NCBI GenBank assembly: GCA_040902655.1
Contig: JBBDWV010000001.1
Coordinates: forward strand, 1-45,479
Length of the DNA stretch: 45,479 nt
From: Mycobacteriales bacterium
GTDB lineage: Bacteria; Actinomycetota; Actinomycetes; Mycobacteriales; SCTD01
Direction of reading: 5' to 3'
Under the pieces are notes generated by a model, which was given only the letters and a program-made list of their open reading frames with translations, searched no databases and was not told the DNA's origin. The translations under genes and the position numbers were made by a program. Of this stretch, positions 1-45,479 are shown one piece after another (within the stretch, counting starts at the first letter, position 1; each line of letters starts with the position of its first letter).

Positions 1-49
<49 letters not shown>

Positions 50-164
50 CTCACGAGCGGAACGGCTTTGGCCTTGGGCCGGCTGCGCCGGACCCGCTGC
101 CGCGTCCGGCCAGTTCAACGGCTGGTGCGCTATCGTGTGCTATCGGTCCTGGAGGTGTGCCGGC

Positions 165-386
165 ATGACTGACGTCCTCGTACGAGACGTGCCAGATGAG
201 GTGATCACCGCACTCGATGCGCGGGCTGCCCGCCTTGGGCTCTCCCGCAGTGAGTACCTGCGTCGACGGCTGGCTCAGGAGGCGACCAGCAGCGAGCAGC
301 CGACAACCACCGAGGATCTTGACGGTTTCGCAGAGACGTTCGCCGATCTGGCCGACCCGGAGGTCATGAAGGGCGCCTGGACTTGA
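165..386 (+). CDS. VapB/FitA-type antitoxin
   Basis: A 73-aa protein predicted to bind and neutralise the PIN toxin encoded immediately downstream and to repress its own operon. The N-terminal half reads as a ribbon-helix-helix DNA-binding domain (a short strand with [10 protein letters not shown], then helices with [10 protein letters not shown] and [10 protein letters not shown]). The acidic C-terminal tail is the usual toxin-binding segment. I start at the ATG at 165 because GGAGGT lies at 151-156; the in-frame ATG at 135 has no ribosome site. The stop overlaps the toxin start by 4 nt (TTGA), implying translational coupling. Family and role are inferred from fold pattern and gene pairing. 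Confidence 0.82.
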
Positions 387-796
387 CCTCCTGGCTCATC
401 GACACCTCGGCTCTCGCTCTGCTCTCGCGGTCGCCCGAAGCAGCGGGGTGGGCGGAACGGATCGAGCGGGGGCTGGTGCGCATCAGCACCGTCACGCGGC
501 TGGAGATCGGCTACTCAGCCCGATCTGGTCACGAGCTGCGAGCTGCGACGCAGCGTCCGCCGCTGGCGTCGATGCCCGTGGAGTACCAGACGCCTGCGAT
601 CGAGGACCGCGCCATCGAGGTGCAGCTGCGCCTGGCAGACCTCGGACACCACCGCGCTCCCTCCGTCGCGGATCTGATCGTCGCCGCCACCGCAGAACTG
701 GCCGGCCTGACCGTCGTCCACCTCGACAAGGACTTCGAGTTGATCGCCGAGGTCACCGGCCAGCCGGTTGAGCGCCTGGTCGTCGCGACCGGCTGA
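383..796 (+). CDS. vapC: PIN-domain toxin, VapC family
   Basis: A 137-aa PIN-domain protein, expected to be a Mg2+-dependent ribonuclease. The conserved acidic residues are visible: D7 in WLIDTSAL, E40 in TRLEIGYS, and D96 in [11 protein letters not shown] followed by an acidic cluster at HLDKDFE. Length matches the VapC family. Translation seems to begin at TTG 383, inside the stop codon of the antitoxin gene, so the two are made together. With its partner it forms the first of four toxin-antitoxin pairs in the window. The cellular RNA target cannot be told from sequence. Confidence 0.85.
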
Positions 797-857
797 ACAG
801 TCGGTCCCCGGCGAGCTTGCAGCGGGGGCCCCGACGCAGCTCGCGTGCAAGCAGAAC

Positions 858-891
858 CGGTCTTACTAAGACACGCGTAAGTATGTCGAAC
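858..891 (+). repeat. left terminal inverted repeat of IS630 element
   Basis: It matches the reverse complement of 1955-1988. The outer 13 nt are identical, and the inner block GTCGAAC (885-891) pairs with GTTCGAC (1955-1961). Confidence 0.8.
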
Positions 892-923
892 ACTTTCGGG
901 TCGGCGCCTGGGACACTCGGAGT

Positions 924-1955
924 GTGCGCGAGGACGATGGCCGGAAGCTGGACCACAGCACGCTTGAGGCGCTGAGGTTGCGGGCGGTTGAGCGGGTGGA
1001 TCAAGGCGCCGATCCGCGTGAGGTGGCTCGCACGTTGGGCATGCACGAGCACACGGTGTACGGCTGAGTCGCCGCGGCTCGTGCCGGCGGCCGTGAGGCG
1101 TTGAAGGCCAAGCCCATCCCGGGGCACCCGCCGAAGCTGACTGCCACGCAGGCGCAGCGGGTCTATGACCTGGTGGTGGGCCAGAATCCGCAGCAGCTGC
1201 AGTTGGACTTCGCGTTGTGGACCCGCCAACTGGTGCGCGAACTCATCCGCCGTGAGTTCGGCGTGCGCATGTCGCCCTCGGCGGTAGGCCGGATGCTGCA
1301 CCGGCTCGGGCTGTCCCCGCAGCGGCCGTTGTGGCGGGCCTGGCAGGCCGACCCCGAGAAGGTGACCGCTTGGAAGGAACGCGACTACCCGGCGATAGCC
1401 CAGCAGGCCAAGAAGCTCGGCGCCACGGTCTATTTCGCCGACGAGGCCGGCATCCGCTCCGACCACCACGGCGGCACCACCTGGGGCGCGATCGGCACCA
1501 CTCCGGTGGTCAAGACCACCGGCGCACGCTTCAGCCTCAACATGATCTCCGCGGTCACCGCGCAGGGGCTGCTGCGGTTCTCCACCTTCACCGGCTCGCT
1601 GACCGCCGACAAGTTCATCGAGTTCTGCAAACGGCTGATCGCCGACACTGACGGCCCGGTGTTCCTGGTCGTCGACGGCCACCCGGTGCACCGGTCCAAG
1701 AAGGTCACCACCTTCGCCGCCTCCACCGACGGGCAGCTGCGACTGTTCCAGCTCCCCGGTTACTCCCCGCAGCTCAACCCCGACGAGTGGGTGTGGAAGA
1801 ACATCAAGCACGACCGCGTCGGCCGCAGCATCATCACCGGCCCCGACCAGTTCAAAGCGCTCGCCGTCGCCGCCCTGCGCCGCCTGCAAGCGATGCCCCA
1901 CATCGTGCGCGGCTTCTTCGGCGACCCGAATCTGGCTTACATCAACGCAATCTAG
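924..1955 (+). pseudogene. IS630-family transposase with in-frame stop
   Basis: Reading from GTG 924 gives an N-terminal helix-turn-helix region (HSTLEALRLRAVERV, DPREVARTLGMHEHTVYG), then TGA at 1065-1067, then a continuous frame to 1955. IS630 proteins normally have a tryptophan at this spot, so TGG to TGA is the likely change. The second part contains the catalytic triad: Asp in VYFADEAGIRSD, Asp in FLVVDGHPVH, and Glu in PQLNPDEWVWKNIK. Unless the stop is read through or translation restarts downstream, the product lacks its end-binding domain. A single-base sequencing error is the other explanation. Confidence 0.85.
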
Positions 1956-1988
1956 TTCGACTTACTAACGCCCTGCTTAGTAAGACCG
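1955..1988 (-). repeat. right terminal inverted repeat of IS630 element
   Basis: Counterpart of 858-891. CTTAGTAAGACCG (1976-1988) is the exact reverse complement of the outer left end. Confidence 0.8.
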
Positions 1989-2107
1989 AGCGGGAGACCC
2001 TTCCCCTGCGGCTGGCCGCCGAGCAGAAGCCGTTCTTGCTCGCGGCGCCCGGGCTGCGTAAGCGCGGTTCTGTCCGCGGCGCAGCCGGTGTCCAACGCCG
2101 AATGGCG

Positions 2108-2715
2108 CTAGACGGGTGCGGTCCTGCGGACTGACACGACGGCGGGGCCGGCGATCACGGCCCTTTCCGTGTCTAGCGCTACGACGTCGCCGCTCACGAG
2201 GAGCTGGTGCGCGGAGTCGCTTGACGCCTCTCGCGTCCAGGTCAGTCCGGCGTCGTCGGTGCGCCAGGTGCCGCCGCCCTTGGTCGAGGCGTAGCCGACC
2301 TTGCTGTTGGCGAAGTCCATGCCTTGCAGCCAGAACGTCTGCATCACGGCTTCGACCCGGCCGCCTGGCGGAGCGAGCCGCGGCCCCGGCCGCCAGGACC
2401 GCCCGAAGTCGGTCGTCCGCAGCGTGCTGCCTTCGTTGTGCCCGACGATCACCGTCCGGCGGTCCGCCAGGGCGACCGACCCGCACACCGCGGCGCAGTG
2501 GGTGGAGCGGGTCCATGTCCGCCCGCCGTCCGACGTCAGGAACACGGCCATGTTCGTCGCCCCCGAGAACGAGCAGCGATCGGCCTTGTTGGTCAGGTCG
2601 TTCGCCAGCATCGCGCCGTGCCGCCCGTCGGAGGTTGTCCCGGTCTTCGTGGAAGTTGAGGTGGCGGTCCCCCGCCTGATGCCTGCCTCGCGGTAGGTGT
2701 TGGGCGACCGCCAAG
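2108..2715 (-). pseudogene. C-terminal part of a BNR-repeat (sialidase/Ycf48-like) protein
   Basis: About 200 residues of a beta-propeller-type protein. Three Asp-box repeats are visible: LTSDGGRTWTR, RTTDFGRSWRP and RTDDAGLTWTRE, spaced about 40-60 residues apart. A full protein of this kind would have more repeats and usually a signal sequence. Here the frame continues upstream only into sequence antisense to an IS256 transposase fragment, so the N-terminus has been lost; the exact break (about 2700-2740) cannot be set from this sequence alone. It probably once lay divergent from the sigma factor gene at 3.24 kb, with the IS between them. Molecular role unknown. Confidence 0.65.
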
Positions 2716-2743
2716 TCGACCCGACCAGAACAAGGGGACCGCC

Positions 2744-3237
2744 ATGAAGACCGTACCGAGGAACGTCCAGGTCGTCGCGCACGACGAGCTGCCAGAGCTG
2801 GGGGATCTTCCCGAGGCGCTGAGCGTGGCGTTGGCCGATATCGCCGGCGTCGCGAGGGACGGGTTGCTCGCGTTGAGCGTTGCGACCGGCCTGTCGGTGA
2901 TGCATGCGATGTTCGAGGCCGAGGTTACCGCGGTGGCCGGGCCCAAGGGCAAGCACGATTCGGCCCGCACGGCAGTGCGACACGGCGCCGGCAAGGGCTC
3001 GGTCACCCTCGGGGGTCGTCGGGTCCCGGTCACCCGGCCGCGGGCCCGGACCGTCGACGGGCATGAGGTGTCGCTGGCCTCCTATGCGCACTTCGCTGCC
3101 GATGATGTGCTGCAGCAGGTGGTGCTGGAGCGGATGCTCGCCGGTGTCGCGACCCGCCGGCACGCCCGGATCGCCGAGCCCGTCGGCAGATCCGTCAGCG
3201 CCGACGCCCGTTCCACGGGCAGGCCGGCGGTGTCGGG
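2744..3237 (+). pseudogene. IS256/Mutator-family transposase, N-terminal fragment
   Basis: ATG 2744 opens a frame whose first 160 or so residues look like the N-terminal part of a long IS256-type transposase: LLALSVATGLSVMHAMFEAE, GPKGKHDSARTAVRHG, SVTLGGRRVPVTRPR, ASYAHFAADDVL, VLERMLAGVATRRHAR. The similarity ends near 3220-3237, after which the same strand codes a sigma factor in another frame. The DDE catalytic domain is missing, so this is an inert remnant. Both flanking host genes lack their N-termini, so it marks an insertion plus deletion event. Family call is from recognition of the conserved blocks. Confidence 0.75.
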
Positions 3238-3663
3238 CAAGTCGGCGCGGTCTGCCGCCACCGCGACGAGGCCGAGGAGGCCGTGCAGGACGCGTTCGTC
3301 CGGCTCATGGGCAGCTGGCCGAAGGTGTCTCGATACGACGACCCGGAGGCGTGGGTCCGCAAGGTCGCGCTCCGCCAGGTCAGCAACCGACGCCGAAAAG
3401 CCCTCAACGGCCTGCGCGCAGCCCTCAAGCACGGCCCCCAGCCCGACGTCCCCGAGCCGACGCCCGCCACCGTGGACGCCGAACGCGCCCTCGCCGGCCT
3501 GCCCGAGCAGCAGCGCGCCGTGATCGTGCTGCACCGCCTCGGCCTCAACCCGGAGGCGATCGCCGACGCCCTCGGCGTACCCGTCGGCACCGTCAAGTCA
3601 CGCCTCGCGCGGGCCCGCGCCGCGCTCGCTCCCCTGCTCCGAGAGGACCCCCGCGATGCCTGA
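3238..3663 (+). pseudogene. ECF-type sigma-70 factor lacking its N-terminus
   Basis: The frame beginning right after the IS256 remnant reads QVGAVCRHRDEAEEAVQDAF, which is the end of sigma region 2.1/2.2. It is followed by region 2.3-2.4 (DPEAWVRKVALRQVSNRRR) and a complete region 4 (LAGLPEQQRAVIVLHRLG, AIADALGVPVGTVKSRLARA). The first 20-30 residues of region 2 have been replaced by transposase sequence. GTG 3283 could start a 126-aa product, but part of the core-binding helix would be missing. The stop overlaps the next gene by 8 nt, so the pair was one operon. Likely non-functional unless a fused start restores it. Confidence 0.78.
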
Positions 3664-4651
3664 CGCCCTCGACCGCGCCGTCGACGCGCAGATCGACGCC
3701 TACCGGCCCGACCTGGTGCCTCCGTTCGCCGCGCTGGAGGCCCGCCGTGCACGCAAGGTCCGCGCTCGCTCGGCGGCGGCCGTCGTCCTGGCCGCCGCGG
3801 CGGCTGCCGGCGTCGTGTTCGTGCCGTCCCTGATGACGGACCGCGACCGCCTCCCGGCCGACCTGGCCGCAGGGGCCACGGCGGACGGGCCGCCGCCCGA
3901 GGACATGACCCAGGACGGGCTCGCGTTGCGCCGCACGGGCCCCGCCCCGATCACCGGCGCCTACACCGACCCCGAGGACCCGACCGCGGTCCTGGTCTAC
4001 TCGGGCCGCGCGGGCACGGACCCGTACTGCTCGGACAACGCCGTCGTCCGCGTCGTCGCCCAGGACGCGAGCACCGTCACCCTCGACGCGTCCGCGTACA
4101 AGCCCAAGGACCCGCCGCCGCCGAACTCCGGGTGCTCCCTCGCGCTGCCGCCGCCGAAGCAGCACCGCCTCGACCTCGGCGTCCCGCTCGACGGCCGGCG
4201 CGTCGTCGACGCTGACGGCGACCGCCTCGACGTCCTCGACACCGGCACGCTGCTCCAGCCCACAGCGCTGCCCGACGGCTACCGCCTGCCCGGCAAGCTC
4301 ACCGTCGGCTACGGCGGCACCGACGACGCCGGCAACGACGTCACCGTCCACACCTACGCCGGCCCCGACCCGCAGACCCAGATCGAGGTCTACCAGGGCG
4401 ACCCCGGCAAGGTCCCCGGCAGCGACGAGCCGACCGGCCCCTCCGTCGTGGTGGACCGCCCGACGGTCCGCGGCCACCAGGGCGTGGTCACCGAGACCGC
4501 CGGACTCGACGATCTCACCTGCCTGCGGTGGCGCGAGACCGACGACAACGCCGTCATGATCTGCAACCGCGGCTACCCCCCGCCGCTCACCAGCCAGCAG
4601 CTCCAGGACATCGCCACCAGCATGCGACCCACCAGCGAGCTCACCGACTGA
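3656..4651 (+). CDS. putative membrane anti-sigma factor
   Basis: A 331-aa protein beginning inside the sigma factor gene (8-nt overlap), the usual place for a cognate anti-sigma factor. Residues 1-37 form a short charged cytoplasmic segment (LDRAVDAQIDAYRPDLVPPF). One membrane helix follows at about 38-56 (SAAAVVLAAAAAAGVVFVPS), and the rest is a proline- and aspartate-rich extracytoplasmic domain with no motif I recognise. There is no zinc-binding HxxxCxxC motif, so this is not a ZAS-type factor. It appears intact although its partner is truncated, and may have no regulatory target left. Function is inferred from position and topology only. Confidence 0.6.
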   Translation: MPDALDRAVDAQIDAYRPDLVPPFAALEARRARKVRARSAAAVVLAAAAAAGVVFVPSLMTDRDRLPADLAAGATADGPPPEDMTQDGLALRRTGPAPITGAYTDPEDPTAVLVYSGRAGTDPYCSDNAVVRVVAQDASTVTLDASAYKPKDPPPPNSGCSLALPPPKQHRLDLGVPLDGRRVVDADGDRLDVLDTGTLLQPTALPDGYRLPGKLTVGYGGTDDAGNDVTVHTYAGPDPQTQIEVYQGDPGKVPGSDEPTGPSVVVDRPTVRGHQGVVTETAGLDDLTCLRWRETDDNAVMICNRGYPPPLTSQQLQDIATSMRPTSELTD

Positions 4652-4946
4652 ACACGACGCGCAGCCGCGGTACCAGCCCGACCACGGGCGCTGCTCCGAC
4701 GACGCCCCGTTCCACGAGACGGTCATGTCCGTTTCAAGTCAAGCGGTGCAGAAGCGCGGCCCTGTCACCTGTCCCGCTGTACAGGCATCAGCGGCGGGGA
4801 GTCGCAACCTGACTGGGCGTGGCATGCGGGGAACCAGACAGGCTGCGGACGGGTCACAGAGGTATGCGTCTAGTTCCGCTTGCTGCCGCAGTTGTTGTCC
4901 TGACCGGATGCACCGGCGCGACCAGGTCAGAGGGGGTAAGAGGGGG
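4652..4946. other. intergenic region with possible lipoprotein remnant
   Basis: No complete gene is seen. ATG 4864 starts a lipoprotein-like leader (MRLVPLAAAVVVLTGCTGA, with lipobox LTGC), but the frame runs straight into the antisense of tRNA-Phe and ends at 5025, so it looks like the start of a gene whose body is gone. The region adjoins the 3' side of the tRNA cluster, a common place for integration and deletion. Confidence 0.4.
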
Positions 4947-5019
4947 TGGTCAGGGACGGGATCGAACCGCCGACCCCACGCTTTTCAGGCGTGTGCTCTA
5001 CCAGCTGAGCTACCTGACC
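4947..5019 (-). tRNA. tRNA-Phe (GAA)
   Basis: The minus strand folds into a cloverleaf of 73 nt with acceptor stem GGTCAGG/CCTGACC and anticodon loop CTGAAAA between ACGC/GCGT, giving anticodon GAA. The T arm contains GGTTCGATCC. CCA is not encoded. It is the last gene of a Glu-Asp-Phe cluster. Confidence 0.96.
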
Positions 5020-5031
5020 AGGTAGGTGCTG

Positions 5032-5105
5032 CGACCCCGACGGGACTCGAACCCGCGACCTCCGCCGTGACAGGGCGGCGCGCTAACCAACTGCGCTACG
5101 GGGCC
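5032..5105 (-). tRNA. tRNA-Asp (GTC)
   Basis: Minus strand, 74 nt. The acceptor stem is GGCCCCG/CGGGGTC (one G-T pair), and the anticodon loop CTGTCAC sits between CCGCC/GGCGG, giving GTC. The T arm is GGTTCGAGTCC. It lies 12 nt upstream of tRNA-Phe and is probably co-transcribed with it. Confidence 0.96.
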
Positions 5106-5130
5106 TGGGATGAACCAGACCTTCTTGCTG

Positions 5131-5203
5131 TGCCCCCAACGGGATTCGAACCCGCGTAGCCACCTTGAAAGGGTGGAGTCCTGGGCCGCTGGACGATGGG
5201 GAC
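5131..5203 (-). tRNA. tRNA-Glu (TTC)
   Basis: Minus strand, 73 nt. The acceptor stem is GTCCCCA/TGGGGGC, and the anticodon loop CTTTCAA sits between CCACC/GGTGG, giving TTC. It is the first gene of the cluster. A TATGCT sequence on the minus strand (5276-5281) could be its -10 box, though no good -35 is visible. Confidence 0.96.
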
Positions 5204-5304
5204 GCTCGCACCTTCCGGATGGCTACCGGAGGTGGGCGGCTTGCCACCGCCGTGGGTGCCGTCGGGGACCGCAAAAGCATAGCGGACCCTGCGCCCGGCA
5301 CCGT

Positions 5305-5964
5305 TCACGGCAGCAGCTCGCGCACCACCGCGGCGAAGCGCCCGGCTGGTGCCAGCGCTGCGACCGCACGCGCGTCGTCGGCGGTGTCGACGTCCCTCAG
5401 CTCCGGCAGGAGGTACGGGTCAAGGCCGGCGTCCCGCAGCCGGTCCAGCTGGCGCGCCCCGGTGTCGGCCTGCGAGGTCGCGATGTCGCGCAGCAGGTCC
5501 CCGTCCGGGCGCCGCAGGCCGAGCGCCCACCAGCCGCCGTCCGGAGCGAGGCCGAGGACGGCGTCGTACCGGCGGAACGCGTCGACCGCCTGCTGCAGCA
5601 GCGCCGGTGTGAGCTGTGGGGTGTCCATCCCGACGAGCAGCGCGGGCAGGTCTCCGCAGTCGTCGAAGGCTGCCGCCAGCCGGTCCGGCATCGGGCCGCC
5701 GCGTTGCGGCTGGATCTGGAAGCCGGCCGCGTCCCAGCTCCCGTCCAGGACCAGGACCCGCCGCGCGAGCGCCACCGCACGCACCGTGTCGAGCGTGTCC
5801 TCGAGCGCGGCGGCGGCGACCCGGGCCGCGCCGTCAGGAGTCAGCGGCGGGCACAGCCGGGTCTTCACCCGCCCCGGCACCGGCGCTTTGGCCAGCACGA
5901 GGACCTGCACCTCGATCCGGGGATCTGCTCGCAGGCGCTCTGCTCTCACGCGTTCTGCCGTCAC
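5305..5964 (-). CDS. DUF2064/TIGR04282-type GT-A fold transferase
   Basis: A 219-aa protein of the GT-A superfamily group annotated as TIGR04282 or DUF2064. The family signature near the N-terminus is clear (VLAKAPVPGRVKTRLCPPLT), as are the central metal-site region LLVGMDTPQLTP and the block LGLAPDGGWWALGLR. These proteins resemble nucleotidyltransferases and sugar transferases; some are linked to arsenosugar synthesis, but the substrate here is unknown. Its GTG start overlaps the stop of the GT2 gene by 4 nt (GTGA), so the two are translationally coupled. An arsenic link is tempting because arsR-acr3-arsC is nearby, but nothing in the sequence proves it. Confidence 0.8.
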   Translation of the reverse strand: MTAERVRAERLRADPRIEVQVLVLAKAPVPGRVKTRLCPPLTPDGAARVAAAALEDTLDTVRAVALARRVLVLDGSWDAAGFQIQPQRGGPMPDRLAAAFDDCGDLPALLVGMDTPQLTPALLQQAVDAFRRYDAVLGLAPDGGWWALGLRRPDGDLLRDIATSQADTGARQLDRLRDAGLDPYLLPELRDVDTADDARAVAALAPAGRFAAVVRELLP

Positions 5965-6620
5965 GGGATCTCCCGCAGCACGCGGGACATGTCCCGGACC
6001 GCCCTGACGGTGCCGCCGACGGTGCCGGTGACCTTGGAGCGGCCGGTGCGTGGCAGGTAGTCGACGTCGACCTCGACGACCCGCCAGCCCGCGGCCACGG
6101 CGCGGGTCACCATCTCGAGCGGGTAGCCGAACCGCCGGTCCTGCAGCCCGAGCGCGAGCAGCGGCTCGCGCCGGCAGGCGCGCATCGGGCCGAGGTCGGA
6201 GATCTGCAGTCCGGTACGGCGGGCGAGCCGGCGGGCGACCTCCCGGTTGCCCAGCCGGGCGTGCAGCGGCCAGTCCCGCAGGCTCGCCGTACGGCGCCGG
6301 CCGAGGACGAGGTCGGCGGTGTCTGTGAGCAGCGGGGCGACGACGCGCGGGAGCTGCTGCGGGTCGAAGGAGCCGTCGGCGTCGAGGAAGCAGACCATCC
6401 CGTCCGGGTCATCGGCCGCGAGCAGTCCGGCATGGCAGGCCGCGCCGAAGCCCCGCGGGCGGGCCTGGACGACGCGGGCGCCGTGCCCCTCCGCGACCTG
6501 CGCCGAGCCGTCGCTCGAGTCGTTGTCGGCGACGATCGGCCGGTAGCCGGCGGGCATCCGGGTCAGCACCCACGGCAGCGCCGCGGCCTCGTCGAGGCAG
6601 GGCAGGACGACGTCGGGCAC
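5961..6620 (-). CDS. family 2 glycosyltransferase (DPM1-like)
   Basis: A 219-aa GT-A glycosyltransferase, probably transferring a sugar from a nucleotide donor to a polyprenyl phosphate or similar acceptor. The fold begins at once (VVLPCLDEAAALPWVLTRMP), followed by the nucleotide-binding block IVADNDSSDGSAQVAE and the DxD metal site in VCFLDADGSFDP. No membrane helix is seen, so it is likely cytosolic or peripheral. I use GTG 6620; the ATG six bases upstream is in another frame. It is coupled to the DUF2064 gene and lies downstream of the epimerase, but about 140 nt containing a strong palindrome separate it from the latter. Family is certain, acceptor unknown. Confidence 0.82.
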   Translation of the reverse strand: MPDVVLPCLDEAAALPWVLTRMPAGYRPIVADNDSSDGSAQVAEGHGARVVQARPRGFGAACHAGLLAADDPDGMVCFLDADGSFDPQQLPRVVAPLLTDTADLVLGRRRTASLRDWPLHARLGNREVARRLARRTGLQISDLGPMRACRREPLLALGLQDRRFGYPLEMVTRAVAAGWRVVEVDVDYLPRTGRSKVTGTVGGTVRAVRDMSRVLREIP

Positions 6621-6699
6621 GCGTCATCTTCGCCTGCCGTGGCAGGCTGGATGGCGGCGGCTGCTGGCCGGCGGCTTCGGGTGCGAGGTAGGTGTGCCG

Positions 6700-6745
6700 G
6701 TGTTTATGGAACTGCCGGCGCCGGCGCCGGCAGTTCCATATACAC
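6700..6745. repeat. 36-bp perfect palindrome (46 bp with one mismatch)
   Basis: Positions 6705-6740 equal their own reverse complement, and pairing continues to 6700/6745 after one mismatch at 6704/6741. The core is alternating GCCGGC blocks. It lies between the epimerase and the GT2 gene, both on the minus strand. There is no T-run after it on the minus strand. Possible roles are a tail-less terminator or attenuator, an operator, or a structural element. Confidence 0.85.
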
Positions 6746-6760
6746 GCGGGTCGTGCTCCG

Positions 6761-7807
6761 TCAGCCGCGCAGCGGCGCCGTGGCGAACTCGCGGATCCCG
6801 TCCGCGAACGGGATCCGCGCCGTGAAGCCGAGCTCCGCGCGGGCCCGCTCCGCCGAGGCCACGACATGGCGGACGTCGCCCAGCCGGTACTGCCCGGTCA
6901 CCACCGGCGCGGGCCCCTCGCAGGCCGCGGCCAGCTCCCGGGCGAGGTCGCCCACCGTGTGCGGGACGCCACTGGCGACGTTGTACGCGACGAGTGCTCC
7001 CGGCCGGCCGGCCGTCAGAGCGAGCCGGTTGGCCTGCGCGACGTCGCGTACGTGCACGAAGTCGCGGCGCTGACCGCCGTCCTCGAAGACCCGCGGCGTC
7101 TCGCCCCGCTGCAGGGCGCTGCGGAACAGGCTGGCGACCCCGGCGTACGGCGTGTCCTTGGGCATGCGCGGGCCGTAGACGTTGTGGTATCTCAGCGCCA
7201 CGGCGGTCCCGCCGCCGGCGCGGGCCCAGCTCGCCGCCAGGTGCTCCTGCGCGGTCTTGCTCGCGGCGTAGACGTTGCGCGGGTCGAGCGGGGCATCCTC
7301 CGGGACCGTGCCGGGCTGCAGCGGGCGGCCGCAGACCGGGCAGGGCGGTTCGAACCGCCCGTCCGCGAGCTGGCTCTCTGCCCGCGGCCCCGGCCGGACC
7401 ACCCCGTGCTCCGCGCAGGAGTAGCGGCCCTCGCCGTAGACGACCATCGAGCTGGCCAGCACCAGGCGCCCGATGCCGGCCCGGTCCATCGCGGCGAGCA
7501 GGACGGCCGTGCCGAGGTCGTTGTGGCCGACGTAGCGCGGCAGGTCCTGCAGGTCGACCCCCAGGCCGACCATCGCCGCCTGGTGGCAGACCGCGTCGAT
7601 CCCGTCGAGCGCCTGCTTGTAGCTGTCGGCGGAGCGGACGTCCGCGTGCACCCGCTCCGCGCGCGTATCGAGCGAGGACGGCCACCCGCCGCCATGCACC
7701 TCGGGCAGCAGGGCGTCCAGGACGCGCACCGTGTGCCCGGCGTCCAGCAGCGCGGTGACGACGTGGCCGCCGATGAAGCCGGCTCCGCCGGTGACGAGGA
7801 CGTGCAC
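6761..7807 (-). CDS. NAD-dependent epimerase/dehydratase (extended SDR)
   Basis: A 348-aa nucleotide-sugar epimerase or dehydratase of the extended SDR family. The Rossmann motif GGAGFIGGHV is at residues 7-16, the catalytic Ser region is ASSMVVYG, and the catalytic pair is Tyr and Lys of VYAASKTAQEHL. After the Ser region there is an insertion with Cys and His (SCAEHG, then CPVCGRPL) that could bind a metal; I have seen this insertion in actinobacterial relatives. Downstream on the same strand lie a glycosyltransferase and the DUF2064 protein, suggesting joint work on a surface glycan or glycolipid. The sugar substrate cannot be named from sequence. Confidence 0.85.
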   Translation of the reverse strand: MHVLVTGGAGFIGGHVVTALLDAGHTVRVLDALLPEVHGGGWPSSLDTRAERVHADVRSADSYKQALDGIDAVCHQAAMVGLGVDLQDLPRYVGHNDLGTAVLLAAMDRAGIGRLVLASSMVVYGEGRYSCAEHGVVRPGPRAESQLADGRFEPPCPVCGRPLQPGTVPEDAPLDPRNVYAASKTAQEHLAASWARAGGGTAVALRYHNVYGPRMPKDTPYAGVASLFRSALQRGETPRVFEDGGQRRDFVHVRDVAQANRLALTAGRPGALVAYNVASGVPHTVGDLARELAAACEGPAPVVTGQYRLGDVRHVVASAERARAELGFTARIPFADGIREFATAPLRG

Positions 7808-7905
7808 CCGCCGGAGGCTACTAACCGCAAGCCGGGCCGGTGCAGCACGTCTGCATCTGGTGGCAGACTGCAGGCACTCTGAGCGGCGTACCTTCTCCTC
7901 GACCA

Positions 7906-7978
7906 GGGCTGCTAGCTCAACTGGCAGAGCAGCGGGCTTTTAACCCGCGGGTTCAGGGTTCGAGTCCCTGGCGGCCCA
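7906..7978 (+). tRNA. tRNA-Lys (TTT)
   Basis: Plus strand, 73 nt. The acceptor stem is GGGCTGC/GCGGCCC (one T-G pair), and the anticodon loop CTTTTAA sits between GCGGG/CCCGC, giving TTT. The T arm is GGTTCGAGTCC. CCA is not encoded. Confidence 0.96.
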
Positions 7979-8105
7979 CAGTTGCTGACCTCGAACGTCA
8001 GAGGGGCTGCAGAGCCGATGCCTCGGACGACAGGGGAGGCGCGTCCGGGCAGGTGTGACACTGGAGGGGTCCGACAACACCCGCCCCGTACGGAGCCCCG
8101 CCCGC

Positions 8106-8975
8106 ATGCGCCTGTCCCGCCGCCTGACGTCCGTGCTCGCCGGAGCCGCCGCCGCCGCGCTGCTGGCCGGTTGCAGTGGGGACGCCGCCCCCGGCGCCGC
8201 CTCGGAGTCCTCCCCTGACGCACCGTCCGCTACGGCACTCGTGCGTGCCGCCGCCGCGGAGACGGACGGGCAGGGCTCCGCCCGCTACTCGCTGACCACC
8301 TCCACCACCGTCGACGGCGCGGACGTCGTGTTCGCCGGCGAGGGGATCTACGACTGGAAGGCCGACCGAGGCCAGACGACCTATGACGTCAAGGTCGGCG
8401 CGGTGCAGCAGCGGCTGGTCGGCCCCGACCTGTACCTCACGCTTCCGCAGCAGAAAGGGCAGTTCTTCAAGCTGAAGGTCGCCGACGTCGCGAGCAGCCC
8501 GCTCGGCGGCACCGTCGCCCCGACCGCCCAGCTGCACACACTGGCCGCTGTGGGCGAGGCCGAGCGGGTCGGCGAGGAGGACGTACGCGGCGAGCCGACC
8601 ACCCACTACCGCGGCAGCTACGACGTCGCGCGCGCCCTGCGCGGGGCCCGGGGCGTGCAGACGGCCGCGCTGCGCTCCTCCCTCGGTGCGGCGGCCACCG
8701 TGCCGACGGCCGAGTACGACGTCTTCCTCGACCGCGCCGGCCTGCTGCGCCGGCTCACGCAGACGGTGGAGGTCCCGCAGGCAGACGGCCCGCCGCTGAC
8801 GGTGACGACCCGGCTCGAGCTGTACGACTTCGGGATCGACGTCGTGGTCAACCCACCGCCGGGCGCGAGCGTGCGCGACGGCGCCCCGCTGCTGCAGGCA
8901 CTCCGTAACGCGCTGCCGCAGCCGTCCAGTCGCCCTGCACCGCCGCCGACTGCGGTCCCGTCGCCGACGCCCTGA
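8106..8975 (+). CDS. LppX/LprG-like lipoprotein
   Basis: A 289-aa exported lipoprotein. The signal peptide MRLSRRLTSVLAGAAAAALL ends with lipobox LAGC, so Cys23 should be acylated and the protein anchored outside the membrane. The body resembles the actinobacterial LppX/LprA/F/G type: a Ser/Ala-rich linker, then a beta-rich domain with YSLTTSTTVDGADVVFAGEG, YLTLPQQKGQFFKL and a late ELYDFGIDVVVNPP. The C-terminus is proline-rich. Relatives carry lipids between membrane and cell wall; that role is family knowledge, not visible here. I choose ATG 8106 rather than GTG 8055 because it begins exactly at the signal peptide. Confidence 0.75.
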   Translation: MRLSRRLTSVLAGAAAAALLAGCSGDAAPGAASESSPDAPSATALVRAAAAETDGQGSARYSLTTSTTVDGADVVFAGEGIYDWKADRGQTTYDVKVGAVQQRLVGPDLYLTLPQQKGQFFKLKVADVASSPLGGTVAPTAQLHTLAAVGEAERVGEEDVRGEPTTHYRGSYDVARALRGARGVQTAALRSSLGAAATVPTAEYDVFLDRAGLLRRLTQTVEVPQADGPPLTVTTRLELYDFGIDVVVNPPPGASVRDGAPLLQALRNALPQPSSRPAPPPTAVPSPTP

Positions 8976-9105
8976 CCGGGCCTTTGAGCATGCTTCACGC
9001 ACAGGGTCGAACAGGACCCGGAACGACCCGGCGGAGTCTGCTGTCGCCTGCTCTGCTCCTGCCGTACATCTCACGGGCGGCCCCGCGTCATCGACGACCG
9101 GCACC

Positions 9106-9846
9106 GTGCAGGTCGTGCGCATCCTCGCCCACCGCGGCTCGCCCGACACCACCAGCATCGAGAACACCGTCCCGGCGGTCAGTACGGCGCTGGCTGCCTA
9201 CGCCGACGGGGCCGAGGTCGACCTGCGTCTCAGCGCGGACGGCATCCTGGTCGCCTGCCACGACGCCGACCTGGCCCGGCTGACGGGACGCCGGCTCGTG
9301 GTGGCCGATACGCCGTGGGCCGGGCTGCGGGCGACCGCCGACGCCTGCGGAGTGCCGCTGGCCCGGCTGGAGTGGCTGCTGGCCGCCGCCGGTGGCCGGC
9401 CGCTCGTCCTGGAGCTGAAGCCCGGGCCGGCACGCATCGCGGAGGTCCTGGTCGAGCGGTTGGTCCACCTGCACACCGTCGGCCTGCCGATGGACGTGAC
9501 GGTGTCGTCGTTCGACCCGGTGCTGCTGCGTGCCTTCCGGCTGACCGCGCCGGCGTACCTGCAGGTGCGGACGGCCCTGCTCGGCGACTCCGGCTGCCTG
9601 CCGCTCGCCGTCCTTCGCCAGGCGCTCCGCGACGGTCACGACGAGGTGCAGCCGCACGTCAGCGACCTGCTCGGCGGACCGCACTGCGTCGCCACCGCAC
9701 ACTCCTGCGGCGTGGCCGTCGTGCCCTGGACCGTGAACTCGCGCCGTGCGGTGCGCCGCTGCGCCGACCTCGGTGTCGATGCCGTCATCACCGACGTACC
9801 GGCGACGGTGCGGCTGGCGCTGGCGGCGCGCCCCGCCGCTGCCTGA
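9106..9846 (+). CDS. glycerophosphodiester phosphodiesterase
   Basis: A 246-aa GDPD-family enzyme that cleaves glycerophosphodiesters to an alcohol and glycerol 3-phosphate. The TIM-barrel metal and catalytic residues are in place: H9-R10 in ILAHRGS, E20-N21, E37 and D39 in AEVDLRLSADG, and H52 in VACHDADL. Then VLELKPGP carries the next acidic residue, and PWTVNSRRAV is the typical late barrel strand. No signal peptide is present, so it acts inside the cell, unlike the broken exported GDPD at 12.1 kb. Translation starts at GTG 9106. It lies head-to-tail with the EAL gene about 60 nt downstream. Confidence 0.88.
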   Translation: MQVVRILAHRGSPDTTSIENTVPAVSTALAAYADGAEVDLRLSADGILVACHDADLARLTGRRLVVADTPWAGLRATADACGVPLARLEWLLAAAGGRPLVLELKPGPARIAEVLVERLVHLHTVGLPMDVTVSSFDPVLLRAFRLTAPAYLQVRTALLGDSGCLPLAVLRQALRDGHDEVQPHVSDLLGGPHCVATAHSCGVAVVPWTVNSRRAVRRCADLGVDAVITDVPATVRLALAARPAAA

Positions 9847-9907
9847 GTCGACGGGGCCGAACTCGCGGGTGGCCGGGGCATGTGCTCTGCTGCAGCCCGT
9901 GCAAGCG

Positions 9908-11155
9908 ATGCCGGGCCGCCCGGTGCCCTTGGAGCGGGACCCTGCGCAGGGCTCCGGCAGACCGAACGCCCTGGCGGGCCCGCGGGTCGAGCGTGTGATG
10001 GAGCTGGCCCGGCGCCACCTCCGCATGGACGTCGCCTTCATCTCCGAGCTCCACGAGGGCAGGCAGAACTACCGCGTGCTGCACGGCGATGCCGCCTCGT
10101 TCGGCCTACGGGTGGGCGGCGCCGACGCCGTCGAGACGACGTACTGCAACCTGCTGATGCAGGGCAAGATCGACAATGTCGTTCCAGACTCCTCCGCCAA
10201 CAGCCTGACCAGCGCCCTGGCCATGACCGGCAGCGCCGGCATCGGCTCCTACGCCGGCGTCCCGCTCCGCTACTCCGACGGGACGCTGTACGGCACGTTC
10301 TGCTGCCTCGGCCACGACGCCGAACCGCACCTGGACGAGCGGGACGCCGCGTTCATGGCGATGCTCGCGGAGCTGTTGACCGAGGACCTCGACGCCCAGC
10401 GCGAGTTGGAGGCGCTGCGCGACAGCATCGCGCGGACTCTCCGGGACGAGCGGCTGACCCTGGCTCTGCAGCCGGTCGTGGACCTCGCGAGCGGGCGCTG
10501 CCTGGCCTTCGAGGCGTTGTCCCGCTTCGACACCGGCCCGCCGGACGTCGTGTTCGCCCAGGCGGCGACCGTCGGCCTCGGAGTCGAGCTGGAGCGGCTG
10601 GCTGTGCGCAAGGCTGTGGTGGACCTGCTCCCGCTACTGCGCGCGGAGCAGTACCTCGCGGTGAACCTCACCCCTGCCGCCGCTGTGGCCTTGGCCGCAG
10701 TGGCGGCCGACCTGTCGGACCAGCCCCTCGACCGGCTGGCCCTGGAGATCACCGAGCACGCCTCCATCCAGGACTACCGCGAGCTGCGGGAGCGGCTGGA
10801 TCCGCTGCGGAAGCGGGGCCTGCGCGTGGCGATCGACGACGCGGGTGCAGGGTTCGCCTCGCTGCACCACATCGTCGAGCTGGAGCCGGACATCATCAAG
10901 ATCGACCGGTCCCTCGTGGACGGGGTGTCGGCGAACAAGGCCCAGCGCAGCATCGTCTCCGCCTTCGTGCTGCTGGCCCTGGACTTCGGCGCCTGCCTGA
11001 TTGCCGAAGGTGTGGAGACGGCGGCGGACCTGGACGTCCTGTCCTCGCTCGGCGTCGACGCTGCCCAGGGGTACCTGATCGGCCGGCCGAGCACGGACCG
11101 GGCTCAGCTGAACCGCTGGCTGGGCACCCCCGACCTGCTCGTCGGATGTCGCTGA
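9908..11155 (+). CDS. GAF-EAL cyclic-di-GMP phosphodiesterase
   Basis: A 415-aa cytosolic protein with an N-terminal GAF sensor domain (about residues 20-155; FISELHEGRQNYRVLHGD, YAGVPLRYSDGTLYGTFCCL) and a C-terminal EAL domain (about 165-405). The catalytic EAL residues all appear intact: Glu of AFEALSRFD, Asn of AVNLTP, Glu of LEITEH, the Asp pair of AIDDAGAG, Lys of IIKIDRS, Glu of LIAEGVET and Gln of AQGYLIGRP. It should hydrolyse c-di-GMP to pGpG under control of a ligand bound by the GAF domain. No GGDEF domain is attached. The start is uncertain: ATG 9908, GTG 9869 and the internal ATG 9998 are all possible. Confidence 0.87.
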   Translation: MPGRPVPLERDPAQGSGRPNALAGPRVERVMELARRHLRMDVAFISELHEGRQNYRVLHGDAASFGLRVGGADAVETTYCNLLMQGKIDNVVPDSSANSLTSALAMTGSAGIGSYAGVPLRYSDGTLYGTFCCLGHDAEPHLDERDAAFMAMLAELLTEDLDAQRELEALRDSIARTLRDERLTLALQPVVDLASGRCLAFEALSRFDTGPPDVVFAQAATVGLGVELERLAVRKAVVDLLPLLRAEQYLAVNLTPAAAVALAAVAADLSDQPLDRLALEITEHASIQDYRELRERLDPLRKRGLRVAIDDAGAGFASLHHIVELEPDIIKIDRSLVDGVSANKAQRSIVSAFVLLALDFGACLIAEGVETAADLDVLSSLGVDAAQGYLIGRPSTDRAQLNRWLGTPDLLVGCR

Positions 11156-11287
11156 GGGGCGCACGGGAGGCCGCGTCTCCCTCCGCCGATCAGGCAGGTC
11201 CCGTTGGGGGACACGACATCTTGCGGTGGTGTGCCGGACACCTGGGTCCGCTGTGCTGACGGGACCGATCCGGCTCCGGAGGTGCGC

Positions 11288-11923
11288 ATGTCCGTTCTCG
11301 CACGACGATCCGGCGGACTGCGGCGTGGCCGCTCCCGCGGCGCGATCATCACGGCCGCCGGTCCGCGTATGCGGGCCGCCCTCCACGACCTCGCGCTGCC
11401 GACCTTTCGCCGGTACGCAGAGGTATGGGACTGGACCGTGGTGGTCCAGGACCTGTCGCATCTGCACCCGCAGGATTTCCAGGCACTCGTTCTGGAGCAG
11501 GTGCCTGCCGAGCACCGCGTCACTCCCAACACCGGGGTCTGGCTGCTGCGGTCCTGCGCGCAGTCGTTCGCCTTTCTCGACGCGGTCGAAGACGCCGGGC
11601 AGCAGCCGGGGCCCTGGGCCGACCAGGGAGCGGTGCTCCATGCGCTCGGGTGGGACCGCGGCGATGACCGCCACCGGTGGGCGCGGCCCGGCGCCGGCAA
11701 CGCGTTCTCCTGCCGGACGAGCTGGCTGCCGCCCGGCTGGAACATGCCCTACCTCGACGGCCGCTGTGACAGCGGGTCCTTCAACAGCGGGCCGGCCTCC
11801 TACCTCGACCGTCCGCAGGTCAGGGCTCCGCACGCGCTGCACTTCATGGGCATGACTCCGGTTGCCCGGTACCGGCACATGGCCTCGGTCGCCACCGCGC
11901 AGGAGCAGCGTCTCCGGGCCTGA
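11288..11923 (+). CDS. glycosyltransferase-like protein lacking a DxD region
   Basis: A 211-aa protein that resembles nucleotide-sugar transferases of the GT34/galactosyltransferase type. The first strand is AIITAAGPRMRAAL with LPTFRRYAEVWDWTVVVQD. The middle has TPNTGVWLLRSCAQSFAFLD, then PWADQGAVLHALGW, and the C-terminus is APHALHFMGMTPVARYR. Family members carry a DxD metal motif between the first strand and the NTGVWLL block; here those two blocks are joined after only about 30 residues and no DxD is present. I infer an internal deletion of some 30-50 codons that kept the frame. If so, the product is probably inactive. Start at ATG 11288. Confidence 0.55.
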   Translation: MSVLARRSGGLRRGRSRGAIITAAGPRMRAALHDLALPTFRRYAEVWDWTVVVQDLSHLHPQDFQALVLEQVPAEHRVTPNTGVWLLRSCAQSFAFLDAVEDAGQQPGPWADQGAVLHALGWDRGDDRHRWARPGAGNAFSCRTSWLPPGWNMPYLDGRCDSGSFNSGPASYLDRPQVRAPHALHFMGMTPVARYRHMASVATAQEQRLRA

Positions 11924-12131
11924 TGTCCGTCGTTCGGTCGGCCCGGCATGCAGCGGTAGGTCGCATGTGGAGCAGGGCGGATTGGGCACCGCTGTTGCGT
12001 GCTCCGCTCCGGCTTTTCACGAACCCGACACGAGCAGGTCGTGTCCGTTTCGCTCTCCGGTCCCTGGCGGCGTTTTGAGTCGAGACGTCCGCCGCACGGC
12101 GTGGCATCCCGTCTCTCCTGAAGGAATTCGC
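11924..12131. other. intergenic region upstream of the GDPD pseudogene
   Basis: No gene is seen. GAAGGA at 12120-12125 is a fair ribosome site for the ATG at 12132. I looked for PHO-box repeats and found only an isolated TTCACGAAC, with no 11-bp partner. Confidence 0.5.
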
Positions 12132-12837
12132 ATGCGCCTGCGCAAGCACGCTCCACGCCTGGTCGCCCTGCTCACCGTGCCGCTGGTGGCCCTCGCGGTC
12201 GCCGTACCGGCCGCGGCCGAGCGAGGGGCAGCAGCCAGACCGGACCGGTTCGACCGCCGAAGACGGGCCGCTGGTCATCGGCCACCGCGGCGCGAGTGGC
12301 TACCGGCCCGAGCACACACTGGCGTCCTACCAGCTGGCGATCGACCTGGGGGCCGACTTCATCGAGCCCGACCTGGTGGCCACCAAGGACCGGGTGCTGG
12401 TCGCCCGGCACGAGAACGAGATCTCGGAGACGACGGACGTCGCCGGGCGCACGCAGTTCGCCGACCGCCGAACGACCAAGCGGATCGACGGGCGTGACGT
12501 CACCGGCTGGTTCACCGAGGACTTCACGCTGGTCGAGCTCAAGAGTCTGCGGGCGACCGAGCGGCTGCCGGACCTGCGGCAGGAGAACACCATTCACGAC
12601 GGGCGCTACGAGATCCCGACACTGCACGCCGGCACCTTCGGTTCCAACCAGCGTGACGGCACCTTCGGCCCGCGGGTGATGTTCTCGCGTAGCGCGGAGC
12701 GGCCGAACCAGCCGCCCACCGATGGGCTGCAGTTCCTCGGACATGTTCGCATCGACGGGGGCAGCGGGGTCATGACCGTGCAGCTGCGCGACGTCGCCAG
12801 CCGGGTGCTGCACGAGGTCGACCTGTCTCCGAGCTGA
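12132..12837 (+). pseudogene. frameshifted exported GDPD fused to a PhoD-like C-terminus
   Basis: ATG 12132 begins a clear signal peptide ([20 protein letters not shown] followed by AAE). The frame then fails: the GDPD domain ([52 protein letters not shown]) is read in the +1 frame, so a base has been gained or lost near 12215-12245. The GDPD homology stops after about 110 residues at DGRYEIPT. From there the same frame continues into [20 protein letters not shown] and [11 protein letters not shown], which looks like the C-terminal end of a PhoD-type alkaline phosphatase. I infer a deletion joining two neighbouring phosphodiesterase/phosphatase genes, plus a frameshift. Both original genes would have been exported phosphate-scavenging enzymes. 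Confidence 0.72.
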
Positions 12838-12936
12838 CCCGACTCATGTGACCTCCTCGTCGTGGCGGACCAGCCCGTCCCGGACCGCGGGCTCCGGTCG
12901 ATGGGCTGAGAGTCCTACTGCTGTTACCATAGGTGT

Positions 12937-13257
12937 ATGACAGAGCGGAAGCAGCGACTCACGGTGACTGTCGACCCGGCGCTGGTTGCAGCCGCAAGCC
13001 GCGCCGTCGCCGACGGCCAGGCGGACTCGGTCAGCGGCTGGGTGAGTGCGGCCCTGTCCGAGAAGGTCGACAGGGAGCGAAAGCTGGGGCACCTGCGGGT
13101 GGCGATCGCAGATTACGAGGCAGAGTTCGGTGAGATCACGGCTGAGGAGATGGTCGACCAGGCTCGTGCTGATCGGGAGGATGCCGTGGTCGTGCGCAGC
13201 CGCGGAACCCGTGCGGCCGGGAGAGTTCCTGGCAGGGCAAAGGCGGCGTCTGGGTGA
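12937..13257 (+). CDS. antitoxin of PIN toxin pair
   Basis: A 106-aa small basic/acidic protein directly before a PIN-domain gene. The N-terminus has a ribbon-helix-helix-like pattern (RLTVTVDPALVAAASRAVAD, then SVSGWVSAALSEKVDRE). The middle is acidic and helical (YEAEFGEITAEEMVDQARAD), matching a toxin-binding tail, and the last 20 residues are basic. Its stop overlaps the toxin start by 4 nt (GTGA). The start ATG 12937 has no strong ribosome site; CCATAGGTGT just upstream may be part of a promoter, so the mRNA could be nearly leaderless. Predicted to neutralise the toxin and repress the operon. Confidence 0.78.
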   Translation: MTERKQRLTVTVDPALVAAASRAVADGQADSVSGWVSAALSEKVDRERKLGHLRVAIADYEAEFGEITAEEMVDQARADREDAVVVRSRGTRAAGRVPGRAKAASG

Positions 13258-13631
13258 CACTCGTGCTGGACACCGGTGCGCTCATCGCCCTCGAGCGGAA
13301 CGGGCGGCCGATGTGGACGCGCCTGAAGGCGGCGCAGCTGACGGGCGACGTGCCGCTCACCCACGCTGGCGTCCTCGGTCAGGTGTGGCGCAGCGATCCA
13401 CGCCAGGCGCGGCTGGCGCAGGCCCTGCAAGGGATCGAGGTGCGACCCATCGACGAGCGCCTCGGACGTGCTGCTGGTGCACTGCTCGGCAAAGCAGGCC
13501 TCCCCGACGTCATCGACGCTGCGGTCGTGCTGCTGTCGACAGACGGCGACGACATCGTCACCTCAGACCCTGGCGACGTGTCTCGTCTCGCCTCCGCAGC
13601 AGGTCGCCACGTCGAACTGATCGGCCCCTGA
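13254..13631 (+). CDS. vapC: PIN-domain toxin, VapC-like
   Basis: A 125-aa PIN-domain protein, expected to be a ribonuclease toxin. Acidic site residues are D6 in LVLDTGALIALE, D85 in GLPDVIDAAVVLLS and the D-rich segment DGDDIVTSDPGDV near the C-terminus; an E is present at the end of the first helix (ALIALERN). The typical second acidic residue after the HAGVLGQVWR block is not obvious, since the usual Glu is replaced by Gly-Gln, as in some PIN subfamilies. Translation starts at GTG 13254 inside the antitoxin stop. The pair lies between two decayed phosphatase genes. Confidence 0.82.
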   Translation: MTLVLDTGALIALERNGRPMWTRLKAAQLTGDVPLTHAGVLGQVWRSDPRQARLAQALQGIEVRPIDERLGRAAGALLGKAGLPDVIDAAVVLLSTDGDDIVTSDPGDVSRLASAAGRHVELIGP

Positions 13632-13670
13632 CCAGCTGAAGGCGCACCGCCGAGGTGCAGCGTGCGGATG

Positions 13671-14273
13671 AGGGTGCAGCTGGACGGCGGCGCCACCTTC
13701 CCACAGCCGGACGGCGGGTGGGTCTACACGAGCGACAGCGAGGATCCCGGTCGGCGGCGGCTCAGGAGCGCGGCGCTTCGGCGCTGACGGCGAGATCGCC
13801 GTCGCCTACCGGATCCTGGCCGGGACCAACCAGAACCGCGCCGGCGGCCCCACCCCGTGGGGGACCTGGCTGTCCTGCGAGGAGAACCCCCTTGGGCAGG
13901 TCTTCGAGTGCGAGGTCGAGGGCGCCGGCCAAGGCGTCGTGAAGCCGGCGCTCGGATGTTCGCGCACGAGGCCGTCGCGGGGCTCCGCGGTGTTCGACGG
14001 CGGTGAGGGCGTGTGGTTCGACAGCGACCACGTCTACTTCACGACCAAGGGCGACCACCGGGCCTGGGACCTCGACGTCGCCGCCCAGGGGCTCGCCGTG
14101 CTCTACGACCCGAAGCGATCGGCGAGGACGCGACGCTCACGGGCGTCGACAACATCATCGTCAGCCGCTCGGGTGACATCTCCTCTCCGAGAACGGCGGC
14201 AATCTCGAGATCGTCATCAATCACCCCCGATGGCGTGGTGGCGCCGGTCAGGGCTGGTGGCTTCGGGCTGTGA
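13671..14273 (+). pseudogene. decayed PhoX-like (DUF839) phosphatase
   Basis: Pieces of a PhoX/DUF839 protein appear in changing frames. The first is TFPQPDGGWVYTSDSE near 13695, then AYRILAGTNQNRAGGPTPWG and TWLSCEENPLGQVFECE in the frame of 13777. FAHEAVA follows in a shifted frame, then GGEGVWFDSDHVYFTTKGDH, LTGVDNIIVSRSGDI after another shift, ENGGNLEIV, and finally ITPDGVVAPV ending at TGA 14271-14273. At least four frame changes and a central deletion are needed to explain this, so it is not sequencing noise. It is a second, smaller relative of the intact phoX at 14.9 kb and suggests loss of redundant phosphate-scavenging genes. Confidence 0.8.
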
Positions 14274-14274
14274 C

Positions 14275-14739
14275 TCAGGCCACCGCTTCCTGCTGCTCGT
14301 GAGCGGGCGTGCTCGGCGCGGCCGACGTGGGTGATGGTCGGTGCGCCTGCGACATCAAAGGGGACGAGATCATGAAGTCGGCCGTGGCGCGGTTGCAGGC
14401 CACCGGGATGTTGTAGACGACAGCGACCCGCAGCAGTGCCTTGACGTCCGGGTCGTGCGGCTGCGGCTCGAGGGGATCCCAGAAGAAGACGAGCACGTCG
14501 ATGTCGCCGTCGACGATGCGCGCCCCGATCTGCTGGTCGCCGCCGTAGGGGCCGCTGCGGAAGCAGGTGATGTCCAGGGACAGATCCTCCTGCAACATCC
14601 GGCCGGTGATCGCCGTCGCGAACAGCTGCTGCTGCAAGAGCAGGTGGGGGTTGTAGCGCGCCCAGTCACGCATGTCCGACTTCTTGTTGTCGTGCGCGAT
14701 CAGCGCGATCCGGCGGCACAGGGAGAAGGCGGGGTCCAT
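14275..14739 (-). CDS. mgsA: methylglyoxal synthase
   Basis: A 154-aa cytosolic enzyme converting dihydroxyacetone phosphate to methylglyoxal and inorganic phosphate. All the hallmarks are visible: IALIAHDNKKSDM at residues 11-23 (phosphate contact), FRSGPYGGDQQIGARI with catalytic D68, FFWDPL with D88, and HDPDVKALLRVA with H95 and D98. The core covers about 130 residues as in other bacteria, followed by a 20-residue Pro/Ala-rich tail. Inhibition by phosphate is known for the family, which fits a locus rich in phosphate genes, though that link is only suggestive. It converges on the PhoX-like pseudogene, with 1 nt between the stops. Confidence 0.93.
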   Translation of the reverse strand: MDPAFSLCRRIALIAHDNKKSDMRDWARYNPHLLLQQQLFATAITGRMLQEDLSLDITCFRSGPYGGDQQIGARIVDGDIDVLVFFWDPLEPQPHDPDVKALLRVAVVYNIPVACNRATADFMISSPLMSQAHRPSPTSAAPSTPAHEQQEAVA

Positions 14740-14853
14740 GCCGACAGCCTGACCGGGTTCCGTGTCCGCCGGATGGCGCGCCTGTGACCTGCGCCCGTCG
14801 GGGCGCTCACCGGTGTGGGCGGCCCGGCGTGCCGAGGCGAGCCGCCCGGACGC

Positions 14854-14890
14854 ACTGACGGCCCGGCGGGAACGCCGCCGGGCCGTCAGT
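14854..14890 (-). terminator. hairpin terminator after phoX
   Basis: A perfect 16-bp stem with a 5-nt loop (GAACG) lies 13 nt beyond the phoX stop on the minus strand. No T-run follows, as is common in high-GC actinobacteria. Confidence 0.7.
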
Positions 14891-14903
14891 CAGGACGACA
14901 GGG

Positions 14904-16868
14904 TCAGGTGCCGATCACGCCGCCGTCGTCCTTGGTGACAACCACGGTGGCGGACCGGGGGGTGCTCAGGCCGTCCGTCTGCGGCCAGGTGCTGGTTCCG
15001 CCCGGGTGCTGGACGTTCACGAACATCGTCCGCTGGTCGGGCGTGGTGATGACACCGGTGACCTCGCAGCCTTGAACGCCGGTGAAGAAGCGCCGTACCT
15101 CCGGCCGGCCGTCGCCGTCCACGACGCCCGGGTCGGCGGCGAGCATCTGGTTGTTCGCCGCCTGGGGCTGCCGGCCGTCGGTCTGGATCCAGATGCGCCC
15201 CGCCGGGTCGGCCCAGAGCCCGTCGGGTGAGCCGAAGGCGTCCTCACCGTCGATCGTGGAGCCGTCACCGGTCTCCCGGCCCTGGCCGGCGAGCAGGAAC
15301 AGGTCCCAGGCGAAGGTGGTCGCGGTGTGGTCGCCGCCGTCCTCCTGCCAGCGGACGATGTGGCCCCACATGTTGGGTGTGCGCGGATTGGCCGCGTTCT
15401 CCACCTTGCTGCCCGACGTGTTGTTCGTCAGCGTGAGGTAGACCATGCCGGTGTTCGGGTCGACCGTCGTCCACTCCGGGCGATCCATCCGGGTGGCACC
15501 CACCTCGTCCGCCGCGAGCCGCGTCTTGAGCAGCACGTCGCCCTGGTCGGCGAAGCTGTTCGCCTGGGTCAGCGGGCCCCGGCCGTGCACCAGCGGGACC
15601 CAGTTGCCGCTGCCGTCCTCGTGGAAGACGGCGACGTAGAGGGTGCCGTCGTCGAGCGGGCTCTGGCCGCGGCTCACCATGTCGCGCCAGGGTCGCGCGC
15701 TGACGTACTTGTAGGCGTACTCGTTGACCTGGTCGTCGCCCATGTAGACCACGACCTGCCCGCTGTCGGCGACGTGCACGAAGGCGCCTTCGTGCTTCAT
15801 GCGACCGAGCGCGGTCTGCTTCACCGGCGTCGAGCTCGCGCTGAAGGGGTCGATCTCGACGACCCAGCCGAAGCGGTTCGGCTCGTTCGGCGTGGCCGGC
15901 GTGACGACGAAGCGGGGGTCGTGGGTGCTCCAGTGGTAGCGGTCGCCGCCGACGCCGTAGCGCGTCAGCAGCTGCTGCTGCGCAGGGGTGTAGCTGCCCT
16001 GGTCGACGCGGAAGTAGCCGTTGAAGTTCTCCTCGCAGGTGAGGTAGGTCCCCCACGGAGTGACGCCGTGCGCGCAGTTGTTGATCGTCCCGACTGGGTT
16101 CCTGCCGTTCGCGGGTGCGCCGGTGTCGAGTTCCCGGCTGCCCGCAGCGGCGCCGGAGAAGGTCATCGGGGTGTTGGCGGTGATGCGGCGGTTCCGCTTG
16201 GACGGCATCACCTTCCACCGGCCGGGCTGGTCCTCGCGGACCTCGACGACGCTCACGCCGTGCGCAGCCTGCGACTTGCGCACCATGTCGGCGGTGTACT
16301 GCTCGCGCGTCGGTCGGGTCGTCGTGCCGGTGTGCAGGTAGTTCTCGTCGGTGTACTCGTGGTTGACGGCCAGCAGGCCGTGCCGGCTGGCCTGCTTGTC
16401 CTCGCCCAGCGGGAAGAAGTGCATCCCGTCGTGGTGCATGCCGACCTGTCGCTCCTGGTCGGCGGCGGTGTTCCCGGTCCCCACGACGTCGGGACTACCC
16501 GGCACGAAGCGCGGCCCGCTCGGGTGCAGCGGCGTGCCCCAGGGGATGAACGGGACAGCGGTGTAGCCCCGCGGCACGACGACGTCGTCAGCAGCGCTCA
16601 GCGGGATCGGGCGGAAGCCCAGCAGCCCACTGCCGCCTGCAGCCGGCTGCACCTTCGGGGCGGCGTACGCCGCAGGAGTGTCGGCGTAGAGCTTGGTGGT
16701 CATGAAGCCCGCCGCGGCGAGCATGCCACCGCGCAGGACGCCCCGCCGCGACAGCCGCGCGTGCGCGACCTCGGCGAAGCTCGCCGCCATGGACGGGTTC
16801 GTGGACAGGTCGTCCGCGTCGTACTCGTCGTCGAGCAGGTCCGCGGGTCGATGGCTGAGCTCGGTCAT
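14904..16868 (-). CDS. phoX: PhoX-family alkaline phosphatase, Tat-exported
   Basis: A 654-aa secreted phosphatase of the PhoX/DUF839 family, releasing phosphate from phosphomonoesters outside the cell with Ca2+/Fe3+ cofactors (family knowledge). The N-terminus has 40 cytosolic residues, then a twin-arginine signal (R41-R42 in LSRRGVLRGG) followed by the hydrophobic stretch MLAAAGFM. Typical PhoX blocks follow: HHDGMHFFPLG, GLLAVNHEYTDENYL, NNCAHGVTPWGTYLTCEENF, GRMKHEGAFVHVAD, VYMGDDQVNEYAYKY and AFGSPDGLWADPAGRIWIQT. I start at ATG 16868, preceded by GGGAG. A PHO-box-like 11-bp repeat lies about 85 nt upstream, so PhoP control is likely. It is intact, unlike the two broken phosphatase genes nearby. 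Confidence 0.92.
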   Translation of the reverse strand: MTELSHRPADLLDDEYDADDLSTNPSMAASFAEVAHARLSRRGVLRGGMLAAAGFMTTKLYADTPAAYAAPKVQPAAGGSGLLGFRPIPLSAADDVVVPRGYTAVPFIPWGTPLHPSGPRFVPGSPDVVGTGNTAADQERQVGMHHDGMHFFPLGEDKQASRHGLLAVNHEYTDENYLHTGTTTRPTREQYTADMVRKSQAAHGVSVVEVREDQPGRWKVMPSKRNRRITANTPMTFSGAAAGSRELDTGAPANGRNPVGTINNCAHGVTPWGTYLTCEENFNGYFRVDQGSYTPAQQQLLTRYGVGGDRYHWSTHDPRFVVTPATPNEPNRFGWVVEIDPFSASSTPVKQTALGRMKHEGAFVHVADSGQVVVYMGDDQVNEYAYKYVSARPWRDMVSRGQSPLDDGTLYVAVFHEDGSGNWVPLVHGRGPLTQANSFADQGDVLLKTRLAADEVGATRMDRPEWTTVDPNTGMVYLTLTNNTSGSKVENAANPRTPNMWGHIVRWQEDGGDHTATTFAWDLFLLAGQGRETGDGSTIDGEDAFGSPDGLWADPAGRIWIQTDGRQPQAANNQMLAADPGVVDGDGRPEVRRFFTGVQGCEVTGVITTPDQRTMFVNVQHPGGTSTWPQTDGLSTPRSATVVVTKDDGGVIGT

Positions 16869-16954
16869 GCAGGGTCTCCCTGTGCGCTGACGGCGGCTCC
16901 TCCGCCGGTCGCCGTGAAACCTAGGAAGCCGGGGTGGCCGCGACGCGGAAAGCC

Positions 16955-16972
16955 CGTGAACCCCTGATGAAC
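16955..16972 (-). promoter_or_regulatory. PHO box upstream of phoX
   Basis: On the minus strand GTTCATC is followed exactly 11 bp later by GTTCACG. This matches the GTTCACC-type 11-bp direct repeat bound by PhoP in streptomycetes. Confidence 0.72.
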
Positions 16973-17010
16973 CGCACACCGCGACCCGGCGGTCGAGGGG
17001 CTGGGCCCGC

Positions 17011-17418
17011 TCAACCGACCGGCAGCAGCTCCGCGACCAGGGCCTGCACCCGTGCATCGATCTCGTCGCGGATGCGGCGCACCACGTCCAGCGGCTGGCC
17101 GGCCGGGTCGTCGAGTTGCCAGTCGAGGTAGCGCTTGCCGGGGTGGACCGGACAGGCGTCGCCGCAGCCCATCGTGACGACGACGTCGCTGGCCTGCACG
17201 ACCTCGGTCGTCAGCGGCTTCGGGAAGGCCTGCGCCAGATCGATTCCCAGCTCCGACATCACCTGCACCGCAGCAGGGTTCACCGCGCCCGTCGGCGCGC
17301 TGCCGGCGGACCGGACCAGGATGCGCCCCTGCGACCGGTGCTCGAGCAGTGCGGACGCCATCTGTGACCGGCCTGCGTTGTGCACACAGACGAACAGCAC
17401 CTCGGGTCGCTCCTTCAT
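17011..17418 (-). CDS. arsC: arsenate reductase (LMW-PTP family)
   Basis: A 135-aa cytosolic protein reducing arsenate to arsenite. The N-terminal phosphatase-type loop VCVHNAGRSQMA holds the nucleophile C11 and Arg of the CX5R(S) motif, then come RSAGSAPTGAVNPAAV and the second Cys-containing segment VTMGCGDACPVHPGK. Length and motifs fit the thioredoxin/mycothiol-linked class used by actinobacteria; a mycothiol synthase gene lies 5.5 kb away. Its ATG overlaps the acr3 stop by 4 nt (ATGA), so it is the last gene of arsR-acr3-arsC. Arsenite made here would be pumped out by Acr3. Confidence 0.92.
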   Translation of the reverse strand: MKERPEVLFVCVHNAGRSQMASALLEHRSQGRILVRSAGSAPTGAVNPAAVQVMSELGIDLAQAFPKPLTTEVVQASDVVVTMGCGDACPVHPGKRYLDWQLDDPAGQPLDVVRRIRDEIDARVQALVAELLPVG

Positions 17419-18500
17419 CGGTCCTCCGGAGGGAACAGGCGGGTACGGGCGGCGAGCGAGAGGTAGACCAGCGCGACGAGCACCGGCACCTCGATGAGCG
17501 GCCCCACGACGCCGGCCAGGGCCTGCCCGGAGGTGACGCCGAAAACGCCGACCGCGACGGCGATGGCGAGCTCGAAGTTGTTGCCGGCGGCGGTGAAGGC
17601 GAGGGTGGCCGTCCGGGGATAGCCGAGTCCGAGCCGGTGGCCGAGCAGGAAGGACCCGCCCCACATCAGCGCGAAGTAGGCCAGCAGCGGCAGCGCGATC
17701 CGGGCGACGTCGGCAGGGGCCGAGGTGATGGCCTCGCCCTGCATGGCGAAGAGCACGACGATCGTGAACAGCAGTCCGTAGAGCGCGAAGGGGCCGAGCC
17801 GGGGCAGCAGGTGTTCCTCGTACCACTGCCGGCCGCGCGCCTGCTCACCGAGGCGGCGAGTGAGGTAGCCGGCCAACAGGGGGATCCCGAGGAAGACCAG
17901 CACCGAACCGGCGATCGACCACACCGTGACGTCGATGCCGTCGGACGGCAGGCCGAGCCAGCCCGGGAGCACCTCCAGGTAGAACCAGCCCAGTGCCGCG
18001 AAGGCGACGATCTGGAAGAGCGAGTTGACCGCCACGAGCACGGCGGCGGCCTCCCGGTCGCCGCAGGACAGGTCGTTCCAGATCAGCACCATCGCGATGC
18101 AGCGGGCCAGGCCGACGATGATCAGACCGGTGCGGTACTCCGGCAGGTCCGGCAGCAGCAGCCAGGCCAGCGCGAACATCAGCGCCGGGCCGAGCACCCA
18201 GTTGAGGACCAGCGACGCGACCAGCAGCCGCCGGTCGGAGGTCACCGCACCCAGCTCCCCGTAGCGGACCTTGGCCAGCACCGGGTACATCATCACGAGC
18301 AGGCCGAGGGCGATCGGCAGCGAGACGCCCTTGACCTGCACGGCCTCGAGCGCCCCGTCCAGCCCGTCGACCCCGCGGCCGAGCAGCAGACCGGCCGCCA
18401 TCGCGAGCACGATCCACACCGGCAGGAAGCGGTCGAGGGTGGACAGCCGGGTGGCGACGGTCCTACCGGCGACCGGCTGCTCGGTGACGACGTCGCTCAT
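17415..18500 (-). CDS. acr3: arsenite efflux permease Acr3
   Basis: A 361-aa integral membrane protein of the Acr3 (BART superfamily) type with ten predicted helices, exporting arsenite. Diagnostic blocks include VMMYPVLAKVRYGELG, GLARCIAMVLIWNDLSCGD with the conserved essential Cys, and FTAAGNNFELAIAVAVGVFG near the end. Its start overlaps the arsR stop by 1 nt (TGATG), and its own stop overlaps the arsC start by 4 nt, so the three genes are one transcript. Expression is presumably relieved when ArsR binds arsenite or antimonite. Confidence 0.95.
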   Translation of the reverse strand: MSDVVTEQPVAGRTVATRLSTLDRFLPVWIVLAMAAGLLLGRGVDGLDGALEAVQVKGVSLPIALGLLVMMYPVLAKVRYGELGAVTSDRRLLVASLVLNWVLGPALMFALAWLLLPDLPEYRTGLIIVGLARCIAMVLIWNDLSCGDREAAAVLVAVNSLFQIVAFAALGWFYLEVLPGWLGLPSDGIDVTVWSIAGSVLVFLGIPLLAGYLTRRLGEQARGRQWYEEHLLPRLGPFALYGLLFTIVVLFAMQGEAITSAPADVARIALPLLAYFALMWGGSFLLGHRLGLGYPRTATLAFTAAGNNFELAIAVAVGVFGVTSGQALAGVVGPLIEVPVLVALVYLSLAARTRLFPPEDR

Positions 18501-18793
18501 CAACAGGCCCGCTTGACGGCGCGGCGGGCCTCGTCGGCCAGCGCCGTCAACCCGGCGGCCGCCGCCTCGAGAGCCTCGGGTCGCAAGCGGTAGTAGGTGA
18601 AGCGGCCGCACGGTTCTCTCTCGATCAGCCCTGCCTCGTGCAACACCTTGAGGTGATAGCTGATCAGCGGCTGCTTGGCGGTCAGCGCGTCGGCGAGGTG
18701 GCAGGTGCACAGCTGCTCGCGGGCCAGCAGCTCGACGATCCGGGAGCGCAGCGGATCGGCCAGCAGGCGTAACGCATCAGGCGTCGTTGACAT
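18500..18793 (-). CDS. arsR: ArsR/SmtB arsenic-responsive repressor
   Basis: A 97-aa winged-helix repressor, first gene of the ars operon. It has the classic metal-binding helix in LAREQLCTCHLADAL with C29 and C31, the recognition helix KQPLISYHLKVLHEAGLI, and the wing REPCGRFTYYRL, which adds another Cys. A last Cys ends the protein, so the arsenite site may use three or four thiols. I take ATG 18793, but GTG 18799 is in frame and no ribosome site is visible, so the mRNA may be leaderless. It should repress its own operon by binding the TCTAGATCT-containing sequence just upstream. Confidence 0.92.
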   Translation of the reverse strand: MSTTPDALRLLADPLRSRIVELLAREQLCTCHLADALTAKQPLISYHLKVLHEAGLIEREPCGRFTYYRLRPEALEAAAAGLTALADEARRAVKRAC

Positions 18794-18800
18794 CAGCACA

Positions 18801-18820
18801 CGTTGAATCTAGATCTTCCC
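18801..18820 (-). promoter_or_regulatory. likely promoter/operator of the ars operon
   Basis: TAGATT on the minus strand (18806-18811) is a plausible -10 box a few bases before the arsR start, embedded in the overlapping palindromes TCTAGA and AGATCT. ArsR sites often overlap the promoter in this way. Confidence 0.4.
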
Positions 18821-18859
18821 GCGGACTGTTGTTCCTGAGGAGCGGGACCCCGCGCGCCC

Positions 18860-18877
18860 GTTCATCGTCCGTTCATC
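18860..18877 (+). promoter_or_regulatory. PHO box 1 upstream of pstS
   Basis: GTTCATC at 18860-18866 repeats exactly at 18871-18877, an 11-bp period as in the PhoP binding consensus. Confidence 0.78.
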
Positions 18878-18914
18878 TGCCTCACTCCGGAGCGTGATCC
18901 GGGCGCGATGATGC

Positions 18915-18932
18915 ATTCATGTCCCGTTCACC
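18915..18932 (+). promoter_or_regulatory. PHO box 2 upstream of pstS
   Basis: ATTCATG at 18915 and GTTCACC at 18926 form a second 11-bp repeat. GTTCACC is the exact PhoP consensus half-site. Confidence 0.72.
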
Positions 18933-19010
18933 AGGAGGCCGGCTGTGGGTCGTTCTGGCTGCCTAGCGTGCCTCCCGACGCGCTTCCACGGACCGAAAGA
19001 GGAACCCCCT

Positions 19011-19955
19011 GTGTTCTCCCTGACCAAGCGCAGCCGCCTCGCGGCCGCTGCTGTCGGCTGCTCCCTCACCCTGGCCGCCTGCGGCGGCGGCGGCTCCGGC
19101 GGCGAGGACGGTGGTTTGTCCGGCACCATCCAGATCGACGGGTCGAGCACCGTCGCCCCGCTGTCCGAGGCTGCCGCCGAAGGCTTCCAGGACGAGCACA
19201 GCGGAGTGACCGTGGCGGTCGGCACCTCCGGCACCGGTGGCGGCTTCGAGAAGTTCTGCGTCGGCGAGACCGACATCTCCAACGCCTCCCGCCCGATCAA
19301 GGAGGAGGAGGCCGCGGCCTGCGAGTCCAACGGTGTGCAGTACGAGGAGATTCAGGTCGCCAACGACGGCCTGGCCGTCGTCGTCAACCCGGACAACCCG
19401 ATCGAGTGCATGACCGTCGAGCAGCTCACCAAGCTGTGGGCCCCGGGCTCGAAGGTGAGCAACTTCAAAGAGCTCGACCCCTCCTTCCCCGACCAGCAGA
19501 TCAAGCTCTTCGGCGCGGGCACCGACTCCGGCACCTTCGACTACTTCACCGAGGAGATCAACGGCGAGACCGGCGCCATCCGCACCGACTACCAGCCCTC
19601 GGAGGACGACAACGTCACCGTCCAGGGCGTGCAGGGCAACCCCGGTGGTCTCGGCTTCTTCGGCCTGTCCTACGTCGAGGAGAACGCCGACGCCGTGAAG
19701 GCGATCGCGATCGACGGCGGCGCGGGCTGCGTCGAACCGAGCGTCGAGACGGTGCTCGACGGCACGTACACGCCGCTGGGCCGGCCGCTGTTCATCTACG
19801 CGACGACCGAGACGGTGGCGCGTCCGGAGGGCCTGGCCTTCCTGGAGTTCTACATCTCGGAGAACGACGCGATCACCGAGCAGGCGCTGTTCGTCCCGCT
19901 CTCGGACGAGCAGAAGTCCGAGGCGCTGGCCAAGATCGAGACGCTCAAGGGCTGA
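19011..19955 (+). CDS. pstS: phosphate ABC transporter substrate-binding protein
   Basis: A 314-aa lipoprotein that captures phosphate outside the membrane for the PstCAB importer. The signal peptide ends at lipobox LAAC with C24, followed by a glycine-rich linker. Phosphate-binding loops are DGSSTVAPLSEAAAEGF and VGTSGTGGGFEKFCVGETDI, with SNASRPIKEEE and GAGTDSGTFDYFTEEI further on. I use GTG 19011, preceded by AAAGAGGA; earlier in-frame starts would add a nonsense N-terminus before the signal. Two PHO boxes lie 80-150 nt upstream. It is the first gene of pstSCAB; no phoU is found in the window. Confidence 0.95.
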   Translation: MFSLTKRSRLAAAAVGCSLTLAACGGGGSGGEDGGLSGTIQIDGSSTVAPLSEAAAEGFQDEHSGVTVAVGTSGTGGGFEKFCVGETDISNASRPIKEEEAAACESNGVQYEEIQVANDGLAVVVNPDNPIECMTVEQLTKLWAPGSKVSNFKELDPSFPDQQIKLFGAGTDSGTFDYFTEEINGETGAIRTDYQPSEDDNVTVQGVQGNPGGLGFFGLSYVEENADAVKAIAIDGGAGCVEPSVETVLDGTYTPLGRPLFIYATTETVARPEGLAFLEFYISENDAITEQALFVPLSDEQKSEALAKIETLKG

Positions 19956-20076
19956 CCGCTGACCGGCCCGGCCCCGCCCGCCGAGGGCGCAGGCCGGGCC
20001 GTCGGCGGTGCCCGGGTCGTGCGACCTGCACGGCATCCGCCAGACTGCTCGACGACCCTGCAACCCCGGAGCGCAC

Positions 20077-21039
20077 GTGACATCCCTCCCGTACGCCGGC
20101 AGCTCGCCGGGACCGAGCACGGCCGAGCTGGCCCGGTCGCTGAAGCGGAGCTCGCCGCGCCACGGCGAGCGTCTCGTGGAGGGGCTGCTCTTCCTGGCGG
20201 CCGCGCTGTCGGTGCTCACCACGATCGGCATCGTGCTCTCGCTGCTGCAAGGGACCGTCGACTTCCTGCGCGAGATCCCGCTCACCGACTTCCTGTTCGG
20301 CACCGTCTGGACCCCGCTGTTCGCCAACGGCGAGTTCGGGGTCCTGCCGATCCTGTCGGCGACGCTGCTCATCACCGGCATCGCGATCGTGGTGGCCGCC
20401 CCGTTGGGGCTGGGTGCCGCCCTCTACCTCTCGGAGTACGCAGGCGAGCGCTCCCGCAAGATCCTCAAGCCGGTCCTCGAGGTGCTGGCCGGCATTCCCA
20501 CGGTCGTCTACGGCTTCTTCGCCATCAGCTTCGTCACTCCGAGCCTGCTGCGGCCGATCTTCGGGGCCGAGGACATCGGCATCACCAACGCGCTGTCGGC
20601 CGGGCTGGTCATCGGCGTGCTGATCATCCCGATCATCGCCTCCCTGTCGGAGGACGCGCTGTCGGCCGTACCGCAGGCGATGCGTGACGGGGCGCTGGCG
20701 CTGGGCGCGACCCGCACCCGTGTTGCGCGCAAGGTCGTCCTGCCGGCCGCCCTGTCCGGCGTCACGGCCTCCTTCGTCCTCGCCCTGTCCCGGGCGATCG
20801 GCGAGACGATGGTGGTCGTCATCGCCGCCGGCTCGATCGCCCAGCTGACCGCCGACCCGCGCGAGCCGATGCAAACGATGACCGCCTTCATCGCCCAGGC
20901 CGCGTCCGGCGACCAGCCGACCGGCTCGCTCGGCTACAACACCCTCTTCGCCGTCGGGGCGCTGCTGTTCCTCATCACCCTGCTCGTCAACGTGCTCAGC
21001 ATCCGCCTGGTCCGCCGCTTCCGTGAGGTGTACGAGTGA
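20077..21039 (+). CDS. pstC: phosphate ABC transporter permease PstC
   Basis: A 320-aa inner-membrane permease with six predicted helices. Characteristic PstC blocks are FLREIPLTDFLFGTVWTPLF, LGAALYLSEYAGERSRK, VLAGIPTVVYGFFAISF, and the ATPase-contact EAA loop SAVPQAMRDGALALGATRTR, then ALSRAIGETMVVVIAAG. I use GTG 20077, preceded by a weak GGAG, leaving 121 nt after pstS. The stop overlaps pstA by 4 nt (GTGA). With PstA it forms the channel of the high-affinity phosphate importer. Confidence 0.95.
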   Translation: MTSLPYAGSSPGPSTAELARSLKRSSPRHGERLVEGLLFLAAALSVLTTIGIVLSLLQGTVDFLREIPLTDFLFGTVWTPLFANGEFGVLPILSATLLITGIAIVVAAPLGLGAALYLSEYAGERSRKILKPVLEVLAGIPTVVYGFFAISFVTPSLLRPIFGAEDIGITNALSAGLVIGVLIIPIIASLSEDALSAVPQAMRDGALALGATRTRVARKVVLPAALSGVTASFVLALSRAIGETMVVVIAAGSIAQLTADPREPMQTMTAFIAQAASGDQPTGSLGYNTLFAVGALLFLITLLVNVLSIRLVRRFREVYE

Positions 21040-21962
21040 CCGCCCGTAACGGGATCGACGCCGGGGTCGAGGCCGCCCGCGGCGACCGCGAGGCCAGCAT
21101 GCTCGGCCGCGCCCGCGCATCGGAGCGCCTGTCCGGCAAGCTGTTCGAGCTCCTGCTCCTCAGCTGCCTGGCCTTCGGCGTGCTGGTGCTCGCGGTGCTG
21201 CTCCTGGACGTGGTCCGCGACGGCTGGCCGCGCTTCAACCTGGCGCTGATCCAGAACATGCCGTCCGGTCGACCGGCCCGGGCCGGGATCCAGTCGGCGA
21301 TGATGGGCACCATCTGGGTGATCGCCACTGTCGCCGTCATCACGCTGCCGCTGGGCATCGCCGCGGCGGTCTACCTGGAGGAGTACGCCGACAAGTCCCG
21401 CTGGTACAACCGGGCGATCGAGCTGAACATCCAGAACCTCGCGGCTGTGCCGAGCGTCGTCTACGGCATCCTCGGGCTGGCCTTCTTCAACCGCGCGGCC
21501 GGCTTCAAGGGCTCGGTGCTGACGATCGCGCTCACGCTCTCGCTGCTGGTGCTGCCCATCGTGATCATCTCGTGCCGCGAGGCGATCCGGGCCATCCCGA
21601 CCAGCATCCGTGAGGGCTCGCTCGCCCTGGGCGCCACCCGGCTGCAGACGGTGCGCCGGCAGATCCTGCCCAACGCCGTGCCCGGCACGGCCACCGGCTC
21701 CATCCTCGCGCTGTCCCGGGCGATCGGTGAGGCCGCGCCGGTCCTGATCGCCGCCAGCGGGTTGATCTTCCTGACCCGCAACCCCACCGACCTGCTCAGC
21801 CAGGCGACGGTGCTCCCGATCCAGATCTTCAACTACGTGAGCCGGCCGCAGGACGAGTTCCGTACCGTCGCGGCAGCGGGAATTCTGGTGCTGCTGGTCA
21901 TCCTTCTGTTGATGAACACCGCCGCCATCCTGATCCGCAACAAGTACCAACGCAGGTGGTAG
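21036..21962 (+). CDS. pstA: phosphate ABC transporter permease PstA
   Basis: A 308-aa inner-membrane permease, partner of PstC. Visible blocks are LGIAAAVYLEEYADKSRW, NLAAVPSVVYGILGLAFFNR, the EAA loop RAIPTSIREGSLALGATRLQ, and ALSRAIGEAAPVLIAASG. Six helices are predicted after a 35-residue cytosolic N-terminus. The GTG start lies within the pstC stop codon, so the two are translationally coupled. PstB begins 36 nt downstream. Confidence 0.95.
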   Translation: MTARNGIDAGVEAARGDREASMLGRARASERLSGKLFELLLLSCLAFGVLVLAVLLLDVVRDGWPRFNLALIQNMPSGRPARAGIQSAMMGTIWVIATVAVITLPLGIAAAVYLEEYADKSRWYNRAIELNIQNLAAVPSVVYGILGLAFFNRAAGFKGSVLTIALTLSLLVLPIVIISCREAIRAIPTSIREGSLALGATRLQTVRRQILPNAVPGTATGSILALSRAIGEAAPVLIAASGLIFLTRNPTDLLSQATVLPIQIFNYVSRPQDEFRTVAAAGILVLLVILLLMNTAAILIRNKYQRRW

Positions 21963-21998
21963 TCCCCGCGTCCGGGGCACCTGGCAGAGTCCTGAACC

Positions 21999-22943
21999 AT
22001 GACCGACGACTCCGAGGCGAATGACGTGCCGGATCCCTCCGCTGCCCCCACCGAGACTCCGCTGCCCGCTCTGGGCGTCTCCGTCGGCCCGCACCGGTCA
22101 CACGTCGAGGACGTGGCCGCGCCGACGCCGGACGGCACCTGGTCGGGCACGGCCACCGTGCCCGACCCGGTGCTGTCGGTGAAGAACCTCAACGTCCACT
22201 ACGGGACGGCCCTCGCGGTGCGCGACGTCACCCTGGACATGGCCCGCTTCGAGATCACCGCGCTGATCGGTCCGTCCGGCTGTGGCAAGAGCACCGTGCT
22301 GCGTTGCCTGAACCGGATGAACGACCTGATCCCGTCCGCCCGCGTGTCGGGTTCGGTGACCTACCACGACCAGGACATCTACGCGCCGGACGTGGACGCC
22401 ATCGAGGTGCGCCGCCGGATCGGCATGGTCTTCCAGAAGCCGAACCCGTTCCCGAAGTCGATCTGGGAGAACATCGCGTTCGGTCCCAAGGTCAACGGGG
22501 TGCGGAAGGCTCTCCTCGACGACATCGTCGAGGAGAGCCTGATCCGGGCAGCCCTCTGGGAGGAGGTGAAGGACAAGCTCAAGAGCAACGCCTACGGCCT
22601 GTCCGGCGGGCAGCAGCAGCGGCTGTGCATCGCCCGCGCGATCGCCACCAAGCCCGAGGTCATCCTGATGGATGAGCCCTGCTCGGCCCTCGACCCGATC
22701 GCCACGGCGAAGATCGAGGACCTCATGGAGGAGCTCAAGCGCGACTACACGATCATCATCGTGACCCACAACATGCAGCAGGCCGCCCGCGTCTCGGACC
22801 GCACCGCCTTCTTCACCGCCGAGGCCGACCCGACGACCGGCCAGCGCACCGGCCTGCTCGTGGAGGTCAACAACACCCGCAAGCTGTTCAGCAACCCCGA
22901 CGACGCCCGCACCGAGGGCTACATCACCGGCCGTTTCGGCTGA
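21999..22943 (+). CDS. pstB: phosphate ABC transporter ATP-binding protein PstB
   Basis: The ATPase of the phosphate importer, 314 aa as annotated. Walker A is GPSGCGKST, the Q-loop [17 protein letters not shown], the signature [16 protein letters not shown], Walker [14 protein letters not shown], and the H-loop [12 protein letters not shown]. The first 53 residues are an acidic, proline-rich extension not found in typical PstB proteins of about 260 aa; starting at GTG 22158 would give the usual length. Neither start has a strong ribosome site, so the extension may be real or an annotation artefact. It completes pstSCAB and converges with mshD 17 nt downstream. Confidence 0.95.
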
Positions 22944-22960
22944 CCCAGCGCGCCCGCCCC

Positions 22961-23953
22961 TCAGCCCCGGCTGTACAGCACGTCGACGGCGTGCCGGCGG
23001 AAGCCCAGCCGCTCGTACGTCCGGACGGCGGGGGCGTTGGACTCGTCCACGTAGAGCAGCACCGAGGCCAGCCCACGGTTGCGCAGCGAGTGCAGGCCGA
23101 CCAGCGTGAGCGCCGGGCCGAGCCCGCGGCCCTGCTCGGAGGGGTCGACGCCGACGATGTAGACCTCGCCGATCGGCGGGTGGTCGTGGTGCTGGTGGGC
23201 CGGATGCGGGTGGGACTGCCCGCCCTCGGGCTCGCGGTCGTGCTGGTGCGGTGCACCACCGTCGTGCCCCCCGTGCACCTTGGTCCAGTGGAAGCCGACC
23301 AGCCGGTGCTGACCGTCGACCACCCGCTCCGCGAGGAAGAAGCCCTCAGGGTCGAACCACGGCTCCTTCTCGCGCAGCTCGACCTCGTGCAGCCCCCACC
23401 CGCCCTGGTCCGGGTGCTCCGCGAAGGCCCGGTTGTTCAGCTCCGTCCACGCCTGCTCGTCCCGCCCGGGTGCGAAGGCCCGCACCGTGACACCGGCGGG
23501 GAGCACCGGCTCGGGCAGCGGCGTCGTGAGCGGCCGGCGCATCTGCAGCAGCACCCGGCTGCGCGCGAAACCCAGACCGCTCGCCAGCGTCGCCGCCGCC
23601 GGCAGGTCGCCGTGCGCCCACAGTCGCAGCCGGCCGTCGGGCGTCTGCCCGCTCAGCGCCGTCACCAGCGCCCGCCCCAGCCCGCGGCCACGGGCGGCGG
23701 GGGCGACCACCAGCTCGGCACTCGGGCCCTCCACCTGGTCGGTGACGTCCAGATGGGCGTACGCGAGCACCTCCCCGCCCTTGCGGACCAGCAGGTTGCG
23801 CACCTCCTCGTCGCCGCCGTACGGCAGGTGCAGCAGCACGTGCTCGGACAGCGGGGGCATGCCGTCCGCTGCCTCGGCCTGCGCGACGAGCTGGTGGACG
23901 GCCCGGACGTCCTCGGGGGTGAGGCGTCCGAGCACCTCGCAGCTCGTGGACAT
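22961..23953 (-). CDS. mshD: mycothiol synthase
   Basis: A 330-aa enzyme with two GNAT domains that acetylates Cys-GlcN-Ins with acetyl-CoA, the last step of mycothiol synthesis. The N-terminal domain has the acetyl-CoA loop VVAPAARGRGLGRALV; the C-terminal, catalytic domain has ELNNRAFAEHPDQGGW and GVDPSEQGRGLGPALTLVGL. Between FHWTKVH and GEVYIVGVDP, where family members have a short linker, there is an insertion of about 33 residues with some eleven histidines between H222 and H258. That stretch could bind Ni or Zn or may be simple low-complexity growth. Single gene, convergent with pstB. Its presence marks the genome as actinobacterial. Confidence 0.94.
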   Translation of the reverse strand: MSTSCEVLGRLTPEDVRAVHQLVAQAEAADGMPPLSEHVLLHLPYGGDEEVRNLLVRKGGEVLAYAHLDVTDQVEGPSAELVVAPAARGRGLGRALVTALSGQTPDGRLRLWAHGDLPAAATLASGLGFARSRVLLQMRRPLTTPLPEPVLPAGVTVRAFAPGRDEQAWTELNNRAFAEHPDQGGWGLHEVELREKEPWFDPEGFFLAERVVDGQHRLVGFHWTKVHGGHDGGAPHQHDREPEGGQSHPHPAHQHHDHPPIGEVYIVGVDPSEQGRGLGPALTLVGLHSLRNRGLASVLLYVDESNAPAVRTYERLGFRRHAVDVLYSRG

Positions 23954-23974
23954 GGGGCGACGCTAGTCGCAGGC

Positions 23975-24577
23975 TCAGCCGGAGCCGGTGGGGGTGGCCG
24001 GCGGAGCCGGTGGAGCCGGTGGGGGCAGCGCGAGCAGCTCCTCGTAATCCTTGCGGGTGAAGGGGCCGAAGGACAGCAGGCCGTCGCCGCGAGGCACCTG
24101 CAGGTCCACCCCGTCGGCCCGGAAGCGCACCGCCCGGGCGCGCCCGGGCGCGGTGAGGGTCGTCACGATCTGGGCGTACCCCAGCGGCGGCGTGGTGTTC
24201 TGGGTCGCCGTCTCGCCGAGGGTCACCACGGCGGTTCCGCTCGGCCCGACCTCGACGTCCTCGACCGTGAAGCTGCCGGGCAGCCGGGTGCCGGTGCCCT
24301 CGGCGATCTGTTCCTGGGTCGGACCCTCCAGCAGCAGGGCGAGCAGCTCGTCGATCGACGGCCGGCGCTCGACGGCGCGGGTGGTGAACACCACCTGGCC
24401 GTCGCGGACGAAGTAGAGCGGCACCAGCCCGTCCCCTCGTGGCGGCTCCGGCTCCTGTGAGCGGTAGAAGTTGAAGGGCGCCGCGGCCGGGTCCAGGGCG
24501 CGCGGTCCCTCGTCCTCGGAGACGCCGCAGCCGGCCAGCAGGAGCGCCAGCGCGACGACCGGTGTGAGCTGCCTCAT
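23975..24577 (-). CDS. GerMN-domain lipoprotein
   Basis: A 200-aa exported lipoprotein with a GerMN-type domain. The signal peptide MRQLTPVVALALLLAGC carries lipobox LAGC with C17. The domain spans about residues 50-175: VPLYFVRDGQVVFTTRAV, LLALLLEGPTQEQIAEGTGT, VEVGPSGTAVVTLGE, and YAQIVTTLTAPGRARAVRFR. The C-terminus is Pro/Ala-rich. GerMN proteins sit next to MtrB-like kinases (as in LpqB) and may sense or tune envelope signals. Its start overlaps the kinase stop by 4 nt, so it is the last gene of the STAS-regulator-kinase-lipoprotein operon and probably modulates the kinase's outer domain. Confidence 0.85.
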   Translation of the reverse strand: MRQLTPVVALALLLAGCGVSEDEGPRALDPAAAPFNFYRSQEPEPPRGDGLVPLYFVRDGQVVFTTRAVERRPSIDELLALLLEGPTQEQIAEGTGTRLPGSFTVEDVEVGPSGTAVVTLGETATQNTTPPLGYAQIVTTLTAPGRARAVRFRADGVDLQVPRGDGLLSFGPFTRKDYEELLALPPPAPPAPPATPTGSG

Positions 24578-25929
24578 GACGGCTCCCCGGGGAGGGTGAC
24601 CCGGAAGCGGGCACCACCGCCGGGCCGGTCGAGCACCTCGACGGTGCCGCGATGGGCCTGCACGTGCTGGGCCACCAGGGCCAGCCCGAGGCCGGTCCCC
24701 TCGCTGCCGCCACGCATGCTCGAGGCGCGCCCACGGGCGAACCGGTCGAAGACCAGCTCGCGCTCGTCCAGCGGGACGCCCGCCCCCTCGTCGTCCACCT
24801 CGAGCACCAGCGTGTCGTCCCGGATGTCCAGCCCGACCCGGACCACGCCCCCGCCGTGCTTCGCGGCGTTCTCGACGAGGTTGGCGAGCACCTGTTCGTA
24901 CCTCCGCGGGTCGACGTCGAGAACCTCGGCGGTGCCACCGGTGTCCAGCACCTCCGGGGGCAGCCGGTGCACGGCGAGCAGCGCCTGGGTCAGGGCGACG
25001 ACGTCGGTCGGCCGGCGCTCGGCCGGGCGGTCGGAGCGGGCCAGCTCGAGCAGGTCGGTCACCAGCGACTCGAAGCGGGCCACCTCCGCACTCAGCAGGT
25101 CCACCGCGGCCGCGCTCCGCCCGTCCAGCTCGCTGCGGCGGCGGTCGAGCACGCTGGTCGCCGCCGACAGCGTCTGCAACGGGGAGCGCAGCTCGTGGCT
25201 GACGTCGGCCGCGAAGCGCCGGTCGGCCTCCGAGCGCGCGGACACCTCGTCGACCATCCGGTTGAAGGCCCGCGCCAGCTTGTCCAGATCAGGGTCGGTC
25301 TCCCGGGCGACCCGTGCCGTGAAGTCGCCGGAGGCGATACTGCCGGCCGCCGCGGCGGCGGAGGCCAGCGGGCTGAGCACCCGCCGGCTGATCCACCAGC
25401 CGACCGACGCGCCGGCAACGGTGGTGGCGAGGGCGACCAGCCCCAAGATCGTCGCGAGCACCCGCAGGGTGCGTTCGAGTTCGGTCAGCGGGTTGACCTC
25501 GTAGTACGACGCGTACACCGTCGGCAGGGGGACACCGACGACCAGCGCGTGGCTCTCGCGCAGCGGAACGCGCTGGACGGCCGGTGTGCCGTCATCGACC
25601 ATCCGCTGCAGCGCCGGCGGGATCGCGCCGGTGAGGCCGTTGTCGGCGCCGCGGGAGTACCACTGCCCGTCGCGGCGCACCAGCGGCCGGCGCACGTCGC
25701 CGGTGTCGAGATTGCGCAGGGCCACCTCGATGTCGGGGTTGTCCCCGCCCAGGTCCGGCCGGATGTAGGCCGCGTCGAGATAGGCCGCGCGCACCGCGCC
25801 GCGCTCCCGCTCGTCCAGCAGCGCCTCGCGGGTCAGGGAGTAGGTCGCGACAGCCAGCGACGTCGACAGCACCAGCGCGCCGACGCCGAAGACGGCGGTG
25901 ATCCGGGCCCGCAGGCCGGTGCGCCTCAC
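24574..25929 (-). CDS. sensor histidine kinase
   Basis: A 451-aa membrane kinase. One helix lies at about 8-30, an extracytoplasmic sensor domain at about 31-152, and a second helix at about 155-180. A HAMP domain follows (ISRRVLSPLASAAAAAGSIA), then a HisKA domain with phospho-acceptor H245 in ADVSHELRSPLQ. The ATPase domain has N-box NLVENAAKHGGG, G1 VDDEGAGVP, F-box FDRFARG and G2 GTGLGLALV. It should phosphorylate the OmpR-type regulator encoded 40 nt upstream. The layout resembles MtrB/CseC kinases with an associated lipoprotein. The signal sensed is unknown. Confidence 0.93.
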   Translation of the reverse strand: MRRTGLRARITAVFGVGALVLSTSLAVATYSLTREALLDERERGAVRAAYLDAAYIRPDLGGDNPDIEVALRNLDTGDVRRPLVRRDGQWYSRGADNGLTGAIPPALQRMVDDGTPAVQRVPLRESHALVVGVPLPTVYASYYEVNPLTELERTLRVLATILGLVALATTVAGASVGWWISRRVLSPLASAAAAAGSIASGDFTARVARETDPDLDKLARAFNRMVDEVSARSEADRRFAADVSHELRSPLQTLSAATSVLDRRRSELDGRSAAAVDLLSAEVARFESLVTDLLELARSDRPAERRPTDVVALTQALLAVHRLPPEVLDTGGTAEVLDVDPRRYEQVLANLVENAAKHGGGVVRVGLDIRDDTLVLEVDDEGAGVPLDERELVFDRFARGRASSMRGGSEGTGLGLALVAQHVQAHRGTVEVLDRPGGGARFRVTLPGEPS

Positions 25930-25969
25930 CGGGCCCCGGTCACCCGGCTGCGGTCACCACCGCTGTGCC

Positions 25970-26650
25970 TCACGGGCTGAGCTTGTAGCCCAGGCCCCGG
26001 ACGGTCACCAGGTGGGTGGGGTTGGCCGGGTCGCGCTCGACCTTGCGGCGCAGTCGGCCCATGTGCACGTCGACCAGCCGTTCGTCGCCGTAGACGTCGT
26101 AGCCCCACACCCGGTCGAGCAGCTGCTGGCGGCTCAGCACCCGACCGCTCTGATCGGCCAGCTCGCAGAGCAACCGGAACTCGGTACGGGTCAGGTGCAC
26201 CTGCTCCTCGCCGAGCAACACCTCGCCGGCCTCGGGCCGCAGCTCGATCTCGCCGAAGCTCAGCACCTTCGGGGCGTCCTCGCCGCTGCCGCTCGCGCGT
26301 CGGCGTAGCGCCCGGAGCCGGGCGGACAGCTCCTTGACCGCAACCGGCTTCACGACGTAGTCGTCGGCGCCGGCCTCGAGCGCTGCCACCACGTCGTGCG
26401 TGTCGTCCCGGGCACTCACCACGACGACCGGCACGTCGCCCAGGCGGCGCAGCGAGCGGATGCAGTCGAAGCCGTCCATGCCAGGAAGCATCAGGTCGAC
26501 CAGCACGAGGTCTGCGGGATTCGCCCGGTGCTCGGCCAGGCCTTCCTCGGCTGTCGCCATGTCCCGCACCGTGTAGCCCTCGTCCTCGAGGGCGAGACGC
26601 AGGGACAGGCGGATCCGGTCGTCGTCCTCGATGATCAGCAGGCGGGGCAC
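25970..26650 (-). CDS. OmpR-family response regulator
   Basis: A 226-aa DNA-binding regulator, partner of the kinase downstream. The receiver domain (1-115) has the acidic pair in IIEDDDR, phospho-acceptor D52 in LVDLMLPGMDG, Thr/Ser in VVVVSARDDT and Lys in DDYVVKPVAV. The C-terminal winged helix includes LTRTEFRLLCELADQSGRVL, DRVWGYDVYGDERLVDVHMG and LVTVRGLGYKL. Translation starts at GTG 26650, inside the end of the STAS gene (16-nt overlap), so the STAS protein and regulator are co-expressed. Proteins of this type bind direct repeats about 11 bp apart; two such repeats lie upstream of the operon. Confidence 0.94.
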   Translation of the reverse strand: MPRLLIIEDDDRIRLSLRLALEDEGYTVRDMATAEEGLAEHRANPADLVLVDLMLPGMDGFDCIRSLRRLGDVPVVVVSARDDTHDVVAALEAGADDYVVKPVAVKELSARLRALRRRASGSGEDAPKVLSFGEIELRPEAGEVLLGEEQVHLTRTEFRLLCELADQSGRVLSRQQLLDRVWGYDVYGDERLVDVHMGRLRRKVERDPANPTHLVTVRGLGYKLSP

Positions 26651-27003
26651 GGGGCCATGCTGCCAGGTGCGTGCGCCGCCGCGGGCTGGGCGGCCACACC
26701 GGCGGACACGCCGGCGGCCACACCGGCGGTCTCCGCCAGGGTCGAGCCGGGACCGTCGGGCGCCACGACGTCGACTCCGTCGGGCAGGAAGCGGGCCAGC
26801 CGGTGACAGCCGACCACGGCGAACGCCGCCTCGTCGTCGTAGGAGATCAGCCCGCCCAGGTCGACGACCAGGCGCGAGCAGCCGCACTTCACGACGTCGG
26901 CCGCGGCGTGCAGGACGTCGCGGGCTGCCGAGTCGTCGAGGTGACCGGACAGGCGGAGCCGGGCAGCGCCGGCGGCGGGTGCATCGAGCGCGAGGGTGAA
27001 CAC
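26635..27003 (-). CDS. STAS-domain protein with Glu at the phospho-Ser position
   Basis: A 122-aa cytosolic protein with a STAS (anti-anti-sigma-like) domain over residues 1-90: LRLSGHLDDSAARDVL, RLVVDLGGLISYDDEAAFAV, HRLARFLPDGVDVVAPDG. Aligned without gaps to the second STAS protein at 27.2 kb, the residue matching its Ser56 is Glu58, so it cannot be switched by the usual Ser phosphorylation and may mimic the phosphorylated state. The C-terminal 30 residues are Ala/Gly-rich and end in CPAC. It heads the operon that encodes the response regulator, kinase and GerMN lipoprotein. GTG 27003 lies within an inverted repeat. No anti-sigma kinase or sigma gene is adjacent. Confidence 0.75.
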   Translation of the reverse strand: MFTLALDAPAAGAARLRLSGHLDDSAARDVLHAAADVVKCGCSRLVVDLGGLISYDDEAAFAVVGCHRLARFLPDGVDVVAPDGPGSTLAETAGVAAGVSAGVAAQPAAAHAPGSMAPCPAC

Positions 27004-27027
27004 GGCGCAGATAGTTGCTGCGCCGTG
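27001..27027. repeat. 9-bp inverted repeat over the STAS start codon
   Basis: CACGGCGCA (27001-27009) and TGCGCCGTG (27019-27027) are exact reverse complements with a 9-nt spacer. On the minus strand it covers the start codon of the first STAS gene, so it could be an operator or a translation-blocking hairpin. Confidence 0.6.
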
Positions 27028-27049
27028 CGACGGAGCGGGTGCCGTCGTG

Positions 27050-27102
27050 TGACGGTTGGATGACGGCGACGGGGTGCGCGCGGACCGTCACCGGACCGTC
27101 AC
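27050..27102. promoter_or_regulatory. mirrored 11-bp direct repeats between divergent STAS genes
   Basis: TGACGG at 27050-27055 recurs at 27061-27066, and CGGACCGTCAC at 27081-27091 recurs back to back at 27092-27102. Both pairs have an 11-bp period and share the CCGTCA core on opposite strands. This is the spacing recognised by OmpR-family regulators, one of which is encoded in the left operon. Confidence 0.6.
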
Positions 27103-27193
27103 AGGAGGGACCGGTGACCGCCACCTGCTCCCGGCACGGTGGGCTCTGCCGGCGGGAATCCGCACCGCCGGACCGGACGATCGGCAGGCCCGC

Positions 27194-27499
27194 ATGACCG
27201 CCGCCACCCCGCTGCAGAACGCCACCGTGACGGTGCAGGTACGCGGCGACCTGGACCTGGCCTCGGTGGCCCGGGTGCGGGAGCGGCTGCACGACGCGCT
27301 GAGCTGCAAGCCGGCGCGCCTGGTGGTGGACCTGAGTGACTGCCCGTTCATCGACGCCAGCGCCCTGACGATGCTGGTCGACGTGCACCGCCGGGTCTGG
27401 CGGGCCGGCGGCGTGCTGGTCCTGTGCGGCTGCTCGCCCAGGGTGCTGCGGCTGCTGTCGCTGACCGGCCTGCGCCGGGTCTTCGAGATCGAGGAGTGA
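27194..27499 (+). CDS. STAS-domain anti-anti-sigma-like protein
   Basis: A 101-aa protein consisting of one STAS domain. It has VTVQVRGDLDLASVARVRER, RLVVDLSDCPFIDASALTML and GGVLVLCGCSPRVLRLLSLT. The conserved phosphorylation site is present (Ser56 in FIDASALT), so it could be controlled by an anti-sigma-type Ser kinase, as SpoIIAA and RsbV are. It is transcribed away from the STAS-regulator-kinase operon, with the 11-bp repeats in between. I use ATG 27194; upstream in-frame starts would add a low-quality N-terminus. No kinase partner lies nearby. It converges on glnR. Confidence 0.82.
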   Translation: MTAATPLQNATVTVQVRGDLDLASVARVRERLHDALSCKPARLVVDLSDCPFIDASALTMLVDVHRRVWRAGGVLVLCGCSPRVLRLLSLTGLRRVFEIEE

Positions 27500-27555
27500 G
27501 CCAGGACGGCACCAGCAAGGGTTCCGCGAGCGTCGCACTCAGCTGAGACGTCGGG

Positions 27556-28272
27556 CTACACCAGCGCGGGCTCGTCCTCGGCCAGCGCCGAGATCGGCGG
27601 TGTCACGAACTTGTAGCCCACGTGCCGGACCGTACCGATCAGCTGCTCGTGCTCGGCACCCAGCTTCGCGCGCAACCGCCGGACGTGCACGTCGACCGTA
27701 CGGGTGCCGCCGTAGTAGTCGTAGCCCCACACCTCCTGCAGCAGCTGCGCCCGGGTGAAGACCCGCCCCGGGTGCTGCGCGAGGTACTTCAGCAGCTCGA
27801 ACTCCTTGAACGTCAGGTCCAGCACCCGCCCGCGCAGCCGGCAAGTGTAGGTCCCCTCGTCGATGGTCAGCTCCCCGGCGCGCACGACCCCGGGGTCACT
27901 GGCCGGCGCCGCCTCGGTCTTGCGCCCGGTGGCCAGCCGCAGCCGGGCGTCGACCTCGGCCGGACCGGCGCTGTCGAGCAGCACGTCGTCGACTCCCCAC
28001 TCGGCCGTCAACGCGATCAGGCCGCCCTCGGTGAGCACAGCGAGCAGCGGTGCGGTCAGCCCGGTCGTGCGCAGCAGGCGGCACAGCGAGCGGGCGGCGG
28101 CCAGATCCTTGCGGGCGTCGACCAGCACGGCGTCGGACGGGGGGGCGCTCAGCAGGGCGGAGACCTCGGCGGGCGCGACGCGTACCGGATGGCCGAGCAG
28201 GGCCAGCGCCGGGAGCACCTCGGAGGAGGGGGTCAGCGCGTTGGTCAGCAGCAGCAGCGTGGACACGGGCAT
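27556..28272 (-). CDS. glnR: GlnR-type orphan response regulator
   Basis: A 238-aa OmpR-family protein, the global nitrogen regulator of actinobacteria. The receiver-like half starts [20 protein letters not shown] and has D52 in [20 protein letters not shown], without the full acidic pocket of normal receivers, consistent with GlnR being active as an unphosphorylated dimer. The winged helix is nearly canonical: [55 protein letters not shown]. No kinase gene is adjacent. GAGGAGG precedes ATG 28272. As I recall, glnR lies beside mshD in mycobacteria, matching the arrangement here. Expected targets are glnA, amtB and nitrate genes elsewhere in the genome. Confidence 0.92.
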
Positions 28273-28383
28273 CCTCCTCTGGCCCGCCCGAGCGGCCCTC
28301 GTGGGAGAGGCGCCGTTGCCTCGTCAGCGCAGGGTAGACCCTGATGCAGGATGGGGCCGTGCTCGTATCCCTAAGTCTCCTGC

Positions 28384-28454
28384 GCGCCACCGCCCGGGGC
28401 GGGTCGCCCTCGCTGCCGGACGTCCCGGGCGCCACCGCCCGCGGCGGCTCGCCC
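28384..28454 (+). repeat. 26-bp direct repeat, 45 bp apart
   Basis: GCGCCACCGCCCG followed by GGCGG and TCGCCC occurs at 28384 and again at 28429 with about two differences, in the region before the MoaD-like gene. No function is evident. Confidence 0.55.
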
Positions 28455-28471
28455 GCTTCACTGGCACTCGG

Positions 28472-28723
28472 ATGAGCACGACGATCCGGTACTGGGCGGG
28501 CGCCCGCGCGGCTGCGGGTGTCGCCTCCGAGCAGACGTCCGCCGACACGTTGGCCGAGGCGCTGCTGCTGGCGCGTTCGGGCCGCGGCGAGCGGTTCTCG
28601 ACGGTGCTCGATGTCTGTTCGTTCGTCGTCGACGGCGACCCTGTCGGGATGCGTGACCCCGCCGCGGTGCCGCTGGCCGACGGTGGCCTGGTCGACGTGC
28701 TGCCGCCGTTCGCCGGCGGTTGA
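28472..28723 (+). CDS. MoaD/ThiS-like sulfur-carrier protein
   Basis: An 83-aa beta-grasp protein ending in Gly-Gly. The start MSTTIRYWAGARAAAGVASE, the helix ADTLAEALLLA, and the C-terminal part ADGGLVDVLPPFAGG fit the MoaD/ThiS family, in which the last glycine is adenylated and turned into a thiocarboxylate that donates sulfur for molybdopterin or thiamine (or, in some actinobacteria, cysteine). No MoaE, ThiG or E1-like activating gene is adjacent. It is transcribed away from glnR, and a rhodanese operon lies 4 kb on. Which pathway it serves cannot be decided from this window. Confidence 0.8.
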   Translation: MSTTIRYWAGARAAAGVASEQTSADTLAEALLLARSGRGERFSTVLDVCSFVVDGDPVGMRDPAAVPLADGGLVDVLPPFAGG

Positions 28724-28744
28724 CCGCAGCGCGCTGTCCCGGAA

Positions 28745-28835
28745 GCGCGGTGCAGGCCTCCGCTGGGTGACTCTCTTCTGCAGTGCGCGGTGCAGCCGCC
28801 CGCTGGTCGGCACTCTTCCGCAGCGCGTTGTGCAG
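28745..28835 (+). repeat. 40-bp tandem repeat, about 2.3 copies
   Basis: A unit beginning GCGCGGTGCAG starts at 28745 and 28785, and a partial third copy (GCGTTGTGCAG) at 28825, giving an exact 40-bp period. The copies differ at several bases. It follows the MoaD-like gene. Confidence 0.65.
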
Positions 28836-28875
28836 GAGAGGTCATATCCGCGCGATTCTTGACCTCTCCTGCACA
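28829..28875. terminator. 16-bp inverted repeat after the MoaD-like gene
   Basis: The arms 28829-28844 and 28860-28875 are exact reverse complements with a 15-nt loop. It lies about 105 nt after the MoaD-like stop and 68 nt before the next start, so it could be a tail-less terminator or an operator of the membrane-protein operon. Confidence 0.55.
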
Positions 28876-28942
28876 CCTCGCTGACCGGACACAGGCCCGC
28901 CGCCTCCTCGCGCCGCGCCGGCACTCTGGCAGGATCGCCCCG

Positions 28943-30106
28943 GTGAGCGAGGAGCAGCGCACCCCGGCGAATGCCGCCCGTCGCGGTGGTACCGGCGCAG
29001 ACCGGACCGCCCGCGACTGGGTCGGCAGCAATGAGCCCGAGCCGCCGGAGTACTCCGCCGGGCCCGATGTCGCTGCCGGCCCCGGTACCGGCGTCGCTCC
29101 GGCCGGCGAGGCCACAGGCGGTCGGGGCGCCGGCGACTCGGCCGTGGGCACCACGACGTCCCCAGCGGACACCACGATCGGGCCGGTGGGCGCGTCGGCT
29201 GGGCCACGCAACGGATCGGCAACCGGCGGATCGGCAACCAACCGATCGGCAACCGGCGGATCGGGGCCGCGGTCGGTCGTCCGCGCGACCGGGCCGCCCC
29301 GGCGGCCGGCCATGGTCGTCCAGGGCCTGTGGCCGGCGCTGCTGGCCGGCGCGCTGCTCGCCGCCACCGTCTTCGGGCTGCTGCCGCTCGCGGTCGCGGT
29401 GCTGGGCCTGCAGGTCTTCCTCGTCCTCGGCGCCCTCGCCCTGCTCGACGCACCCGCCTCCGGTGGCGCCTTCCTCGTCGCGACCGCCACGACCGTGGCC
29501 GCCGACGTGGTCGTGCTCACCGGCGACGGCCGGATCACGGGGCTGGCCGGCGTGGTCGGACTCGGGCTGGTGGCCTCGCTGGTGCACCAGCTGGTCCGCA
29601 GGGGACGCAGCCGGGTCACCGAGTCCCTGGCCGACACCCTGGTTGTCCTCGTCGTCTCGGTGGCCGCCGCCTGCCTGCTCGCCCTACGCCAGGTGGACGG
29701 TGGTGAGCAGGTCCTGCTGGTCAGCCTGGCCGCGGCCGGCGGGGTGTTGCTGCTCGGCCGGATCGGCGACTGGATTGCGCCGCGTCCGATGCTCGCCGTC
29801 GGCTCGACCCGCGGCTGGCCGGGGCTGCTCCTCGGCCTCGGCGCCGGGATGGCGGTCGCCGTCGCCGTCGCGGATGCCGGCCTGGGCGACGGGAACTTGC
29901 CGCTGCATTCGGCTGCCCTGCTCGGTCTCGTGATCGCCTCCACCGTCGCCACAGCCGATCTCGCCGTCGACCTCGGCGCGGCCGAGCTTCGGGCCGGCTG
30001 GCGCGACGCCCGCCGCGTAGCCGCTCTGCGCCCGACCGCGCTCCTGCTCCCGTACGCCGTGCTCGGGCCGATCGCCCTGCTCGCCGGTCGGTTGGTCCTG
30101 CCGTGA
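28943..30106 (+). CDS. multi-pass membrane protein of unknown function
   Basis: A 387-aa protein not recognised as a named family. Residues 1-125 are a disordered, Gly/Ala/Thr/Pro-rich cytosolic segment containing a 5-residue repeat (GSATG, GSATN, RSATG), encoded by 15-bp tandem repeats at about 29215-29264. After that come some eight predicted membrane helices, for example VVQGLWPALLAGALLAATVF, LPLAVAVLGLQVFLVLGALA and LADTLVVLVVSVAAACLLAL. The stop overlaps the LmeA-like gene by 4 nt (GTGA), so they act together, perhaps in envelope lipid or lipoglycan assembly. Start GTG 28943 is chosen by position; several in-frame alternatives exist. Confidence 0.72.
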   Translation: MSEEQRTPANAARRGGTGADRTARDWVGSNEPEPPEYSAGPDVAAGPGTGVAPAGEATGGRGAGDSAVGTTTSPADTTIGPVGASAGPRNGSATGGSATNRSATGGSGPRSVVRATGPPRRPAMVVQGLWPALLAGALLAATVFGLLPLAVAVLGLQVFLVLGALALLDAPASGGAFLVATATTVAADVVVLTGDGRITGLAGVVGLGLVASLVHQLVRRGRSRVTESLADTLVVLVVSVAAACLLALRQVDGGEQVLLVSLAAAGGVLLLGRIGDWIAPRPMLAVGSTRGWPGLLLGLGAGMAVAVAVADAGLGDGNLPLHSAALLGLVIASTVATADLAVDLGAAELRAGWRDARRVAALRPTALLLPYAVLGPIALLAGRLVLP

Positions 30107-30798
30107 AGCGCATCGCGATCTCCCTCGTCGTCCTGCTCGGGCTGCTCCTCGTCGCCGACCGGGCCGCTGCGGCTTTCGCGGCGCAGGCCGTCGCGGCGCA
30201 GGCGCAGGCCGCTGCCGGGCTGCGGTCGGAGCCCGACGTCGACGTCGGCGGCTTCCCGTTCCTCACGCAGGCGCTGGCCGGGAGATACACCCGGGTGGAG
30301 GTCCGTGCGGACGTGGTGACCGCCGGCGAGATCACCCTGAACCGCCTGGAGGCGACGCTGGACGGCGCGCAGGTACCGCTGTCCGACGCGCTGTCCGGCT
30401 CGGTCGAGCAGGTGCCCGTCGACGGCATCCGGGCCCGGGCGGTCGTGGGCTACGACGAGCTGTCCCGGCGCTCGGGTGACCGGCAACTGGTCGTCTCCCC
30501 GGCCGGTGGGCAGCTGCGGGTGACTGGCAGCGTCCAGGTGCTCGGGCGCGAGGTATCGGCCACCGCCCTGTCCGACGTCGAGGTCGTGGAGGGCGACCTG
30601 GTGGTGAGTGCTCAGTCCTTCGAGGTCGGTCACGAGGCGGTGGACGAGCTGCTCACCCGAGCTCTGCGCGGCCGGCTGGACCTGCGGATACCGGTGACCG
30701 GGCTGCCGTACGGCCTGCAGGTCACCGGTGTCGAGGTGCAGGCGGAGGGCCTGGTCTTCCTCGCCAGCTCGGGCCCGACGGTGTTGCGCGGGCGCTGA
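30103..30798 (+). CDS. lmeA: DUF2993 protein, LmeA-like
   Basis: A 231-aa protein with an N-terminal signal-anchor (AISLVVLLGLLLVADRAAAA) and an exported DUF2993 domain. Typical segments are VDVGGFPFLTQALAGRYTRV, the amphipathic strands VEVRADVVTAGEITLNRLEA, and LRIPVTGLPYGLQVTGVEVQ. The mycobacterial member LmeA binds phospholipids and is needed to extend the mannan chain of lipomannan. From memory, the mycobacterial gene also sits near glnR and the thioredoxin/rhodanese genes, supporting orthology. Its GTG start overlaps the upstream membrane-protein gene. Symbol given on synteny and family; the glycan substrate here is unproved. Confidence 0.75.
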   Translation: MKRIAISLVVLLGLLLVADRAAAAFAAQAVAAQAQAAAGLRSEPDVDVGGFPFLTQALAGRYTRVEVRADVVTAGEITLNRLEATLDGAQVPLSDALSGSVEQVPVDGIRARAVVGYDELSRRSGDRQLVVSPAGGQLRVTGSVQVLGREVSATALSDVEVVEGDLVVSAQSFEVGHEAVDELLTRALRGRLDLRIPVTGLPYGLQVTGVEVQAEGLVFLASSGPTVLRGR

Positions 30799-30853
30799 AG
30801 ACGCGCCGCAGGTTCTGCCGCATCTCCCGCACCCCCACCGGCGCCCGAGGCGG

Positions 30854-31282
30854 TCACGGCGGCGCCATGAGCGACAGCCCCGGGAAGCGAGCGCAGCCGC
30901 GGTCGCGGGTGGCGAGCCAGGCGCCGTGGGACAGCGCGAGTGCCGCCAGCCAGGCATCCGGAACCAGGTTTCCGCGCAGCCCGTCGTCGTCGCGCAGCAA
31001 GGCTCCGAAGGTCTGCCAGGTGGCAGCGGTGGCCGGCACCTGTACGGCCGCTGGCGCCCGGCGAACGGCCTCGACGAAGTCGAGCGCGACGGCAGGCGGT
31101 GCCGGGTCGGAGAACACCCGCCGGTGCGTCAGGACGCGTAGACAGCCGGTGAGCACGACATCGGCAAGACCGACTGGCCGCGGGCCTGCAAGAACCTCCT
31201 GCAACCACCGCGCGGACGCGGCATGCCTCGCAGCGTCCCGGTGCCCGGCCTCGACCAGCACGTTGACGTCCAGCAGGATCAC
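30854..31282 (-). CDS. vapC: PIN-domain toxin, VapC family
   Basis: A 142-aa PIN-domain protein, expected ribonuclease toxin. Acidic residues are D5 in ILLDVNVLVEAGH, the D in LADVVLTGCLRVLTHRRVF region, D in NLVPDAWLAALALSHG, and the final TRDRGCARFPGL. This pattern (DVNVLV, then RVLTHRRVF) marks the subgroup that often carries the TA_system_VapC annotation in actinobacteria. The GTG start lies inside the antitoxin stop (4-nt overlap). It is transcribed on the minus strand against lmeA and the thioredoxin gene, so it is an insertion into the conserved block. Confidence 0.86.
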   Translation of the reverse strand: MILLDVNVLVEAGHRDAARHAASARWLQEVLAGPRPVGLADVVLTGCLRVLTHRRVFSDPAPPAVALDFVEAVRRAPAAVQVPATAATWQTFGALLRDDDGLRGNLVPDAWLAALALSHGAWLATRDRGCARFPGLSLMAPP

Positions 31283-31503
31283 TCCATCGCCCCCGCGAGA
31301 GCCTCGCGGTCGTCGAGGTCGACGAGCACCCGGCCGCCGCCCGTGCCGTGCGCCGGGAGCTGGACGGGGGCGGGCGACGCGGAGGGACGTAGCACCGCGC
31401 GCAGTCCTTCCTCGACGAGACTGGTGAACGTGCGGCCCTCTCGGGCTGCGCGGCTCTTCGCGGCCTCCACGAGCCCGTCGGGCAGGTTCAGCGTGGTCCT
31501 CAT
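31279..31503 (-). CDS. vapB: VapB-type antitoxin
   Basis: A 74-aa ribbon-helix-helix antitoxin. MRTTLNLPDGLVEAAKSRAA is the classic start of the type II VapB family, and REGRTFTSLVEEGLRAVLRP completes the DNA-binding helices. The C-terminal half (GGRVLVDLDDREALAGAME) is acidic and should wrap the toxin. An inverted repeat overlaps its ATG on the promoter side, so the VapBC complex probably represses its own synthesis. First gene of the operon, overlapping vapC by 4 nt. Confidence 0.87.
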   Translation of the reverse strand: MRTTLNLPDGLVEAAKSRAAREGRTFTSLVEEGLRAVLRPSASPAPVQLPAHGTGGGRVLVDLDDREALAGAME

Positions 31504-31537
31504 GCAGATCAGCATACGCAAGGATCTGCATGTATGC
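31502..31537 (-). promoter_or_regulatory. operator of the vapBC operon
   Basis: ATGCAGATC (31502-31510) and GATCTGCAT (31523-31531) are exact reverse complements. Overlapping them, GCATAC (31512-31517) pairs with GTATGC (31532-31537). The first arm covers the vapB start codon. Nested inverted repeats like this are typical VapB sites. Confidence 0.7.
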
Positions 31538-31625
31538 ACCCGCGGGTGGCTGAGCCAGCCGGCCGTGACCTGGTCGCCGTTCCGGTACGGGAAGCGCCCC
31601 GGGTGGGCGAGCGTTGCGCAACAGC

Positions 31626-32045
31626 GTGACCGGTCTGGAGATCCTCGCGGGCGTGCTCGTGCTGAGCACCGCCGTCGGGCTCGTGCACCGGGCCCGCAGC
31701 GGGCGGATGCGCCTCGACCGGGCATCGGAGGCCAGCCTGCGCAGCGTCCTGGCCGGGCTGGGCGCCGAACCGGGCCGGCGGGCCACCCTGCTGCAGTTCT
31801 CCAGCGCGTTCTGCGCCCCCTGCCGGGCGACCCGCCGGGTCCTCACCGAGGTGACCGAGCTCGTGCCCGGCGTGACCCACGTCGAGGTCGACGCCGAGCA
31901 GCACCTGGACCTGGTGCGCCGGCTCGGGGTCCTGAAAACCCCTACCACCCTTGTCCTGGACGCGGCAGCCGTCGAGATCCGGCGGGCCTCCGGGCAGCCC
32001 CGCAAGGCCGACGTGCTCGCCGCGCTCGGTTCCGCGCTACCGTGA
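31626..32045 (+). CDS. membrane-anchored thioredoxin-like protein (ThiX-like)
   Basis: A 139-aa protein with one N-terminal membrane helix (LEILAGVLVLSTAVGLV) and a thioredoxin domain with active-site CAPC (C63, C66) in LLQFSSAFCAPCRATRRVL. It also has the VEVDAEQHLDLVRRLGVLKT region and the cis-Pro of TPTTLVLD. Mycobacteria have a similar protein, ThiX, next to cysA2, matching the rhodanese operon that starts right after this gene. I use GTG 31626; TTG 31614 is in frame and also possible. It may reduce sulfur-handling proteins or deliver electrons to the rhodanese or DUF4395 proteins, but that is inference. Confidence 0.82.
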   Translation: MTGLEILAGVLVLSTAVGLVHRARSGRMRLDRASEASLRSVLAGLGAEPGRRATLLQFSSAFCAPCRATRRVLTEVTELVPGVTHVEVDAEQHLDLVRRLGVLKTPTTLVLDAAAVEIRRASGQPRKADVLAALGSALP

Positions 32046-32050
32046 GCACC

Positions 32051-32122
32051 ATGCTGGTCCTGGTCAAGCGTCGCGTGGTGGACTTCTGCCGCGTCGACAG
32101 CTGCCTGTGTCCGTCCTCCTGA
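32051..32122 (+). CDS. cysteine-rich leader peptide (cys attenuator)
   Basis: A 23-codon reading frame between the thioredoxin and DUF4395 genes, too short for ordinary gene calling. It has a basic, hydrophobic start (MLVLVKRRVVDF) and three cysteine codons near the end (CRVDSCLCPSS). Mycobacteria have cysteine-rich small upstream ORFs before the cysA2-sseC2 operon that act as cysteine-responsive attenuators, and this frame sits at the same place with the same design. When cysteine is scarce, ribosomes should stall on the late Cys codons and change the fold of the hairpin at 32113-32136, allowing expression of DUF4395-rhodanese-sseC. No ribosome site is seen; a leaderless start is possible. 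Confidence 0.8.
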   Translation: MLVLVKRRVVDFCRVDSCLCPSS

Positions 32123-32136
32123 CCTGGCCGGAGGAC
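32113..32136 (+). promoter_or_regulatory. attenuator hairpin overlapping the leader stop
   Basis: GTCCTCC (32113-32119) pairs exactly with GGAGGAC (32130-32136). The left arm covers the last two codons of the leader, so a ribosome stalled at the Cys codons would alter this fold. The ribosome site for DUF4395 (AGGAGAG) lies shortly downstream. Confidence 0.5.
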
Positions 32137-32157
32137 CGACACACTCAGGAGAGACCC

Positions 32158-32580
32158 ATGATCGACCCGAGAGGGCCGCGCTTCGCGGCCTGGATCACCA
32201 CGTTCGTGCTCGCCGCGGTGCTGATCACCGGCAACGCGTACCTGCTCGCCGCACAGGCGGTCGTCTTCGCGCTGGGCGCAGCTGGCCGCAATCCGTACGC
32301 CCTGTTCTGGAAGCACGGCCTGCCGAGGCTCGGCGTGCACCGCACGCCGCCGGCCGAGCTCGAGCCGGCAACGCCGCCGCGGTTCGCCCAGGCGGTCGGG
32401 CTCGTGTTCGCCCTCGTGGCCCTCGTCGGCTTCGCCGCCGGCGCGACCGTCGTCGGGCTGCTCGCGACCGGCGCGGCGCTGGCTGCGGCCTTCCTCAACG
32501 CGGCCTTCGGCATCTGCCTGGGCTGCGAGATGTATCTGCTCGTCAAGCGCACCACCAACCGTGAAGGAGCTACCGCATGA
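32158..32580 (+). CDS. DUF4395 membrane protein
   Basis: A 140-aa membrane protein of the DUF4395 family. It begins MIDPRGPRFAAWITTFVLAA, has about four predicted helices (two near the N-terminus, two in FAQAVGLVFALVALVGFAAG and VGLLATGAALAAAFLNAAFG), and ends with a Cys pair in GICLGCEMYLLVKR. Position before the thiosulfate sulfurtransferase gene, with a 4-nt overlap (ATGA), is conserved in actinobacteria. It may pass sulfane sulfur or thiosulfate across the membrane, but that is a guess. AGGAGAG precedes ATG 32158. Confidence 0.88.
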   Translation: MIDPRGPRFAAWITTFVLAAVLITGNAYLLAAQAVVFALGAAGRNPYALFWKHGLPRLGVHRTPPAELEPATPPRFAQAVGLVFALVALVGFAAGATVVGLLATGAALAAAFLNAAFGICLGCEMYLLVKRTTNREGATA

Positions 32581-33410
32581 GCCGCGCCGACGTGCTCGTC
32601 GATGCCGACTGGGCCGAGGCCCACCTGGACGACCCGAAGGTGGTGTTCGTCGAAGTCGACGAGGACGTGTCCGCCTACGACGGCGGGCACATCAAGAACG
32701 CCGTCCGGCTGGACTGGACGACCGAGCTCCAGCAGCCGGAGGCCCGCGACCTGATCGACCAGGACGACTTCTCGAAGCTGATGAGCGCCAAGGGCATCGG
32801 CAACGACGACACCGTCGTGCTCTACGGCGGCAACAACAACTGGTTCGCCGCCTACGCCTACTGGCAGTTCAAGCTGTACGGGCACCAGAGCGTCCAGCTG
32901 CTCGACGGCGGGCGCAAGAAGTGGGAGCTCGACGGCCGCGAGCTGGTGAAGGACGTGCCGCAGCGCGCGACCACCGGCTACCGGGCCAAGGCCCCCGACC
33001 TGTCGATCCGGGCGTTCCGGGACGAGGTCGTGGCCAGCATCGGCAGCAAGAACCTTGTCGACGTGCGCAGCCCGGACGAGTTCAGCGGCAAGATCAAGGC
33101 GCCGGCGCACCTGCCGCAGGAGCAGAGCCAGCGGGCCGGCCACGTGCCGTCCGCGATCAATATTCCGTGGAGCAAGGCCGCCGCCGACGACGGCACCTTC
33201 CGCGGCGACGAGGAGCTGGCCAAGCTCTACGGCGACGAGGGCTTCAAGGACGGGACCCCGACGATCGCGTACTGCCGCATCGGCGAGCGCTCCTCGCACA
33301 CCTGGTTCGTGCTGCACGAGATCCTCGGCAAGGGCGACGTGAAGAACTACGACGGCAGCTGGGCCGAGTACGGCTCGCTCATCGGCGTGCCGATCCAGAA
33401 GGACGTCTGA
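32577..33410 (+). CDS. cysA: thiosulfate sulfurtransferase (rhodanese)
   Basis: A 277-aa two-domain rhodanese of the CysA2/CysA3 type. The first, non-catalytic domain covers about 8-125 (VFVEVDEDVSAYDGGHIKNA, VVLYGGNNNWFAAYAYWQFK); the second, about 145-272, has VDVRSPDEFSG, GHVPSAINIPW and the active loop AYCRIGERSSHTW with catalytic C233. It transfers sulfur from thiosulfate to an acceptor such as cyanide or a thiol. It is cytosolic. It overlaps both neighbours (DUF4395 by 4 nt, sseC by 1 nt) and is likely controlled by the cysteine leader upstream. The symbol follows mycobacterial usage; it is not the sulfate importer gene of enterics. Confidence 0.92.
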   Translation: MSRADVLVDADWAEAHLDDPKVVFVEVDEDVSAYDGGHIKNAVRLDWTTELQQPEARDLIDQDDFSKLMSAKGIGNDDTVVLYGGNNNWFAAYAYWQFKLYGHQSVQLLDGGRKKWELDGRELVKDVPQRATTGYRAKAPDLSIRAFRDEVVASIGSKNLVDVRSPDEFSGKIKAPAHLPQEQSQRAGHVPSAINIPWSKAAADDGTFRGDEELAKLYGDEGFKDGTPTIAYCRIGERSSHTWFVLHEILGKGDVKNYDGSWAEYGSLIGVPIQKDV

Positions 33411-33709
33411 TGTGCGGCGCGCCTGACCAGGACACGCTCCCCGCGCTCGAGGTGTCGCAGAACGAGGCGGTCATCCACGGCTTCGTGCGGCGGGACGGCT
33501 CACCGCTGCCCGGCGCCTATGTCCGGCTGCTCGGCTCGACCGGCGACTTCACCGCCGAGGTGCAGGCCTCCGCCACCGGCTACTTCCGCTTCTACGCCGC
33601 CGACGGCGAGTGGACGCTGCGCACGCTCTACCCGGGCGGATCGGTCGACACCGCCGTACAGGCGGCCAAGGGCACGGCCGTCGAGGCGGCCGTCGAGGTG
33701 CCCGCCTGA
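33410..33709 (+). CDS. sseC: DUF1416 protein, SseC-like
   Basis: A 99-aa protein of the DUF1416 family, known in mycobacteria as SseC2. It starts MCGAPDQDTLPALEVSQNEA, with the conserved Cys2, and forms a carboxypeptidase-regulatory-like beta sandwich (VIHGFVRRDGSPLPGAYVRL, GEVQ-like strand FTAEVQASATGYFRFYAADG). Its ATG overlaps the rhodanese stop by 1 nt. Always paired with the thiosulfate sulfurtransferase, it may be a sulfur acceptor or partner; its biochemical role is not established. Last gene of the operon, followed by a hairpin terminator. Confidence 0.9.
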   Translation: MCGAPDQDTLPALEVSQNEAVIHGFVRRDGSPLPGAYVRLLGSTGDFTAEVQASATGYFRFYAADGEWTLRTLYPGGSVDTAVQAAKGTAVEAAVEVPA

Positions 33710-33748
33710 GTCGAGTGCCCACCTGAAGCAGGAAACGCTGCAGCGCGT

Positions 33749-33780
33749 ACGGCCCGATCCCCGTTCGGGGGCCGGGCCGT
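33749..33780 (+). terminator. hairpin terminator after sseC
   Basis: ACGGCCCG at 33749 pairs with CGGGCCGT ending at 33780, continuing through CCCC/GGGG around a small TTC loop with one internal mismatch. It lies 40 nt after the sseC stop. Confidence 0.72.
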
Positions 33781-33958
33781 CGTGCTGCGCGGCCGGTCCG
33801 CTGCGCCGGTCGCTGCTGTCCCCCGCACGAAGGAACTAGTGCGGAAATGACTAGTCCTGGTCATGCGCGAACGCCCCGTCACGGACAAACTACTGACAGT
33901 TATCTCGTGGACGGTGTCTCACGCCGGCAGCGAGCCTGCAGAATCGAGAGGACATCCC

Positions 33959-34528
33959 ATGCGCACCCCCCACGCCCTCGCCCTCGGCACCGCTGCGGTG
34001 TCCCTGCTCGCCGTGGTCGCCGCCGCAGCTCCGGCCGCCGCTGACAGCGTGGCCACCACCCTCACGGTGGAGGGGGGCACCCTGTCCGTGGCCTCGGCCG
34101 CCACCAGCGCCAGTCTGGGCACCGCCACCTCCAGCTCGACCGGTAGCACCCTCACCGGTGTACTACCGAAGGTGACGGTGACCGACGACCGCGGGTCGAC
34201 CGCCGGCTGGACCAGCGAGGTCGCCTCCACCGACTTCACCGCGACGGTCGACGGCGTGACCGAGACCATCGCCGCGGCCAAGGCGAAGGCCTACATCCCG
34301 GCCGGCAACGGCCCGACGCTGACCTCGGCGGAGCTGTCCGCCGTACCGGCCACCACCGCGGTCGACCCCTCCACCGGCATCGTGCTGAGCGGCACCGCCC
34401 AGACGTTCGTGACGGCCACGACGACGGCGAGCAACTCGGTGGAGTACACGCCGGAGGTCCAGGTCACCATCGACAGCGACGTCGTGGCCGGCACCTACAG
34501 CGCGACGATCACCCACACCGTCGTCTGA
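33959..34528 (+). CDS. secreted WxL-like surface protein
   Basis: A 189-aa secreted protein. The signal peptide is MRTPHALALGTAAVSLLAVV with AAAAPAAADS and a cleavage site near residue 28. The mature part is almost all Thr, Ser, Val and Ala beta-strands with no Cys. The core resembles the C-terminal WxL domain of Gram-positive surface proteins (KVTVTDDRGSTAGWTSEVAS, then TDFTATVDG, and a late YTPEVQVTIDSDVVAGTYSA), although only one Trp is seen and the classic Trp-x-Leu pair is not. The next gene codes a DUF916-like protein, the known partner of WxL proteins, which supports the call. Probably bound to peptidoglycan or its partner. Confidence 0.65.
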   Translation: MRTPHALALGTAAVSLLAVVAAAAPAAADSVATTLTVEGGTLSVASAATSASLGTATSSSTGSTLTGVLPKVTVTDDRGSTAGWTSEVASTDFTATVDGVTETIAAAKAKAYIPAGNGPTLTSAELSAVPATTAVDPSTGIVLSGTAQTFVTATTTASNSVEYTPEVQVTIDSDVVAGTYSATITHTVV

Positions 34529-34599
34529 TCCGGATCAACCCATACGGGGCAGGCCACTGGCCTGCCCCGTACCGTCGTGTCCGGAGGGCAGGGAGCGTG

Positions 34600-35604
34600 A
34601 TGCGGTTCGGATGGCTGATCCTGGCCGTGCTGCTCGGCGGGGGTGCGGTGCCGGCGACGGCGCAGAGCACGCCGTCCGACCCTGCCACCAGTGGGCTGGG
34701 GATCCGGCTGCTGGACGCACCGGGCGACCGGCGCGACGACCCGCGGGCGCAGGTCTACATCGTCGACCATGTCCAGCCGAAAGCCTCGCTGTCCCGGCGG
34801 GTCGAGGTCGTGAACGGCACGGCGAGTGCGGGGCAGGTCGCGCTCTATCCGGCGGCGGCCGAGATCGCGGAGGGCTCCTTCGGTGTACGGCCGGGGCGGG
34901 GCGAGAACGACCTCACCGGCTGGATGCGGGTCACGCCGGCGACCCTGGACCTGGCGCCCGGGCAGAAGGGCGTGGCGACGGTCGAGATCGACGTACCGGC
35001 CGGAGCAGGGGGTGGTGAGCGCTACGCCGCGCTGATGGCCGAGATGACGACCAGGTCGGCCGCCCCCGGCATCGCGGTGGCCAGCCGGGTCGGCGTCCGG
35101 GTCTACCTCAGCGTGGGCGGCCCGGCCGAGCCGGCCAGCGACCTCGAGATCAGCACCCTGCAGGCGGTACGCCGGCCGGACGGCCGCCCGGCCGTCACCG
35201 CGCAGGTACGCAACACCGGTGACCGCGCGCTGGACATGAGCGGGACGCTCGAGCTGTCCGAGGGACCGGGCGGGCTGTCCGCCGGGCCCTTCCCCGCCGA
35301 GCTGGGGACGACGCTGGCTCCGGGTGACAGCAGTGCGGTGGACGTCGTCCTGGAGGAGGCCATCCAGGGCGGTCCGTGGCGGGCCGTGCTCACGCTGCGC
35401 AGCGGTCGCCTGGAGCGGACGGTCGAGGGCACGATCACCTTCCCGGACGCCGCCGGTTCGGCGGCTGATCCGGTGACCGCGGTCCCGCTGGTCCAGAACC
35501 CGCGGATCGTCGTCCCGGTCGCGGCCGGGCTGCTCGCTGCGGTGGTGGTGTCGCTCGGCGTCGTCCTGCTGACCCGCCGCCACAACCGGCGCTCGTCGCC
35601 GTGA
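34600..35604 (+). CDS. DUF916-like WxL-interacting membrane protein
   Basis: A 334-aa exported protein with an N-terminal signal peptide (WLILAVLLGGGAVPATAQS), a long extracytoplasmic beta-rich region, and a C-terminal membrane helix (VVPVAAGLLAAVVVSLGVVL) followed by a short basic tail. The first domain resembles DUF916/WxLIP: HVQPKASLSRRVEVVNGTAS, LYPAAAEIAEGSF, WMRVTPATLDLAPGQKGVAT, GGGERYAALMAEM. The second resembles the adjoining domain (AVTAQVRNTGDRALDMSGTL-type repeat). In Firmicutes such proteins bind WxL proteins and peptidoglycan. Here it follows the WxL-like gene by 72 nt. Both ATG 34600 and GTG 34597 are possible starts. Confidence 0.72.
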   Translation: MRFGWLILAVLLGGGAVPATAQSTPSDPATSGLGIRLLDAPGDRRDDPRAQVYIVDHVQPKASLSRRVEVVNGTASAGQVALYPAAAEIAEGSFGVRPGRGENDLTGWMRVTPATLDLAPGQKGVATVEIDVPAGAGGGERYAALMAEMTTRSAAPGIAVASRVGVRVYLSVGGPAEPASDLEISTLQAVRRPDGRPAVTAQVRNTGDRALDMSGTLELSEGPGGLSAGPFPAELGTTLAPGDSSAVDVVLEEAIQGGPWRAVLTLRSGRLERTVEGTITFPDAAGSAADPVTAVPLVQNPRIVVPVAAGLLAAVVVSLGVVLLTRRHNRRSSP

Positions 35605-35670
35605 CCACCCGGTGCCGGAGGCAGCCCGACCGGTAGGCTGCTCCCGCCCCGCCGACCCGGAAGGTCCCCC

Positions 35671-35772
35671 GTGCTCGAGTTCGTCTTCGCCGGCATCCTC
35701 GTGTCGGCGTTCGCCGTCATCGGCTGGTTCTCGGTCTACGTCGTCTACAAGCTGTATCAGGGCCAGCGTTAG
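35671..35772 (+). CDS. 33-aa single-pass membrane peptide
   Basis: A small reading frame starting GTG 35671 and ending 4 nt before the esterase gene. The sequence is one hydrophobic helix with aromatic residues (FAGILVSAFAVIGWFSVYVV) and a short basic end (YKLYQGQR). Coding potential is suggested by the clean membrane helix, the tight spacing to the esterase gene and an upstream GGAAGG. I do not recognise a named family. It could be a regulator or assembly factor of a membrane complex. Confidence 0.6.
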   Translation: MLEFVFAGILVSAFAVIGWFSVYVVYKLYQGQR

Positions 35773-35776
35773 CCGG

Positions 35777-36652
35777 ATGGACCTGCGCCGCCCCCTGCTC
35801 GTCGGCGCCGGGGCGTTGCTGTGCCTGGTGGCTGGACTCCCTGGCGCGCTCGGCGCCGAGCGCGCGGCCGTCCCGGCCCAGGTGCAGTCCGCCGCTGTCG
35901 CCTCCGATGTCGGGGCTGTCCCGCCCGCCGACGTCATGCTTCCCGACTCTGTCACGGTGCCGACCACGAGGTCGTACGAGGGCGAGCCCCGCCCGTTCGT
36001 CCTGCACGTCCCGGACGGCCTGCCGGCCCCCGCACCCCTGGTCGTCGCGCTGCACGCCCACAGTCAGAAGCCCGACGCCATCCGCGCCTACAGCCGGCTC
36101 GAGGCGCTGGCCGACGAGCAGGGCTTCGTCGTCGCCTTCCCCGAGGGCGCGTCGGGTTCCTGGAACGCCGGCGGGTGTTGCTTTCCCGGCAGCGTGGTCG
36201 GCGTCGACGACGTCGCCTTCCTGGACGAGGTCGTCGCGATCAGCCGTACGAAGGCGCTCATCGACCCCGCCCGCATCTACGTCACCGGCGGCTCCAACGG
36301 CGCCATGATGGCGCTGCGCTACGCCTGCGAGCGGTCCGAGACCGTCGCGGCGGTCGCGGTGGTCGCCGGCCCGCTCCTCGCGCCCTGCGCCCCAATCCTG
36401 CCGGTGCCGGTGCTCGTACTGCACGGCGCCGGCGACAGCATCGTTCCGCTGAACGGCGGCCGCAACGAGAAGCTGGACGTCACCTTCCCGCCCGTCGACT
36501 CCTCGCTCGAGCCGTTCCGGCGGGCCGGCGGCGAGGTGCGGCTGCAGGTCGTGCCGCGGGCCGGCCACCACTGGATGACCCGGGACGAGCACGGCGTCGA
36601 CGCCACCCGCACGATCTGGTCCTGGCTGCGCGACCACCCGCGGGTGCGGTGA
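35777..36652 (+). CDS. secreted PHB-depolymerase-type esterase
   Basis: A 291-aa secreted alpha/beta-hydrolase of the LpqC/polyhydroxybutyrate depolymerase-like group. It has a signal peptide (RPLLVGAGALLCLVAGLPGA), the oxyanion region VVALHAHSQKPDAIRAYSRL, the AFPEGASGSWNAGGCCF block typical of feruloyl or PHB esterases, and the nucleophile S173 in YVTGGSNGAMMALRYACE. Catalytic Asp is in VLHGAGDSIVPLNGG and His in PRAGHHWM. Paired cysteines (CC in the GGCCF block) may form disulfides outside the cell. The substrate cannot be told. Four bases separate it from the 33-aa peptide gene. Confidence 0.85.
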   Translation: MDLRRPLLVGAGALLCLVAGLPGALGAERAAVPAQVQSAAVASDVGAVPPADVMLPDSVTVPTTRSYEGEPRPFVLHVPDGLPAPAPLVVALHAHSQKPDAIRAYSRLEALADEQGFVVAFPEGASGSWNAGGCCFPGSVVGVDDVAFLDEVVAISRTKALIDPARIYVTGGSNGAMMALRYACERSETVAAVAVVAGPLLAPCAPILPVPVLVLHGAGDSIVPLNGGRNEKLDVTFPPVDSSLEPFRRAGGEVRLQVVPRAGHHWMTRDEHGVDATRTIWSWLRDHPRVR

Positions 36653-36683
36653 CGTTCCGGTCGGCCACCGGCACAATGGCCGG

Positions 36684-37175
36684 GTGACCTCTCCTGACCT
36701 GCACGAGCGGCTCGAGCCGCTGGCCTTCCTCGTCGGCACCTGGAGCGGCCTCGGCGTCGTGGGCTACCCGACGATCGAGGAGCAGCGCTACGAGCAGGAG
36801 GTCGTCTTCGCCCACGACGGCCGGCCTTTCCTGGAGTACAGCTCGCGGGCCTGGATCCTGGACGCCGACGGCGCGCGGGTGAAGAGCAGCGCCCGCGAGG
36901 CCGGCTGGTGGCGACCCGGCAAGGAGCCGCGTGACGTCGAGGTGATGTTGTCCCACCCGACCGGCATCGTGGAGGTCTACGTCGGCGAGGTCGTCTTCAC
37001 CAAGATCGAGCTGCAGACCGACGTCGTGGCGCGTACGGAGACCGCGAAGCCGGTCAACGCCCTGCACCGGCTCTACGGCCTGGTGGAGGGCGACCTGGCG
37101 TACGCGATCGACATGGCGGCGGTCGACCAGGGGCTACAGCCGCACCTGTCCGCCCGGCTGAGCCGGGTGGACTGA
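36684..37175 (+). CDS. nitrobindin-like heme protein (DUF1794/FABP-like)
   Basis: A 163-aa cytosolic beta-barrel protein of the nitrobindin/THAP4 family. The signature GTWSGLG at residues 18-24 is followed by YPTIEEQRYEQEVVFAHDGR and FLEYSSRAWILDADG. EAGWWRPGKEPRDVEVMLSH is next, and the C-terminal His154 in LQPHLSARLSRVD is the expected heme ligand. The mycobacterial relative binds heme and reacts with nitric oxide or peroxynitrite. A homologue lies near glnR and cysA2 in mycobacteria, as I recall. Start at GTG 36684. Confidence 0.9.
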   Translation: MTSPDLHERLEPLAFLVGTWSGLGVVGYPTIEEQRYEQEVVFAHDGRPFLEYSSRAWILDADGARVKSSAREAGWWRPGKEPRDVEVMLSHPTGIVEVYVGEVVFTKIELQTDVVARTETAKPVNALHRLYGLVEGDLAYAIDMAAVDQGLQPHLSARLSRVD

Positions 37176-37936
37176 GCACACCGGTGCCGTCGACGGCGGC
37201 CAGCCCGCCCTGGTCCGGCGGCTCGACGCCCCATGGATCTTCCACGCCCGGGCCAGCGGTGCCTTGTCCGGCCGCGGCGGCCATGTGCCGCACAGCGGCT
37301 GTACACCACAGATCAACATTTTCAGATTGTTGACCTGTGGTGTACACCGCCTGACAGCACAGGCCGGTGTCGGTCCGGCACTGTCCGCGGCGTCCGCTCC
37401 ACGTGAAGGTGTCCAAGCAGCGCTGCACGGCCCACTGCGTGGCCGCGAGCGTCAGCGCACTGATCCAGACCTCGACGTAGGCGCCGTCGTCAACCGGGTA
37501 GCCCAGCCGGTTGAGCAAGGACAGGACGAGTGCTCCACCGGGCCCTTGGATCATCGCGTTGTCAACGGACTGGAGGTCGAGATCTCGATGGCGGGCCTTA
37601 TTCGCGGGCTCGCTCGTCGACGTGCTGCGCACTGCCCGTACCCTCACCAGCGACGGCAACGACAGCGTGAAGGCTTGAACGCCGCGGCCACGCCTGATGG
37701 CGCGCCCGCAGACCGGGGGAGCACTCCGAGGCTCTTGCTGACGCCGAGCAGGGCGTATAAGACCGTGTGCGCGTACACGAACGGCAGCAGCGCTGGCACG
37801 GCCTGGCGGGCATCCGGGAGAAGGCCGAGGCAGTGGTCGAGCACGAGCAGTGGACGGCCGGGCGGGCGCCGCGGGCGTACCTGTTCCGGCCGCGGCTCGG
37901 TCGGTAGGCCGTCGCAGCATCCCGACGCCAGCGGAG
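37176..37936. other. 760-nt accessory region without a confident gene
   Basis: No gene is supported. On the minus strand a frame from ATG 37554 has a hydrophobic segment (ALVLSLLNRLGYPVDDGAYV, ISALTLAATQWAVQR) that could be a remnant of a small membrane or holin-like gene, but it runs on into antisense of the nitrobindin gene. On the plus strand short frames are interrupted. With the broken TA pair that follows, this looks like decayed accessory DNA. Confidence 0.4.
37300..37346. repeat. 19-bp inverted repeat
   Basis: Arms 37300-37318 and 37328-37346 are reverse complements except for one position, with a 9-nt spacer TTTTCAGAT. Each contains TGTACACCACAG. It is markedly AT-richer than its surroundings and may be an operator or the end of a lost element. 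Confidence 0.65.
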
Positions 37937-38166
37937 GCAGGGCGAAGGCAGCCAACCGGCTGGCGCGACTCGGCGCCCTTGCACCTGATGGGGTCGACCG
38001 GGCATTGGCTGTCGCGAACCGCAACTTCATCATCCACCAGTACGACGAGATCAACCGCGAGCTGACGTGGCTCACGCTGGCCAGTGATCTTCCGGCATGG
38101 AGGTCATCGTTGGAGTCCCAGTTCGCGAGCGCCGAGGTGACGATCCAGGAGGAGCCTGGCGGGTAG
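37937..38166 (+). pseudogene. HEPN/HepT (DUF86)-like toxin fragment
   Basis: About 76 residues matching the C-terminal half of a HepT-type HEPN ribonuclease. The catalytic RX4H motif is present (RNFIIHQYDEINRELTWLTL, then ASDLPAW). The frame has no start codon that would restore the N-terminal helices, and the preceding sequence is in other frames with stops. The partner nucleotidyltransferase at 38.4 kb is also broken. MNT/HEPN pairs are type VII toxin-antitoxin systems in which the antitoxin AMPylates the toxin. Here the whole pair appears dead. Confidence 0.65.
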
Positions 38167-38262
38167 CGCGGATCTCCGCGGGGCGCTCAGCCTGCTGGTG
38201 CCCTGAGGCTGGTGCAGCAGCGGCGCCGGACACCCCGCTGCTGAACACGGAGCCACCTCGAC

Positions 38263-38315
38263 TGATCTTGGTGCCGCCACCGCCCGGCTCGCGCTCCCGC
38301 ACGGCACCAAGATCA
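38263..38315. repeat. 14-bp inverted repeat (TGATCTTGGTGCCG)
   Basis: Arms 38263-38276 and 38302-38315 are exact reverse complements with a 25-nt spacer. I have an impression that this motif is a dispersed intergenic repeat in some actinobacterial genomes. It lies between the two halves of the decayed TA pair. Confidence 0.65.
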
Positions 38316-38371
38316 CGCAGCGGCCGGCGGCGGTCGGATCCCGCGGAGCGGCTGCGTGCCACGATGCGGAG

Positions 38372-38595
38372 GTGGCGACTCCGGCGGAGGGATTGGCGCG
38401 GCTGCGGGACGCGGCGGCGAGTGGCGGGCTCGACGTGTTGTGCGAGCGGCACGGGATCCAGCCGCTGACCGTCTTCGGCAGCGCGGCGTGCGCCGTGCCT
38501 GAGGCGCGGGACCTCGACGTCGCCGTCCTGGCAGGGTCCGAATCGTTCGACTCCGTGACGCTGATCAACGACCAGCGGGCCAGGGAGTCGACGAC
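38372..38595 (+). pseudogene. MNT-type nucleotidyltransferase antitoxin, truncated
   Basis: GTG 38372 opens a frame with the N-terminal half of a minimal nucleotidyltransferase (LARLRDAAASGGLDVLCERH, then GIQPLTVFGSAACAVPEARD and LDVAVLAG). The GS and DLDV residues of the active site are present. After about 65 residues, at FDSVTLIND, the homology stops and the frame runs on as antisense of the downstream dehydrogenase gene. The C-terminal half is therefore missing. It pairs with the HEPN fragment 200 nt upstream. Confidence 0.6.
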
Positions 38596-38635
38596 GGCGG
38601 CTCGCCGCTCCGCGTCGCGCGTCCGCCGCGCCGCC

Positions 38636-39877
38636 TCACAGCCGGAAGACGTTGTCTCCGGCCGGAACGGCGGCGCGGGTGTCCAGCACCAGGGGCGCCT
38701 GCGCGCGTACGAGCTCGAGGTCGAAGCCGGCGTGGGGTGTCAGGACCACCACCGCATCGACGGCGTCGAGCGTCGCGGCGTCCAGGGACACCGCCGAGAG
38801 TCGCTCGGCGTCGAGGACCAGGTCGGCGACGTGCGGATCGGCGTAGGACACCGTCGCGCCCTTGCGGCGCAGCTGCCGCATCACCTCGATCGCCGGCGAC
38901 TCCCGCACGTCGGCCACCCCCGGCTTGTAGGCGGCGCCCAGGCACAGCACCCGCGACCGGGACAGCGCGAGGCCCGCCTCGTTGAGCAGGTCGGCCAGGC
39001 GCGTGACGACGTAGCTCGGCATCTGTGCGTTGATCTCTTGGGCGAGCTCGACGAAGCGGAAGCTGAAGCCGAGCTTGCGGACCCGCCAGGACAGGTAGGA
39101 CGGGTCGACCGGGATGCAGTGCCCGCCGACGCCGGGCCCCGGGTAGAACGGCATGAAGCCGAACGGCTTGGTGCGGGCGGCCTCGATGACCTGCCACAGG
39201 TCGATGCCCAGCTCGCGGCAGAACACGGCCATCTCGTTGACCAGCGCGATGTTGACGTGCCGGAAGGTGTTCTCCAGCAGCTTGGCCATCTCGGCCTCAC
39301 GGGTGCCGTCGACCTGCACCACCGTGTCGCAGATCTGCTCGTAGAACCGCACCGCTGCCTTCGTCGACGGATCATCCAGGCCGCCGACGACCTTCGGGGT
39401 GTTGCGGATGCCGTACGTCGGGTTGCCGGGATCGATCCGCTCCGGCGAGTAGGCCAGCAGGTAGTCGCGGCCGGCGGCCAGCCCGGAGCCGGCGTCCAGC
39501 AGCGGGGCAACGACCTCCTCGGTGGTGCCCGGGTAGGTCGTCGACTCCAGCACCACCAGGTCGCCGGGTGACAGGACGGTCGCGACCGCGCGCGCGGCGG
39601 CCTGCACCGCACCGAGATCCGGCATCCCCTCGCGCAGCGGCGTGGGGACACACAGGACGTACGTCGAGCAGCCGGCCGTGTCGGACGGGTCGGCGGTGAA
39701 CCCGATCCCGGCGACGGCGGCGTCCGGGACGTCCTCGATGCCGCTGCGGCCGGAGCGCAGCTCGGCGACCCGAAGCGGGTCGACGTCGTAGCCCACGACG
39801 GCGACGCCGGCCTCGGCCAGCGCGACGGCGAGCGGCAGCCCGACGTAGCCGAGGCCGACCACACAGGCTGAAGTCAT
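38636..39877 (-). CDS. UDP-glucose/GDP-mannose dehydrogenase family protein
   Basis: A 413-aa cytosolic enzyme oxidising a nucleotide sugar to its uronic acid with NAD+. The Rossmann start is VVGLGYVGLPLAVALAEAGV, then VLCVPTPLREG, LESTTYPGTTEEV, and PERIDPGN. The catalytic C254 lies in GPGVGGHCIPVDPSYLSW. The C-terminal UDP-binding domain has VLCLGAAYKPGVADVRESPA. The pattern is closest to the WecC/VipA group (UDP-HexNAc 6-dehydrogenases) rather than UDP-glucose dehydrogenase, but this is only a tendency. Start at ATG 39877; an upstream extension is possible in frame. Single gene on the minus strand, next to decayed TA genes. Confidence 0.9.
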   Translation of the reverse strand: MTSACVVGLGYVGLPLAVALAEAGVAVVGYDVDPLRVAELRSGRSGIEDVPDAAVAGIGFTADPSDTAGCSTYVLCVPTPLREGMPDLGAVQAAARAVATVLSPGDLVVLESTTYPGTTEEVVAPLLDAGSGLAAGRDYLLAYSPERIDPGNPTYGIRNTPKVVGGLDDPSTKAAVRFYEQICDTVVQVDGTREAEMAKLLENTFRHVNIALVNEMAVFCRELGIDLWQVIEAARTKPFGFMPFYPGPGVGGHCIPVDPSYLSWRVRKLGFSFRFVELAQEINAQMPSYVVTRLADLLNEAGLALSRSRVLCLGAAYKPGVADVRESPAIEVMRQLRRKGATVSYADPHVADLVLDAERLSAVSLDAATLDAVDAVVVLTPHAGFDLELVRAQAPLVLDTRAAVPAGDNVFRL

Positions 39878-40348
39878 CAGCGGGGAGCGTAACCGTGCGC
39901 GTCGGCCGCGTCCGGGCATGGCAGACCCCGGGCCACTTCCACTGTCCTGCCGCGAGCGGCGGGAAGTGGGCCGGCTGGACACGGCCGGCGGCCCGGGGTC
40001 GGGTGCCTGTTCTGGATTCGCCGTACGCCGCAGAAAGGCGCGCGATCGAAGACCAGCGAACGGTCCTTGCTACGGCGTCCTAGCGGACAGCCACCTCACT
40101 TGTCCGATGAATACTCAAGCCTCGGACCACCTCCTCTCCAGTGTGCGGACAAGAGTAGGTCGCCATCGGGAAGTTGTCACCGCGTTTGCCGGCGAGTTCT
40201 CGGCGCGCCTTCCGGACGGGGCGTGGCCCGGCGGTCAAGATCGCGGTACTGCGCGACGGCCGGACCGTTCACCCGTCCGGCTGTCGTGCGGACCACACGC
40301 CCGGACGATCACCCTTGCATGTCAGTCGAAGTGCCCTCAGGAGGAACC
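39878..40348. other. intergenic region upstream of the dehydrogenase and small gene
   Basis: 470 nt without a supported gene. GGCC-rich imperfect hairpins occur around 39930-40000 (for example GGCCACTTCC with GGAAGTGGGCC), which could form the control region of the divergent dehydrogenase gene. AGGAGG at 40339-40344 is the ribosome site for the 57-aa gene at 40349. Confidence 0.4.
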
Positions 40349-40522
40349 GTGAGCACGGCATCGCTCGTCGCCACCCGCTGCCCGTCCCAGGCGGCGATGT
40401 CGCTGCTGCACAGGGGCGTCCCGCTGTCGCTGTTGCTCGACCTGGTCCTGGGCCCGCGCAGCGAGGAGCTGTTCGCGACCGAGATTCCGGCGCCGCGGCC
40501 GGAGGTCTCCCAGCCGGCATAG
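40349..40522 (+). CDS. 57-aa small protein with LLDLVLG motif
   Basis: A short gene with a strong ribosome site (AGGAGG, 40339-40344) before GTG 40349. The protein has a central amphipathic or hydrophobic part (SLLHRGVPLSLLLDLVLGPR) and an acidic, proline-rich end. I have an impression of similar RGVPLxLLLDL small proteins in actinobacteria, often in several copies, but I cannot name a function. It lies just upstream of the toxin-first PIN pair, and the inverted repeat between them starts 3 nt after its stop. No membrane helix of normal length is predicted. Confidence 0.55.
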   Translation: MSTASLVATRCPSQAAMSLLHRGVPLSLLLDLVLGPRSEELFATEIPAPRPEVSQPA

Positions 40523-40524
40523 CG

Positions 40525-40553
40525 GCGTAGTGCACACAGCGTGTGCACTACGC
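40525..40553 (+). promoter_or_regulatory. operator of the toxin-first PIN pair
   Basis: GCGTAGTGCACAC (40525-40537) and GTGTGCACTACGC (40541-40553) are exact reverse complements around AGC. It ends 7 nt before the toxin start, so the antitoxin or complex probably binds here. TACGCT at 40549-40554 could be the -10 box, giving a leaderless or near-leaderless mRNA. Confidence 0.75.
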
Positions 40554-40560
40554 TGGTCAA

Positions 40561-41016
40561 ATGCGTGCGGTCGTGGACACCTCCACCTTGGTCTCCCTCG
40601 CGCGCGCAGGCCATCTGGGCATCCTGGAGCTCAGCGGGTTGACGCCGGTGTTGCTCGACGTCGTGCATGCGGAGGCAGTGGACGCGGGCCGTGCTGGGGG
40701 CCATGCTGACGCGGCCGCGATCGAGGCGGCTGTTGCCGGTCATGAGCTGAATCCCGTCGATCCGATCGGTAGCGTCGACGCCAGGGTGCTGCGCGCAGCA
40801 GCCTCGGTGGGGCTGCTCCTGACCAACGACCTGGCCCTGGGTCGGCGCGCGCGCAACGTCGGAGTCCGGTGGCTTCGTACCGCTGATCTCGTCGTGCTGG
40901 CACACCGCTCGGGCCGGCTCGATGCCCCTGCTGCACGTGCCGTCATCGTGGCCCTGCGAGATGCCGGGCGCCTGACGGCAGCACTGGCCGACGCCTATGT
41001 GGAGGAGCTGTCGTGA
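40561..41016 (+). CDS. PIN-domain toxin (DUF3368-like)
   Basis: A 151-aa PIN-fold protein. The first strand is AVVDTSTLVSLARAGHLGIL with D6, followed by LLDVVHAEAVDAGRA. LLLTNDLALGRRARNVGVRW carries the later Asp, and the C-terminal helices are ARAVIVALRDAGRLTAALAD. This layout fits the DUF3368 group of PIN proteins rather than classic VapC. I use ATG 40561, directly after the inverted repeat; in-frame ATG 40543 lies inside the operator. It is translated before its antitoxin (4-nt overlap, GTGA), the reverse of the other three pairs. Confidence 0.78.
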   Translation: MRAVVDTSTLVSLARAGHLGILELSGLTPVLLDVVHAEAVDAGRAGGHADAAAIEAAVAGHELNPVDPIGSVDARVLRAAASVGLLLTNDLALGRRARNVGVRWLRTADLVVLAHRSGRLDAPAARAVIVALRDAGRLTAALADAYVEELS

Positions 41017-41342
41017 GCGAGACCGTCCGCGTCAACGCCACCCTGGACACCGATCTGCTGGCCCGGATCGATGCCTTTGCGCAGTCGCGACTCGAGGACC
41101 GGTCCACGGCGATCCGGCAGCTCGTCGACCTGGCCTTGCGCGAGTTGGACAAGCGAGAGGCGCTGGACGCCTACCGTGCCGGACGGCTGACCCTGCGGGA
41201 GTTCGCGCGCGCGCTGGCGCTGGACATCTGGGCGGCTCAGGACCTGCTGGCCGTGGAGGGTGTCGCCGTGGCGCAGGGGTCACGTGCCGAGACACTGGCC
41301 GCCCTGCAGCAGACGCTCGACGAACAGGCCGCAAGCAGCTGA
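41013..41342 (+). CDS. RHH antitoxin with UPF0175-like C-terminus
   Basis: A 109-aa predicted antitoxin. The N-terminal ribbon-helix-helix is ETVRVNATLDTDLLARIDAF and RSTAIRQLVDLALRELDKRE. The second half (YRAGRLTLREFARALALDIW, AAQDLLAVEGVAVA) resembles the UPF0175 helix-turn-helix often found with DUF3368 PIN toxins. The combination of two DNA-binding-type domains in one antitoxin is less common. It follows the toxin with a 4-nt overlap. The inverted repeat at 40525-40553 is its likely target. Confidence 0.78.
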   Translation: MSETVRVNATLDTDLLARIDAFAQSRLEDRSTAIRQLVDLALRELDKREALDAYRAGRLTLREFARALALDIWAAQDLLAVEGVAVAQGSRAETLAALQQTLDEQAASS

Positions 41343-41358
41343 CCGCCGACGCCCGGGC

Positions 41359-42201
41359 CTACTCCCGCACCGCCGACTCGAAGGCGGCCCGGAGGGCGGC
41401 GGTGACCGGACCGACCGGCAGGTCGCGGCCGTCCAGCCGGACCACCGGCGCCACCCCGCGGACGCTGGACAGCAACAGTACCTCCTCGGCGCCCCGCAGC
41501 TCCGCCACGGTGCCCCGCCGAACCTCCACCGGCACCGGGCTGCGCGCCAGGGCGACATGCGCGGTCGTACCCGGCAGCGTCCCGACCTCGTCGGCGGGTG
41601 GCGTGACGAGTACGCCGTCCCGCACCCAGGCCACCGTGGCGGTCGGCGCCTCGAGCACCTGACCGTCGCCGCTCACCCAGATCGCCTCCTGCGCCCCCTG
41701 TGCCTCGGCGGCGCGCAGGCTGGCCATGTTCACGGCGTACGACGTGCTCTTGACCCCGCCGAGCAGCCACGGGGCGGCGGCCCGCAGGTCGGCAGGGATG
41801 CCGAGGTCGAGCGTGACGGCGGTGACGCCGTGCTCGCGGCCACGCACCACCTCCACGGGGACCGGACCGGCGACGGCGAAGCCGACGGGGCCGGCGCCGG
41901 GGGCCCCCTTGGAACAGGTCAGCCGCAGCATCCCGTCGCCGTCGCCGTCGCCGTACGCCCGGGTCGCCGTCTGCGCCAGCTCGACCCAGCCACCCGGCAG
42001 CGCGATCGCGACCCGTTCGGCCGAACGCTGCAGCCGGGCCAGGTGCAGGTCGAGGAAGGCGGGTCGGCCCGCGGCGATCCGCAGCGTCTCGAAGACCGCC
42101 TCGCCGCGGGCGACGCCGAGGTCGTCCGCGCGCAGGACGGGTGTCGCCGGGTCGACCAGGCGCGGCGGGTCGCCGAGCAGGGCGAGCACCGGGGAGGTCA
42201 C
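41359..42201 (-). CDS. pabC: aminodeoxychorismate lyase
   Basis: A 280-aa fold-type IV PLP enzyme that forms p-aminobenzoate and pyruvate from 4-amino-4-deoxychorismate, for folate. VLRADDLGVARGEAVFETLR is the usual start, and the PLP lysine is K151 in LLGGVKSTSYAVNMASLRAA. EAIWVSGDGQVLEAPTATVA and DEVGTLPGTTAHVALA follow. Branched-chain aminotransferase is the main alternative for this fold. I use GTG 42201, because residues before it are low-complexity. It is divergent from the Fur gene, with only 23 nt between starts, so the two share a control region. A pabC relative lies in the same neighbourhood in mycobacteria, as I recall. Confidence 0.82.
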   Translation of the reverse strand: MTSPVLALLGDPPRLVDPATPVLRADDLGVARGEAVFETLRIAAGRPAFLDLHLARLQRSAERVAIALPGGWVELAQTATRAYGDGDGDGMLRLTCSKGAPGAGPVGFAVAGPVPVEVVRGREHGVTAVTLDLGIPADLRAAAPWLLGGVKSTSYAVNMASLRAAEAQGAQEAIWVSGDGQVLEAPTATVAWVRDGVLVTPPADEVGTLPGTTAHVALARSPVPVEVRRGTVAELRGAEEVLLLSSVRGVAPVVRLDGRDLPVGPVTAALRAAFESAVRE

Positions 42202-42224
42202 CCGTCGGAGGCTACTGTCCGGGG

Positions 42225-42704
42225 ATGGGCAAGGGCGGGGCGGTCCAGGGCGACTGGCAGGCACAGCTGCGTGCCCGCGGCTACCGGCTGACACCGCAGC
42301 GGCAGCTCGTGCTCGAGGCCGTGGGGCGGCTCGGCCACGCGACCCCGGAGGACATCGTCACCGCGGTGCGGCAGACCGCGAGCGGGGTGAACATCTCGAC
42401 CGTCTACCGCACCCTCGAGCTGCTCGAGGAGCTGGGCCTGGTGCAGCACACGCACCTCGGGCACGGTGCGCCGACGTATTCGGTGGCCAGCGACGACGAC
42501 CACGTGCACCTGGTCTGCCGGGACTGCGGCGGGATCGACGAGGCGCCCCCGGAGCTGGTGTCGCCGATCGTGCAGGAGCTCGCGGCCACCCGCGGCTTCC
42601 AGGTCGACGTGGGGCACTTCGCGGTGTTCGGCCGCTGCGCCGGGTGCGCCCGGGTCTCGGGCGCCGGGGCAGGAACCTGCGGCCGGGCGGCGAACCCTGA
42701 GTAG
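42225..42704 (+). CDS. nur: Fur-family regulator, Nur-like
   Basis: A 159-aa metalloregulator. The winged helix is RARGYRLTPQRQLVLEAVGR, ATPEDIVTAVRQTASGVNIS, then TVYRTLELLEELGLVQHTHL. The metal domain has GHGAPTYSVASDDDHVHLVC, with His residues of the first site, RDCGGIDE, GHFAVFGRCAGCARV giving the CxxC structural-type zinc ligands together with CRDC. The pattern is closest, from memory, to the streptomycete nickel regulator Nur, and the neighbourhood (pabC, nitrobindin, rhodanese, glnR) also matches, so I use that symbol. Nur controls nickel uptake and Fe/Ni superoxide dismutase genes. Zur or Fur are possible alternatives. Confidence 0.8.
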   Translation: MGKGGAVQGDWQAQLRARGYRLTPQRQLVLEAVGRLGHATPEDIVTAVRQTASGVNISTVYRTLELLEELGLVQHTHLGHGAPTYSVASDDDHVHLVCRDCGGIDEAPPELVSPIVQELAATRGFQVDVGHFAVFGRCAGCARVSGAGAGTCGRAANPE

Positions 42705-42799
42705 GTTCGGGCGTCCTGAGCAGTAAGCCCTCCTCCACCGCGGTGCGAGCCGCCCCCGCCTACGGTGCCGCGACCCCACGCGACCCACACAGGAGTCCC

Positions 42800-45451
42800 A
42801 TGAAGATCGCCACACGCCGCCGCCTCGCGGTGGGTGTCCTCGCCACGACCTCAGCCCTGCTGGCCGGTCTCCTGATCGCGCCGGCGGCCAGCGCCGCGAA
42901 CATCGTGGACATCGATCCGAACTTTGCGATCAACAACGACCCCAGCGAGGTCCTGACGCTGACCACGCAGAGCTCCTTCACCCCGGACTCGAGGGTCGAG
43001 TTGACGCGCCCCAACACCACGGACACGTTGACCGCCAACACGACCGGCACGAGCGTGCTGACGCAGTCCCGGGCCGAGTTCAACTTCGCGGACACCGGCA
43101 GCGGGGCGAACGACGGCCCGGCCAACCCCGGCGTCTACAACGCGACGATCACCGACCCGAAGAGCGGCGCGAGTGACTCCTGCCAGAGCTGCTTCACAGT
43201 CATCTCGTCACAGGCGCTGACCGTCTCGTCGACCACGCCGAACGCCGTGGCCCAGGGCGGGGAGGCCAACATCACCGTGGCGGGCACCGGCTTCGCCCGC
43301 GGCACGCGCCTCGAGGTGCTGCTGGACGGCGCGGTGGATCCCAACGTCACGATCGCCGCCCCCACGACCACCGGCACAGCTGAGCAGTGTGCGGCGCGCC
43401 AGGAAGCGCCCGGCTGCACGATCGAGGTCGCGGAGCGCACCACCGCCACCGAGATGCTGCGGCGCTTCCAGGTCAAGACGGCGGCCGTGACCGGCCCCCG
43501 AGGCCTGCGCGTCACCAACACCGACGGCAGCACGGCCACCTGCACCGACTGCTTCACCGTCAACGGCGCGGCGTTGACCGGCGTCGACCCCAATGTCGCG
43601 AGCAACAGCCCCTCGGCGACACCGACGGTCACGCTCACCTTCACCGGCCCGGCGGTGCCCAAGTCCGGGACGCCGAGCCTGGTCTACGTCGCGGAGAGCC
43701 CCGGCAGCGCTAGCCGGAGCGACCTCACCATCGTCGGGACGAACGTCAGCTACGGGCCGAACAGCGTCACCGCTGACTACGACGTCCGCAACGCCGCGCC
43801 CGGCTCCAAGGCCTACCAGCCGACGCTCACGCAGGACGACGGCAGCCTGAACGCCTGCGACTGCCGCTTCTCGATCGCGCAGCCGCAGCCGGCGACGGTC
43901 GCCAGCCTGGACCCGGACACCATCAGCCAGAGCGATTCCCGCACCGTCACGATCAAGGGCACCCACTTCTCCGAGGGCATCGAGTTCGCGGTGTCCGGCT
44001 CGGGCGTCACGGTCGCGTCCGTCGACGTCGTCAGCGACACCGGGGCGACGGTGAACCTGCAGACCACCGCCGCGGCCGCCCCGGGCAAGCGCGACGTCAC
44101 GCCGGTCACGACGGACGGCAGGTCCGGTCCGGTCTGCAGCGGCTGCCTGACGGTCACCGCCTCCGGTTCGCCGTCGCCGAGCGCCCCGGCCGACGGACTG
44201 CGCAGCAACGCCCGCTACGCCGGCCTGAGCAGCCCGGTGCGCGCGCTGGACACCCGCGACGACCGCGGCTCCCCGCGTACAGGTGAGATCGTCCTCGACC
44301 TGTCGACCCGGATCACCGATCCGAACGCCACCGCCGCGGTGCTGAACGTCACGGTGACCAACCCCTCGGCCCGCGGCTTCGTCGTCGTCTACCCGAAGGG
44401 CAACACCAAGCCCGGGACCAGCAACGTCAACTTCGACCCGGCGCAGACGCAGGCCAACGAGGTCGTCGTCGGCCTGCCGGTGGACAAGCGGGTCTCGCTG
44501 TTCGTCGACTCGGCCAAGGCCCACGTGATCGTGGACCTGGTCGGCTTCTTCACCACGACGGACGCGGCGGACACCGGCCGGGTCACCACCAGCGCGCCGG
44601 TGCGGGAGCTCGACACCCGTGAGAAGACGGTCAAGCGGCGCACGGGCGAGGTCGTCGTCGACCTGTCCGACCGGCTCCCGGAGGGCAGCACCGACGCGAT
44701 CCTCAACGTCACCGTCACCGGGCCGAGTGCCCGCGGCTTCGTCGTGGTCTACCCGACCGGCACCGAGCGACCGGAGACCAGCAACGTCAACTTCGAGCTG
44801 GGTCAGACGCAGGCCAACGAGGTGGTCACCCGCGTGGGCACCGGCAGCAAGGCCGGCCAGGTCTCGCTGTTCGTCGACTCGGCGTCGGCAGCCCTGATCG
44901 TCGACGTCGTCGGGGCGGTCACTCCCGGCTCCGCATCCGGCACCCAGGTCTTCACGCCGCTGCAGCAGCCGACCCGCGCCCTGAACACCCGCGACGACAA
45001 CGGGTCGCGACGCAACGGGGACGTCCAGGTCACGATGCCGTCCACGGTCCCGTCGAACGCCACCGGCGTGATCCTCAACGTCACGGCCACCAACGGCACC
45101 CGCCCCGGCTTCGTGACGGTCTACCCGACCGGCAGCACCCGCCCGGACACGTCCAACGTCAACTTCCGGGCCGAGCGGCAGGCGACGGCGACGCAGCCGG
45201 CGTCGGCGGGGACGCAGGCCAACGAGGTGACCAGTGCGCTGGGCAGCAACCGGCAGGTGACGCTGTTCGTCGGCGGCTCCGGCACACCGACAGCGCACCT
45301 GATCGTCGACGTGGTCGGCTACCTGACCACCGACGGGGCGACTGCTGCGCCGAGCCCGTCACCCAGCTGCAGCCCGTCGCTGCTCCAGACCTGCCCGTCG
45401 CCGAGCCCCACGGCGAGCCCGACGGCGTCGGCGACAGCCAGCCCGAGCTAG
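42800..45451 (+). CDS. large secreted repeat protein
   Basis: An 883-aa secreted protein of unknown function. The signal peptide is RRLAVGVLATTSALLAGLLI with cleavage after AASA (about residue 33). The N-terminal half has about four IPT/TIG-like beta domains, each ending with a Cys pair (SCQSCFTV, TCTDCFTV, ACDCRFSI, VCSGCLTV). The C-terminal half has three copies of a module of about 130 residues with the blocks VRALDTRDDRGS, ILNVTVT-PSARGFVVVYP, TSNVNF, TQANEV and HVIVDLVGFF. The tail is Ser/Pro/Thr-rich. AGGAG precedes ATG 42800. It looks like an adhesin or cell-surface matrix protein. No anchor motif is seen; the gene ends 28 nt before the window edge. Confidence 0.8.
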   Translation: MKIATRRRLAVGVLATTSALLAGLLIAPAASAANIVDIDPNFAINNDPSEVLTLTTQSSFTPDSRVELTRPNTTDTLTANTTGTSVLTQSRAEFNFADTGSGANDGPANPGVYNATITDPKSGASDSCQSCFTVISSQALTVSSTTPNAVAQGGEANITVAGTGFARGTRLEVLLDGAVDPNVTIAAPTTTGTAEQCAARQEAPGCTIEVAERTTATEMLRRFQVKTAAVTGPRGLRVTNTDGSTATCTDCFTVNGAALTGVDPNVASNSPSATPTVTLTFTGPAVPKSGTPSLVYVAESPGSASRSDLTIVGTNVSYGPNSVTADYDVRNAAPGSKAYQPTLTQDDGSLNACDCRFSIAQPQPATVASLDPDTISQSDSRTVTIKGTHFSEGIEFAVSGSGVTVASVDVVSDTGATVNLQTTAAAAPGKRDVTPVTTDGRSGPVCSGCLTVTASGSPSPSAPADGLRSNARYAGLSSPVRALDTRDDRGSPRTGEIVLDLSTRITDPNATAAVLNVTVTNPSARGFVVVYPKGNTKPGTSNVNFDPAQTQANEVVVGLPVDKRVSLFVDSAKAHVIVDLVGFFTTTDAADTGRVTTSAPVRELDTREKTVKRRTGEVVVDLSDRLPEGSTDAILNVTVTGPSARGFVVVYPTGTERPETSNVNFELGQTQANEVVTRVGTGSKAGQVSLFVDSASAALIVDVVGAVTPGSASGTQVFTPLQQPTRALNTRDDNGSRRNGDVQVTMPSTVPSNATGVILNVTATNGTRPGFVTVYPTGSTRPDTSNVNFRAERQATATQPASAGTQANEVTSALGSNRQVTLFVGGSGTPTAHLIVDVVGYLTTDGATAAPSPSPSCSPSLLQTCPSPSPTASPTASATASPS

Positions 45452-45479
45452 TCCGTCGCACGACCCGCGGCCCCTCCCG

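Follow-up and report, generated by a model that had tools for sequence, protein, structure and literature searches.

A candidate actinobacterial module pairing an envelope-type two-component system with its own STAS protein

The cassette described here, in which one STAS gene lies within a two-component operon and a second is transcribed divergently from it, raises the question of how the STAS proteins are tied to the regulator and the kinase, and whether their output is set by Ser phosphorylation. It lies in a window of 45,479 nucleotides, the whole stretch of DNA analysed, from a Mycobacteriales bacterium. A sequence-only reading had proposed a minus-strand operon of STAS, regulator, kinase and GerMN lipoprotein genes with a divergent STAS gene, with which the gene calls and domains agree; the Glu58, Ser56 and 16-nt gene overlap that it reported all lie where it placed them.

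22961–23953, minus strand: mshD, mycothiol synthase, flanking gene
23975–24577, minus strand: Germane/GerMN-domain lipoprotein of 200 aa, lipobox LAGC as read by eye
24574–25929, minus strand: membrane histidine kinase with HAMP, HisKA and HATPase_c domains
25970–26650, minus strand: OmpR/PhoB-type response regulator, GTG start, receiver and winged helix
26635–27003, minus strand: in-operon STAS protein (STASm), GTG start, Glu58 (codon 26830–26832) at the phospho-acceptor position
27050–27066, plus strand: second predicted box, TGACGGTTGGATGACGG, in the orientation opposite to the first
27085–27101, minus strand: predicted regulator box, TGACGGTCCGGTGACGG, an 11-bp direct repeat
27194–27499, plus strand: divergent STAS protein (STASp), Ser56 (codon 27359–27361) at the acceptor position
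27556–28272, minus strand: glnR homologue, flanking gene (PF21695, 151 bits)

The STASm and regulator genes overlap at 26635–26650, and the kinase and lipoprotein genes by 4 nt. Because the STASm gene runs across the regulator start (GTGCCCCGCCTGCTGA), the 'CPAC' tail of STASm results from this overlap and is not an independent motif. The output domain of the regulator is the DNA-binding Trans_reg_C domain (Pfam), and its receiver is not fused to a PP2C or RsbW-like domain. Among the NCBIfam models, MtrB is the best for the kinase (220.8 bits, below the equivalog cut-off of 450) and MtrA the second-best for the regulator (226.5 bits, below the cut-off of 300), which scores 228.9 bits against the model for CseB of the sigma-E envelope stress system CseBC (cut-off 350). 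The regulator is thus neither MtrA nor CseB: its scores fall under both equivalog cut-offs, and a true MtrA is encoded separately in the same genome (371.6 bits, at C44).

In 42 of 68 loci, representing 15 families of the class, the genes for an OmpR-type regulator and a HAMP kinase have a STAS gene as their direct divergent neighbour (after removal of L129 and L131, whose zinc-ribbon STAS genes lie further away), and a same-strand GerMN gene is present in 57 of the 68. The gene order, which the sequence-only reading had suggested searching for across actinobacteria, is thus conserved far beyond the source genome. Among the 39 loci chosen solely by kinase similarity, 21 carry the divergent STAS gene. 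The regulator and kinase occur without it in 26 of the 68 loci, and STAS is therefore dispensable for the core. With three contig-end loci set aside, loci that carry a GerMN gene have STAS in 40 of 57 cases, against none of the eight that lack one (Fisher p = 2e-4, the loci not being independent). STAS and kinase distances outside the genus correlate with r = 0.86 (shuffle maximum 0.18), although shared species history alone can yield such a correlation. On a tree of the module STAS proteins with 52 other STAS domains, three label changes are counted, compared with 29.9 after shuffling; one module group comprises 19/19 members at support 0.989, a further 18 group with L250 at 0.88, and L157, L159 and L166 stand apart (support 0.447). 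Two of the background leaves are L250, sampled later and itself a module STAS with a divergent gene arrangement and a box with one mismatch, and L115, a STASm of the own genus. The module STAS genes come close to forming a dedicated lineage.

The range of the module has limits. Outside the class, 27 of 32 listed kinase loci were viewed with short flanks, within which four show no regulator; none of the 27 has a divergent STAS gene (L234 carries two STAS genes on the same strand), and none of the 21 that were scored has a box with at most one mismatch, which rules out a phylum-wide STAS module. A cassette tied to the glnR–mshD neighbourhood is ruled out as well, since it lies between those genes in 0/40 loci outside the genus; its present place is thus particular to the genus, and it is located elsewhere in other families.

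The 190-bp gap between STASp and the operon contains an 11-bp direct repeat, TGACRGTYNNNTGACRR. The 3.56-Mb own genome holds four exact matches to the box pattern, two of them within this gap, and the reversed control holds none. With the motif derived from the same regions in which matches were counted, a box with at most one mismatch is present in 34 of the 42 STAS loci (Markov-shuffle mean 0.1), the remaining eight having only matches with two or three mismatches. Such a box is also found in 11 of the 26 loci without a STAS neighbour, and thus belongs to the regulator rather than being STAS-specific. In L157, L159 and L167 an exact box lies upstream of a STASm-like gene standing before the regulator; in L146, where STASp is missing, one box of the pair is still present, and across the own genus the two genes and the two boxes are for the most part retained. 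The conserved box, common to the divergent STAS gene and the operon, bears out the neighbourhood link drawn by the sequence-only reading, and it predicts autoregulation of the operon together with co-regulation of the STAS gene.

STASm resembles Pfam STAS_2 weakly (23.6 bits, cut-off 29.2), but all nine genus copies match this family at E ≤ 0.1 (best 2.9e-5), and a low-confidence AlphaFold model (pLDDT 59.7) finds SpoIIAA/RsfB structures as its best matches (E 2.2e-5, probability 1.00). Sequence searches of the PDB with STASm place SpoIIAA at E 0.017 or worse, and STASm profiles rank an unrelated dehydrogenase subunit slightly better than SpoIIAA (E 0.0066). Taken with the model, the family-wide weak matches place STASm in the STAS fold. 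In a weak phmmer match (E 0.19), Glu58 aligns without gaps to Ser58 of SpoIIAA, the second Ser of its 'DSS' loop, and in the model Glu58 is located at the start of helix 2. A misalignment by one residue is ruled out, as alignment and model both put Glu58 at SpoIIAA Ser58. Differences among the nine STASm copies at codon positions 1, 2 and 3 (0.22, 0.18 and 0.41) indicate a selected coding gene. Confinement of STASm to the own genus is ruled out by weak relatives directly before the regulator in L157, L159 and L167, from three other families, where Pfam STAS is sub-threshold for L157 and L167 and gives no match for L159; the residue at the acceptor position is acidic in two of these three and Gln in L159. 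The acidic residue that the sequence-only reading took for a phospho-Ser mimic is largely kept in the genus, where STASm occurs in 9/9 genomes with Glu or Asp at position 58 in eight and Ala in G023, but it is not a general feature, as only 12 of the 68 loci have an in-operon STAS gene.

STASp reaches 73 bits against TIGR00377, above the cut-off of 53.45, and is thus a STAS-domain protein. Within the own genus the STASp acceptor is Ser in 6/7 genes that can be read; outside it, Ser is found in only 1/33, and overall in 7/40 (L129 and L131, which carry another STAS, were left out; the true neighbour in L133 has Ala; and the residue is unreadable in the frameshifted STAS gene of L143 and the STAS remnant of L164). 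In most lineages the position is instead occupied by Ala, Gly, Met, Gln, Pro or Asp. Among the nine genomes of the genus, the STASp acceptor is Ala in one, and the gene is frameshifted in one and absent in another; an acidic STASm is paired with a Ser-bearing STASp in six. The window's own STASp does have Ser56, but the conserved Ser/Thr acceptor of the SpoIIAA/RsbV type is not a property of the module family, and the idea of an intact Ser as the switchable component does not extend to it. Ser or Thr is found in 13/40 readable module STAS proteins and in 7/33 outside the genus, where phosphorylation could occur.

Pfam scanning of ten genes, those of the cassette plus flanking ones, shows neither an RsbW kinase nor a PP2C phosphatase nor a sigma factor; a cognate RsbW or sigma factor gene does not adjoin the STAS genes, and RsbW-like genes are located elsewhere in the genome. 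There the own genome encodes an RsbW-like/STAS pair, which could be a candidate partner of the module STAS.

The circuit of the sequence-only reading, in which a Ser-switchable STASp and a permanently phospho-like STASm would join partner switching to the two-component system, finds its gene order borne out and residue 58 acidic in 8/9 genomes, and the operon and the divergent STAS gene share a box; retention of both genes and both boxes in the genus and the acidic residue of two distant STASm-like proteins also speak for it. We nevertheless regard it as improbable, and not as a general design, given that its pair of mimic and Ser is found in six genomes of one genus, that the acceptor Ser is almost absent beyond it and missing from three of its nine genomes, that G023 has Ala and L159 Gln in place of the acidic residue 58, and that the cassette shows no kinase or phosphatase of the partner-switching type. 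Very much less probable still is that the STAS genes ride along with a conserved divergent promoter by chance and have no functional link: their absence, truncation (L164) or frameshift (L143) in some loci would fit, but retention at a single position across 15 families, a STAS lineage that is largely dedicated, and the purifying selection seen among genus members speak against it.

Rather less unlikely, though still doubtful, is that STAS is an accessory subunit which modulates signalling by binding the regulator or the kinase's cytoplasmic portion, with no phospho-switch involved. An acceptor residue free to vary, a STAS lineage tied to the kinase, the lack of STAS in the eight scorable loci without the lipoprotein gene and of sigma or RsbW genes among the scanned neighbours would all be expected of such a subunit, but species history may account for the distance correlation, the regulator and kinase manage without STAS in 26/68 loci, and none of the 27 short-flanked loci outside the class has a divergent one.

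The locus is most likely a TCS–STAS module, hitherto undescribed, in which STAS is under transcriptional rather than phosphorylation control; a literature search found no paper describing its gene order. The sequences show the gene order, the shared inheritance and, in the stretch separating the two transcription units, a conserved direct-repeat box. We consider the chances even that the whole is a conserved actinobacterial module of an envelope-type two-component system with its own dedicated STAS protein, the output of which is set by dosage. Regulator, HAMP kinase and GerMN lipoprotein, in MtrAB–LpqB order, would be expressed divergently from the dedicated STAS gene out of a shared control region. 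The box is very probably the binding site of the regulator itself, which when phosphorylated would control both its own operon and the STAS gene. Because the acceptor is Ala, Gly, Met, Gln, Pro or Asp in most lineages, STAS output would probably be set by the amount made and not by Ser phosphorylation. STAS may perhaps bind an RsbW-type anti-sigma kinase encoded elsewhere, with the sigma regulon opening when the envelope kinase fires, and in the own genus the second, acidic-acceptor STAS, not being switchable, could compete for that partner or act as a spacer for it. More tentatively, the module may be an ancient one of actinobacteria whose STAS, released from Ser phosphorylation, acts through its dosage as a third member of an OmpR-type system and connects envelope sensing with a sigma-factor or kinase partner; one genus would then have added an acidic-locked copy under paired, opposed boxes. 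If so, two-component and STAS signalling would be joined through transcription and dosage, not through phosphatase or kinase output domains. The module offers a DNA site open to testing, along with candidate targets, for an envelope-type system that is uncharacterised and occurs in many actinobacterial families, and its natural acceptor replacements (Ala, Asp, Pro, Gly, Thr and Ser) form a series for probing STAS function without a phospho-switch.

LpqB is the lipoprotein of the MtrA–MtrB–LpqB system, with which the window shares the gene order of regulator, kinase and GerMN lipoprotein, but from which it differs by scores below the equivalog cut-offs, a lipoprotein of only 200 aa and the STAS partner. 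The anti-sigma factor antagonists SpoIIAA and RsbV share the STAS fold, with STASp above the TIGR00377 cut-off, whereas here no RsbW or sigma neighbour is seen and the acceptor Ser is not conserved across the module family. RsfSR–RsfB of Mycobacterium smegmatis likewise couples an actinobacterial two-component system with a STAS protein that antagonises an anti-sigma factor; there, however, RsfR is a receiver–PP2C phosphatase acting on phospho-RsfB (PMC10950880), whereas here the regulator binds DNA and most module STAS proteins have lost the acceptor. Receiver-domain proteins are also tied to STAS or RsbW chemistry in SypE/SypA of Vibrio fischeri and TciKR of Vogesella, where SypE and TciR bear RsbW-like domains and SypE is also a phosphatase (PMC12826045), and in PA3346/PA3347 of Pseudomonas, where PA3346 is described as having kinase and phosphatase activity (PMC8256260). 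These systems differ from the present one, in which the proposed link would run via transcription from a shared box.

The cassette lies in a genome of 3.56 Mb in 62 contigs, and its five genes were read at the locus as follows:

23975-24577, minus strand, GerMN-domain lipoprotein
24574-25929, minus strand, HAMP histidine kinase
25970-26650, minus strand, OmpR-type regulator
26635-27003, minus strand, STASm, the STAS gene within the operon
27194-27499, STASp, the second STAS gene, diverging from the operon

The overlap of STASm with the regulator gene, Glu58 of STASm and Ser56 of STASp are all as described in the sequence-only reading, which had also proposed searching for the same gene order across actinobacteria. 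The arrangement indeed recurs, with a STAS gene immediately divergent in 42 of the 68 loci that carry regulator and kinase, spanning 15 families. Loci were gathered by searching the order for GerMN domains (30 of 101 genomes) and the family and the class for the kinase (13 of 24 genomes, and 38 of 394 genomes with 43 places); 72 were fetched (L123-L194), covering all 43 class kinase places, and profiles retained 68, with L139, L151, L152 and L154 disqualified. The divergent STAS gene is present at 13/19 loci chosen by lipoprotein, 8/9 of the own genus and 21/39 picked by kinase similarity alone, as well as 0/1 for one extra locus. A GerMN gene was detected in 57 of the 68 loci, and the STAS gene accompanies it in 40 of these 57 and occurs in none of 8 loci lacking GerMN (Fisher p 2e-4, for related loci and with three contig-end loci set aside). 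All seven divergent STAS proteins scanned from distant loci scored above the Pfam cut-off.

The regulator-kinase-GerMN order also occurs in other classes (phylum search, 26 of 296 genomes), where none of the 27 kinase places inspected, out of 32, has a divergent STAS, the flanks being short and four places showing no regulator. The phylum search additionally returned L250, a locus from the same class as the own genome, with a divergent STAS. Outside the class, L234 has a tandem pair of STAS genes upstream of regulator-kinase-GerMN and in the same orientation, a possible independent association. In family f15 (L125-L133) another STAS gene, encoding a zinc-ribbon-like N-terminus, lies 0.7-1.3 kb away from the regulator.

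The residue at the phospho-acceptor position varies. Among 40 readable module STAS proteins it is occupied by Ala (14), Ser (7), Thr (6), Asp (5), Pro (4), Gly (2), Met (1) and Gln (1); six of the seven serines belong to the own genus, leaving Ser in 1/33 and Thr in 6/33 outside it. Exceptions within the genus are G111, where STASp has Ala, G023 (L143), where the gene is frameshifted and the residue is Thr, and G068 (L146), which is missing STASp. Position 58 of STASm is Glu in four genus genomes, Asp in four and Ala in one (G023), and three distant STASm-like genes have Asp, Gln and Asp. The pair of a switchable STAS and a permanently phosphorylated-like one, proposed to join partner switching to two-component signalling, is present in six of nine genomes of one genus and is not a conserved property of the module.

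Distances among divergent STAS proteins track those among the kinases (r 0.87, 40 loci), also outside the genus (r 0.86, 33 loci; maximum of 2000 shuffles 0.18); part of this correlation is common species history. When module STAS proteins are placed on one tree with 52 further STAS domains of the gathered loci, they fall into three groups: 19/19 members (support 0.989), 18 members joined by the module STAS of L250 (0.88), and L157/L159/L166 (0.447). This takes 3 label changes, where shuffling gives 29.9 on average and never fewer than 21. The module STAS is a largely dedicated lineage. In the same tree, one STASm of the own genus (L115) clusters with weak support (0.295) with the f15 STAS genes L006-L019, which are adjacent STAS pairs located away from the module.

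The intergenic regions of the loci read contain a direct repeat, or box, with an 11-bp period. Its pattern, TKRCRGTYNNNTGACRR, derived from the same intergenic regions in which it was counted, matches 32 times within the 20,997 bases of upstream sequence and 39 times across the full 768,328 bases of the loci. With at most one mismatch, the box lies in the 200 bases preceding the operon in 34/42 STAS loci (shuffle average 0.1) and likewise in 11/26 loci without a STAS neighbour, as expected if it were the regulator's own. The whole own genome holds four matches, two of them in the operon-STASp gap (reversed control 0). Two oppositely oriented boxes, each with at most two mismatches, occur in 8/9 genomes of the genus, L147 matching weakly and L147, L148 and L150 differing in spacing; L146, without STASp, has one box only. 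Where a STASm-like gene occurs at a distant locus (three loci), it too has an exact box upstream. We infer autoregulation of the operon and co-regulation of STAS through this predicted box, with the regulator as putative binder.

A slightly narrower pattern, TGACRGTYNNNTGACRR, gives 21 matches in the nine genus genomes, 8 of them in the operon-STASp gap (reversed control 1). Of the 13 outside it, six, all exact, precede an OafA-like acyltransferase in two genomes (L203, L207), a DUF348/Rpf-like gene (L211), genes for secreted proteins (L198, L199) and one for an FAD oxidoreductase (L197), the names being assigned by reading the sequences rather than by family search, and the other seven have no clear envelope gene. 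This candidate regulon is suggestive, no more, of envelope functions.

STASm itself very probably belongs among the true STAS proteins. It scores 23.6 bits against Pfam, under the cut-off of 29.2, and a PDB search by sequence alone gave no significant match; at E <= 0.1, STAS_2 is matched by 9/9 genus homologues and STAS by 5/9. Its AlphaFold model (pLDDT 59.7, two-sequence alignment) best matches, among PDB structures, SpoIIAA and RsfB, then RsbV, and places Glu58 at the start of helix 2, aligned to Ser58 of SpoIIAA. Codon-position differences among STASm copies (0.22/0.18/0.41) indicate selection acting on the protein. Cys42, Cys66, His21 and His32, invariant in the nine genomes, form a possible metal or redox site.

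In the own genus the cassette sits between glnR and mshD, in full order in 6/9 genomes, the visible part agreeing in the remaining three, where contig ends cut the locus. Since this placement is seen at 0/40 glnR loci of other genera, where mshD is downstream of glnR in 37/40, the position is particular to the own genus. The mshD-glnR order of window positions 22961-30798, kept in 37/40 loci of the order with lmeA beyond in most, is broken by the cassette in the own genus; mshD (mycothiol synthase) lies at the opposite end of the cassette from STASm.

As the acceptor is often lost while gene, lineage and shared box are retained, we take the level of STAS to be what counts, and think that the regulator would set this amount. 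The partner of STAS may be an RsbW-type kinase encoded elsewhere in the genome or may be the module's own kinase or regulator. The own genome has RsbW-like genes, one of which directly adjoins a STAS gene (G000:C22:13728-14463) and is a candidate partner of STASp.

That two-component systems can act on STAS proteins is already known from RsfSR with RsfB (PMC10950880), SypE/SypA, with TciKR as an RsbW-like relative (PMC12826045), and PA3346/PA3347 (PMC8256260). No description of the module's gene order was found in a search of open-access papers, which does not establish novelty. The actinomycete SipA-SsdA system joins STAS and RsbW domains, but its gene set differs from the module (PMC10733313). 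These systems work, or are believed to work, by way of RsbW-type or phosphatase domains. The regulator is nearest CseB and MtrA and the kinase nearest MtrB, all under equivalog cut-offs, and a separate MtrA is encoded in the own genome; the module thus resembles an MtrAB-LpqB envelope arrangement to which a STAS partner is added.
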